A stretch of DNA of 43,583 nt from Gracilinema caldarium (lineage in GTDB: Bacteria > Spirochaetota > Spirochaetia > Treponematales > Breznakiellaceae): contig NZ_JAJUHW010000023.1 in the NCBI RefSeq assembly GCF_029265695.1, forward strand, positions 1-43,583. The letters are read 5' to 3'. How positions within the stretch are numbered: the first letter of the stretch is position 1; every line of letters starts with the position of its first letter. Position numbers and translations under genes: made by a program. The notes under the pieces are model-generated. The model ran no database searches. It was not told the DNA's origin and saw only the letters and a list, made by a program, of their open reading frames with translations. This document shows positions 1 to 43,583 of the stretch, piece after piece.

Positions 1-1
1 A

Positions 2-1690
2 AAGTATAAGTTTATCGTAGACGGTACTTGGCTCTTCGATGCCAAGTCTCCTGACAAGACTGACGATGGTTTCGGTGGCTTTAACGGCGTGGTAGATATT
101 GCCAAACTCGTGGCGGTAGAAAAGGCCAAGGCTTCCGGCGATTCCAGTGCCCTTGAAAAACTTATGGCCAGCCAGACCGGGCTCAAGTTCGGGACCTTTA
201 CCCAGGTAACCGCCCGGGGAAACTTTATTACCCGGAATATCGCTGATCCAGCCAAGAAAGGTTTTGAAACCGACTTTGTGGATGTTAAAGCAAAGTCCTA
301 CTGGAAACTCTCCGGTGAGCTTCTGAAAAACGTTCCTGCATATATTGAGTTACAAGCCTTTGATACTACAAAAACGCTATATGCAGTTGGTCCTACTGGA
401 ACAGTTACGACTAAAATTGAAGATGGACTTAACGATTTTGCTACCGGTATTTTGTTCTATCCCTTTAATTACCTGAAGGGAGGTACTCCTGAAGTTGGAC
501 ACTTTAAAGTTGGTGTGAACAATGATTATGTAAACCTGGAAACCGCTAACAACTGGGCAAAACCTGCAAAACGGTCAACCATTCTGTGGACCACTGTAGC
601 AGACAGTGATGCTAAGGATGGATATCTCCAGTTCACCAATGGCAAGGCCATCCAATCATTCGGTGATATTAAACTCGATGTCGGTGTTGTTCCCAACAAG
701 ACACTCAGTGCTCTTGGGCTCCGCACCTGGGTTGCTGGTACCTACATGGACGACTACACCGTAGAAATCCAGTGGGATAGTAAGTCCACCGCAGCCGAGC
801 AGCTTGTGACCAACTATTTCGATGCCTTTACTGGTGACCTTATTGCCGGTGCCAAGGGTGTGTTTGGCCCTGTAACCGCTAAGGCTCAGATGCTCATGCC
901 GGTTAGTTCAACAACTATTACCAAAGCCCTTGCCGCAAAGGGTGAAGTTACCTTTACTGCTACTATGTTCGGTATTACGGCGAACGCTGGATACTATGAG
1001 CCTAATGCAAGTATGCTTTATGGTGATAACGGCGGGCTGTCTGCAGGTAAATTTGTGGTGTATGCCAACCCTTATGTATCTATAGTAGACGGCGCCAAGG
1101 TTGGTATGGAAGTAACCAATACGACCACTTACGAGTTCAAATATGCTGACAGTAACACTACAAACCTGAAGCCCTATGTGAACCTGGATCTCCTTAAGGC
1201 CTTTGACCTCTACAATGCTACGGTAGATGCCTATGCTAAAATGGACCTCAACCTTGCAAGCGGTGTCGCTAGTTCCGACCAGTTCAAGTTTAACGAACTG
1301 GGCATACATGTTGGTCTCCCTGAACTGTCATCTCTTGACATTAACTATGGCCTCCAGATGGGTACTGTAAAGATGTTCAATACCCTTATTGCCACCGTTG
1401 CAACGAAGCCTGGCATCAATGTGCAGGCAGGTTTGGGACTTCGCACCACTAATGATAAGGCTACCCAGCTAGATAAGGACAAGAATGAACTCCTCGCCTT
1501 CAGTCTTGGCGCAAATTACAAGGTAGAAGCCATGAAAAACGGTGTTGTTTACGCTGCCTTTGTGTACAACATGGATCCCTATGAAGATGACAAGGATAAC
1601 CTTGCTATGAGCGGTTACCGGCCTGACAAAGGAATTGATGACTTTGCTGGTTATGCTCGGTTCCGACTTGGCGTTAAGTGGGACTTCTAA
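2..1690 (+). CDS. Outer-membrane beta-barrel protein with N-terminal glycogen-binding-like segment (5' partial)
   Basis: The reading frame is open from the first bases of the window, so the true start lies upstream; the GTG at 89 is internal. About 562 residues are visible. The first 30 or so (YKFIVDGTWLFDAKSP ... FNGVV) match the end of a CBM48/AMPK-beta glycogen-binding domain, known to bind alpha-glucans. The rest is rich in alternating beta-strand stretches, lacks long hydrophobic helices, and ends in RLGVKWDF with a C-terminal Phe, the usual signature for insertion by the BAM machinery. I infer an outer-membrane barrel, perhaps a porin or a sugar-binding surface protein. A lipoprotein gene follows after 21 bases with a good ribosome site, so the two are probably co-transcribed. 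Substrate is unknown. Confidence 0.75.
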   Translation, partial: KYKFIVDGTWLFDAKSPDKTDDGFGGFNGVVDIAKLVAVEKAKASGDSSALEKLMASQTGLKFGTFTQVTARGNFITRNIADPAKKGFETDFVDVKAKSYWKLSGELLKNVPAYIELQAFDTTKTLYAVGPTGTVTTKIEDGLNDFATGILFYPFNYLKGGTPEVGHFKVGVNNDYVNLETANNWAKPAKRSTILWTTVADSDAKDGYLQFTNGKAIQSFGDIKLDVGVVPNKTLSALGLRTWVAGTYMDDYTVEIQWDSKSTAAEQLVTNYFDAFTGDLIAGAKGVFGPVTAKAQMLMPVSSTTITKALAAKGEVTFTATMFGITANAGYYEPNASMLYGDNGGLSAGKFVVYANPYVSIVDGAKVGMEVTNTTTYEFKYADSNTTNLKPYVNLDLLKAFDLYNATVDAYAKMDLNLASGVASSDQFKFNELGIHVGLPELSSLDINYGLQMGTVKMFNTLIATVATKPGINVQAGLGLRTTNDKATQLDKDKNELLAFSLGANYKVEAMKNGVVYAAFVYNMDPYEDDKDNLAMSGYRPDKGIDDFAGYARFRLGVKWDF

Positions 1691-1711
1691 TTAAAAGAAG
1701 GAGATAGAAGC

Positions 1712-2179
1712 ATGAAAAAGATACTATATGTACTTGCTGCCGCAGTTGCCCTCTTTGCAATTGCCGGTTGTTCGACCGGAATGCATGATGGAACACAAAT
1801 GAATGTGACTACGGTGACTATTACTGGTCTCGATAGTTACACTGGTTATACTTATGAAGGAAAGACATTAGTTATCAATGGTCCTTTTAACGGATGGTCG
1901 GCCTGGACCACTGCAGCATGTCCTAGTGCTGTAGTTTCCAATGGTAGTGCAACATTCACCATTAATGAAATTATTTCAGATCCTCAGTTTGAATTTCTGA
2001 TTGCACCTAGAACTCCTGAATCTACAGGTGATTATGATTGCGATTGGGCTTATAAAATTGGTGTAAAAGTAAATGGTGATAATGTTAAAATGGATAATAA
2101 ATGGACTGGTCCAGTAACTGAACAAAAAATAAAAGGAACAATGTCTGCTAATGGGGATATTAGCTGGGATTACGAATAG
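1712..2179 (+). CDS. Small exported lipoprotein with carbohydrate-binding-like motif
   Basis: 155 residues. The start is fixed by AAGGAG about ten bases upstream. Residues 1-20 form a lipoprotein signal peptide (MKKILYVLAAAVALFAIAGC) with the lipobox AIAGC, so Cys20 should be acylated. The mature part is about 135 residues of beta-type sequence; TLVINGPFNGWSAW resembles the first strands of SusE/CBM20/CBM48-type starch-binding folds, where a conserved Trp packs on sugar. That resemblance is short and is inference only. It follows the barrel gene immediately, which suggests a barrel-plus-lipoprotein pair at the outer membrane. No enzymatic motif is visible. Confidence 0.7.
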   Translation: MKKILYVLAAAVALFAIAGCSTGMHDGTQMNVTTVTITGLDSYTGYTYEGKTLVINGPFNGWSAWTTAACPSAVVSNGSATFTINEIISDPQFEFLIAPRTPESTGDYDCDWAYKIGVKVNGDNVKMDNKWTGPVTEQKIKGTMSANGDISWDYE

Positions 2180-2212
2180 AAATTGTTGATAAATACTATT
2201 AAAACATTATCT

Positions 2213-2613
2213 GTTAGGAAGTCTTAACCTTCTTCCTGACGTACTAGTGGACCAACCATCCGCTTCCGGGGCAGTCTGAAAGAGCTGCCTCGCACAACGG
2301 TTAGTGAAATGCAGAGAGTGTTTCAATAACTGTCATAGGCCTGGGGGCCGCGGACAATACAAATGGTTGTCCTGCGGGTCTCCAGCGCCTTCTTTGAATA
2401 AGCTAACTGACGGCTTTGGCGGTGCCAAGGCGCGGTCAGCAAACAGCCTGTTACAGGCTCACAATGTGGCAATTACCCAATCGGGTTTTGGGCGTTCTTG
2501 TACCGCCGTTGGCGGCAGGAAGTGTTTGGAACAGAGCGGGATTGCATAGGGCCTTTTTCATTAAGGAGGAGGACCGGGGACCCCAGACCCCTGGTTTTCC
2601 TCCTTATTTTTTT
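2213..2613 (+). ncRNA. Candidate structured RNA of unknown family
   Basis: This 400-base stretch has no convincing gene but a run of hairpins: 2213-2240 (9 bp, one G-U), 2268-2291 (7 bp), 2341-2385 (about 15 bp with one bulge, core GGACAA/TTGTCC), 2407-2439 (CTGAC/GTCAG closing CTTTGGC/GCCAAGG), 2445-2459 (AGCCTG/CAGGCT), 2476-2492, 2503-2515 (CCGCC/GGCGG), and a terminator at 2563-2613. A weak promoter-like pair, TTGATA at 2186 and TATCTG at 2208, lies upstream. Base composition is more GC-rich than the lipoprotein gene before it or the TA genes after it. I could not match conserved cores of RNase P RNA, tmRNA, SRP RNA or group II introns. It could instead be a long structured 3' UTR or a decayed mobile element. 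Confidence 0.4.
2563..2613 (+). terminator. Strong intrinsic terminator
   Basis: AAGGAGGA (2563-2570) pairs perfectly with TCCTCCTT (2598-2605), and the stem continues inward through GGACC and GGGG pairing with CCCC and TGGTTT. A T-rich tract (attttttttc) follows at once. It ends the structured region and insulates the yefM-yoeB promoter, which begins two bases later. Confidence 0.85.
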
Positions 2614-2614
2614 C

Positions 2615-2648
2615 TTGACTTTGTTTTGTATGTACAATATATTGTACA
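2615..2648 (+). promoter_or_regulatory. yefM-yoeB promoter with palindromic operator
   Basis: TTGACT (2615-2620) and TATATT (2638-2643) are separated by 17 bases. The -10 lies inside a perfect 18-bp palindrome (2631-2648) made of two TGTACA hexamers whose centres are 12 bp apart. In E. coli the YefM operator is also built from TGTACA motifs with that spacing, so autorepression by YefM and YefM-YoeB is well supported. Confidence 0.88.
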
Positions 2649-2664
2649 AGAGGTGATTGATAAT

Positions 2665-2922
2665 ATGAATGCAGTATCATTTTCTGATTTGCGTCAAAAC
2701 CTAAAAACTTATTTAGATAAGGTTTTTCATGATCATGAAGTCCTTATTGTTACCCGTAAACATGACGAAAACGTGGTGCTTATTTCTATCGATGAATATA
2801 ATAGTCTTATAGAAACAAACTATCTGCTCGGTAATACTGCAAATGCAAAGCATTTAGCCGAATCTATTGCACAATACGAAAATGGTTTTGTTCAAGAAAA
2901 AGAGCTTGCATTAAATGATTAA
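2665..2922 (+). CDS. yefM: YefM-family antitoxin
   Basis: 85 residues from the ATG at 2665, preceded by AGGTG about ten bases upstream; a longer open frame reaching back to 2416 runs through the terminator and promoter and is rejected. The N-terminal half (MNAVSFSDLRQNLKTYLDKV ... VLISIDEYNSL) is a standard Phd/YefM DNA-binding fold; the C-terminal tail is the flexible part that wraps and neutralises the toxin in this family. It overlaps the toxin gene by eight bases, giving translational coupling. It should repress its own promoter through the two TGTACA half-sites. Confidence 0.93.
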   Translation: MNAVSFSDLRQNLKTYLDKVFHDHEVLIVTRKHDENVVLISIDEYNSLIETNYLLGNTANAKHLAESIAQYENGFVQEKELALND

Positions 2923-3172
2923 GTTATTTACCGATTTAGCATGGAAAGACTATGTGTATTGGGTAGAGACTGATAAAAAAATCTTAAAAAGAATAAATGA
3001 GCTTATAAAAGAAATAGATCGTACGCCCTTTGAAGGAATTGGAAAACCCGAACCATTAAAACAAAACCTTAAGGGTTTTTGGTCCCGCAGAATCAATCAT
3101 GAACACCGCATCGTTTATAAGGTAGAGAACGATAGAGTCATATTCATCGCCTTTAGATACCACTACGAATAA
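2915..3172 (+). CDS. yoeB: YoeB mRNA interferase toxin
   Basis: 85 residues, the usual size of YoeB, closely matching the E. coli protein throughout (INELIK, RTPFEGIGKPEPLK, FWSRRI, HRIVY, RYHY). The known catalytic set is present at canonical positions: Glu46, Arg65, His83 and Tyr84. YoeB is a RelE-fold ribonuclease that cleaves mRNA in the ribosomal A site under stress when YefM is degraded. The gene looks intact, so the pair is probably functional. It ends convergently to the bifunctional-nuclease gene with about 15 bases between them and no clear terminator. Confidence 0.95.
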   Translation: MIKLFTDLAWKDYVYWVETDKKILKRINELIKEIDRTPFEGIGKPEPLKQNLKGFWSRRINHEHRIVYKVENDRVIFIAFRYHYE

Positions 3173-3187
3173 TTCTATTTATTTTTC

Positions 3188-3871
3188 CTAATCGTCCCCG
3201 AGGGATGCGAGGAGGTCCCGCAGTTTAGCGGCCCGTTCGTATTCTTCGTTGGCCACAGCCTGGTCGAGTTCTGCTTTAAGGGCTTTTCGCTGGGCTTCTT
3301 TGCTTTGGGCCTGGGCGGACTGTGGGGGCGAAAGGGGCATCCCTTCCCTCAAAAATTCGTCTTCTATGCCTTCGCTGCGGGGGCGGTTCCCCTCCTGCTG
3401 GTCATCGGCCAGGTTTTGGAGGTCCTCGGCGGCGCTGGCGGTGGCGGCGTCCACGATAAGGTTTACCGAGACGCCCGCTTCCTGGACTACCTGCTCGGAA
3501 ATGTACACGGGGCATTTGAGCCGCACCGCCAGCGCCAAGGCATCGGATGGCCGGCAGTCCAGCGTAAACTCCGACTCGTCAATCAGAGTGGACTGGAGGA
3601 CAAGCCGTGCATAGAAGGTGCCTTCCTTTAAATCGGTGATTTCAATCCGCAGGAGCTCCGCTCCCAGGTGCTTAATCAAACTGATCATAAGGTCGTGGGT
3701 GAGGGGCCGGGGGATGGTGACGTCCCCGAATCCAATCAGGATGGATTGGGTTTCCAATTGGCCGATAAAAATAGGAACCGCGATTTCCGAGCCGATGGGG
3801 CGGATAAGGACCGCATTGCCCTGATCTGTCCGGGCGATGGTCCAAATTTCTGCACGTACCAGGGTATACAT
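3188..3871 (-). CDS. Bifunctional nuclease family (DUF151) protein with UVR motif
   Basis: 227 residues. Residues 1-140 are a DUF151/BFN domain, with family blocks such as VPIFIGQLETQSI and CRPSDALALAVR; plant members were reported to cut DNA and RNA. After a charged linker, residues 190-222 form a UvrB/UvrC-type helix-hairpin motif (LKAELDQAVANEEYERAAKL), used for protein-protein contact in nucleotide excision repair and in Clp adaptor proteins. The fused arrangement is common in bacteria. It lies 20 bases downstream of the polyprenyl synthetase gene on the same strand and is probably co-transcribed with it. An AAAGGA ribosome site precedes the ATG. Cellular role is not established. Confidence 0.85.
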   Translation of the reverse strand: MYTLVRAEIWTIARTDQGNAVLIRPIGSEIAVPIFIGQLETQSILIGFGDVTIPRPLTHDLMISLIKHLGAELLRIEITDLKEGTFYARLVLQSTLIDESEFTLDCRPSDALALAVRLKCPVYISEQVVQEAGVSVNLIVDAATASAAEDLQNLADDQQEGNRPRSEGIEDEFLREGMPLSPPQSAQAQSKEAQRKALKAELDQAVANEEYERAAKLRDLLASLGDD

Positions 3872-3891
3872 GTGCTGCCGTCCTTTCCTGC

Positions 3892-5019
3892 TCAGCCGAG
3901 CAGGGCTACGAAATTAAGAAGCTGCCGGTGGGCCTCGGCGTTAATGGGGTAGCTCATAAAGGCTTCGGTTTCCAGGATCTGCATGGCCTGTTCAATGAGT
4001 TCCATACCCCGCTGGCGGGCCTCGGCGATAACTCCTGCCTGGTCCAGTTCCCCGATGAGTTCTTCAACTTCCTTGGCACTTGTTCCCTGGGCCCGGGCCG
4101 CGGAAAAACAGCGTTTAACAAATTCAATGCGGTTCGGGTTCTGATTCAGGAAAAGGATAACCGGGAGACTCTTTTTTCCTTCCACAATATCATCGCCCCG
4201 TTTTTTGCCCGGATTGCCTGTGGTCAGGTTTTTTACGTCGTCCAATATCTGGAAGCCTACGCCGAGGTTTTCTGCTGCAAGGCCTAGCTTTTCTGCAAGA
4301 CGGCCCTCTTCCTGGAGCCGCCGTGCGAGCTCCGGCGCCGGTTCGGAGAGGTATTCATCAATCTGCAGGCCCTTCCTGATATCGTGCTTAAGACCTGCGC
4401 TGTATACCCCCAATTCTATGGCGAGCCGGGCGAGGACACCGGTTTTCATGCGGCACATGAGGTCGTATTCATCTAGGGATGGCAGGGATGAAAAGTTCTG
4501 GTGCCAGGCAATGTCCATGGCCTGGCCCAGGTGGATGCGCCTCAAGTGGAGGCCCCAGCATTGATAAATTCGGTTTTTTCGTTCCGCAGGGGCGTTCCAG
4601 TTTTGGAGCGAGGTAAGGCCCGTAAAATAAAGGAAGCTGCCCGCATTAAGGCCCCGGTCTAGGCCGTATAAGATGTGGATGGCCGGTTTTCCCCGCCGTT
4701 CATCGGAGCTGTCTTCTATGTCGTCGTGGATAAGACTCCCGTTGTGGGGAAATTCCACAAGGGGCACCAGGTCCAGGGCTGAGTCTCCGCCGCCCAGGGT
4801 CTGGCAGGTAAGGTCCATAAGGAGGGGCCGCCAGCGTTTGCCGCCCCGGTCTAAAAGATCCCGGCCGGGGGCGGTAAGTTCCTGTACCAGGCTGGTTTCG
4901 GGTATGGCTGGAAGGTCCGCAAAGGTCATACGGACCCATGCTTCGTCTGGTGTTTGGGGCAGGCTCTGGTTGAGTACCGCTTCTATTTTTTCGAGTCTCT
5001 CGTTATAGTATGTTTCCAT
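3892..5019 (-). CDS. Polyprenyl synthetase (isoprenyl diphosphate synthase)
   Basis: 375 residues, longer than the usual 300-330. It has the GKRWRP substrate-binding block (60-65) and the first Asp-rich motif DDIEDSSDERRG (99-110). The second motif reads DDVKN (about residue 256) rather than DDxxD, so its last Asp is missing; the following KKRGDDIVEGKKSLP block is intact. The enzyme would condense isopentenyl diphosphate with allylic diphosphates in the cytoplasm, feeding undecaprenyl or quinone-type lipid synthesis; chain length cannot be read with confidence. No Shine-Dalgarno is visible before the ATG; a TACAGT box lies six bases upstream, so a leaderless message is possible. Divergent from rlmE. 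Confidence 0.85.
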   Translation of the reverse strand: METYYNERLEKIEAVLNQSLPQTPDEAWVRMTFADLPAIPETSLVQELTAPGRDLLDRGGKRWRPLLMDLTCQTLGGGDSALDLVPLVEFPHNGSLIHDDIEDSSDERRGKPAIHILYGLDRGLNAGSFLYFTGLTSLQNWNAPAERKNRIYQCWGLHLRRIHLGQAMDIAWHQNFSSLPSLDEYDLMCRMKTGVLARLAIELGVYSAGLKHDIRKGLQIDEYLSEPAPELARRLQEEGRLAEKLGLAAENLGVGFQILDDVKNLTTGNPGKKRGDDIVEGKKSLPVILFLNQNPNRIEFVKRCFSAARAQGTSAKEVEELIGELDQAGVIAEARQRGMELIEQAMQILETEAFMSYPINAEAHRQLLNFVALLG

Positions 5020-5085
5020 ACTTGTACTGTAATCTATCCGCCGTGAGTATGGAAGTAGGGGCGGGTTAATTTGTGGAGTAACACG

Positions 5086-5706
5086 ATGGGTTCCTATGAC
5101 ACCTTGGATTATTGGTCACTCAAGGCGCAAAAAGAGGGCTACCCGGCCCGTTCGGTATATAAGCTTAAGGAAATGGATGAAAAATTTGGTCTTTTTAAGG
5201 GAGCGGTGAAGGGCGCGGGTTTTAAGGTCCTGGATGTCGGGGCTGCCCCGGGAAGTTGGAGCCTCTATGCGCTGCGCCGTATGGGTGGTTCTGGCTACCT
5301 TGTTTCGGTGGACCTCTCCCCCCTGTCTCGGGTGTATGATAAGGGGCTTTTTGACGCCTCCAATTTCTTTTTTATCCAGGGGGACATTACCGATGCGTCG
5401 GTGCGGTCCCAGCTTCTTGAGCGGGGGCCCTATCACCTGGTGATGAGCGATGTAGCCCCGGCCACGACGGGGAACCGCGCGGTGGATACCCTGCGGTCCC
5501 TGGCGCTGGTGGAGGAAGTGGTTGCCTACGCCGAAGCGTCCCTCGTTGTGGGGGGGAACCTGGTGGTTAAGGTCTTTCAGGGGGGGGATACCGCGGAGGT
5601 GCTGAAACGGCTCCGGAGTCTCTTTGTTACCGCCCGGAGCTTTAAGCCCGAGGCTTGCCGCTCCGAGTCCTTTGAAACCTACTACCTTGGGCTGGGGAAA
5701 AAATGA
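5086..5706 (+). CDS. rlmE: 23S rRNA 2'-O-ribose methyltransferase RlmE/FtsJ
   Basis: 206 residues from the ATG at 5086, chosen because GGAG sits eight bases upstream; an in-frame TTG at 5071 is less likely. It has the SAM-binding loop (VLDVGAAPGSWS) and the FtsJ catalytic tetrad: Lys26 in YKLKE, Asp122 in MSDVAP, Lys162 in VVKVFQ and Glu197 in SFET. The Asp-Lys-Glu spacing (40 and 35) equals that of E. coli RrmJ. The family methylates U2552 of 23S rRNA in the A loop during late 50S assembly. A stretch about ten residues longer than in E. coli lies between Lys26 and the SAM loop. Confidence 0.9.
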   Translation: MGSYDTLDYWSLKAQKEGYPARSVYKLKEMDEKFGLFKGAVKGAGFKVLDVGAAPGSWSLYALRRMGGSGYLVSVDLSPLSRVYDKGLFDASNFFFIQGDITDASVRSQLLERGPYHLVMSDVAPATTGNRAVDTLRSLALVEEVVAYAEASLVVGGNLVVKVFQGGDTAEVLKRLRSLFVTARSFKPEACRSESFETYYLGLGKK

Positions 5707-5717
5707 GTGGGGTGGTA

Positions 5718-6072
5718 TTATGCAAGATTATCCCAAATTCGCAATCCTTCAATTTGCTTAAAATGGGTATCGAAGGTAATAAGCTTTGAACCCGTTTCTA
5801 TTAAATGGGCGGCGATCCAAATATCATTTATGGGAAGCATTTTACCTTTTTTGTGTAAAGCGTTTTTAAGCTCCCCAAAGATTTCAGCAGTCTCTAATGA
5901 TACATTTATAATTTTTATCATAGTTACGTCCGCCATAAAAACCGGCAAACAATTCGCCGATTACTACGGTGGACAAGTATATTTCTTCTGCTTCTACTAG
6001 ATATTCTAAAACTTGTGTGTTGCCTGCCATGAATGCGCTATATGCATTTGTGTCGAGCAATATTTTTTTCAT
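5718..6072 (-). pseudogene. Broken PIN-domain (VapC-type) toxin
   Basis: Two reading frames of one toxin lie in tandem. From the ATG at 6072 the first encodes KILLDTNAYSAFMAGN, with the first PIN Asp, and continues through STVVIGELFAGF before a stop at 5884. The second frame, open from 5948 to 5718, carries LETAEIFGELKNALHKKGK and then NDIWIAAH with the later catalytic acids. At the junction (about 5905-5925) roughly a dozen residues normally found between these blocks are also absent, so this looks like an out-of-frame internal deletion rather than a simple sequencing slip. The start touches the antitoxin stop (TAAATG). The toxin is probably dead. A sequencing error remains possible. Confidence 0.75.
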
Positions 6073-6324
6073 TTATTTCCAATCCGATATTTGAATGGTT
6101 TCGAAATCGCTGATTCGGGTTTCAAAATCCTTTTTTTCTTCATCTGACCATGTTCCGAATAGGTCTAAAAAGGAATCCCTTTTAGACACTTTTTTGTCGG
6201 TTTTTAATGTTTTCTGAAGAATGTATTTTATTGTTCTGTTCTGGCTATATCCGGTTTCATTGGCAATTTCTGTAATTTTTTGTTCAAGTTCAGCATCTAT
6301 GCCATGTATAGTGATGGATTTCAT
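6073..6324 (-). CDS. Ribbon-helix-helix type antitoxin (orphaned by broken toxin)
   Basis: 83 residues. The N-terminal half (MKSITIHGIDAELEQKI ... SQNRTIKYILQKTL) has a beta strand and two helices typical of ribbon-helix-helix DNA-binding antitoxins partnered with VapC toxins; the C-terminal half is acidic and aromatic (DEEKKDFETRISDFE), the usual toxin-binding tail. GGGAGG lies seven bases before the ATG. The gene is intact although its toxin is not, as seen in many decaying toxin-antitoxin loci. It is divergent from a second PIN module. Confidence 0.75.
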   Translation of the reverse strand: MKSITIHGIDAELEQKITEIANETGYSQNRTIKYILQKTLKTDKKVSKRDSFLDLFGTWSDEEKKDFETRISDFETIQISDWK

Positions 6325-6334
6325 AATGAACCTC

Positions 6335-6385
6335 CCAATGAACCATTACTAACTAAAATATAGTTCATGAATGAGGGAATGGCAA
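6335..6385 (-). promoter_or_regulatory. Promoter and operator of the minus-strand TA module
   Basis: Read on the minus strand, TTGCCA (6385-6380) and TATATT (6362-6357) are 17 bases apart. ATGAAC (6338-6343) and GTTCAT (6363-6368) form an inverted repeat flanking the -10, with a further copy of AATGAACC just downstream, suiting autoregulation by the ribbon-helix-helix antitoxin. Confidence 0.6.
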
Positions 6386-6411
6386 TAAAAACTGTCGGCT
6401 GTATGGAGATA

Positions 6412-6447
6412 TTTACATATACGTATTTTGTATTTATATTATACGTA
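6412..6447 (+). promoter_or_regulatory. Promoter and operator of the plus-strand TA module
   Basis: TTTACA (6412-6417) and TATATT (6435-6440) are separated by 17 bases. TACGTAT (6420-6426) and ATACGTA (6441-6447) are a perfect 7-bp inverted repeat bracketing the spacer and -10, a likely operator for the antitoxin that follows. Confidence 0.65.
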
Positions 6448-6457
6448 GAGGTTAGAT

Positions 6458-6703
6458 ATGTTAAATAAATTGACCTTAACTATTGATGAATCTGTAATAG
6501 AGAAAGCAAAGGAATTTGCTCGTACTAAAAATAAAAGTGTTTCTCGAATTGTAGAAGAATACCTTCGTACTATTTCTTCGGGAAGTAAATCTTTCTCTTA
6601 TTCTGGCAAATTAAATGCGCCCATTACTGATGGAATTATAGGAATGTTTAGTGATAATGGTCAGGATTATAGAACTCAGCTCGAAGAGGCTCTAACTGAA
6701 TAA
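6458..6703 (+). CDS. Antitoxin of PIN-toxin module (DUF6364-like)
   Basis: 81 residues. The opening LTLTIDESVIEKAKEFARTKNKSVSRIVEEYL is the strand-helix-helix arrangement of small ribbon-helix-helix antitoxins of the DUF6364 type; the C-terminal third (GIIGMFSDNGQDYRTQLEEAL) would contact the toxin. AGAGG lies eight bases before the ATG. The PIN toxin begins five bases after the stop. The base composition is AT-rich compared with the surrounding housekeeping genes, consistent with transfer. Confidence 0.8.
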   Translation: MLNKLTLTIDESVIEKAKEFARTKNKSVSRIVEEYLRTISSGSKSFSYSGKLNAPITDGIIGMFSDNGQDYRTQLEEALTE

Positions 6704-6708
6704 TATTT

Positions 6709-7134
6709 ATGATAAAGCGTGTACTCGTTGATACAGATATAATTCTTGATGTCGCATTAGCACGAAATCCTTTTCTAGAATCCAGCAAACTTGTTTTAGC
6801 CTTATTAGAAAACTACATCGCCGTTGGTTTTATTACTTCAAATGAGATTACAAATCTTTATTATATCCTCAGGAAATCGGGCGGCGATGCAAATGCAAGA
6901 AAATTTATTGCTGAAATTTTAAAATATCTCACCGTTATAACTGTTGAGCATGCTGATATTTTACACGCCTTAACATCGCCCATTGCTGACTTTAAAGATA
7001 GTGTTCAGCATAATGCGGCGTTACGTAATCAATGCGATTGTATTATAACAAGGAATCTGGATGATTATAAATATTCAGATCTTGCAGTATACTCACCCAT
7101 AGATTTTCTAAGTCTTTATAAAGAAATAATATAA
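6709..7134 (+). CDS. PIN-domain toxin (ribonuclease)
   Basis: 141 residues of PIN domain (PIN_3-like). Metal-binding acids are recognisable: Asp8 and Asp10 in VLVDTDIILDV, a Glu in SNEITNLYYIL, and Asp residues in PIADFKDSVQ and DCIITRNLDDY. Such toxins cleave tRNA or rRNA; the target here is not readable. It lies five bases downstream of its antitoxin with no clear ribosome site of its own, so translation is probably coupled. It looks intact, in contrast with the broken PIN gene one kilobase away. It ends convergently with the beta-mannosidase gene with only seven bases between. Confidence 0.85.
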   Translation: MIKRVLVDTDIILDVALARNPFLESSKLVLALLENYIAVGFITSNEITNLYYILRKSGGDANARKFIAEILKYLTVITVEHADILHALTSPIADFKDSVQHNAALRNQCDCIITRNLDDYKYSDLAVYSPIDFLSLYKEII

Positions 7135-7141
7135 TCCTCCC

Positions 7142-9751
7142 TCATTTATAGGTCTCCCGCAGGTGCCGGATGTGTAAGTTCTTTTGGCAATAATCTAGAG
7201 ACGGGAGCGGCTGGCCCTTTTGTGGTACAAAACTGATAGAATAGAGGTTCCCGGGGAGCAGGGTCATCATGTTGTTTTCCCAGTGTCCCTTAAGGCCCGG
7301 AATATCTACGGCCACATAAAAGGCCGGGCGGTCTGCGGAAAGTTGGAGAACCAGTTCTGTTTCTCCTCTGTAATTTTTTGCCGTAAAGAGGTGGCTCTGA
7401 ATGGTTGGGGTTTCCAGGCTGCACTGCTTGGGTGGGACTAGAAAGCTTGTAGTTTTGAGGCTCTTGTCCGGTTCATGGGGATCCCTGGCGCAGGAATCCC
7501 GCGGGAGTTCATCAATATGGAGTGTTCCCTGTAAAAAGACCCGATTGGGAGGAACGGCTAGGTCCTTAAGGGGGAGGCTCCACACCTGGCGGGCTCCCTC
7601 TCCTGCATCTTGTATTGGCACGGTTAATTCTTGAACGGTGAGGCCAGAAAAATCGATAAATGCGATGGTCACGCGGCCGGAAAGCACCCGGTCTGTGTCG
7701 TTGATGAGGTGCACCTGGATGATGCCATCCTTTACGAAGGAAACGAGGGCGATGGGGGCAAAGAAATGCCGGGCTGCGTAATGCAGGAGTTTCCATTTTC
7801 CGCCATATTCTATGGATGACCAGGACGCGACGGGCCAGAGGTCGTTGAGCTGCCAGTACAGGGCTCCCATGCAGATGGGCCGGTGGCTGCGCCAGTATTC
7901 CACGGCGGTTTTAATGGCCAGGGCCTGCTGGACCTGGCTCAGATAGAGCATGTTGGTAAAGCCTTCGGGAAAGCGGAAATAGCGGGAGAAATTTTCTATG
8001 ATAATAGAATTTCCCCGGGGATTTTTTTGGTGATGTTCCATGACCGGCGATGTCAGATTTCTCTGGTCTTCGCTGCAGTAACTTGCGACGGTTTCCTCCG
8101 AGGGGAAGGACTGGTAACCGAATTCGGAGCAGAAACGGGGTGTTACGTCGTAGTAGGATTCAAATGGTTTGCCCTCGTGCCAGACGCTCCAATAGTGCAT
8201 ATCCCCCCGGCCGTCGGAGTGCCAGTTGTCGGAAAAGTCGTCGGGGCCTGCGGAGGGAGAACTGGGCCACCAGGGCCGGTCGGGGTCGAGGGCCCGGATG
8301 GTGCTGCCGACGGCGCCTTCGTTGAGCCGGTCGTAGTCGATAATATACCGGTCCCGGTTTGCCCGTGTTTCGGGGTACCAGGTCAGGGCTCCCACGTTTT
8401 CGTTGTTGCCGCACCAGAGGGCTATGCTGGGGTGTTCCTTAAGCCGCAGTACCTGGTAGCGGACTTCGCTGCGGACGTTTTCGAGAAAAGCCGGGTCTGC
8501 CGGATAGGTGGAACAGGAAAACATCATATCCTGCCAGACGAGGATGCCGAGTTCATCGCAGAGGTCATAAAAGATGTCCCGTTCGTACTGGCCGCCGCCC
8601 CAGACTCTGACCATATTCATGTTGGCCTGTACCATGTCTGTTAGAAGCTGCCGGTACCGTTCTGGGGTCTGCCTGCTTGGGAAAGCGTCCAGGGGTATCC
8701 AGTTAGCCCCCTTGGCCCATATATCCCGGCTGTTCACTCTGAATTTCATGGACCGGCCGGTTTCGTCATCCTCGGTAATGACCGTAAGGAGGCGGAACCC
8801 GATCCGCTTTGCGGCTTTTTGTGCCTCCTTGCGGTCCCCCGTGGCCGGATGTACTGCCGCTTCGATGGTGTACAGGCCCTGTTCGCCGTAACCGGCGGGC
8901 CACCAGAGTTGGGGGTTCTCGATAGAAAGGAATGCTTTAAGTTGATGTAATCCCGGCTCTTGGATTGTATACTCCTGGTGCTGTTCCGCTACTAGGTTGC
9001 CTTTCGGGTCCCTGAGGCTTACTTCGAGGACTAAGGGGTAGTTTTGTGTGGTACTGGTGACGGGACTGGAGGCCGGAAACTTATCCGGAATGCTATAGTG
9101 TACGGTAACCGGAATTTCCCAGAGGCCCTGGTCCTTCGCAATCGTTCTTGCCGAAAGAACATCGATTCTGCCGGGATAGGCGAAATCGAGGTAGCAGGCT
9201 CCGTATAGCCCCGATACCATGAGACAGGGTCCCCAGTCCCAGCCAGAGTGGCACTGGACTTTGCGGATCTGGTTGCGGTGGGGAGACTGTACGGGGTAGC
9301 TGCTGTGGGGAATCGGGTAGGGGAGGGCCTGTGCCCGTTCGGCGGCGGCCTTCTCTGCGGAATGGAAGTGGATCGTGAGCCGGTTTGTACCCGATTTAAG
9401 AAGTCCGGTTGCATCGAGTACGAGGGCGCGGAACATATTGTTTGTCTCGCCGAGCCGCTGCTCGTTCAGAAATACCTCGGCCACCGTATCAATGGACTCA
9501 AAAAACAGGTAAGGAGTTCCCTGTTCGAGCTCTGTTTCGCTCAGGGTAAAATCCCGTTCCAGGACCATGTCTTCCTGGTTGAGGAACTGGACATCCAGTT
9601 CCTGCGTTCCCTGGTAAGGGTCCGGTATGAGACCCGAGGCAAGGAGGGCGCTGTGGCTGTCGCCGGGGATGCTGCAGGGAATGTTCACCCTTCCCAGTAC
9701 TGGAGATTCTAAATGCAGAGTCCAGGTTCCCGATAAATCAATCCGTGCCAT
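7142..9751 (-). CDS. GH2 family beta-mannosidase
   Basis: 869 residues from the ATG at 9751, supported by GGGAGG eight bases upstream; an open extension to 10387 runs antisense through the ROK gene and is rejected. Order: N-terminal sugar-binding jelly roll (IDLSGTWTLHLE ... CHSGWDWGP), an immunoglobulin-like domain, then a TIM barrel (NMVRVWGGGQYE). The acid/base is Glu451 in WCGNNE and the nucleophile Glu543 in FCSEFGYQ, both diagnostic for beta-mannosidases of GH2. There is no signal peptide, so it acts in the cytoplasm on imported manno-oligosaccharides, releasing mannose from non-reducing ends. Divergent from the ROK regulator with a shared operator. EC 3.2.1.25 is expected. Confidence 0.93.
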   Translation of the reverse strand: MARIDLSGTWTLHLESPVLGRVNIPCSIPGDSHSALLASGLIPDPYQGTQELDVQFLNQEDMVLERDFTLSETELEQGTPYLFFESIDTVAEVFLNEQRLGETNNMFRALVLDATGLLKSGTNRLTIHFHSAEKAAAERAQALPYPIPHSSYPVQSPHRNQIRKVQCHSGWDWGPCLMVSGLYGACYLDFAYPGRIDVLSARTIAKDQGLWEIPVTVHYSIPDKFPASSPVTSTTQNYPLVLEVSLRDPKGNLVAEQHQEYTIQEPGLHQLKAFLSIENPQLWWPAGYGEQGLYTIEAAVHPATGDRKEAQKAAKRIGFRLLTVITEDDETGRSMKFRVNSRDIWAKGANWIPLDAFPSRQTPERYRQLLTDMVQANMNMVRVWGGGQYERDIFYDLCDELGILVWQDMMFSCSTYPADPAFLENVRSEVRYQVLRLKEHPSIALWCGNNENVGALTWYPETRANRDRYIIDYDRLNEGAVGSTIRALDPDRPWWPSSPSAGPDDFSDNWHSDGRGDMHYWSVWHEGKPFESYYDVTPRFCSEFGYQSFPSEETVASYCSEDQRNLTSPVMEHHQKNPRGNSIIIENFSRYFRFPEGFTNMLYLSQVQQALAIKTAVEYWRSHRPICMGALYWQLNDLWPVASWSSIEYGGKWKLLHYAARHFFAPIALVSFVKDGIIQVHLINDTDRVLSGRVTIAFIDFSGLTVQELTVPIQDAGEGARQVWSLPLKDLAVPPNRVFLQGTLHIDELPRDSCARDPHEPDKSLKTTSFLVPPKQCSLETPTIQSHLFTAKNYRGETELVLQLSADRPAFYVAVDIPGLKGHWENNMMTLLPGNLYSISFVPQKGQPLPSLDYCQKNLHIRHLRETYK

Positions 9752-9812
9752 ATGCAGTGCCTCCCTGTCTGCGGTTCTCGCAGCCATTATACGTGTAAAT
9801 AAAAAATTTTGC

Positions 9813-9863
9813 TTGACAGATTCTAATACTGGGAGTATACCATAGTTGATTGTATAAATCAAC
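9813..9863. promoter_or_regulatory. Overlapping divergent promoters and ROK operator
   Basis: Plus strand, toward the ROK gene: TTGACA (9813-9818), 17 bases, TATACC (9836-9841). Minus strand, toward the beta-mannosidase: TTGATT (9862-9857), 17 bases, TATACT (9839-9834); the two -10 boxes overlap. GTTGATT (9845-9851) and AATCAAC (9857-9863) form a perfect 7-bp inverted repeat with a five-base centre. It covers the minus-strand -35 and the plus-strand start point, so one bound repressor could shut both genes. A second possible minus-strand -10 (TATAAT) is at 9791-9786. Confidence 0.7.
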
Positions 9864-9883
9864 CAAGTAAAGGTGGTAAAACG

Positions 9884-11050
9884 GTGGCTCGCAGCAGTGG
9901 GATAGACCAGACTGAAAAGGCTCGGAACGCAGCCCGGATCATTAGAACTATCTGGAAAAATCCTCTCATCAGCCGCTATGAAATTGCAGAGCGGCTGCAC
10001 CTGGAAAAATCTACCATTACTCACCAAGTCAGCAGACTCCTGGAATTGGGGCTTATCACCGAAATCTCCGAAGGCCAGGCAGGGCCCGCAGGGGGCAGAA
10101 AGCCTATCCATTTGGCGATTAACAAGGATTACGGCTATATCATCGGCATAGAGATGCAGGTAGAAGCCTATTCGGTTGTGGCGGTAAACCTGGCGGGGGA
10201 GGTCCTGCGTTTTAAAACTGCGGAGAAACTGATTACCCAGGAAAGTTTTATTCAGGATGTGCTGAATATCGCCATTGAGTTTGCCCAGGAAATGGGTGGC
10301 ACCGAACGGCTCATCGGTGTCGGGGTCGGTATGGGGGGAATTATCGATTCGGACCGGGGAATTATCCACTATTCTATACCGCTGCACCTTACGAGCCCCA
10401 TGAATTTTTCTGCCGCTATTGCGGAAAGGACTTCTATACCCTTCTTAATCGGCAATGATGCGAACTGCTGCTCCTGGGGCGAGCTGGCCTTTCATAAAGC
10501 AGACGGCTTAAAAAACTTTCTATTTGCCTTAGTACAGTTTCGCACCGGCGATGTGGCTTTGCAGGAATACGGCGGGGTTGGTGTGGGTTTTGGGATTGTG
10601 ATTGATAGCAAGGTCTATACGGGGACCAATTTTACCGCCGGTGAATTCCGCAGCGCTTATTGGACCGAGGGCAACCGGGCCCAATTTTCTATTCCCTATG
10701 AAGAAATTATGACCGTTACTCGAAATCCTGCAATTTTGGAGCGTTTTGTGCGTGAAATGGGCCGGAACGTAGCCCTCTTTGTGAACACCTTTAATCTGAA
10801 CAAGGTCTTTATTGGCGGAAATATAGAAGCCTACGATTTAGATGTCCCTGCAATTTTTACAGAAGAAATTAAGCGAAATTGGATGTACCCCATGCCGCCG
10901 GCCTGCGAAGTAAGCTATTCGACCCTGGGAGAAAAGGCTGTAGCCTATGGGGCTGCGGGTATGCTGCTTTACCGGATTTTTACGTCGACCCATTTGCCGG
11001 TCGACTCTGACAGTGACCAGGACCCGCTGGTGCTGTCCCTGCATTTGTAA
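9884..11050 (+). CDS. ROK family transcriptional repressor
   Basis: 388 residues, GTG start with AGGTGG seven bases upstream. Residues 15-75 are a winged helix-turn-helix (NPLISRYEIAERLHLEKSTITHQVSRLLELGLI), followed by a ROK sugar-sensing core with GVGVGMGGIIDSDRG and a FLIGNDANCCSWGE block. The cysteine zinc cluster (CxCGxxGC) usual in ROK proteins is absent: the equivalent stretch reads GTNFTAGEFRSAYWTEGN. That, together with the DNA-binding domain, argues for a regulator, not a sugar kinase. By position it controls the beta-mannosidase and probably the sugar ABC operon downstream, with the inducer being a beta-linked sugar or its breakdown product (inference). Confidence 0.88.
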   Translation: MARSSGIDQTEKARNAARIIRTIWKNPLISRYEIAERLHLEKSTITHQVSRLLELGLITEISEGQAGPAGGRKPIHLAINKDYGYIIGIEMQVEAYSVVAVNLAGEVLRFKTAEKLITQESFIQDVLNIAIEFAQEMGGTERLIGVGVGMGGIIDSDRGIIHYSIPLHLTSPMNFSAAIAERTSIPFLIGNDANCCSWGELAFHKADGLKNFLFALVQFRTGDVALQEYGGVGVGFGIVIDSKVYTGTNFTAGEFRSAYWTEGNRAQFSIPYEEIMTVTRNPAILERFVREMGRNVALFVNTFNLNKVFIGGNIEAYDLDVPAIFTEEIKRNWMYPMPPACEVSYSTLGEKAVAYGAAGMLLYRIFTSTHLPVDSDSDQDPLVLSLHL

Positions 11051-11078
11051 AAAAATCATGACGACTGTCATGGTTTTT
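11050..11078 (+). terminator. Intrinsic terminator after ROK gene
   Basis: CATGAC (11057-11062) and GTCATG (11067-11072) form a stem with a four-base loop, preceded by an A tract and followed by gttttt. It partly separates the regulator from the transporter operon; no strong promoter is apparent between it and 11162. Confidence 0.6.
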
Positions 11079-11161
11079 AATAAAAACCCCGTTGGGGATA
11101 CGGTGCGGCAAGTGGATTACCACCTGTGCCATGGTACCGAAATACAAGAGGAGGTCTTTTT

Positions 11162-12451
11162 ATGAAAAAGACTGTATTCGTCCTTGCAGCTTTGCTCGCT
11201 GCTTCTGGCATGCTTTTCGCCAGCGGACAGACTCAGACTGGTCAGTCAGGGTCAAAACAGGTCGTGGTAAAAACCATGGCCTACGGTGACAACTCTAACT
11301 CAGAAGGAGTTAACTGGGTTCGGATTGTCAAGGCTTTTGAAAAAGAAAACCCCAATATCAAAATTGATTACGAGCTGCTCTACGACGAGGCATATCATCA
11401 GAAAGTCGCTGCCCGTCTGGCCGCTGGCGATGTTCCTGCCCTGGCTTATATGGGCGCTGATGCCCGTTGGGGTGCCCCTTGGAAAGAAGCGAAACAGCAG
11501 TTTGATCACCGTCCCTATATCGATGCAAACTTCTTTGACCTCGCCCTTATCCCCCCAATGGGTCCCAACGGAGAAATTTTCGAGATTCCTCTTGGCACCA
11601 GCAACATCACTACTGTTCTATATATGAACGAAGAACTGGTCAAGTCCCTGGGCTTTAGCGAGCCGAAAACCTATGAAGACTTGGTCGCCATGGTTCCCAA
11701 GGCCCGGGCTGCGGGTCTCGATGTGGTATCCATCGATGGTGCTGACGGCTGGGCCTGGGGTTCCTGCCTCATGTCTGCCATTATCGCCCGGGTTTCTGGG
11801 GATCCGAACTGGGTATCCAAGGCGGTAGCCGGCCAGTACAAGTTCACCGATCAGGCCTTTGTGGATTCTCTCTCGCTGCTCCAGCGGATGGTCAAAGACG
11901 GAGTTATTTCCGATAAGTCGGTACTCGTCGATTACGGCGCCAACATTTCCAATTTCAGCAACAAAAAGGCCCTCTTCATGGTACAGGGTCAGTGGGCCGC
12001 TGGTTCCATCGATCCTGCGGTCGCTGAAAAGACCAAAATGATCGCCTGGCCCAAGCTCCCCGGAGAAAAAGCCAGCACCGCTGGCTCTGTCGCTGCGGCT
12101 ATCCAGGTTGGATACGGTATTACCCAGGCTGGCGCCAAGGATCCCGCTGTTCGGGATGCAGCTCTGAAGTTCCTCAAATACTTCTATAGCTACGAGGAAA
12201 CCACCCAGCGGCTCCGGGATGGCGCCATTGTGGCTCCAATCCTTAAGAACTATAAGGTTCCGGAAGACCTCCCCTCCATTGTAAAGCAGAAGGTAGGGCT
12301 TGCCCAAAAGGCTAAGAATACCGATGTTATCGACGCCTTCCTGGGCGGCGCACCCAACGATGCCTTGAATGCGGGCATGCAGAAAATTGTTGCCGGCACC
12401 GCGACCCCTGAACAGGTTGCTGCGGAAGTAGAAAAACTGCTTCGTAAATAA
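11162..12451 (+). CDS. ABC sugar transporter, extracellular solute-binding protein
   Basis: 429 residues from the ATG at 11162, with AAGAGGAGG seven bases upstream. Residues 1-21 are a signal peptide (MKKTVFVLAALLAASGMLFA); no cysteine lipobox is present, so signal peptidase I cleavage is expected and the protein would be periplasmic, unlike the lipid-anchored binding proteins of many relatives. The mature protein is a family 1 binding protein: KAFEKENPNIKIDYELL, then VAARLAAGDVPALAYMG. It delivers an oligosaccharide to the two permeases encoded next. Beta-mannosidase and GH94 neighbours suggest cello- or gluco/manno-oligosaccharides. A nested hairpin separates it from the permeases. Confidence 0.9.
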   Translation: MKKTVFVLAALLAASGMLFASGQTQTGQSGSKQVVVKTMAYGDNSNSEGVNWVRIVKAFEKENPNIKIDYELLYDEAYHQKVAARLAAGDVPALAYMGADARWGAPWKEAKQQFDHRPYIDANFFDLALIPPMGPNGEIFEIPLGTSNITTVLYMNEELVKSLGFSEPKTYEDLVAMVPKARAAGLDVVSIDGADGWAWGSCLMSAIIARVSGDPNWVSKAVAGQYKFTDQAFVDSLSLLQRMVKDGVISDKSVLVDYGANISNFSNKKALFMVQGQWAAGSIDPAVAEKTKMIAWPKLPGEKASTAGSVAAAIQVGYGITQAGAKDPAVRDAALKFLKYFYSYEETTQRLRDGAIVAPILKNYKVPEDLPSIVKQKVGLAQKAKNTDVIDAFLGGAPNDALNAGMQKIVAGTATPEQVAAEVEKLLRK

Positions 12452-12502
12452 CGAATGACAGGCGGTTGTGTCTCCGCTGCTGCGGAACATGACTGTCTGC
12501 CC

Positions 12503-12557
12503 AGAGCCGTATATCAGGGACTGGAAGGTCCCTGGAAGGTCCATGGTATACGGCTCT
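12503..12557 (+). promoter_or_regulatory. Nested hairpin with 11-bp tandem repeat between binding-protein and permease genes
   Basis: AGAGCCGTATA (12503-12513) pairs perfectly with TATACGGCTCT (12547-12557), enclosing a second stem CAGGGAC/GTCCCTG (12515-12534). CTGGAAGGTCC occurs twice in tandem (12521-12531, 12532-12542). Only a short ttc follows, so it would be a weak terminator or an mRNA-stabilising 3' end, raising binding protein over permease. Confidence 0.65.
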
Positions 12558-12654
12558 TTCGGGGGGCTGCAATATACCAGCGCCTTACATAGCTGTCATT
12601 GTAGCTCCATAAAAGGACCCCCCTGTATCCATCTCTATTTATGAGGAGTACGAC

Positions 12655-13569
12655 ATGAGAGGTCGTAACGGCAGAAACCTTCCAGCCTATATCGGCATGG
12701 TCGGTCCAGCTACCGCTATTTTTTTGTTTATTGTCGCCTATCCGATAGTGTATTCATTTTGGCTCAGTTTTACCGATTTTAACCCGAACAAGGGGGGCTC
12801 CTGGAATTTTGTTGGTCTGGAACAGTATGCAAAAATGGTGCAGGACCCCAATTTTTGGCATTCTCTTAAAAACAACCTCATTGTGGTCGCCGTATCGGTT
12901 TTTGGCCAAATCCCCATCGGCTTTGCCCTTGCCTATATTTTGTACCGGAAAATGGTGAAGGCTTCAGGTTTCTTCCAGTCCATGGTATTTCTGCCGAATT
13001 TCCTTTCCACTATCGTTATCGGTATTCTTTGGAAACGGATGTTTCAGGCTGATGGGCCTGTAGCGCGCTTTATTCAGATAGTAACCCAAAATCCACAAGC
13101 CCAGTTCGATATGATGCTGAGGGCGGAAACCATAATGTACCCCATCGGTTTTGCACTTATTTGGATGTACACCGGTTTGTATATGGTGATTTTTCTTGCC
13201 AACCTGCAAAAGATTGACAACGGTATGATCGAAGCGGCCCAAATTGATGGAGCTAATGAGTTTCAGATATTTACTCGAGTCATCGTTCCGGTCCTTTCGG
13301 GGACAATTCTTGTGTCCAGTATTCTCGCCATTGCAGGATCTCTCCGTGGCTTTGACCTTATCTTTGCTATAACCACCCAGGGGCTCCAGCGAAATAACGC
13401 CATGGTGCTTCCCATTTTTATGTATCAAACAGCCTTTCAGGATTACAACAATCCCTCCCGTTTTGCCTACGGCGCGGCAATTTCCAACGCGATTATCATC
13501 ATCAGTGTATTGCTTATTCTCTTAAGCAATTTTATCGGCAAGAAACTGAATGCCGGGGAGGAATACTAA
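12655..13569 (+). CDS. ABC sugar transporter permease (MalF/UgpA type)
   Basis: 304 residues with six predicted membrane helices, starting with AYIGMVGPATAIFLFIVAYP. The cytoplasmic EAA loop that docks the ATPase is clear (EAAQIDGANEFQIFTRVIVP). GAGGAG lies about eight bases before the ATG. It pairs with the second permease gene, which starts one base after this stop codon. No ATP-binding subunit is encoded here; related bacteria use a shared MsmK/UgpC-type ATPase encoded elsewhere (inference). Confidence 0.92.
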   Translation: MRGRNGRNLPAYIGMVGPATAIFLFIVAYPIVYSFWLSFTDFNPNKGGSWNFVGLEQYAKMVQDPNFWHSLKNNLIVVAVSVFGQIPIGFALAYILYRKMVKASGFFQSMVFLPNFLSTIVIGILWKRMFQADGPVARFIQIVTQNPQAQFDMMLRAETIMYPIGFALIWMYTGLYMVIFLANLQKIDNGMIEAAQIDGANEFQIFTRVIVPVLSGTILVSSILAIAGSLRGFDLIFAITTQGLQRNNAMVLPIFMYQTAFQDYNNPSRFAYGAAISNAIIIISVLLILLSNFIGKKLNAGEEY

Positions 13570-13570
13570 T

Positions 13571-14683
13571 ATGAATGAGCGGTTAGCTACCCCGGGTCTT
13601 AAAATAAAACACCTTATCGGCTCCTTTATTTCCTATGTGGTCTTTGTGTCCTGGACCCTTATCACGATAGTTCCCCTTATCTGGATGCTTTATTCATCAT
13701 TTAAGTCCAACGAGGAACTGGTCAAAGATATTTATGCCCTGCCAAAGGCCTTGTTTGAAAATAAAAACGACGAGTATGTGGTGATCCCCAAAACATTGAA
13801 CGTCATACTTCCCTATGATCCGGAAAAGGATCCGCGGGAACGGATTATCATAGAATCGACCACGATTGCCCCAACCCTGCGGCTCATGGTGCATTTCCTC
13901 GTAAAGGATGAACTTCCCCCTGACCTGCAGAACCTTAAGCCCGGAGACACGGTGCGGGTTTCCCAGCTCCCTAAAAAAATGCAATGGGATATCCATTGGA
14001 AGACCGTATTCTTTAACTACCGGTCAGCCTTTGAACGGGGAAAACTGGCAGGAAAATTTGTAAACAGCCTCCTGTATTCCGGTATATCAACCTTTTTAAT
14101 CGTCCTTTTTGGATTGATGGCCGGCTTTGGCTTAAGCAAGATGGCCTTTAAGAAAGCGTCGCTTGCGATCTCAGGTCTTATCGGCTTTGGCTACCTTATC
14201 AGCACCAATTCGGTAATCATCCCCCTCTTTCTTATGCTCTCCAACATGAAGCTCACCGATACCCATTTGGGAGTCATTCTTGTGTATACCGCCTTTGGGC
14301 TCCCCCTCTCGGTTATGCTCACAACTCAGTTTATCCGTGACCTGCCGGACAGCCTCATCGAATCGGCTTTCATAGACGGGGCGACCTATTTTAAAATGTT
14401 TTTCAGTATTATCGTCCCCATGACGGTGCCGGTCATTACGACTATTTCAATTATCAGTGCTCTGGGAATCTGGAACGAGTTCCTTCTTGTGTTGGTTATC
14501 GCCAGCTCTGAACTCACCAAGTCGTTACCCGTGGGAGTCTATTCATTCTCCAGCCTTACCAGTACTCAGCTTGGCTGGCAGCTCGCCGCTTTAGTTATTG
14601 CGGTGCTGCCGGTTATGATTGTCTATTTCATTTTTAACAAACGGTTAACCCAGGGCGTTGTCGCCGGTGCCGTGAAAGGATAG
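13571..14683 (+). CDS. ABC sugar transporter permease (MalG/UgpE type) with enlarged periplasmic loop
   Basis: 370 residues from the ATG at 13571, with GGGGAGGAA eight bases upstream; an in-frame ATG at 13550 inside the previous gene is less likely. First membrane helix at about 15-42, remaining five from about 160 on; the EAA loop is present (ESAFIDGATYFKMFFSIIVP). MalG-type permeases are usually 270-300 residues; the surplus is a hydrophilic stretch of roughly 100 residues (about 55-155) between helices 1 and 2, including ILPYDPEKDPRERI and QNLKPGDTVRVSQLPKKM. By topology this loop faces the periplasm and may help receive the binding protein or a long oligosaccharide (inference). Confidence 0.9.
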   Translation: MNERLATPGLKIKHLIGSFISYVVFVSWTLITIVPLIWMLYSSFKSNEELVKDIYALPKALFENKNDEYVVIPKTLNVILPYDPEKDPRERIIIESTTIAPTLRLMVHFLVKDELPPDLQNLKPGDTVRVSQLPKKMQWDIHWKTVFFNYRSAFERGKLAGKFVNSLLYSGISTFLIVLFGLMAGFGLSKMAFKKASLAISGLIGFGYLISTNSVIIPLFLMLSNMKLTDTHLGVILVYTAFGLPLSVMLTTQFIRDLPDSLIESAFIDGATYFKMFFSIIVPMTVPVITTISIISALGIWNEFLLVLVIASSELTKSLPVGVYSFSSLTSTQLGWQLAALVIAVLPVMIVYFIFNKRLTQGVVAGAVKG

Positions 14684-14687
14684 GATT

Positions 14688-17153
14688 ATGCGTTTTGGAC
14701 ACTTTGATGATGCGAAACGGGAGTATGTCATCAACACTCCCCGTACACCTCACCCGTGGATTAACTATCTGGGAACCGAGGGCTTCTTTTCCCTTATTTC
14801 CAATACCGCCGGGGGCTACTCCTTTTACCGGGATGCACGGCTGAGGCGCCTTACCCGGTACCGGTACAACGATGTTCCCCAGGATACGAACGGCCGCTAT
14901 TTGTATATCCAGGAACGGCAGGTCGCTGCGGGAAACAGCCTCGGTAAACTAAAAGGGGAACCCTGGAATCCGGGATGGAAGCCTACCAAGATAGAGCTTG
15001 ATTTTTACGAATGCAGGCACGGCCTTGGCCGGACCACCATTGTGGCCGAAAAAAATGGGCTGCGGGCCACCGTACGGTACCTGGTACCTATAGGAACAAA
15101 TGCGGAGCTGCAGGAACTGGTGCTGGAAAACATAAGCCGGGAAGACAAGGCTGTCTGTATCCACTCCTTTGTAGAATTCTGTTTATGGAATGCCCTGGAT
15201 GATTTTACCAATTTCCAGCGTAACCTTTCCACCGGACAGGTAGAAGTAGAGGGCTCTGCCATTTACCATGTTACGGAATACCGGGAACGGCGGAACCACT
15301 ATGCTTTTTTCTGGACCGATGCGGACATTGCGGGCTTTGATTCGGACCGGGATGCCTTTGTCGGCCGGGACGGAGACTTTTCTCGTCCCCAGGCTGTAGT
15401 CCAGGGAGCAAGCTGGAACTCTATTGCTGATGGATGGTCCCCCGTGGCAAGCCACCGTATAGAGTGGACCCTTAAGCCCGGCGAAAAGCACCGGGCCCTT
15501 TTTATGCTGGGGTATATAGAAAATCCGCAGAACGCGAAATGGGCGCAGCCTGGTGTGGTCAACAAAGAACTAGCCCGGAAACTCCAAGAGCGGTTCTCCA
15601 AACCCGAAGCATTTAAGACTGCCTGGGATGAGCTCGAACGGTTCTGGGATGAAAAACTTTCTCATATCTCGGTTATTACGGGGGATGAAAAACTGGACCG
15701 GATGGCCAACATCTGGAACCAGTACCAGTGTGTGGTTACCTACAACATGGCCCGCAGTGCATCCTACTTTGAAAGCGGTATCGGCCGAGGTATTGGATTC
15801 CGTGACACTTGCCAGGACATGCTTGGCTTTGTCCATCTTATGCCCGAAAAGGCTCAGGAACGGCTTTTTGATGTAGCCTCTACCCAATTTCCCGATGGTG
15901 GGGCTTACCACCAGTTCCAGCCCCTTACCAAGCGAGGCAACGCGGACATCGGTGGAAACTTTAACGACGATCCCCTGTGGCTCGTGATTGGGGTAGCGGG
16001 GTATCTCAAAGAAACCGGTGACTGGGATTTTTTAAAAACTCCCGTACCCTTTGATAATAACGCTGCAAATACCGCAAGCCTTTTTGAGCACCTTAAGCGT
16101 TCATTCCATCACGTAACGGACAACTTAGGTCCCCATGGGCTTCCTCTCATTGGCCGGGCTGACTGGAACGACTGCCTGAACCTGAATTGTTTTTCCACAG
16201 ACCCGAACGACTCGTTCCAGACCAGCACCAACAAGGACGGCAAGACCGCTGAATCGGTGCTCATCGCCCAAATGTTCCTTTATGCCGCGCCGGATTATAT
16301 CGAAATCTGTAAACGTTTCGGAGACGCGGAAGAGGCTCGCAATGCCGAAGCTGCGGTCCGCGCCATGGAAAGGGCCCTGTTGGAACACGGCTGGGACGGC
16401 CAATGGTTTATCCGGGCCTATGATGACTCTAGCCGCAAGGTTGGTTCTGCCGAATGCGAGGACGGCAAAATATTTATCGAAACCCAAGGTTTCGGCGCTA
16501 TGGCCTTAGTCGGCCAGGATCGGGGCTATCCAGTTAAAGCCCTGGACTCTGTGGCTCAGCACCTGGACACACCCCACGGTATCGTGATCCTCGATCCGCC
16601 TTATAAAGAATATCACCTGGAACTTGGCGAAGTCTCTTCGTATCCGCCGGGTTATAAGGAAAACGGGGGCATCTTCTGTCACAACAACCCCTGGGTTATG
16701 ATCGGTGAAATCCGTGTGGGCCGGCCTGACCGGGCCTTTGAATACTGGAAAAAAATCGCCCCCGCCTACCGTGAAGAGATTTCTGAACTTCACCGGATGG
16801 AGCCCTATGTCTATTCCCAGATGATAGCCGGTAAGGGAAGTCGCCGCCATGGGGAGGCTAAAAACTCATGGCTCACCGGCACGGCCGCCTGGAATTTTGT
16901 GGCCCTTTCCCAATGGATCCTGGGCATCAGGCCCGCTTTTGACGGCCTCGTGGTGGAACCCAGGCTGCCTTCGCATGTAAAAAAGGCGGTCATCCGCCGC
17001 TATTTCCGGGGTGCCCATTACCAAATCGAAGTAGAAAACCGAAAGAACGACGGCCAAATAAGCATCCGTGTAAATGGCAATCCATTAAATGGTACCCTGG
17101 TACCTGCCGCCGCTCCCGGATCACAGGTACACCTTCAGGTGACCGTCGGTTGA
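14688..17153 (+). CDS. GH94 family cellobiose phosphorylase
   Basis: 821 residues, the normal length of cytoplasmic cellobiose phosphorylases. It opens with FGHFDDAKREYVINTPRTP and continues with the N-terminal beta-sandwich (about 1-270), a helical linker, and an (alpha/alpha)6 barrel. The catalytic-acid region RADWNDCLN is at 490-498, with Asp492 and Asp495; C-terminal blocks CHNNPWVMIGE and EPYVYSQM are conserved in the family. The enzyme splits cellobiose with phosphate into glucose 1-phosphate and glucose, saving ATP. It begins four bases after the permease stop, in the same operon. A different beta-disaccharide substrate within GH94 cannot be excluded, but cellobiose fits best. Confidence 0.9.
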   Translation: MRFGHFDDAKREYVINTPRTPHPWINYLGTEGFFSLISNTAGGYSFYRDARLRRLTRYRYNDVPQDTNGRYLYIQERQVAAGNSLGKLKGEPWNPGWKPTKIELDFYECRHGLGRTTIVAEKNGLRATVRYLVPIGTNAELQELVLENISREDKAVCIHSFVEFCLWNALDDFTNFQRNLSTGQVEVEGSAIYHVTEYRERRNHYAFFWTDADIAGFDSDRDAFVGRDGDFSRPQAVVQGASWNSIADGWSPVASHRIEWTLKPGEKHRALFMLGYIENPQNAKWAQPGVVNKELARKLQERFSKPEAFKTAWDELERFWDEKLSHISVITGDEKLDRMANIWNQYQCVVTYNMARSASYFESGIGRGIGFRDTCQDMLGFVHLMPEKAQERLFDVASTQFPDGGAYHQFQPLTKRGNADIGGNFNDDPLWLVIGVAGYLKETGDWDFLKTPVPFDNNAANTASLFEHLKRSFHHVTDNLGPHGLPLIGRADWNDCLNLNCFSTDPNDSFQTSTNKDGKTAESVLIAQMFLYAAPDYIEICKRFGDAEEARNAEAAVRAMERALLEHGWDGQWFIRAYDDSSRKVGSAECEDGKIFIETQGFGAMALVGQDRGYPVKALDSVAQHLDTPHGIVILDPPYKEYHLELGEVSSYPPGYKENGGIFCHNNPWVMIGEIRVGRPDRAFEYWKKIAPAYREEISELHRMEPYVYSQMIAGKGSRRHGEAKNSWLTGTAAWNFVALSQWILGIRPAFDGLVVEPRLPSHVKKAVIRRYFRGAHYQIEVENRKNDGQISIRVNGNPLNGTLVPAAAPGSQVHLQVTVG

Positions 17154-17195
17154 TAGAGCCAAACCGCATGGTTAGTGAACGCAGGTGACCGTCGG
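17136..17195 (+). repeat. 14-bp direct repeat at the 3' end of the GH94 gene
   Basis: CAGGTGACCGTCGG occurs at 17136-17149, ending the GH94 coding sequence, and again at 17182-17195 in the spacer. The flanks are loosely similar (gatagagcc versus ctatcggagcc), suggesting a small tandem duplication. Confidence 0.7.
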
Positions 17196-17238
17196 CTATC
17201 GGAGCCGTACTTTCCGATTAAAGCAGCCTCCTGGTTTG

Positions 17239-17285
17239 GGGCCGTACTGTGGGAGGAGGTCTCCCATGGTACGGTCCTTTTTCTT
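17239..17285 (+). terminator. Terminator of the sugar-utilisation operon
   Basis: GGGCCGTAC (17239-17247) pairs with GTACGGTCC (17269-17277), enclosing TGGGAG/CTCCCA; five T residues and ctttc follow. The T tract ends 16 bases before the next start codon. Confidence 0.85.
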
Positions 17286-17301
17286 TCGGTTGACTAGGTT
17301 G

Positions 17302-18408
17302 ATGAATAAAGCTGTCCTTCTGCTACCCCTCTTTTTTCTTGGCTGCACTGGCTGTGAAAATCCCCTTGCAAAACCCAAAAAACAGACCCATTTCCGCCTT
17401 GCGTCCTGGAACCTCCAAGCTTTTTTTGATGGCCAAGAGGCGGGCACTGAATATGCAGACTTTACTGCCAAGGCTTCCTGGAATGAGGTGGCCTATAAAA
17501 GCCGACTCCAGGTCTTATCCGACGCCATGGGCCGCTGGGGCGAGGTTCAGACTCAGGGCGACATACCCGGTCCGGACATGTTTGCCCTCATAGAAATAGA
17601 AAACGCCCAGGTCCTTGCGGACCTTCTGGCAGGACCTCTCGCCTCTTTTAAGTACACCTATAGCGCTTTTGCTATAAATCCCGGCGCTCCCCTGGGGCTC
17701 GCGCTTGCAAGCCGCTTCCCTATTACGGCAACCCGCTGCCATTCTATACAGACCCCCTCATTTTCCGCCCCGCGGCCCATGCTGGAAGCGGAAATTGAAC
17801 TCCCCGGCAAAGAAGGAGAAAAACTCATTGTCTTTGTCTGCCACTGGAAATCTAAACTGGGAAGTATCAAGGAAACTGAAGCAATTCGCAGGGCCAGCGC
17901 TCAGCTTGTAAACCGACGTATCCAGGAACTTGTGCAGGATAGGTCGGGAAAGGTTCCCCTTTTTCTAGTGGCAGGAGATTTGAATGAAAATATTGATGAA
18001 TACGATCGGCAGGGAACTACCATACTTACCGCTCTAATGCCTGCTGGTATATCGCTTGATCCATACCCGGAAGCGGCTCTCAGCCCTCGCCCCTGCCTCA
18101 TGGTGACCGATTCTGTTCAGGAACTGCCCACTTTTACTGAAGATCCTGCTCTCTTGTATAGCCCATGGAATCAGAGCGAATGGCAGGGCTCATACGCCTA
18201 CCAGAGCGCCTGGGAAAAGATAGACCATATCCTTTTAGGGTATCCCTTTTTTGATAATCTTGGCTGGGACTATGCAGGTTTTTCGGTTCTGGATCATGCG
18301 CCCTTTGTTAACGACGCCGGATACCCAAACAGCTTTAATCCCCGCACCCGCAAGGGACTCAGCGATCACCTGCCAATTGTGGCTGATTTTAAGCAACACT
18401 CTCCGTAA
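17302..18408 (+). CDS. Endonuclease/exonuclease/phosphatase family lipoprotein
   Basis: 368 residues from the ATG at 17302; earlier in-frame ATGs at 17185 and 17266 lie before or inside the terminator. The short N-terminus (MNKAVLLLPLFFLGCTGCEN) is a lipoprotein signal with Cys at 15 and 18. The mature part has the DNase I-like fold: LASWNLQAFFDG, a metal-binding Glu in ALIEIENAQV, HWKSKLGS, VAGDLNEN and a final SDHLPIVADF. Members cleave nucleic acids or phosphate esters; substrate cannot be told. Its envelope anchoring suggests extracellular or periplasmic nucleic acid use (inference). It reads as a single gene between the sugar operon and the nucleotidyltransferase. Confidence 0.85.
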   Translation: MNKAVLLLPLFFLGCTGCENPLAKPKKQTHFRLASWNLQAFFDGQEAGTEYADFTAKASWNEVAYKSRLQVLSDAMGRWGEVQTQGDIPGPDMFALIEIENAQVLADLLAGPLASFKYTYSAFAINPGAPLGLALASRFPITATRCHSIQTPSFSAPRPMLEAEIELPGKEGEKLIVFVCHWKSKLGSIKETEAIRRASAQLVNRRIQELVQDRSGKVPLFLVAGDLNENIDEYDRQGTTILTALMPAGISLDPYPEAALSPRPCLMVTDSVQELPTFTEDPALLYSPWNQSEWQGSYAYQSAWEKIDHILLGYPFFDNLGWDYAGFSVLDHAPFVNDAGYPNSFNPRTRKGLSDHLPIVADFKQHSP

Positions 18409-18471
18409 ATGAGCCAATTTATAAGCTTTCTGCGTATTGAATAAGCTATGAATGGCTTATAATGTTGAATC

Positions 18472-18882
18472 ATGGGTGATCAATTATCGGTTTTAGCTGA
18501 AAAACTTCGACACTTTGCATATGGTAACCCGCAGATTATCGCTGTACTGCTTGTGGGTTCATATGCACGGCAGGCTCAAAGATCTGATTCCGATATTGAC
18601 TTTGTTATTATTGCAGAAGAAAAGGGCCCTTGGCTGGAAAACACAGATTGGATTAAGCAATTTGGAAGTCTTAAGCGGTTCCAGTTTGAGAATTATGGTG
18701 AGATTACTTCAATCCGGGCCTTTTTTAATGAATATGAAGTGGAATTTGGAATTGGTTCTTCACGATGGATAGCGCTTCCATTGGATGAGGGAACCAAACA
18801 AGTGATTAATGATGGATACAAAATCATATATGACCGGGATGGAACGTTGCAATCCTTATTAGACGGTTCCGGTATTGACTGA
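18472..18882 (+). CDS. Small nucleotidyltransferase-domain protein
   Basis: 136 residues of the polymerase-beta nucleotidyltransferase superfamily: GSYARQAQRSDSDIDFVII carries the GS and DxD motif that binds metal and nucleotide. The third acid of the superfamily would lie in EVEFGI, as Glu. Similar proteins include minimal nucleotidyltransferase antitoxin-like proteins and aminoglycoside adenylyltransferases, but no HEPN partner is encoded nearby. TATAAT at 18458-18463 ends eight bases before the ATG, and no Shine-Dalgarno is present, so the message may be leaderless. An 8-bp inverted repeat (18419-18426 and 18455-18462) overlaps the -10. Confidence 0.8.
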   Translation: MGDQLSVLAEKLRHFAYGNPQIIAVLLVGSYARQAQRSDSDIDFVIIAEEKGPWLENTDWIKQFGSLKRFQFENYGEITSIRAFFNEYEVEFGIGSSRWIALPLDEGTKQVINDGYKIIYDRDGTLQSLLDGSGID

Positions 18883-18939
18883 ATATTTTAGAAGTTATAC
18901 ACTACTAACAACAAGCGGTTCAACCCGTTGTTTTTATTT

Positions 18940-18976
18940 ATTCTTTTTGTTAGCCATATCTAACAAAAAGAATACT
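18940..18976 (+). promoter_or_regulatory. Perfect 14-bp inverted repeat over the feoAB promoter
   Basis: ATTCTTTTTGTTAG (18940-18953) is perfectly repeated in inverse at 18960-18973 around six bases. A promoter reading TTGTTA (18948-18953), 17 bases, AATACT (18971-18976) overlaps both arms. The TTAG-N6-CTAA core resembles operators of DtxR/IdeR/TroR metalloregulators, so iron- or manganese-dependent repression is inferred. It is a potential RNA hairpin too, but lacks a T tract. Confidence 0.6.
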
Positions 18977-18990
18977 AACGAGGAGCTATT

Positions 18991-19368
18991 ATGTACTTAT
19001 CCGATGCACCAAATGGGGCGTCTTTTAAAGTTATCCGGGTTTTAATCGGCAAAGAAGTGGGAAAACGGCTTGCCGATATGGGCTTTACTGAGGGGGCCGA
19101 AGGTGCGGTAGTCCGCGGCGGCCTGTTCCGCGGTCCCCTCCAGGTTCGCATCCGGGGCTATGATGTGCTTATCCGCCGGAGCGAGGCCGCGGGCATCGAA
19201 GTGGAACCTGTCGGGGACTGGTCCGCTGCGGAGGACGCAAATCGCCTGTTCGGGACCTTTGGCCGCTTCGGCGGAAAGGGCCGAGGGTGGAGAAAAGGAG
19301 GCGGCAACGGCTGGGGCCGCCGCGGACGCTGGTATAACCCCCACAATTCAGAGGAGACACCACAATGA
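18991..19368 (+). CDS. feoA: FeoA-domain protein with Gly/Arg-rich tail
   Basis: 125 residues, preceded by GAGGAG. Residues 1-75 are an SH3-like FeoA domain (GKEVGKRLADMGFTEGA, VRIRGYDVLIRRSEA), a cytoplasmic partner of FeoB. FeoA proteins are usually 75-85 residues; here residues 80-125 add a tail rich in Gly, Arg and Trp (RFGGKGRGWRKGGGNGWG), probably disordered and positively charged. The stop overlaps the FeoB start (ATGA), so translation is coupled. The tail could contact FeoB, membrane or nucleic acid; that is speculation. Confidence 0.88.
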   Translation: MYLSDAPNGASFKVIRVLIGKEVGKRLADMGFTEGAEGAVVRGGLFRGPLQVRIRGYDVLIRRSEAAGIEVEPVGDWSAAEDANRLFGTFGRFGGKGRGWRKGGGNGWGRRGRWYNPHNSEETPQ

Positions 19369-21503
19369 CACGGGAAAAAATACGTATCGCCCTGGCGGGG
19401 AACCCCAATTCGGGTAAGACCACCCTCTTTAACGCCCTCACGGGGGCTCACCACAAGGTGGGTAATTATCCGGGGGTAACGGTAGAAAAGAAAGAAGGCT
19501 CCCGCATCCGGGGCAGCCGGGAATACCACTTTGTAGACCTTCCCGGTATATACAGCCTCACCGCCTATTCAATCGATGAAGTAGTTGCCCGTGATTTTTT
19601 GCTCGATGAAAAACCGGATCTCATTGTGGATGTCCTTGACTCCACCAACCTGGAGCGGCATCTCTACCTTTGTCTCCAGTTTCAGGAACTGGGCATCCCG
19701 GTCATTGGGGCCCTCAACATGACCGATGAAGCGGAAGCCAAGGGCATACAGGTCGATTCAGTTTCTCTTTCCGGGATCTTAGGGATTCCCATGGTAAAAA
19801 CCGTGGGTCCCCGGGGGGCCGGCGTGGATGAACTGCTGGATAAGGTTGATGAAGTTCTATCTTCCCTGCAGCATCAGGACCGGAGCATCCGCTACGGCGA
19901 TGAAATAGAGGGTAGACTTCAGCACCTCCAGGCTCTTATTGGAGAAGATGAGACATTTTCCAGCCAATTCCCTTCCCGCTGGCTTGCGTTAAAATTGCTC
20001 GAAAAAGACATTAATGCCTATGAACGGCTTAAGGCCCATCGGAACGCTGAGGCAATTGCCGCCGAGGCCCGGACTTCCATCAACTGGCTAGAAAAACACT
20101 ATGGCAAGGATAACGAAATAGTCATTTCAGAACAACGATACGGCTACATCCGGGGAGCCGTGCGGGAATGCATTAAGATTGTTAAAAAGAGTGATTTCAG
20201 CGTAACTGAAATGATAGATAAGGTTATTATGCATCCGTTGCTGTCCCTCCCCATATTTGTGCTGGTACTCTGGGGCATGTTCCAGCTTACCTTTACTCTC
20301 GGCGAATACCCTATGGCCTGGCTCGAAGGTTTTTTCACCTGGCTATCCGGTACTCTGAATGGGATAATGGGCGAGAGCGGTTTTAAGTCTCTGCTCATTG
20401 ATGGGGTAATTGCCGGAGTCGGCGGGGTACTTTCCTTTGTTCCCCTTATTATAATCTTGTTTTTCCTTCTATCCATTCTGGAAGATATTGGCTATATGTC
20501 CCGGGCAGCCTTTGCGACTGACAAATTTTTGCACACCTTCGGTCTTCATGGCCAATCAATTTTCCCCATGATGCTCGGTTTTGGCTGTTCGGTTCCCGCA
20601 ATTATGGCCGCCCGTACCCTCAAAAGCCGGAGGGACCGGATACTAACCATCCTGGTCATCCCGTTTATCAGCTGCGGGGCAAAGCTCCCGGTCTATGTGC
20701 TGCTGGCTGCAGCCTTTTTCCCGAACAATCCCGCCCTCATGGTAATGGCCATCTATGGCATAGGTGTGGTGCTTTCCCTCGTAGCAGCCTTTGTGCTGAA
20801 CAAGACCATACTCCGGGGCGATCCAACCCCCTTTGTCATGGAACTTCCGCCCTATCGGTCTCCCACACTGCGGGGGATCCTCTGGCATGTGTGGGATAAG
20901 ACCTGGCAGTATGTTAAAAAGGCAGGCACGGTGATTCTGGCTGCATCAATCCTTATCTGGGCGATTACTAGTTTTCCTGGCTATACCCTGCCAGAAGACC
21001 AGCGGGAAAATTTACGGCAAACCTATATGGCGGAGAACCCGAATAGTACACCTGAAGAAGTGAGTGAATATATTGATATACAGGAATCGGAACTCAGGCT
21101 GGCCAACAGTTTTGCTGGCCGCCTCGGCCGCCTTATAGAGCCCCTGTTCAAACCCCTTGGGTTTGACTGGAAAATAGGGGTAGCCATGCTCACTGGTTTT
21201 GCCGCAAAGGAAGTCATTGTTTCTACTCTGGGCATCTTGTACGGAGTCGGGCATGGAGAATCGGAGGAATCGGAAAGTCTCCGAGCAGCTCTGCAGCAGG
21301 ATCCTGCGTGGAATCCGCTGGTTGCCTTTGTGCTTATGCTCTTTGTTTTGGTAATACCCCCCTGTTTTGCGGCTCAAGCCACCATGCGGGCCGAACTGGG
21401 CTGGTCCTGGTGGGCCTTTTCGGTGCTGTCTCTCCTCGTCTTCGGATGGCTTTTAGGATTCGCCATTTATCAGATAGGGCTTTTGGTAGGAGCACTTGCA
21501 TGA
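19365..21503 (+). CDS. feoB: Ferrous iron transporter FeoB
   Basis: 712 residues. The N-terminal GTPase domain has G1 GNPNSGKTTLFN, G3 DLPG and G4 NMTD, followed by a helical regulatory domain and the polytopic membrane part from about residue 285, with the two Gate motifs (LGFGCSVPAIMAARTL and FISCGAKLPVYVLL) that hold the proposed metal-path cysteines. It moves Fe(II) across the inner membrane. Length is typical. It overlaps feoA before it and the 37-residue microprotein after it by four bases each, so all three are one translationally coupled unit. Confidence 0.95.
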   Translation: MTREKIRIALAGNPNSGKTTLFNALTGAHHKVGNYPGVTVEKKEGSRIRGSREYHFVDLPGIYSLTAYSIDEVVARDFLLDEKPDLIVDVLDSTNLERHLYLCLQFQELGIPVIGALNMTDEAEAKGIQVDSVSLSGILGIPMVKTVGPRGAGVDELLDKVDEVLSSLQHQDRSIRYGDEIEGRLQHLQALIGEDETFSSQFPSRWLALKLLEKDINAYERLKAHRNAEAIAAEARTSINWLEKHYGKDNEIVISEQRYGYIRGAVRECIKIVKKSDFSVTEMIDKVIMHPLLSLPIFVLVLWGMFQLTFTLGEYPMAWLEGFFTWLSGTLNGIMGESGFKSLLIDGVIAGVGGVLSFVPLIIILFFLLSILEDIGYMSRAAFATDKFLHTFGLHGQSIFPMMLGFGCSVPAIMAARTLKSRRDRILTILVIPFISCGAKLPVYVLLAAAFFPNNPALMVMAIYGIGVVLSLVAAFVLNKTILRGDPTPFVMELPPYRSPTLRGILWHVWDKTWQYVKKAGTVILAASILIWAITSFPGYTLPEDQRENLRQTYMAENPNSTPEEVSEYIDIQESELRLANSFAGRLGRLIEPLFKPLGFDWKIGVAMLTGFAAKEVIVSTLGILYGVGHGESEESESLRAALQQDPAWNPLVAFVLMLFVLVIPPCFAAQATMRAELGWSWWAFSVLSLLVFGWLLGFAIYQIGLLVGALA

Positions 21504-21613
21504 AGTGGCTGGATATTTTTGCAGTCTCAGCTGCAATACTTGGTGCATTAGCATTTTCGCTTTATAGGCTGATGAGAAACAGGGGAAAAAGAAAAAGATC
21601 CTGCTGTTCTTAA
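21500..21613 (+). CDS. FeoB-associated Cys-rich microprotein
   Basis: 37 residues (MKWLDIFAVSAAILGALAFS ... NRGKRKRSCCS): one membrane helix, a basic stretch, then a terminal Cys-Cys. This is the layout of the FeoB-associated Cys-rich membrane protein family (P12-like), small proteins encoded directly after feoB in many bacteria. The start overlaps the feoB stop by four bases (ATGA). It could act as a small FeoC-like accessory or metal-binding subunit; function of the family is unproven. Confidence 0.8.
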   Translation: MKWLDIFAVSAAILGALAFSLYRLMRNRGKRKRSCCS

Positions 21614-21636
21614 TTAGTTGTGAACTGCCCGCGCTG

Positions 21637-21661
21637 AGACACCGGGATGAGCCCGATGTCT
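21637..21661. terminator. Hairpin between feo genes and the convergent dehydrogenase gene
   Basis: AGACA-C-CGGG (21637-21646) pairs with CCCG-A-TGTCT (21652-21661). It lies between convergent genes but has no T tract on either side, so it may be a transcript-end stabiliser or a weak terminator. Confidence 0.4.
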
Positions 21662-21679
21662 TCGCCGCTTAGTTTAGAT

Positions 21680-22552
21680 TTACTGCTGTGGTTTCCGGTA
21701 AGGCCGGACGAGAAATTTGTTGGCAAAACGAGCGCTCTGTACGGGACCTACAAGGAGGCTGGCCCAGCGCTGTAGTTTCCAGTTTAAGCGGGGGATGCTA
21801 TAGGCTTTTCCTTTGCCGGCCTGTTTAAGGCAATGAGCGGTGGTTTTGTTAGCGCTCCATCCATGGGCAACCTTGAGCCGTACCCCCTCTGAAGCCACCT
21901 GGGCAAACTCGCTGTCCACCGATCCGGGGCACAGGGCATGAACCCGGATGCCCCGCTCTTCCCATTCAACAGCCAGGGCAATAGAAAAGGACAGCACATA
22001 GGCTTTTGTGGCTGCATAAACCGCAAAGCCTCCCAGGGGGGCAAAGCCAGCAAGACTTGCCACATTGATAACCAGGGAGCCCTTGGTTAAAAGGGGCGAA
22101 AAACGGCTGCAGGCTTCTGTAAGAGAGCGGCAGTTAAGGTCAATCTGGCCCAATTGCCGGTCCATATCGATGACTGCAAAGGGGCCATAGGTACCGTAGC
22201 CCGCGTTGTTTATTAAAATGCTGACCGGTTTTCCCTGTTCTTTTGCCTTGTCTGCCAGGCCTGCGAGGGTGTTCGGTGCAACCAGGTCAAGGGCAAAGGT
22301 CCTGATAATGAGGGTTTTTTCATCATCCTTGGTGCTGTAGGTGGCCTGCAGCTCCTCTGCCAGGGCTGCGAGCCGGTCGCCCCTGCGGGCAACGAGCCAC
22401 AGTTCATCAAAAAAGGGAAGCCCCCGGTATTTTTCTTTTCCTGCCGCAGCGGCAGCGAGCCTGCGGGCAAAGGATGCACCGATTCCGGACGAAGCTCCGG
22501 TGACAAGGGCAATCCCGCCTGGTAACTTATTGAACTTTTCGTCTTCTTCCAT
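21680..22552 (-). CDS. Short-chain dehydrogenase/reductase
   Basis: 290 residues. It has the cofactor loop TGASSGIGASF near residue 20, the NNAGYGTYG block, the active-site Ser in NVASLAG and the Tyr-Lys pair in YAATKAY. This is a classical NAD(P)-dependent SDR of the DltE/YqjQ-like group with unknown substrate. The order of the motifs and the length are usual. It begins 32 bases downstream of ftsK on the same strand and may be read as the last gene of the envelope operon. AAAGGGG lies about ten bases before the ATG. Confidence 0.88.
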   Translation of the reverse strand: MEEDEKFNKLPGGIALVTGASSGIGASFARRLAAAAAGKEKYRGLPFFDELWLVARRGDRLAALAEELQATYSTKDDEKTLIIRTFALDLVAPNTLAGLADKAKEQGKPVSILINNAGYGTYGPFAVIDMDRQLGQIDLNCRSLTEACSRFSPLLTKGSLVINVASLAGFAPLGGFAVYAATKAYVLSFSIALAVEWEERGIRVHALCPGSVDSEFAQVASEGVRLKVAHGWSANKTTAHCLKQAGKGKAYSIPRLNWKLQRWASLLVGPVQSARFANKFLVRPYRKPQQ

Positions 22553-22584
22553 AAAAAAGAACCCCTTTCTTGTATAGTTTCGCT

Positions 22585-24909
22585 TTATTGTCCCCGCAGC
22601 AGTTCCCGGGGTTTGGAACCCTGAGCGGGTCCCACGATGCCCCGTTCTTCCATAAGCTCTACTATACGGGCCGCCCGATTGTAGCCAATCTTGAGCCGCC
22701 GTTGAATGTAGCTGGCGCTGGCTTTTCCCTGCTGGTATACGATTTCCAGAGCCTTTTCGTATAGAGGATCATCTCCTTCGTCAAAGAGGGACGGCTCTGC
22801 TTCTTCCTCTTCTTCATCGTAGAAAATTTCGTCGTCCAAATAGTCCGGCTCGCCTAAGCCTTTGACATATTCTACAACCTTTTCTACCTCTTCTTCGGAC
22901 ACAAAGGCTCCCTGCATACGGACCGGGAAGGGGTCTACTGCGCCGGCATAAAGCATGTCTCCCTTGCCAAGCAGTTTTTCAGCCCCCACCATATCGATAA
23001 TGATGCGGCTGTCCATTTTGCTGGCCACCATAAAGGCAATACGGCTTGGAATATTAGCCTTAATAAGACCTGTAATGACATCGATGGATGGCCGCTGGGT
23101 GGCCAGCACGAGATGAATGCCCACGGCACGGCTCATGGCTGCAAGCCGAGCCACCGTGGACTCAAGCTCCTTGCCGGTGGTAGCCATGAGGTCCGCAAAC
23201 TCGTCGATGACCACAACAATATAAGGAAGCCGCTCGGTAGCTATATTTCGTTCTTTAATGCGTTTGTTATAGCTGCGAATGTCCCTGACCCCCATGGAAT
23301 CCAGCAGGGCATAGCGGCGTTCCATTTCATAGATACAGTACTGCAGGGCCTGGAATGCCCGCTTCGGTTCGGTAATGACCGGTGTCAGCAAATGGGGGAT
23401 ATCGTTATACAGTTTGAGCTCTACGATTTTGGGGTCAATCAGCATTAGCCGGACTTCGGCAGGGGAACGCTGGTACAGGATAGAAAGGATCATTGAGTTT
23501 ACGCAGACCGATTTTCCCGAACCGGTAGCTCCCGCAATTAAGAGATGCGGAGTTTGTACAAGATCAATGGTTTGGGCTTCTCCGGTAATGTCCTTACCCA
23601 GGATAACCGGTATCTCCATTTTTTTGCCTTCCCGGTGGAGTTCCCCTTCTATCATTTCCCGGAAAGAGACTATGTTCCGCTTGTGGTTCGGCACCTCAAT
23701 GCCGACCGCGTGTTTTCCCGGTATGGGGGCCACAATACGGACCGAGCTTGCCGCAAGCCGCAGGGCGATGTTGTCCTGCAGGTTTACAATTTTGGATAGC
23801 TTTACCCCCGGTGCGGGAAGTATTTCAAACATGGTAATAACCGGCCCCTTACGGATACCGGTCACTTCTGCCTGAATGTTAAATTCTTTCAGGGTCTCCT
23901 TAAGGATAAGCGCCGCGTCCCGGGTTGCCTGGTCAATAATCCAGTATTGACCGTCCGGGTAAGCTGTTAAAAGGCCTTCGACCGGTACATGGTAATTGCT
24001 TATGGAAAAGGCTTTGCGGGCCGTTGACACGGGTTTCTCTTTTGCAAGCTCAGCGGAAACCTCTGCCCGTTCCGCCGCTTTTTCCCGGGCAATCTTTTCT
24101 GCCAGGGCTTCTGCTTCAGTCAGTGCCTGTTCAAGATCCTGGTCTGTTTCCCCGACTGTTTGCTGTTCATGCTCTGACGAGTCGGCCTGTAAGTCCTCCT
24201 TGAAATCAACCTTTTGGTCTTTGCTGTGCAATTCTTTTTCGTGTAATTCCTCGAAAATTTTTGCGCTGGCAAGGGGTTTTACCTCGGGGAGTTCAAAAAT
24301 GACTGGATCCACTGGTTCTGTAGCAGCCTCGAGATCTTCAAGAAGAGGATATATTTCTTTATCTCTTTTGTGAGTAAGGGGTTGCTCAATCAGCAGCAAT
24401 GGAGCAGTGGTAGATTTTTTTTCACGTGTTTTTACTTCCACCGTCTGCTTGTATTTTGGAACCGATTTGGCAGAACGCTGGGCAATCGTTTTTGTAATTA
24501 AAAGAATAAGGAATATCTCGGCGAGCAGGACTAAAAGAAGCAAAAGACCGATACCGAGTGTTCCCAGCAGCCCTAAGAGGGGATACAACGAAAGCAGATC
24601 CTCATAATGATGGAAGACATACAAACCCAGCGTAAGAGTAAAGAAGGGTACTATGCTTGCGGTGAGGGCAAATATTCTATCGGGGCGGTAATAGGTATCA
24701 GATAAGATGAGGGCTGCTACAAAAAGATACACAGGTAGCCAATAGGCAAGATACCCATAGGCATCGAGGCAAAGTTGTCCTAGTTGGGCGAATAAAAAGG
24801 GTGCTGAGAAAAGGGCCCCGGTTATCGCGAGGGCAAGCAGAATCCCCGCGGTCCCAAAAATAACCGAAAGCGTAAGGGCTGTTTTGCTTGGATGTATAGG
24901 CTGTGCCAC
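22585..24909 (-). CDS. ftsK: FtsK/SpoIIIE DNA translocase
   Basis: 774 residues. Four or five membrane helices fill residues 15-145; a charged linker (about 150-300, rich in Glu and Lys) follows. The motor has Walker A in LIAGATGSGKSV (about 460), Walker B in VVVIDEFADL (about 570) and the ATQRPSIDVITG block. The last 65 residues are the winged-helix gamma domain (ASYIQRRLKIGYNRAARIVELMEERG) that reads polar KOPS/SRS DNA signals. It pumps chromosome ends to daughter cells at the septum. It starts three bases after the lytic transglycosylase stop, linking chromosome segregation and cell wall genes. Confidence 0.95.
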   Translation of the reverse strand: MAQPIHPSKTALTLSVIFGTAGILLALAITGALFSAPFLFAQLGQLCLDAYGYLAYWLPVYLFVAALILSDTYYRPDRIFALTASIVPFFTLTLGLYVFHHYEDLLSLYPLLGLLGTLGIGLLLLLVLLAEIFLILLITKTIAQRSAKSVPKYKQTVEVKTREKKSTTAPLLLIEQPLTHKRDKEIYPLLEDLEAATEPVDPVIFELPEVKPLASAKIFEELHEKELHSKDQKVDFKEDLQADSSEHEQQTVGETDQDLEQALTEAEALAEKIAREKAAERAEVSAELAKEKPVSTARKAFSISNYHVPVEGLLTAYPDGQYWIIDQATRDAALILKETLKEFNIQAEVTGIRKGPVITMFEILPAPGVKLSKIVNLQDNIALRLAASSVRIVAPIPGKHAVGIEVPNHKRNIVSFREMIEGELHREGKKMEIPVILGKDITGEAQTIDLVQTPHLLIAGATGSGKSVCVNSMILSILYQRSPAEVRLMLIDPKIVELKLYNDIPHLLTPVITEPKRAFQALQYCIYEMERRYALLDSMGVRDIRSYNKRIKERNIATERLPYIVVVIDEFADLMATTGKELESTVARLAAMSRAVGIHLVLATQRPSIDVITGLIKANIPSRIAFMVASKMDSRIIIDMVGAEKLLGKGDMLYAGAVDPFPVRMQGAFVSEEEVEKVVEYVKGLGEPDYLDDEIFYDEEEEEAEPSLFDEGDDPLYEKALEIVYQQGKASASYIQRRLKIGYNRAARIVELMEERGIVGPAQGSKPRELLRGQ

Positions 24910-24912
24910 GGT

Positions 24913-27282
24913 TTATCGAGCCTCCAGGGGATGTTGTTGTACAGGGAATATATCGGCAAAAACAGCTTCCATCGACATATTAAAATAAAGATATCCGTAT
25001 ACGGCTGCTGCCCCTAAAACTTTTCTGCTGTATTCTCTTGTTTCGGTAATCGGTATGGTTTCCAAAAAGAGGTCTTCTACCAGTTTACTCTGACTGTTTT
25101 TCCAATTTCTAACCCTTGTCATGCCGCCATTGTAAGACGCAAGGGCAAGCAGGGGGCTCCCGGTTCTTTCGATGAGATATGCAAGGTACCATGCACCGAT
25201 ATACAGGTTTGTTTCAGGGTTTTCCAGGTCTTTAGCATCCGTAATTGCAAAATCAGGTCCCCCAGCTCGTTTTATACGCCATGCAGCATCTTTGGCTGTA
25301 GCCAGCATGAGTTGAGTTAGACCCTTTGCACCTGCATGAGACGTAACGTCCGGTACAAAGGCGCTTTCACTCCGAACGAGACCATAAAAGATTTCAAGGG
25401 GAATGCGATGCTGCTTTGCGATAGGTTCCATAAGATCCCGGAATGGCAGGGGATAGAGCAGCTCAAAATCGGCTCTTTGTAAGGTATAGTCTTTTCGATT
25501 CAGTAAGGCCCGGTATATTAACTGTATCTGCTCCCCCCATCTGCCAGAGGAACCAAATAATGCGGCTAACCATCGTATTTCTTCAGGCTTGAGCTGTTCT
25601 CTATATTCCAATATGTAGGGCAGGGCTATATCAGCGCAGCCCCATGTGAAATAGCCGGCAAGATAGGCCATTAATGACTTTTCATCACCTGATGTTGATA
25701 TTTTGTTCTTTTCATCACTTTCATCCGTTTTTCCTGGGATCACTTGGAGTTTTGTTCCCAAAAAAGCAGCTGCTAAACTTCGGTAATAATAGGATGCCTT
25801 GTCTGTATCAAATGCAATCGTATATAAGCGTTCGGCGATCGCAGCGGGCTTACTTTCACTCGAAAATCCTAGGAATTCAAGTTCTTCACTGGGTGAGAGA
25901 TAAGATTCGGTAAATGCCCGGGCAAGGATATAAGCATAGCGTGCCTTAGTTGGACTGTCTGCCTTTTGGTAAATGATCTTAAATACCCGCAATAATTCTT
26001 GCCATTTATGATTTGTTGTATAGGAAGTGCAAATTTTATCGAGCAAATCATCAAAATATGAGGGATCAAACCAAATGGGAATAAGGCTTTCAAGTGTGGC
26101 AGCAAAATCTTTTTCTTCCGTTTCCAGACTTGTGTCCAAAATGTACCAAATACAGGCATCCCGCTGTTGCGGATCCGGTGCCAAGGGCAGGGCTTTGTAA
26201 AAATAATTGAGCGCATCCGATGGTGCCTTAATCTGCCGTGCCATACGGGCGGCATAAAAAAACAGCTTAAACCGAATTTCGTTTTTATCGCCGCTTGTTA
26301 TCAATGCCTTAGTGTTTTGACCAGATACAATGGTAGCATCCCAATCAATAAAAAGACGGATTCCTTCTTTTGCGGCCCCGCTGTATTGATATGCCTTTCC
26401 AAGATCGCTTAAGAGCTCTAGATAGGCTTCAAAAAGATAGCGATTTCTGCTTAATGCCTGTTTTAAGTAATACAGTGCGTCGCCGTATGATCGATCCGCT
26501 ATGTATAGCCTTCCTCTAATTGCATCCACCACCGTTTGGGGTAAATAGATATGTGGTGCCTGCTGAATTTTCGCAAATAAGTCCCGTTGGATATCGGAGA
26601 TGGATCCAGTAAAAAAGAAATTTTGAATCTCCGTGAGTATATTTTTGTTCTCGGGTTCAAGGGCAAGTCGGGAAAAAAGGACGAGCCCCCGTTCGCGAAG
26701 ATCCATGGATACGGCGGTATAGGTCTTCTGAAGATTTACAATTTCCTTATATTGCTCACCAGCGAAATATGTTTCCGTAAGCAGCGACCGATACCAGTTC
26801 TGTTCCCTATACTGGGCTTGTTTTCCCAATTTTTTCATGAGATCCAGGGCTGTTTCGGTCTGCTTTGTTTCAATGAGCAAAGGAATAAGCGTTTTGTACC
26901 TTGTTTGTTCTGCCCAGAGGGGGAGACTTTCGGTTCCAGTGCTCAATGCCGCTATGGCCCTCTCTTTGTCTCCTAGCTTAAATAGTTTCAGGCCCGCATA
27001 AAAAGGAGCTTCAGGTCCTAATGCTGCGAGTTCTTTGAGACTGCTGGGGTCTGCGGCTCTAATGATATCGAATGATCCTTGCTGCAGTTGAGCCAGGACT
27101 TCCTGCTTTTGCAGCCCCAAAACAGTTTCAGCCTTACAGGCAGTAAGGCTGAAAAAGAGGAAAAAACTAAGAAATAAAGACAGTCCTCTGAAACGATAGA
27201 GCGTTTTACGGTTTTGGTGGAATCCTGATAGTAGTACCAGAAATGATAAGATCAGGATTGCGAATTTTATTAAAACGGGCAA
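24913..27282 (-). CDS. Soluble lytic transglycosylase (Slt-type lipoprotein)
   Basis: Up to 789 residues. The C-terminal SLT domain has the catalytic Glu639 in VRSESAF, then GAKGLTQLMLATAKD, LYIGAWYLAYL and LALASYNGG. The middle 550 residues are helical TPR-like repeats, as in the Slt70 superhelix. It would cut glycan strands to 1,6-anhydromuramyl products in the periplasm. A lipobox-like FFSLTAC (about residue 49) suggests lipid anchoring. The start is uncertain: the only in-frame candidate is TTG at 27282, without a ribosome site and inside the upstream gene; the signal peptide proper seems to start near KTLYRFRG, where no good start codon exists. Overlap with the LysM gene suggests coupled translation. 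Confidence 0.85.
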   Translation of the reverse strand: MPVLIKFAILILSFLVLLSGFHQNRKTLYRFRGLSLFLSFFLFFSLTACKAETVLGLQKQEVLAQLQQGSFDIIRAADPSSLKELAALGPEAPFYAGLKLFKLGDKERAIAALSTGTESLPLWAEQTRYKTLIPLLIETKQTETALDLMKKLGKQAQYREQNWYRSLLTETYFAGEQYKEIVNLQKTYTAVSMDLRERGLVLFSRLALEPENKNILTEIQNFFFTGSISDIQRDLFAKIQQAPHIYLPQTVVDAIRGRLYIADRSYGDALYYLKQALSRNRYLFEAYLELLSDLGKAYQYSGAAKEGIRLFIDWDATIVSGQNTKALITSGDKNEIRFKLFFYAARMARQIKAPSDALNYFYKALPLAPDPQQRDACIWYILDTSLETEEKDFAATLESLIPIWFDPSYFDDLLDKICTSYTTNHKWQELLRVFKIIYQKADSPTKARYAYILARAFTESYLSPSEELEFLGFSSESKPAAIAERLYTIAFDTDKASYYYRSLAAAFLGTKLQVIPGKTDESDEKNKISTSGDEKSLMAYLAGYFTWGCADIALPYILEYREQLKPEEIRWLAALFGSSGRWGEQIQLIYRALLNRKDYTLQRADFELLYPLPFRDLMEPIAKQHRIPLEIFYGLVRSESAFVPDVTSHAGAKGLTQLMLATAKDAAWRIKRAGGPDFAITDAKDLENPETNLYIGAWYLAYLIERTGSPLLALASYNGGMTRVRNWKNSQSKLVEDLFLETIPITETREYSRKVLGAAAVYGYLYFNMSMEAVFADIFPVQQHPLEAR

Positions 27283-28162
27283 TGCGCGGATAAAGCCAAG
27301 GATTACGATAAAATGCCTCCGATATGTCCCATAGGGTGTCTCCCCAGCGAATCTTGTACGGCGCCCCTTCTTTCGGAATAGTCAGAGGAACCTTATAGGA
27401 GGCCACCGGTGCTGGGGGTCTTTTCCGGGCAGGTAACGGTTCTGCCGCAGGTTTGGACGGTGATACCTCAACAACCACCGCTGGTTTTGGCTCCTCTGCA
27501 GCCGCTGGGGCTGCCTGCTCCTGGACTTTGGCCGGTTCAGGTGCGGGTTTTTGCTCTGGTTCTGGTGCAGCCGTGGCTGCAGGAGCAGTAGTACTCACCG
27601 GCTTTGCCTTTTGATCATTCCGGCCAACAAACACAAACAGATATACCAGAATGGCCACGATGATGACAATGCCCAACCCTATCAGGATTGGAATTATGGG
27701 AAATGCCTTTTTATTTTCTTCCCGTTCTCTAATAGCCGAGGCTCGTTCATAAAGACCCGCTGGAGGGGGCTCTTCGTGGGCTTCGAGTTCAAAATCCGGC
27801 AGTTCGTAGGTATCCGCCTGATCAAGGGCCTTAAGAGAAACGGTCAGTTGATGCCGTTCTGTCTCATTCGGCGCATCCAGATCTACCGCTTCGGCCACCA
27901 ATTCTTCCGAATCCTTAGAAGTAATAATCATTTCGATGGAAGGCTCCCCCTTAGGTTTGGGGGCAATGTGTTCAATTACGAGACTTCCAATATAATCCGC
28001 ATCGGACATGCTTCTGGATTCGCTTTTATAAAGATCAATTTGAACGCTTTCCTGCCCATCATGGACGGTGGTTAATATAAGTCTTTTCTTTACCGAGGAA
28101 CCCTCTTCCAGAATAGGGTAAAATTCCCCGTTTGCGATCTTAATTCCGATGCTCGCCGCCAT
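27206..28162 (-). CDS. Hsp70 substrate-binding-domain-like, membrane helix and LysM protein
   Basis: 318 residues from the ATG at 28162, with AAGGAG eight bases upstream; a GTG three codons earlier is overlapped by that site. Residues 1-110 align along their length with the beta-sandwich peptide-binding domain of DnaK: SIGIKIANGEFYPILEEG, LTTVHDGQESVQIDLY, IGSLVIEHIAPKPKGEPSIE. No ATPase domain is present. A membrane helix follows (PIIPILIGLGIVIIVAILVY, about 165-190), then a Pro/Ala/Glu-rich spacer and a C-terminal LysM (PYKIRWGDTLWDISEAFYRN ... TTIRIPP). Expected topology: SBD in the cytoplasm, LysM on peptidoglycan. It heads the operon with the transglycosylase and ftsK. Function unknown; a wall-linked scaffold is a guess. 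Confidence 0.82.
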   Translation of the reverse strand: MAASIGIKIANGEFYPILEEGSSVKKRLILTTVHDGQESVQIDLYKSESRSMSDADYIGSLVIEHIAPKPKGEPSIEMIITSKDSEELVAEAVDLDAPNETERHQLTVSLKALDQADTYELPDFELEAHEEPPPAGLYERASAIREREENKKAFPIIPILIGLGIVIIVAILVYLFVFVGRNDQKAKPVSTTAPAATAAPEPEQKPAPEPAKVQEQAAPAAAEEPKPAVVVEVSPSKPAAEPLPARKRPPAPVASYKVPLTIPKEGAPYKIRWGDTLWDISEAFYRNPWLYPRIARFNKIRNPDLIISGTTIRIPPKP

Positions 28163-28242
28163 GAATTTCACTCCTTTTATACTTATATAAACAAACTTTA
28201 GACGCCCTATGGGGCTTTGTCAATGCTAAGAATAATATTCTC

Positions 28243-28271
28243 TTGACGCTCACCCATTCCCTATCGATAAT
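28243..28271 (+). promoter_or_regulatory. Promoter of the TPR gene, leaderless layout
   Basis: TTGACG (28243-28248), 17 bases, GATAAT (28266-28271). The ATG begins seven bases after the -10, close to the expected start of transcription, and there is no Shine-Dalgarno. Confidence 0.65.
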
Positions 28272-28277
28272 GAGACT

Positions 28278-29657
28278 ATGGTAGGAATAGTTTCCATTCT
28301 CTTGGTAATCATACTGCTCGTTTCAGTCCTTTTAGTGTTGCTTGCCCTTTCAGGAAGAAAGCAAGAAAGCCCGGGAGATAAGAAACGAAAAAAAAGATCC
28401 AAAGGTCGGGATGCCCTCATTCGGGATGCTACCCGGCGCCTTGCCCAGAATCCAAAAGATCCTGAAGCCCTCCTGACCCTCGGAGAAATTTACTATCATG
28501 ATGAAGTGTGGGACAAGGCATACAAAACCTATGAAACCTTGGTAGAGCTTTGCGGGGCTAACCCGGAACTGAATGAGTTCGAAATAAACATGCGGTTTGG
28601 CCTCGCGGCCCTCAAGCTCAATATGACAGAAGAAGCTTACAAAGGGCTTGTTATTGCCCGCAGCCTTCAGCAAAACAACTTTGAGGTAAACTATAATCTG
28701 GGCGTACTTGAATTTCAGAAAAAAAATTATGAAAAGGCGGTGCAGCTTTTACAGCAAGCCCGAACCCAGGATCCTGAACACGCGCTTACACTCCGCTATC
28801 TGGGACATGGTTATTTTAAGCTCCATAAGTACCGGGAAAGCCTTGTGCTCCTTCGGAAAGCGGTGGACTTGGTTCCCGATGACAAGGAATCAATCTATGC
28901 CATGGGGGAGTGCTATTACGAACTTGGGCAAGCCGAACAGGCTATTAAAATATTCACCCATTTAAGGCCTGACCCGGTTCTCGGCCCCAACGCCTGTCTT
29001 TTTGCGGGAACCATCCATTTGAACCAGCATCAATTTGCAAAGGCCATTATGGACTTTGAAATCGGTCTTAAACATGAAAACATAAAAACCGAGATACAGC
29101 TCGAACTCAAATATCGACTTGCTATGGCCTACCTAAGGCAGCAGGAAATAGGCCGGGCGCTTAATTACCTTAACGACATACAGTCCCAAAATCCTAATTA
29201 CAAGGACGTCCCAGCCCTTATCGGCAAATATCAGGAACTTAATTCAAATAAAAATCTGCAGATTTATCTGATGTCCTCTACGGGAGATTTTGTAACCCTC
29301 TGCCGTAAGGTGGTTCTGAACTTTTTTCCCCGTGCCAAGGTTAAGATAACCAACATTGCGGTAAATAAAAATGAATGGGTCGATATTCTAACCGATGTGG
29401 ATACCCCAAAATGGGCAGACGTTGTCATGTTTCGTTTTATCCGCAGCACCGGTTCCGTCGGTGAGCTTATCGTGCGGGACTTTCATGCCCAGTTAAAGGA
29501 AGTCAAGGCGGGCAAGGGCTTGTGCATCACCGCCGGAACCTTTACCGACGAGGCTAAAAAATATGTCGAAGCCCGGCTCATCGATCTGTATGACAAGGAC
29601 AAGCTTGGCTCCCTCTTAAAAGGTGTCGATGCAAGCACCACCCAGCTCGAAATTTAA
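28278..29657 (+). CDS. TPR protein with C-terminal Mrr-like domain
   Basis: 459 residues. A membrane helix at 5-25 (VSILLVIILLVSVLLVLLAL) is followed by a very basic segment. Residues 50-310 are tetratricopeptide repeats (PEALLTLGEIYYHDEVWDKAY, FEVNYNLGVLEFQKKNYEKAV). Residues 325-450 resemble the Mrr/restriction-endonuclease fold: WVDILTDVDTPKWADVVMF, then FHAQLKEVKAGKGLCITAGT and ARLIDLYDKDKL. The QxK of active Mrr nucleases is replaced near FRFI, so it is probably catalytically dead and serves for binding. Anchored in the inner membrane with the rest cytoplasmic. Its stop codon abuts that of rmuC on the other strand with no bases between. Confidence 0.8.
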   Translation: MVGIVSILLVIILLVSVLLVLLALSGRKQESPGDKKRKKRSKGRDALIRDATRRLAQNPKDPEALLTLGEIYYHDEVWDKAYKTYETLVELCGANPELNEFEINMRFGLAALKLNMTEEAYKGLVIARSLQQNNFEVNYNLGVLEFQKKNYEKAVQLLQQARTQDPEHALTLRYLGHGYFKLHKYRESLVLLRKAVDLVPDDKESIYAMGECYYELGQAEQAIKIFTHLRPDPVLGPNACLFAGTIHLNQHQFAKAIMDFEIGLKHENIKTEIQLELKYRLAMAYLRQQEIGRALNYLNDIQSQNPNYKDVPALIGKYQELNSNKNLQIYLMSSTGDFVTLCRKVVLNFFPRAKVKITNIAVNKNEWVDILTDVDTPKWADVVMFRFIRSTGSVGELIVRDFHAQLKEVKAGKGLCITAGTFTDEAKKYVEARLIDLYDKDKLGSLLKGVDASTTQLEI

Positions 29658-30950
29658 TTATTCGCGCATGATGCCTGGCAGTTCTTCCATACTTTTGTCC
29701 TGCTCAGAAATCTGCTCCTGAAGCTGTTCTGCCTTCTGCAGCTTGCCTTGGATGGTCCGTGACTTCTTGTCCGCCAGGTCTACCGTATCCGCCGCTTCCT
29801 GCAATTTTTTCCGTGTTTTATCCAGGAGCTCTCCGAACTTTTCAAAATCTGCTTTAACAAGATTCAGGGTACGCCATACTTCGGTAGTCCGTTGTTCAAC
29901 CGCCAGGGTGCGGAATCCCATTTGCAAACTGTTTATCATGGCGGCCAGCGTTGTGGGGCCTGCGATAACAACTCTCAATTCACGCTGTATCCTTTCTGCC
30001 AGGCCGGGCCGTGAAAGAATCTCCGCAAACAAACCCTCGGAAGGCAGAAAGAGTATTGCAAAATCAGTGGTATAGGGTGGATGAATGTATTTTTCGTAAA
30101 TATCCTTTGCGGAAAGTTTCAGCCTTTGTTCCAGCAGTTTTCCCGCTGCTTCGGCGCTTAAGGTGTCGCCGTTTTCCCGGGCATAAACAAGCCGTTCATA
30201 ATCTTCTTTCGGGAATTTCGCATCAATTGGGAGGAGTACGGGTCGTTCCTTTTTCCCTATCCCATCAGGTTTTGCAGCCCCCGCAGCCCCCGAAGCTCCC
30301 GGGAGCCTGATGACCACTTCTACCCGTTCTGCGCTGCCCGGTTGAACTGCCGCGTTCAGCTCATATTGATGAGGTGCCAAGAGATCCTGAATGATTGAAA
30401 TCAGTTGTACTTCGCCCCAGGTCCCCCGGTTTTTCACATTTACTAAGACCCGTTTCAAGTCCCCGACCCCTGCGGCAAGACTGCGCATTTCTCCAAGCCC
30501 TGCTTGTACTTGTTCAAGCCTGTCACCAACCAGCTTAAATGATTCTCCCAAACGTTTTTCCAGGGTTTCGTGCAGTTTGTCATCCACCGTTTTGCGGATT
30601 TGTTCAAGCCGGGCTGCATTATCCATCTGAAGTTCCCGCAGTTTCCGGTCCACGGTCTCGCGCAGGAGTTCCATTTTTTGGTCATTCCCCTGTCCAAACC
30701 GGGCTATTTCGGTACGCAAAGCTGCCAACTGGTTGGCTTGAATATCCATTATTCTTGCTAAATTCTGGGTAAGTTCTGCCCTGGTGCCCCGTAATTCTTC
30801 TTGCAGGCTGCGCTCAAGTCGTTCCTGAACTTGAGTTATGGCTAAAAGCTGATTGTTAGCCTGCCTGTTTGGTGAGCGCACAATAAGAAACACGAATAAA
30901 ATGAGGAAAAACAGAATTATAAATAAAATTCCGGGCAAAATTAATTCCAT
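29658..30950 (-). CDS. rmuC: DNA recombination protein RmuC
   Basis: 430 residues from the ATG at 30950 (a TTG two codons earlier is possible). An N-terminal membrane helix (ILPGILFIILFFLILFVFLI) is followed by a long coiled coil (30-170) and the RmuC nuclease-like domain (VKNRGTWGEVQLISIIQDLL, LLPIDAKFPKEDYERLV, DFAILFLPSEGLFAEIL). RmuC proteins limit inversions at short inverted repeats and have recently been linked to defence against foreign DNA. TATAAT on the minus strand (30964-30959) lies eight bases before the ATG with no ribosome site, a leaderless layout. It is divergent from the nfeD-floA operon. Confidence 0.92.
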   Translation of the reverse strand: MELILPGILFIILFFLILFVFLIVRSPNRQANNQLLAITQVQERLERSLQEELRGTRAELTQNLARIMDIQANQLAALRTEIARFGQGNDQKMELLRETVDRKLRELQMDNAARLEQIRKTVDDKLHETLEKRLGESFKLVGDRLEQVQAGLGEMRSLAAGVGDLKRVLVNVKNRGTWGEVQLISIIQDLLAPHQYELNAAVQPGSAERVEVVIRLPGASGAAGAAKPDGIGKKERPVLLPIDAKFPKEDYERLVYARENGDTLSAEAAGKLLEQRLKLSAKDIYEKYIHPPYTTDFAILFLPSEGLFAEILSRPGLAERIQRELRVVIAGPTTLAAMINSLQMGFRTLAVEQRTTEVWRTLNLVKADFEKFGELLDKTRKKLQEAADTVDLADKKSRTIQGKLQKAEQLQEQISEQDKSMEELPGIMRE

Positions 30951-30958
30951 GGCCAAGC

Positions 30959-30983
30959 ATTATATCAAAAACTGTATTAGAAT
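30959..30983. promoter_or_regulatory. Divergent -10 boxes of rmuC and nfeD
   Basis: Minus strand: TATAAT (30964-30959), eight bases before the rmuC ATG. Plus strand: TAGAAT (30978-30983), six bases before the nfeD ATG. The whole gap between the two start codons is 39 bases, so the -35 region of each lies in the other gene's start. No good -35 match is seen for either. Confidence 0.5.
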
Positions 30984-30989
30984 AAAGCC

Positions 30990-32510
30990 ATGAAACGTAT
31001 ATTACTTGTGTTATGCTTAGTATTTTCCATACTAAGTTTGATGTCCGCCCAGGACCAGACGAAACAAGAGACTGGCTCTGTCTGGATAATACCTATTAAG
31101 GGCGATATTGAACCCTCTATCAGTGCTTTTATTCGCAGGGCCGGTCAGAATGCCCTTAACAAGGGGGCGGGGACAATCATTTTCGAAATCGACACCTTTG
31201 GCGGCAGGGTCGATACGGCACTGCAGATTTCAAGCTTTATCGGTTCCTTAAAGAATATCCGAACCGTTGCCTGGGTCCGCAGCGGCCCCGAGTCCATGGG
31301 TGTTAGTTGGTCTGCGGGGGCTCTTATTGCTCTTTCCTGCCAGGATATTGTTATGTCCAGCGGCACTTCAATCGGGGCCGCTGCGCCGGTCACCATAGGA
31401 GCCGATGGTCAAATGAACCCTACGGGCGAAAAGACCGTCAGCGCCGTTCGTTCCCAAATGGCAGCCCTGGCAGAAAAAAACAAGCATCCGGTACTGCTTG
31501 CCCTTGCCATGGTAGACCAGGACCTGGAAGTCTGGGAAGTACAGGTAAACGGCCAAACCAAATTAGTCAGCGGTGTTGAGCTGGAAGGACTTGAGAAAAA
31601 CAACGCCAACAAGGTGGTCCGGCTCAGCCAGATCAGCGCCAAGGGAAAACTCCTGTCCCTGACGGCTGGCGAAGCTCAGAAATATGGGCTTGCTCTTGCA
31701 ATAGCAGATACCAGTGATGAACTGGTAGAAAAACTCGGACTATCAAGCGAGATTGTAGAGCTCGTACCGACGGCGGCCGATCAGGTTGTGTCATTTTTAA
31801 CCTCCGGGGCGGTGCAGACCCTTCTCATCTTGTTAGGGCTGGTGATGCTCTTTTTGGAAATAAACACCCCCGGTTTTGGTATCCCCGGTGTAGTGGCTAT
31901 CATTTCCTTTGTTACCGTATTTGGCCTTAACGCACTCCTTGGAACAGTAGGTTCCCTTGAACTGATTCTCTTCCTTGTCGGTGTAGCCCTTCTGGCGATC
32001 GAAATCTTTATTTTGCCCGGTTTTGGTATCACCGGTATTAGCGGGATCGTTCTTATCGGGCTGTCCCTCGTGTTTTCCCGCCAGGATTTTACGATACCGA
32101 GCCTTCCCTGGCAGTGGGAACTGTTTGGCAGAAACGTCTTATTTGTTTCGGTTGGTATTGTTCTTGCAATCGCTGCTATCGCCGTAATTGCCCTCATGGG
32201 CCCCCGAATTCGGCTTTTTGATCGGCTTACCCTCAAGACCAAGATTGAAGGAACCGCAGGCGGCCCCGATCCAGAACATGCGGGAACCTCGGTTATGGAA
32301 GCTGCCAGGGTAATGTCCGAGGCAGAAGAAAATTATGGGGATCTGCTGGGAAAACGGGGAAAAACGATTACCACACTTCGGCCCTCAGGAAAGGCCGAAT
32401 TTGATGGAAAACCCTATGTTGTGGAAGCCGATGGGGCATTTATTGAACCCCATAAGGTTGTGGAAGTAATCCGCGTACGCGGAAATAGAATAATAGTAAG
32501 GAGTGTGTAA
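30990..32510 (+). CDS. NfeD-family membrane serine protease (ClpP-like)
   Basis: 506 residues. Signal peptide at 1-20 ([17 protein letters not shown]). Residues 30-240 are a ClpP/SDH-like protease domain with nucleophile Ser108 in [12 protein letters not shown] and probable base Lys148 in [10 protein letters not shown], the Ser-Lys dyad layout known from archaeal 1510-N. Four or five membrane helices follow (about 260-400), then a C-terminal NfeD OB-fold (about 430-506). NfeD proteins are encoded with flotillin/stomatin partners, as here: floA begins on the last base of this stop codon. No ribosome site precedes the ATG. A role in membrane-protein quality control is inferred from the family. 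Confidence 0.9.
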
Positions 32511-33496
32511 TGACCTATTTAATACTTTTAGCCATAGTCGCGATCATCGCCCTGGGATTTCTACTTTTGTTCTTCCGGTTTTTTGGACTTTGGTTCAGGG
32601 CTATGCTTTCCGGGGCTTCGGTCGGCATGGGAAAACTCATCGGTATGTGGCTTCGTCATGTTAATGCGGCGGTCATTGTAGAAGCCCGTATTATGCTCAC
32701 CAAGGCTGGCATAGAAGTCGATTCGGACATGTTGGAAACCCACTTCCTTGCCCGCGGTGATGTCATGAAGGTGAGCCGAGCCCTTGTTGCGGCAAACAAG
32801 GCTAACATTCCCCTTCCATTCCAACGGGCTGCTGCAATTGATCTTGCAGGCCGGGATGTTTTAGAGGCTGTTAAAACGAGCGTAAATCCTAAGGTTATCG
32901 ATTGTCCAGATCCAGCCAAGGGAAAGCAAACTATCGATGCGGTTGCAAAGGACGGTATACAGCTGCAGGTAAAGGCTCGGGTTACCGTACGGGCCAACAT
33001 CGAGCGGCTCGTTGGTGGAGCTACCGAAGAGACTATTATCGCCCGGGTTGGCGAAGGGATTGTTACCACCATTGGTTCCTCAGAAACCTACAAATCGGTG
33101 CTGGAGAACCCGGACCTTATCTCCAAACGGGTACTTGAAAAGGGTCTTGATGCGGGCACTGCCTTCGAAATACTGTCTATTGATATAGCCGATATTGATG
33201 TCGGTGCGAACGTGGGAGCCAAATTGCAGGCTGACCAGGCTGAGGCAGACAAAAGAAGATTTCAGGCTGAGGCAGAAAAACGGAGAGCCGCAGCACAAGC
33301 CCGGGAACAGGAGATGCTTGCGCTGGTCCAGGAAAATCGGGCAAAGGTTGTCCTCGCTGAATCGGAAATACCGCTTGCGATTGCGGAGGCCTTTAAGAAA
33401 GGGCAGCTTGGTATTATGGATTATTACCGTCTTAAAAACCTCCAGGCCGATACGGATATGCGGTCTTCGATAGGAAATGCCCCCCAGGGTAAATAG
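32510..33496 (+). CDS. floA: Flotillin-like protein FloA
   Basis: 328 residues. An N-terminal hydrophobic hairpin ([22 protein letters not shown]) anchors it to the inner membrane; the rest is the FloA/UPF0365 SPFH-type domain ([45 protein letters not shown]) and a C-terminal coiled coil rich in Glu, Ala and Arg ([20 protein letters not shown]). It scaffolds membrane microdomains. Start overlaps the nfeD stop by one base (TAATG), the usual nfeD-floA pairing. Length is typical. Confidence 0.95.
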
Positions 33497-33499
33497 AAT

Positions 33500-33982
33500 A
33501 TGGAAAGTCTTATAGAGACCCTATTAACCTTCATACCTATCGCACTCATAATCGCCCTGCGAATCGCTGCCTCAAAAAGAAATCAGCAGCAGATCCAAGA
33601 GCGAAGCAGGATTGTGGATGTATTAAAAACAAAGGCTGTAAAAGCTACCGCCAAGACAGCTGTAGCGCCTCAGGGGTATAAGAGCGCTTTCGTCTTTGAA
33701 GAAAGCGCTCATCCTCCCATAGCCAATTGGGAAAAAAGTGCTTCGACGAAGCCGATTGCTGTCAGCACCCCAATAGAGACAACTATCATGGAAAATGCCT
33801 CCATGATAGAAACTGCGGCTGCTGAAGCATACGACACTGCAAAGCCTGTGCGAGAAAAAACATCAAAAAAAGAAGCTCCCTTTGATCCCTTAAACCGCCT
33901 TTCTCGTCTTTCCCGGCTTCAGCAGGCTGTTGTCTATGCGGAACTTTTGGGGCCTCCGAAATCATTGCGGGAGGATATCTAG
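33500..33982 (+). CDS. Hypothetical small membrane-anchored protein
   Basis: 160 residues, three bases after floA. One N-terminal membrane helix (LLTFIPIALIIALRIAA), then a basic, Gln-rich stretch, a long low-complexity Ala/Thr/Glu region (80-125) and a short helical end (LSRLSRLQQAVVYAELLGPP). I do not recognise a family. Position suggests a third member of the nfeD-floA operon; the last 40 residues look the most ordered and might be the conserved part. Confidence 0.65.
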   Translation: MESLIETLLTFIPIALIIALRIAASKRNQQQIQERSRIVDVLKTKAVKATAKTAVAPQGYKSAFVFEESAHPPIANWEKSASTKPIAVSTPIETTIMENASMIETAAAEAYDTAKPVREKTSKKEAPFDPLNRLSRLSRLQQAVVYAELLGPPKSLREDI

Positions 33983-34052
33983 AAGGGTATCTGTGCTACT
34001 GCGGGTTACTATCCCAGCGGTAGTTTGCATGAGACAGGCTGTTCGGCACTTA

Positions 34053-34098
34053 TAAAACAAAAGAGCTCTCTGAAATAAGCTTCAGACAGCCCTTTAAC
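34053..34098. terminator. Bidirectional terminator of the floA operon and tRNA-Leu
   Basis: 34061-34074 pairs with 34081-34094 over 14 positions with two mismatches around a six-base loop. A T tract follows on the plus strand (aacttttt) and the minus strand reads TTTTGTTTTA after the stem, so it can stop both convergent transcripts. Confidence 0.75.
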
Positions 34099-34105
34099 TT
34101 TTTAT

Positions 34106-34186
34106 GCCCAGAGGGGGACTTGAACCCCCAAGCCTCGCGGCACTAGTACCTGAAACTAGCGTGTCTGCCAATTTCACCATCTGGGC
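34106..34186 (-). tRNA. tRNA-Leu (anticodon CAG)
   Basis: Read on the minus strand, GCCCAGA at the 5' end pairs with TCTGGGC at the 3' end. The anticodon stem CTAGT/ACTAG holds the loop TTCAGGT with anticodon CAG. A long variable arm (TGCCGCGAGGC region) marks a class II tRNA, and GGTTCAAGTCC is the T loop region. No CCA is encoded. Total 81 bases. Confidence 0.95.
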
Positions 34187-34199
34187 TTAACGTTGAACA

Positions 34200-34228
34200 A
34201 CAATAAAAAAAATAGTCCATTTTGTCAA
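34200..34228 (-). promoter_or_regulatory. tRNA-Leu promoter
   Basis: On the minus strand TTGACA (34228-34223) and TATTGT (34205-34200) are 17 bases apart, 14 bases before the mature tRNA. A 7-bp hairpin AAGAGGA/TCCTCTT (34227-34247) overlaps the -35 and may end rhodanese-side transcripts or be chance. Confidence 0.75.
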
Positions 34229-34256
34229 GAGGACCGAAAATCCTCTTTAATCCGCA

Positions 34257-34302
34257 TTGTATGGGATATAAAAAGATAGTATATTAGTAATATATTAAGG
34301 AG
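34257..34302 (+). promoter_or_regulatory. Rhodanese gene promoter and ribosome site
   Basis: TTGTAT (34257-34262), 17 bases, TATATT (34280-34285). The -10 lies in a perfect palindrome TATATTA-G-TAATATA (34280-34294). AAGGAG (34297-34302) is the ribosome site for the ATG at 34308. Confidence 0.65.
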
Positions 34303-34307
34303 TATAT

Positions 34308-34694
34308 ATGCGGATGAAAAAGTCTCAATTCCTATTTGGTTTATTTTTTATGATGATGTTAACTTTTTCTCTTTCAAGTCTTTTTGGACAACAGCGCAGC
34401 CGGGCAGAAATTGCCTGGGATTGGATTTACAATGCAAAGGCTCTTGTTATAGATGTCAGAACTCCAGAAGAATTTAACTCAGGCCATTTAGACATGGCTA
34501 TCAATATTCCTCTCGACACTATCGAAAAAAGAATTACTGCCATTGTACCGAATAAAACCGCTTCTATTGTGCTTTATTGCCGCTCTGGAAACAGATCTGG
34601 TCAGGCTTATAACATTCTCAAATCCTTGGGGTATACTCGTATTCACAACGGCGGCGGCTACACAGAATTGTTGCAGGCAAGACCGAAAAAATAA
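34308..34694 (+). CDS. Exported rhodanese-domain protein
   Basis: 128 residues. A signal peptide (about 1-27, FLFGLFFMMMLTFSLSSLFG) directs export, with no lipobox cysteine. The mature part is a single rhodanese domain: VIDVRTPEEFNSGHLDMAINIP and the active-site loop YCRSGNRSGQA with the sulfur-carrying Cys. Similar to PspE/GlpE-type single-domain thiosulfate sulfurtransferases. Its periplasmic role in sulfur transfer or thiol maintenance is not known. AAGGAG sits five bases before the ATG; a second ATG six bases on is also possible. It has its own promoter. Confidence 0.9.
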   Translation: MRMKKSQFLFGLFFMMMLTFSLSSLFGQQRSRAEIAWDWIYNAKALVIDVRTPEEFNSGHLDMAINIPLDTIEKRITAIVPNKTASIVLYCRSGNRSGQAYNILKSLGYTRIHNGGGYTELLQARPKK

Positions 34695-34748
34695 TCTTTA
34701 AGCTCATTTTATAAAGTCATCTTTTTTAAATTGGCGTTGTCATAATAT

Positions 34749-34812
34749 GCGGTTGCGTTCGACTTGTGACCGTTGCCACTCAATCACACGCAACCGCCGC
34801 GGCAAATCGCGG
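34749..34812. repeat. Two inverted repeats between rhodanese and deoD
   Basis: GCGGTTGCGT (34749-34758) and ACGCAACCGC (34788-34797) are a perfect 10-bp inverted pair with a 29-base loop; CCGCG/CGCGG (34797-34812) follows directly. No T tract on either strand, so not a standard terminator, although it lies between convergent genes. Confidence 0.6.
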
Positions 34813-34825
34813 ATTTCAAAGCACC

Positions 34826-35530
34826 TTAACTGATAGCCGCTTCCAGGGCAACTTCCATCATGCGGGTAAAGGTGGTCTGCCTCTCTTCTGATGTGGTGGC
34901 TTCATGGGTTACCAGGCTGTCGGAGATAGTTAAAATTGCCAGCGCTTCCCGACCATATTTTGCTGCCAATGTATACAGCTCGGCGCTTTCCATTTCTACC
35001 GCCAGGACCCCAAATTTGGCCCAAAGTTTCCATTCTTCTGGATCTTCGGTATAGAACATATCTGAAGAAACTACATTCCCTACCTTCGGGTCCCAGTTGC
35101 GGGCCACTGCTGCATCATAGGCTGCTTTAAGCAGTGAAAAACTCGCGGTGGGTGCAAAATCACGGTTTCCAAAACGGATTGCGTTAGCTCCTGAATCGGT
35201 GCTGGCTGACATTGCAATAACCAGATCTCTGATTTTAACCGACGGTTGGAGAGATCCGGCAGTACCGACCCGAATTGCCCGTTTGACACCATAATCCTTA
35301 AATAGTTCGTTCACATAGATGGAAATTGATGGAATCCCCATACCGGTCCCCTGGACGGATACTCGTTTGCCCTTATACGTTCCCGTATAGCCAAACATGT
35401 TCCGTACTTCGCTATAGCGGACCGGATTTTCCAAAAAGGTTTCTGCGATAAATTTTGCCCGCAGAGGGTCTCCGGGCAACAATACTGCTTCGGCAATTTC
35501 GCCAGCCTTGGCTGCAATGTGAATTGACAT
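34826..35530 (-). CDS. deoD: Purine nucleoside phosphorylase DeoD
   Basis: 234 residues from the ATG at 35530, with AAGGAG six bases upstream; an in-frame GTG at 35536 overlaps that site. Family blocks are clear: [40 protein letters not shown] and the purine-binding ISDSLVTHE with the catalytic Asp. It splits purine (deoxy)nucleosides with phosphate to base and ribose 1-phosphate, serving purine salvage, important in spirochaetes with limited nucleotide synthesis. Length equals the E. coli hexameric enzyme (239). It is followed by nothing on this strand until tRNA-Leu. Confidence 0.95.
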
Positions 35531-35612
35531 AGCCACTCCTTACAGAAAAACTCCCAGTTAAATGGGGTCGTACATTATAGATGAATATTACGATTTTGGG
35601 TAGAACGTATGT

Positions 35613-36881
35613 TCACCCCTGTGTTTCATCAACATGGTGGGCTTCGCCCTTTTTGACTCCTCTCATAATCAGCCATGCGGCCATCATGCAGATACTTCCA
35701 AATATGAAAATACCTGGATAACCTGCCAGGTCAATAATGGCACCGGTAATGGGCGGAGCACTGATGGCCGCTCCCTGGCTAAAGGTGTAATAGAGCCCTG
35801 TGTAAATCCCCATATTTCCATAGGTAGCCATTTGCCACAGCATAGGGAAACTGTTTACCACAACGCCAATCCAGACGGAGCCATAAAAAAACATTAAAAT
35901 AAGGAAGAGCACTAAGGAGCTTCCCGCAGGGAGCCCTAAGGTTCTGGCTATAAAGCCGGTTGTCGGCACAAGAAGCAAAATCAGGGCAAGTAAGACAAGA
36001 CTCATGCGGATAAAGCTTTTTCTTCCCATTTTATGAGCCAAATAACCCGACGGAATGGCAAGCAAGACGCTTGCAATCCCTGCGATGCCCTGTGCTAAAG
36101 CCGCATTTCCCGGACTTACTTTCATTACATCTACAAGGTACAGGCCAAGGAAGGGTTTTGCGCCTTCATAGGCCATGAACCAGAAAAAGAGAGAAAATAG
36201 AATCCTAATTACACTGGAATCTCCGGACTGAAAAATCATTTTAAGAGAGGCTATAATAGAAGGCTGCTTCTCTTCTTCAGTATCCTCTGGTTTTCTTTCC
36301 TTCACAAAAACAAATAGTATAAGCGTGGCCACGAGAACAAAGACTCCTGCGGTCACGAACGGCAGAGATTCATTGATTTTCATAAATCGGGCAAGTACAA
36401 GAGTACCGATGATGAGTCCAAAGCCTCCCATGGTGTTAATAACACCGTTGGCTTCAGAGCGGTATTCACCAGGAATGGTATCCGGCATCAAAGCTACCAC
36501 GGGGCCCCGAACGCTGGTTTTGAATATATTAAATAGGAAAATAATGATAATCAGACTAGCAAGCGATATGGCTGCCATGGATGGAATAACCGAAAATAAA
36601 ATTGCAGACAGGGGCAGCATAACGATGATAAAAGGAATGCGCCGCCCCAGTTTTGTGCGGGTCCTGTCTGACCAAATAGAAACAAGGGGAATCAAAAAGA
36701 GCTGGAGTATATTGTCCAAAGTCATCACCGACCCGATGAGCGTATTGGAGCTGATATACCGTTTCAGAAAAATGGGGATATATGTGTCATAGAGGGGATC
36801 CATTAATCCCATGGTAAAAAAGCCAAATCCAATAAGGAATGTTAAGCCAAAATAAGTCCGAAATCCCTTCTTATGGTCCAT
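35613..36881 (-). CDS. MFS transporter (GPH/SLC45-like sugar transporter)
   Basis: 422 residues with about twelve membrane helices. The loop after helix 2 reads DRTRTKLGRRIPFI, the form of the MFS motif found in GPH and SLC45-type sugar:cation symporters, and MPDTIPGEYRSEANGVINTMGG is typical of that group. ACGGAGG lies five bases before the ATG. A promoter candidate on the minus strand reads TTGCAG, 17 bases, TAGGCT. It probably imports a sugar or disaccharide; substrate cannot be told. It is 76 bases upstream of deoD on the same strand, so nucleoside-related transport is a weaker alternative. Confidence 0.85.
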   Translation of the reverse strand: MDHKKGFRTYFGLTFLIGFGFFTMGLMDPLYDTYIPIFLKRYISSNTLIGSVMTLDNILQLFLIPLVSIWSDRTRTKLGRRIPFIIVMLPLSAILFSVIPSMAAISLASLIIIIFLFNIFKTSVRGPVVALMPDTIPGEYRSEANGVINTMGGFGLIIGTLVLARFMKINESLPFVTAGVFVLVATLILFVFVKERKPEDTEEEKQPSIIASLKMIFQSGDSSVIRILFSLFFWFMAYEGAKPFLGLYLVDVMKVSPGNAALAQGIAGIASVLLAIPSGYLAHKMGRKSFIRMSLVLLALILLLVPTTGFIARTLGLPAGSSLVLFLILMFFYGSVWIGVVVNSFPMLWQMATYGNMGIYTGLYYTFSQGAAISAPPITGAIIDLAGYPGIFIFGSICMMAAWLIMRGVKKGEAHHVDETQG

Positions 36882-36957
36882 GTGTGCCTCCGTTTTTTCT
36901 CAGCCTAACCTGCTTTTGGAAAAACTGCAAGAAATATTAAATTGATGAATAAAGGTA

Positions 36958-37012
36958 TTGACAATTGGCTTGTTTCTTGCTATTTTCAGCGGGCATTACG
37001 GTTCTGTAATGC
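36958..37012 (+). promoter_or_regulatory. tRNA-Thr promoter and leader hairpin
   Basis: TTGACA (36958-36963), 17 bases, TATTTT (36981-36986). A perfect 7-bp hairpin GCATTAC/GTAATGC (36993-37012) fills the short 5' leader and ends four bases before the mature tRNA, possibly guiding processing. Confidence 0.7.
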
Positions 37013-37016
37013 TTCT

Positions 37017-37089
37017 GCCCTTGTAGCTCAGTCGGTAGAGCACATCCATGGTAAGGATGTGGTCAGCGGTTCGATTCCGCTCGAGGGCT
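37017..37089 (+). tRNA. tRNA-Thr (anticodon GGT)
   Basis: GCCCTTG pairs with CGAGGGC across the acceptor stem, with T as discriminator. D arm GCTC...GAGC, anticodon stem CATCC/GGATG with loop ATGGTAA giving anticodon GGT, T arm AGCGGTTCGATTCCGCT. 73 bases; CCA is not encoded. Its 3' end is repeated 67 bases downstream. Confidence 0.95.
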
Positions 37090-37193
37090 CTTTGTGTTTT
37101 ATAAAAGCACCTTGTTTGCAAGGCGGTTGCCGCTTCGCGTCATCCGCTCGAGGGCTCTTTGTGTTGTGAGACAACACCATGTTTGCAAGGCGG
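37076..37193 (+). repeat. 67-base imperfect tandem duplication of the tRNA-Thr 3' end
   Basis: A 23-base sequence containing the last 14 bases of tRNA-Thr (37076-37098) recurs exactly at 37143-37165. GTTTGCAAGGCGG recurs at 37114-37126 and 37181-37193, with the same 67-base offset. The intervening bases differ. Either a local duplication of tail and terminator, or a scar of integration at the tRNA. Confidence 0.85.
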
Positions 37194-37226
37194 GTAGCGC
37201 GTAGCGCAATCCGCCCTAACGTTTTT
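37189..37226 (+). terminator. Terminator after tRNA-Thr
   Basis: GGCGG (37189-37193) pairs with CCGCC (37211-37215) around a second stem GCGC/GCGC (37197-37207); five T residues follow at 37222-37226. The upstream copy in the duplication is a weaker version without a T tract. Confidence 0.75.
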
Positions 37227-37264
37227 ATTTATTGACTGGTTGGAAAATCAGTGTATCTATAAAT

Positions 37265-37270
37265 TATAAT
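37265..37270 (+). promoter_or_regulatory. Candidate rpmG -10 box
   Basis: TATAAT, with TTGGAA 19 bases upstream as a poor -35; TTGACT at 37232 is too far for this -10 but could pair with ATCTAT (17-base gap). A promoter for the rpmG-trnW transcript is expected here. Confidence 0.45.
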
Positions 37271-37337
37271 GGGAACTGACGATCATTCCGAAGATTGCAG
37301 AATGGGTCGTGTTCTTTCTTTATAGAAGGGGATTGAT

Positions 37338-37511
37338 ATGGCTAGCAAAAAGACAGCGGTTGAACTTATAGCGTTGCAGTGCAGCGAATGCAAGCGCAAG
37401 AATTATACAACCAAGAAAAATCGCCGCACCATGCAGGAAAAGCTTGAGTTGAGCAAATATTGCAAATTTGATCGGAAGCATACGATCCATAAAGAAACAA
37501 AGATAAAGTAA
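37338..37511 (+). CDS. rpmG: 50S ribosomal protein L33
   Basis: 57 residues ([18 protein letters not shown] ... IHKETKIK). The CSEC pair at 15-18 and Cys42 remain from the zinc ribbon; the fourth position holds Asp45, as in some other bacterial L33 proteins such as a Bacillus one. The end HTIHKETK is diagnostic. GGGG and GGGGAT precede the ATG by about seven bases. L33 lies near the E site of the 50S subunit. The order rpmG, tRNA-Trp, secE, nusG is conserved in many bacteria. Confidence 0.95.
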
Positions 37512-37517
37512 TTCTTT

Positions 37518-37590
37518 AGGCCAGTAGCTCTAATGGTAGAGCGCCGGTCTCCAAAACCGGATGTTGTGGGTTCGAGTCCTACCTGGCCTG
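37518..37590 (+). tRNA. tRNA-Trp (anticodon CCA)
   Basis: Acceptor stem AGGCCAG/CTGGCCT, discriminator G, anticodon stem CCGGT/ACCGG with loop CTCCAAA giving CCA, T arm GTGGGTTCGAGTCCTAC. 73 bases, no encoded CCA. It starts six bases after rpmG and is probably cut from the same transcript. Confidence 0.95.
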
Positions 37591-37625
37591 TGTATATATT
37601 AATATTTTAGGGTTTTTCTATGGGT

Positions 37626-37660
37626 ATAGTGTGCTGCTTAAGCTGCGCACTATTTTTTTA
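37626..37660 (+). terminator. Terminator between tRNA-Trp and secE
   Basis: ATAGTGTGC (37626-37634) pairs with GCGCACTAT (37645-37653; one G-U), followed by seven T residues. Confidence 0.85.
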
Positions 37661-37673
37661 TATTCAACGACGC

Positions 37674-37702
37674 ATACTTGCATAATTGTCTATTTTCTGA
37701 CA
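37674..37702 (+). promoter_or_regulatory. Candidate secE-nusG promoter
   Basis: TTGCAT, 17 bases, CATAGT lie between the terminator and secE. A moderate match, but some promoter is needed after the terminator. Confidence 0.5.
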
Positions 37703-37745
37703 TAGTAACAGACTGCAAACATTTGTATGTTTTGAGGGGTTGATA

Positions 37746-37925
37746 ATGAAAAAGCTGGTCGCATTTGTAAAAGAGTCGATTGCGGAGCTGAAAAAGGTTG
37801 TGTGGCCTTCCAAAGAGGATGTTGTAAGTTCTGTTAAGGTGGTTATAGTTTCCACTTTGATATTTGCGCTTCTCTTGGGTCTTGTGGATGCCCTGCTGTT
37901 GCTCGGTGTTCAGGCTATTTTTTAA
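37746..37925 (+). CDS. secE: Preprotein translocase subunit SecE
   Basis: 59 residues from the ATG at 37746, with GAGGGG seven bases upstream; a TTG two codons earlier is less likely. The short form of SecE: an amphipathic helix with the conserved ELKKVVWPSKEDV, then one membrane helix (VVIVSTLIFALLLGLVDALL). It clamps SecY in the protein-conducting channel. nusG follows after nine bases. Confidence 0.95.
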   Translation: MKKLVAFVKESIAELKKVVWPSKEDVVSSVKVVIVSTLIFALLLGLVDALLLLGVQAIF

Positions 37926-37934
37926 AGGATAAGC

Positions 37935-38492
37935 ATGGCTACTGGATGGTACGTTCTTCATACCTATTCGGGGTATGAAAATAAAATAGAGAAAACTATC
38001 CGCATGATGATCGATTCAGGGGATCTGGATAAAGATGTGGTGCGGGATGTAAAGGTTCCTTCTGAAGATGTGGTTGAGGTAAAAGACGGTAAGAAACGTA
38101 CTATGACCAAAAAGTTTCTGCCAGGCTATATTCTGGTAGAAATGGATTTGCCTGAAATTGGCTGGAAGGTTCCCTGTTCTAAAATAAAAAAAATCCCTGG
38201 AGTAACTGGCTTTGTAGGTACCCCTGCTAATCGCAGGCCTCAGCCCTTATCTGGCGATGAAGCTCGTGCTATTCTGCAAAAAACTGGGGAGATTAAAGGA
38301 GAACGGCCCGTCCGCTCTCGGCAGTCTTTTGCTCCCGGCGAGCAGGTTAAGATTATTGATGGGCCCTTTGAGTCGTTTACTGGGACTATAGAAGAAGTAA
38401 ATACCGAGCGCAACAAGCTCAAGGTAATGGTTGGTATTTTTGGAAGATCTACCCCGGTAGAAGTAGATCTATTGCAAGTCGAAAAGATTTAG
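37935..38492 (+). CDS. nusG: Transcription termination/antitermination factor NusG
   Basis: 185 residues. The NGN domain (WYVLHTYSGYENKIEKTIRM ... FLPGYILVEM, GVTGFVGTPANRRPQPL) binds the RNA polymerase clamp; the C-terminal KOW domain (FAPGEQVKIIDGPFESFTG) binds Rho or ribosomal S10. Size and domain order are normal. AAAGGAT lies about seven bases before the ATG. Confidence 0.97.
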   Translation: MATGWYVLHTYSGYENKIEKTIRMMIDSGDLDKDVVRDVKVPSEDVVEVKDGKKRTMTKKFLPGYILVEMDLPEIGWKVPCSKIKKIPGVTGFVGTPANRRPQPLSGDEARAILQKTGEIKGERPVRSRQSFAPGEQVKIIDGPFESFTGTIEEVNTERNKLKVMVGIFGRSTPVEVDLLQVEKI

Positions 38493-38563
38493 TTCTGTTT
38501 TGAATCTTTGAATCTATAGGGCTTTTTTTTGCCTGAAAGGGTAGAAAATAGCTTTGGGCTATA

Positions 38564-38631
38564 AGCTCCAATAGATGGGAGTTTTCGCATCTGGCGAAAA
38601 CGCTACCCCGAAAAGCTTGGTTCTTTTCGGG
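38564..38631 (+). promoter_or_regulatory. Structured leader of rplK-rplA
   Basis: GTTTTCGC/GCGAAAAC (38581-38601) and CCCGAAAAG/CTTTTCGGG (38607-38631) are two perfect hairpins in a row just before rplK. In bacteria the L11-L1 operon is repressed by L1 binding its leader; this is the likely site, by position. Not a terminator, as no T tract follows. Confidence 0.5.
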
Positions 38632-38654
38632 TACACCACAGAAGGAGATTGCGA

Positions 38655-39086
38655 ATGGCAAAGAAAAAGGTCACCGCTATCATCAAGTTGCAGTGCCCCG
38701 CAGGCAAAGCGACTCCTGCTCCACCGGTAGGACCGGCATTAGGTCCACACGGTGTCAGTGCCCCTCAGTTCGTTCAGCAATTTAATGACCGAACCAAGGG
38801 TATGGAAGCAGGTCTCATTATTCCTGTCGTTATAACCGTATATAGCGACAAATCCTTCACCTTCATTCTTAAAACTCCGCCCGCATCGGTGCTGATTAAG
38901 AAGGGGGCAGGCATTGACAAGGGGTCTTCTGAACCCCATAAGACGAAGGTTGGCAAGCTTCCCAAGGCTAAACTTGAGGAGATTGCTAAAATGAAGTTGC
39001 CCGATCTGACAGCCAACGATCTTGAGGCTGCCAAGAAGATTATAGCCGGAACTGCCCGTTCAATGGGTGTCGAGGTGGAGTGGTAA
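38655..39086 (+). CDS. rplK: 50S ribosomal protein L11
   Basis: 143 residues from the ATG at 38655, with AAGGAG eight bases upstream. Standard L11: [20 protein letters not shown] at the N-terminus (binding site of thiostrepton with rRNA), [13 protein letters not shown], and [12 protein letters not shown] at the end. It builds the GTPase-associated centre with L10 and L7/L12. rplA starts one base after the stop. Confidence 0.97.
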
Positions 39087-39087
39087 T

Positions 39088-39768
39088 ATGAAGCATGGGA
39101 AAAAATACCTCGAAAGCCTTAAAAAATATGATGCTGCAACCACCTATGATTTGGTTTCTGCTGCTGATCTGGTTAAAAAGCTGGCCTTTGCAAAGTTTGA
39201 TGAAACCGTAGATTTGTCGGTGAAATTAAACCTTAAAAAGAGTCAGTCTGTCCGGGATACGGTAGTGCTTCCTCACCAGTTCCGTGGCGAGAAGAAAGTT
39301 CTCGTGTTCTGTAAGAGTGAAAAAGAAAAAGAAGCTCTTGAAGCTGGTGCAACCTATGTTGGATCCGACGATCTTATCGAAAAGGTTAAGGGTGGTTGGC
39401 TCGATTTTGATATCGCCGTTGCTACTCCTGACATGATGAAAGATGTTGGTAAGCTGGGTATGGTGCTCGGCCGGAAAGGGCTTATGCCAAATCCTAAGAC
39501 CGGAACAGTTACCTTTGATCTCAAAGGCGCTATTGCGGAGCTTAAAAAAGGCCGTGTGGAATTCCGGGCAGATAAAACCGGTGTTATCCATCTGCCGGTA
39601 GGCAAGGTTTCCATGGAGCCTGCTAAGATTGCAGAGAACGTGGAAGCAGTCCTTGCGGAGATTAAGCGCAAGCGGCCCGCAGATGCTAAGGGTGATTTTA
39701 TTCAGTCCGTGTCCATCAGCTCTACCATGGGTTCTGGTGTATGGGTAGCATTAAAGGATAAGGAGTAA
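39088..39768 (+). CDS. rplA: 50S ribosomal protein L1
   Basis: 226 residues from the ATG at 39088, directly after rplK. L1 family blocks: [30 protein letters not shown] and the [17 protein letters not shown] end region. L1 forms the mobile stalk over the E site and is the usual autorepressor of rplK-rplA translation. rplJ starts three bases after its stop. Confidence 0.97.
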
Positions 39769-39771
39769 ACC

Positions 39772-40317
39772 ATGGCTATTGTTGCAAAGAAAGTGCAGGA
39801 TGCTAAGGTTTCTGCTATTGATGAACTGAAGCAGAGCTTTGGTGCCGCTCCCGATTTTATTTTTACCGATTACCGCGGGCTGACGGTTGAGCAGATTTCT
39901 AATCTGCGGAAACAGCTTCGCGCAAAGGATGCAACTTTTAAGGTTGTAAAGAATAATTTTGCCCGGATTGCCTTTGAGCAGCTTTCTGCTCCTAATGTAG
40001 AAAGCTATCTCACTGGTCCGACTGCAATTGCAATTACCCCGAAGGATTCCAATGAGGTTGCAAAAATCCTTATTGAGTTTGCAAAGGAAGTTCCTGCTCT
40101 TAAGGTAAAAGGCGGTCTCGTTGGCAATACGGTATATGATGCTGCGCAGATTGAAGCTTTTTCAAAGCTGCCTGGGCGGCTCGAGCTTATTGCAATGCTT
40201 ATGTCTGTTATGAACGCTCCTGCTCGGAATATGGTGTCTGCGCTTAATGATATCAATGCCCGGCTTGTACGGACAATTAAAGCTGTGGGCGATAAAAAGC
40301 AGGAAGGTGCTGCATAA
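39772..40317 (+). CDS. rplJ: 50S ribosomal protein L10
   Basis: 181 residues, with AAGGAG six bases before the ATG. N-terminal rRNA-binding domain (DFIFTDYRGLTVEQISNLRKQL, NNFARIAFEQL) and a C-terminal helix that carries L7/L12 dimers. Only three bases separate it from rplA, so the usual upstream L10 autoregulatory leader is missing; instead a long spacer follows. Confidence 0.96.
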   Translation: MAIVAKKVQDAKVSAIDELKQSFGAAPDFIFTDYRGLTVEQISNLRKQLRAKDATFKVVKNNFARIAFEQLSAPNVESYLTGPTAIAITPKDSNEVAKILIEFAKEVPALKVKGGLVGNTVYDAAQIEAFSKLPGRLELIAMLMSVMNAPARNMVSALNDINARLVRTIKAVGDKKQEGAA

Positions 40318-40496
40318 TTTTATGGAACTAAGACCTTCAGGCTTCGGAAAGCTGCCGTTCCTGTCGGTCTAAAAAATACAGCAATCCGTTGCTTTTGTTA
40401 AAAGTTTGCGGGTTGTCTAGCCGCTCTGCGGCAGCCGCGTAAGTGGCAGTCCCTTAAAGGGAAAAAATCAATCGCTGAAATAGAGGAGAAGATAAT
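40318..40496 (+). promoter_or_regulatory. Structured 179-base spacer between rplJ and rplL
   Basis: Contains AGACC/GGTCT with an inner CAGG/CCTG (40331-40370), GCCGC/GCGGC (40420-40432) and CCCTTAAAGGG near 40453. No T tract follows any of them. It may set the higher output of L7/L12, needed in four to six copies per ribosome, through processing or a regulatory fold. Confidence 0.5.
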
Positions 40497-40886
40497 ATGG
40501 CAGCGTTGACAAAAGATCAGATTATCGAAGCCATTGCTTCGATGACCGTACTCGAAGTTTCCGAGCTTGTAAAAGCTATGGAAGAAAAATTTGGTGTTTC
40601 CGCGGCAGCTCCTGTTGCTGTAGCCGCTGTGGGTGCCGCTCCTGGTGCTGCAGCCGCTCCCGCTGAGGAAAAGACCGAATTCAACGTAATCCTGAAGGCC
40701 TTTGATGAATCCAAGAAGATTGGTGTTATCAAGGAAGTTCGGGCTGTTACCGGTCTTGGTCTTAAGGAAGCAAAGGACCTGGTCGAAGGTGCTCCCAAGC
40801 CACTTAAGGAAAATGTATCCAAGGAAGAAGCTGCAAAGATTAAGGAACAAATTACTGCCGCTGGCGGTACTGTTGAAATCCAGTAA
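40497..40886 (+). CDS. rplL: 50S ribosomal protein L7/L12
   Basis: 129 residues with GAGGAG upstream. N-terminal dimerisation helices ([21 protein letters not shown]), an Ala/Pro-rich hinge (about 35-60) and the C-terminal factor-binding domain ([36 protein letters not shown]). It recruits translation GTPases. A strong hairpin and terminator-like element separates it from rpoB. Confidence 0.97.
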
Positions 40887-40923
40887 TCTCGTCGGTACAA
40901 CACATACTTTTTCTCTCGCTTTT

Positions 40924-40982
40924 CCGGAACTCAATACGAGTTCCGGATTAAGAGCTTCCGGCAATTTTGCCGGAGGCTTTTT
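40924..40982 (+). terminator. Attenuator between rplL and rpoB
   Basis: A perfect 9-bp hairpin CCGGAACTC/GAGTTCCGG (40924-40946) is followed by GCTTCCGGCAA/TTGCCGGAGGC (40954-40977) and five T residues. E. coli has a partial terminator at this same place that lowers rpoBC relative to ribosomal genes. The 111 bases before rpoB show no strong promoter. Confidence 0.75.
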
Positions 40983-41093
40983 GTAGTCTAAGGACGTATA
41001 GTCTATTCTAGGTAAAAACAGGCACAATCCGGTTTATTGGGCTGGACGGCGATAGTGCCCGCAATTGAGGGCGGTTCCGATAGGGGGTAACGA

Positions 41094-43583
41094 ATGGTTA
41101 CAGGAAATTCGGTCATTAAAAGGACCTATATAGGGAAAGATTTCCAGGATGTTATGGAACTTCCTGATCTTATAGATATACAGCTTTCTTCTTACGAGCG
41201 TTTCTTGCAAAGAGAACGGCTCAGAAGGGGGGAAGCTCCCGAAATGCAGGGACTGGAAGAAGCTTTTAGGACTACCTTTCCTATAGAAAGCCCTACCGGT
41301 GATATGGTACTTGAATATGAATATTACACTCTCGATGAAGAGGGGATAAAGTTTTCTGAGCAGGAATGCAAGCAGAAAGGTTTAACCTATGCGGTTCCGC
41401 TTAAGGCTCGCATAAATCTCATTTTCCAGGAAACCGGAGAAATCCGACAAAAGGATATCTACATGGGAGATATCCCGATTATGACAGATCGGGGCACCTT
41501 TATTATTAATGGTGCAGAACGAGTTGTAGTTTCCCAGATTCACCGTTCGCCCGGTGTTATTTTTAGCCATGAAAAGGGTGTGTATTCTTCACGGATTATT
41601 CCTTACCGGGGCTCCTGGCTTGAATTCGAAATTGACCAAAAACGGGAACTTATTTACGCAAAAATAGACCGCAAGAAGCGCATTCTTGGAACCATTTTCC
41701 TCAGGGCTTTGGGGTATGAAGGCCGGGAAGAAATTATAAAGGCTTTTTATAAGACCCAGACAGTGACCATCCAGGATGACCGGGAATCTAAAAATGCCCT
41801 TGTCGGCAAAGTATTCGCAAAGGCCGTATGGATCAATGCAACCACCGAAGAGGGGCTTGTAGAGAAGAAACTGTATCGGGCGGGCGAGAAAATTCATCCC
41901 CACGATGTGGATGAACTCCTTGTTAATGGTGTTCAGTCGGTAGAAATCATCGATTTCGAAGCAGAAGATTCGCTCAACTCCCCCATGATTCTCAATTGTT
42001 TTGAGCGGGAGGAGATAAAGTTTGTAAAGGAAGATCCCACACGGGATGAGCCTTCTCGCGAGGACGCACTGTCTGCGGTTTATTCGGTACTCATGCCCGG
42101 TGAACCCATAACGGTTGAAGCGGCAGAAAAGGACCTCATGGGTATGTTCTTTACAAGCCGCCGTTATGATCTTGGCAAGGTTGGCCGCTATAAACTGAAT
42201 AAGAAATTCAACTTCAATCCACCCCTGGAAGATTTCACCCTGACCAAACAGGATATCATCGCAACTATGAAATTCCTCATTAAAGTATATGTGGGGGATG
42301 AAAATATTGATGATATCGACCATCTCGGCAACCGCCGTGTCAGGTCCGTGGGCGAACTTCTTGCCAATACGATGAAGACCGCTTTCAGCCGCATGGAACG
42401 GATTGCAAAAGAAAGGATGAGCCTTAAAGAAACAGAAACGATAAAGCCGCAGGACCTTATTTCCATAAAACCAGTTGTTGCGGCGATTAAAGAGTTCTTT
42501 GGTTCAAGCCAGCTCTCACAGTTCATGGATCAGGTAAATCCCCTCGCAGAGCTGACCCATAAGCGGCGTCTTAATGCCTTGGGTCCCGGCGGTCTTTCCC
42601 GAGATCGGGCCGGTTTCGAGGTTCGTGACGTCCACTATACTCACTATGGACGAATGTGCCCTATTGAAACTCCGGAAGGTCCGAACATTGGTCTTATCGT
42701 CTCATTGGCTAACTATACTCGTGTCAACGATTATGGGTTCCTGGAAACCCCATATCGAAAAGTTGTTAACGGTAAGGCTACCGCTGAAATTGAATACCTC
42801 TCGGCCATGGACGAAGACCGGTACTATATCGCACAGGCTTCAGCTAAATTAAATCATGATGGAACCTTTGCGGACAGCCAGGTCTCCTGCCGCCGCCAGG
42901 GAGATTATACAACCCGGGCTCCGGAAGACATCCAGTATATGGACGTTTCTCCCAAGCAGGTTATATCAGTTTCAGCATCCCTTATCCCCTTCCTTGAACA
43001 CGACGACGCGAACCGGGCACTTATGGGTTCAAACATGCAGCGTCAGGCTGTTCCCCTCATTTTCCCCGAACCTCCACGGGTCGGAACCGGTATGGAAGGG
43101 AAATGTGCCTACGATTCAGGAGTTCTCGTCAAAGCAAAGCGGCCTGGTACGGTAGTACGGGTTACTTCAACTGAGATCGTCATTCGTCCCGATGATGTTA
43201 AAAATGCCGATGAACGGGATGTTTATACTCTGGTCAAATATCAGCGGACCAACCAGGATACCTGCTACAACCAGCGTCCCATTGTAAAATTGGGCGAAAA
43301 GATTGTAAAAGGACAGGTGATTGCCGATGGTCCTGCTACCAAGAATGGAGAGCTCGCCCTTGGCCGAAACATCCTGGTAGGTTTTATGCCCTGGAATGGG
43401 TATAACTATGAAGACTCCATCCTTATTTCTGAACGGGTGGTGAAGGAGGATATGTTTACCTCCATTCACATTAAGGAGTTTATCACCGAAGTCAGGGAAA
43501 CTAAACTTGGCCCTGAAAAGATTACCCGAGATATTCCCAATACAAGCGAAAAGTCGCTGGACAATCTGGATAGTGAAGGTATT
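41094..43583 (+). CDS. rpoB: DNA-directed RNA polymerase beta subunit (3' partial)
   Basis: 830 residues are visible from the ATG at 41094 (AGGGGG seven bases upstream); the frame runs out of the window. Landmarks: [36 protein letters not shown], the rifampicin region [15 protein letters not shown] ... [14 protein letters not shown], and [18 protein letters not shown]. Residue 494 in this frame is Asn (codon 42573-42575) where rifampicin-sensitive bacteria have Ser (E. coli 531). It forms the catalytic core with rpoC, expected downstream. Confidence 0.98.

Follow-up and report, generated by a model that had tools for sequence, protein, structure and literature searches.

The stretch of DNA analyzed here (the window) comprises 43,583 nucleotides of a Gracilinema caldarium contig and carries a gene whose product joins the β-sandwich substrate-binding domain (SBD) of Hsp70, through one membrane helix, to a LysM domain. 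The protein has neither the Hsp70 ATPase nor the helical lid. It belongs to a family found across the spirochetes, its gene usually lies directly before that of a flagellar-assembly lytic transglycosylase, and it has been lost together with flagella in two lineages. Our tentative interpretation, held with somewhat less than even confidence, is that a flagellar-operon Hsp70 lost its motor and lid and had its client-binding half domesticated as a nucleotide-independent, membrane-spanning docking receptor that would position cytoplasmic machinery of the flagella or wall on peptidoglycan. The relevant features of the window are as follows.

27206..28162 (−), SBD-TM-LysM gene, 318 aa plus stop
27809..28159 (−), Hsp70-type substrate-binding β-sandwich, predicted cytoplasmic, residues 2–118 (Pfam, NCBIfam, PDB phmmer, AlphaFold with Foldseek/VIA)
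27698..27808 (−), acidic cytoplasmic linker, residues 119–155
27632..27688 (−), single transmembrane helix, residues 159–177 (hydropathy 3.24; AlphaFold helix 156–184)
27365..27610 (−), Pro/Ala-rich periplasmic spacer, residues 185–266, mostly predicted disordered
27218..27358 (−), LysM domain, predicted periplasmic, residues 269–315 (PF01476 E 9.3e-8; pLDDT >90)
28195..28223 (−), promoter-like TTGACA-17-TAAAGT 5′ of the SBD-LysM gene, a consensus match only
24913..27282 (−), BB0259-type flagellar-assembly lytic transglycosylase, the next gene, with overlapping start (NF047373 E 1.2e-144, above cut-off)
22585..24909 (−), FtsK DNA translocase, the gene after the transglycosylase (PF01580, PF17854, PF09397)
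28278..29657 (+), divergent TPR protein with Mrr_cat-like C-terminus (PF14559, PF04471)

The SBD-LysM reading frame begins with ATG at 28162 and ends with a stop codon at 27206–27208, and an AAGGAG ribosome site lies 8 bases 5′ of the ATG. The promoter-like pair at 28223–28195 stands back to back with another such pair for the divergent TPR gene; the total of promoter-like matches across the region did not exceed the shuffled expectation. Among 80 related loci, L004 holds a relative with 98% identity. The C-terminus of the TPR protein (28278–29657, +) has a restriction-endonuclease fold of the Mrr_cat-like type (PF04471 E 3.2e-8).

The initial annotation had aligned residues 1–110 by eye to the DnaK SBD and proposed a profile search and a structure prediction as checks. 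Both were run, and the alignment proved correct. Pfam HSP70 positions 393–471 matched residues 4–80 (E 8.7e-7, 28.0 bits against a cut-off of 20.6), positions 389–483 of the NCBIfam DnaK model TIGR02350 matched residues 4–96 (E 3.5e-7), and the top phmmer match in the PDB was an Hsp70 peptide-binding domain (3h0x, E 2.1e-6). With a 40-sequence alignment as input, AlphaFold predicted eight strands for residues 1–120 (pLDDT 82, pTM 0.71). When this model was searched with Foldseek, Hsp70 peptide-binding domains ranked first (E 1.5e-7), and VIA-align superposed it on Hsp70 SBDs with a Z of 14.7 (114 residues, rmsd 2.8), the DnaK entries being aligned over positions 396–513. Fold, strand order, and aliphatic pocket are shared with the DnaK/Hsp70 SBD-β at ~24% identity. 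The concern that homologs might lack the N-terminal domain was not borne out, as HSP70 and LysM were both matched in 31/31 full-length relatives (alignment A4). In the reverse direction, the SBD-LysM family profile picked up canonical DnaK in nearly every genome (~1e-11 to 1e-18). The identity of residues 1–120 as an Hsp70 SBD is thus far beyond chance. An Hsp70-SBD-like fold was also seen in a ciliary doublet microtubule protein (PDB 6u42 chain 5F, Z 12.8).

No match to a nucleotide-binding domain was found; the protein starts at SBD position 395–398 with nothing before residue 1, and the interdomain linker (VLLLD) is absent from the family. There is no helical lid either, because only short helices (residues 111–118 and 136–149) and disorder lie between the sandwich and the membrane helix. 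Both absences had been read from the letters at the outset, and the profile searches and a full-length AlphaFold model agree with them. The presence of just part of an Hsp70 might suggest a truncated dnaK pseudogene or an assembly artifact, an explanation with next to no probability: the gene is conserved, intact, and open in relatives, the same architecture recurs in 18 families by profile, and the gene has its own ribosome site, with an intact dnaK present separately in its genome.

One membrane helix was found in all 44 members examined, none of which has a signal peptide. Lysine and arginine averaged 3.8 over the 15 positions preceding the helix and 1.9 over those following it, the N-terminal side being richer in 36 of the 44. 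The positive-inside excess and the missing signal peptide strongly suggest an N-in topology, with the SBD predicted inside and LysM outside, in support of the cytoplasmic N-terminal domain first proposed. The inner linker is acidic and of very variable length among members (20–348 aa), and the outer arm is Pro/Ala-rich. In the window's protein, residues 119–155 carry recurrent PDF(E/D)(L/F) and PPxGLYE motifs, a disordered stretch (120–129), and a juxtamembrane helix (136–149). The full-length AlphaFold model gave high confidence to the SBD and LysM and showed the linkers as disordered. A loose pattern found the PDF motif or a near form in only 26/44 members, and a role for it as an intramolecular pseudo-substrate in the cleft was unsupported (pLDDT ~47 in the full-length model). 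Matches to GltJ and the PD-T4-6 defense system cover the membrane helix and the Pro/Ala-rich stretch and were judged low-complexity.

The helix, Pro/Ala spacer, and C-terminal LysM described at the outset are all present in the full-length model, with one transmembrane segment and a LysM match of 32.3 bits against the curated cut-off of 20.9 (PF01476). LysM is nevertheless absent from 5/44 members examined, namely the distant L116, L121, L123, and L129 and the short-contig L093, and from the Borrelia-type ortholog, in which the SBD and membrane helix are followed by a short tail. The family core is therefore the SBD plus the membrane helix; LysM is frequent, not constant, and a wall tether is not an invariant part of the family. 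The tie to peptidoglycan originally proposed may thus apply to most members, in which LysM would grip the wall, but not to those that lack the domain. Other LysM membrane or periplasmic proteins (TsaP; the LysM-M23 protein in the Borrelia locus) share the module, but none of those found has an Hsp70 SBD, and the SBD-LysM protein differs from them in possessing a cytoplasmic domain and lacking a catalytic one.

After a first narrower scan, the family profile was run over 393 genomes of the phylum. Clear matches (E < ~2e-24) were obtained in 136 genomes from 18 families overall, with 128 of the genomes belonging to the class of the window, so the SBD-TM-LysM family is spirochete-wide, as the suggested collection of homologs was meant to reveal. 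The lower tiers of the scan held short-lid Hsp70 paralogs (~1e-12 to 5e-21) and DnaK (~1e-11 to 1e-18). The f6 genomes appear to be Borreliaceae and G056 appears T. pallidum-like. Borrelia-type genomes have a diverged ortholog (385 aa in L144) immediately preceding the transglycosylase gene, with profile matches of 1.9e-11 to 1.1e-5 in seven genomes and a profile-profile probability of 97.7 (E 1.3e-12). By gene order, the T. pallidum ortholog, adjoining gidA, would be approximately TP0042, a locus number that we infer. TP0048 was considered and rejected because a proteome paper lists it as a 15 kDa CcmA/bactofilin. A literature search, thin on subscription journals, found no paper discussing TP0042, no mention of BB0260, the locus expected for the Borrelia ortholog, in any relevant paper, and no paper on an Hsp70 SBD and LysM in one protein; the novelty of the SBD-TM-LysM family is provisional.

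Conservation was analyzed in an alignment of 84 family members, nine short-lid Hsp70 paralogs, and eight DnaKs, with the roles given to individual DnaK positions taken by us as established Hsp70 knowledge. Five cleft positions are aliphatic in essentially all 84 members (I401, I in 94%; F426, L in 93%; V436, V in 85%; I438, I in 92%; I472, I in 85%), and by inspection also in sequences of the T. pallidum and Borrelia types. The arch pair is altered (M404 to A, A429 to V). The ATPase-docking features have been lost: K/R414 is E in 83%, I418-P419 is deleted in 100%, and Q442 is R/K in 92%. Compared with the DnaK SBD-β, the family thus differs in these surface changes, in having no ATPase, linker, or lid, and in being membrane-tethered. 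Peptide binding by Hsp70 is normally coupled to the ATP cycle. DnaK fragments without a lid are known to retain peptide binding, with lower affinity and quicker exchange. Lidless binding is therefore plausible, and the SBD may bind peptide. With no ATPase and no lid there would be no cycling, and the domain would most likely serve as a permanent low-affinity docking site. We consider the chances evenly balanced that it is a permanent, ATPase-free docking domain positioning a cytoplasmic partner at flagellar or wall sites.

Alternatively, the SBD fold could be a mere protein–protein scaffold with partners on the sandwich surface and no peptide in the cleft. The changed arch residues and the absence of the lid and its latch partners would fit such a role, as would the structural setting of the Hsp70-SBD fold in the ciliary chain (6u42_5F), but the five cleft positions have all stayed aliphatic while other DnaK surfaces changed freely. 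Pocket conservation could partly be a by-product of fold stability, and we regard the scaffold as a possible, though rather unlikely, explanation. A conserved natural SBD that keeps its cleft without ATPase, linker, or lid offers a clean test of the cleft acting alone.

The order SBD-LysM, lytic transglycosylase, FtsK, with the SBD-LysM gene at the head, is present in the window as first described. Across the 80 close loci, the SBD-LysM gene is followed immediately by the transglycosylase in 67/71 testable loci, adjoins the divergent TPR gene in 53/66, and has FtsK downstream in 30/55; five loci in which the SBD-LysM gene itself had been missed by ORF calling were excluded from these counts. 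The slt/ftsK neighborhood, whose constancy among homologs the initial annotation proposed to check, is common but not universal. Distant families also show the arrangement TPR, SBD-LysM, transglycosylase, FtsK, in some cases beside gidA-gidB, and the TPR gene is a strongly conserved neighbor throughout the spirochetes. The window's transglycosylase is a member of the BB0259 system, scoring well above the NCBI cut-off, and the diverged Borrelia SBD ortholog occupies the same slot. In Borrelia, periplasmic flagella are reported not to assemble properly without BB0259 (PMC8517470). The SBD-LysM gene therefore lies within a flagellar cluster, beside the BB0259-type enzyme in those 67 loci and before fli/flh genes in two loci of genus g43.

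FliG is absent from 37 of ~215 class genomes, comprising 35/35 of family f12 (17 of which were counted as FliG-less by subtraction) and G363 and G372 of f4. The SBD protein is absent from all 37, which represent two lineages. G363 and G372 still contain a transglycosylase match, indicating that the SBD protein there tracks flagella rather than the transglycosylase. Four genomes of genus g43 have no flagellin and no BB0259-type enzyme above the cut-off, possess FlhA, and retain the SBD-LysM gene, which immediately precedes FtsK. In two of them, fli/flh export genes follow; after FtsK, L221 encodes a FliG middle domain, a FliK-like gene, FliM, FliO, FliP, FliQ, FliR, FlhB, and FlhA. The g43 genomes are small, and an export apparatus without a filament gene, adjoining SBD-LysM and FtsK, spans L221 9962–19904 and L223 1–10233.

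Fourteen flagellated class genomes gave no or merely weak SBD-protein matches, some of them at contig edges, and G381 (family f18) has no SBD-LysM gene at the position preceding the transglycosylase. The protein is thus not required for flagella as such, and an exclusive flagellar dependence must be tempered. The events are few (two co-losses, one retention), so the co-loss is support, not proof. A wall-growth or division factor acting with FtsK and the transglycosylase, linked to flagella only indirectly, would account for the FtsK neighbor, for LysM, and for the gene directly before FtsK in genomes without flagellin or transglycosylase. Within the class, however, genomes that have lost FliG have also lost the gene, including those that retain a transglycosylase (G363, G372), and the flagellin-less exceptions still carry the flagellar export apparatus; we consider this explanation unlikely.

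The docking interpretation leads to the following model, in which the partner, the flagellar site, and the mechanical link to the wall are all conjectural. In a single-pass inner-membrane protein, a flexible acidic stalk would carry a lidless, ATPase-free SBD on the cytoplasmic side, and in most lineages the Pro/Ala-rich periplasmic arm would end in a LysM gripping peptidoglycan. The docked ligand would be a short hydrophobic stretch within a partner from the cytoplasm, and the protein would keep this partner at the place in the envelope where the wall is opened by the BB0259-type transglycosylase to make room for the flagellar basal body. The protein is thus a candidate for how spirochetes position periplasmic flagella relative to the locally cut wall, and by synteny this candidate is probably present in the syphilis and Lyme lineages.

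In a tree of 65 SBDs, built on just 116 columns and with some long branches, the SBD-LysM family formed one clade (100/99) and DnaK another (100/99), with the short-lid Hsp70 paralogs between them. These paralogs (Borrelia BB0264 "dnaK-1" type, 490–610 aa) are the nearest SBD relatives by tree position and also by mean profile score, the ranges overlapping those of DnaK, and have TTV and GEP-type signatures in common with the family. They differ from it in that they retain the full ATPase and linker, are soluble, and have no membrane helix or LysM. It is strongly suggested that the SBD-LysM family descends from an Hsp70 paralog. The Borrelia-type paralog is encoded a few kilobases away from the transglycosylase, apparently where bb0264 is expected, the locus number being read from position; bb0264 is the last gene of the flgB motility superoperon (PMC11607428). 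In L157, the paralog is near genes for FapA, a sigma factor, and a DnaJ-HEAT protein, and in L154 it is followed by a DnaJ-HEAT gene; the other paralogs examined had unremarkable neighbors. Since the paralogs fall between the family and DnaK, and some lie near flagellar genes, a flagellum-associated Hsp70 minus its motor is a plausible ancestor.

Hsp70 SBD ancestry, the J-protein gene accompanying the Hsp70 paralog, and, in two g43 genomes, the position next to the FliOPQR-FlhBA cluster would also fit a holdase anchored in the membrane near the export apparatus, where it would catch unfolded segments of, for example, flagellar or secreted proteins. Such a holdase is improbable, as it would have neither an ATP cycle for release nor a lid, and a cytoplasmic role leaves LysM and the long periplasmic arm unexplained.

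Two further observations concern Hsp70-related genes. The short-lid Hsp70 paralog and DnaJ-HEAT gene at L157 8777–14329 and L154 1846–4268 could encode a chaperone pair dedicated to flagella. A second partial Hsp70 match, on the ATPase side, occurs in the genome that contains the window, in a 365 aa frame at L002 1501–1785 (G000:C11:65109-65393).
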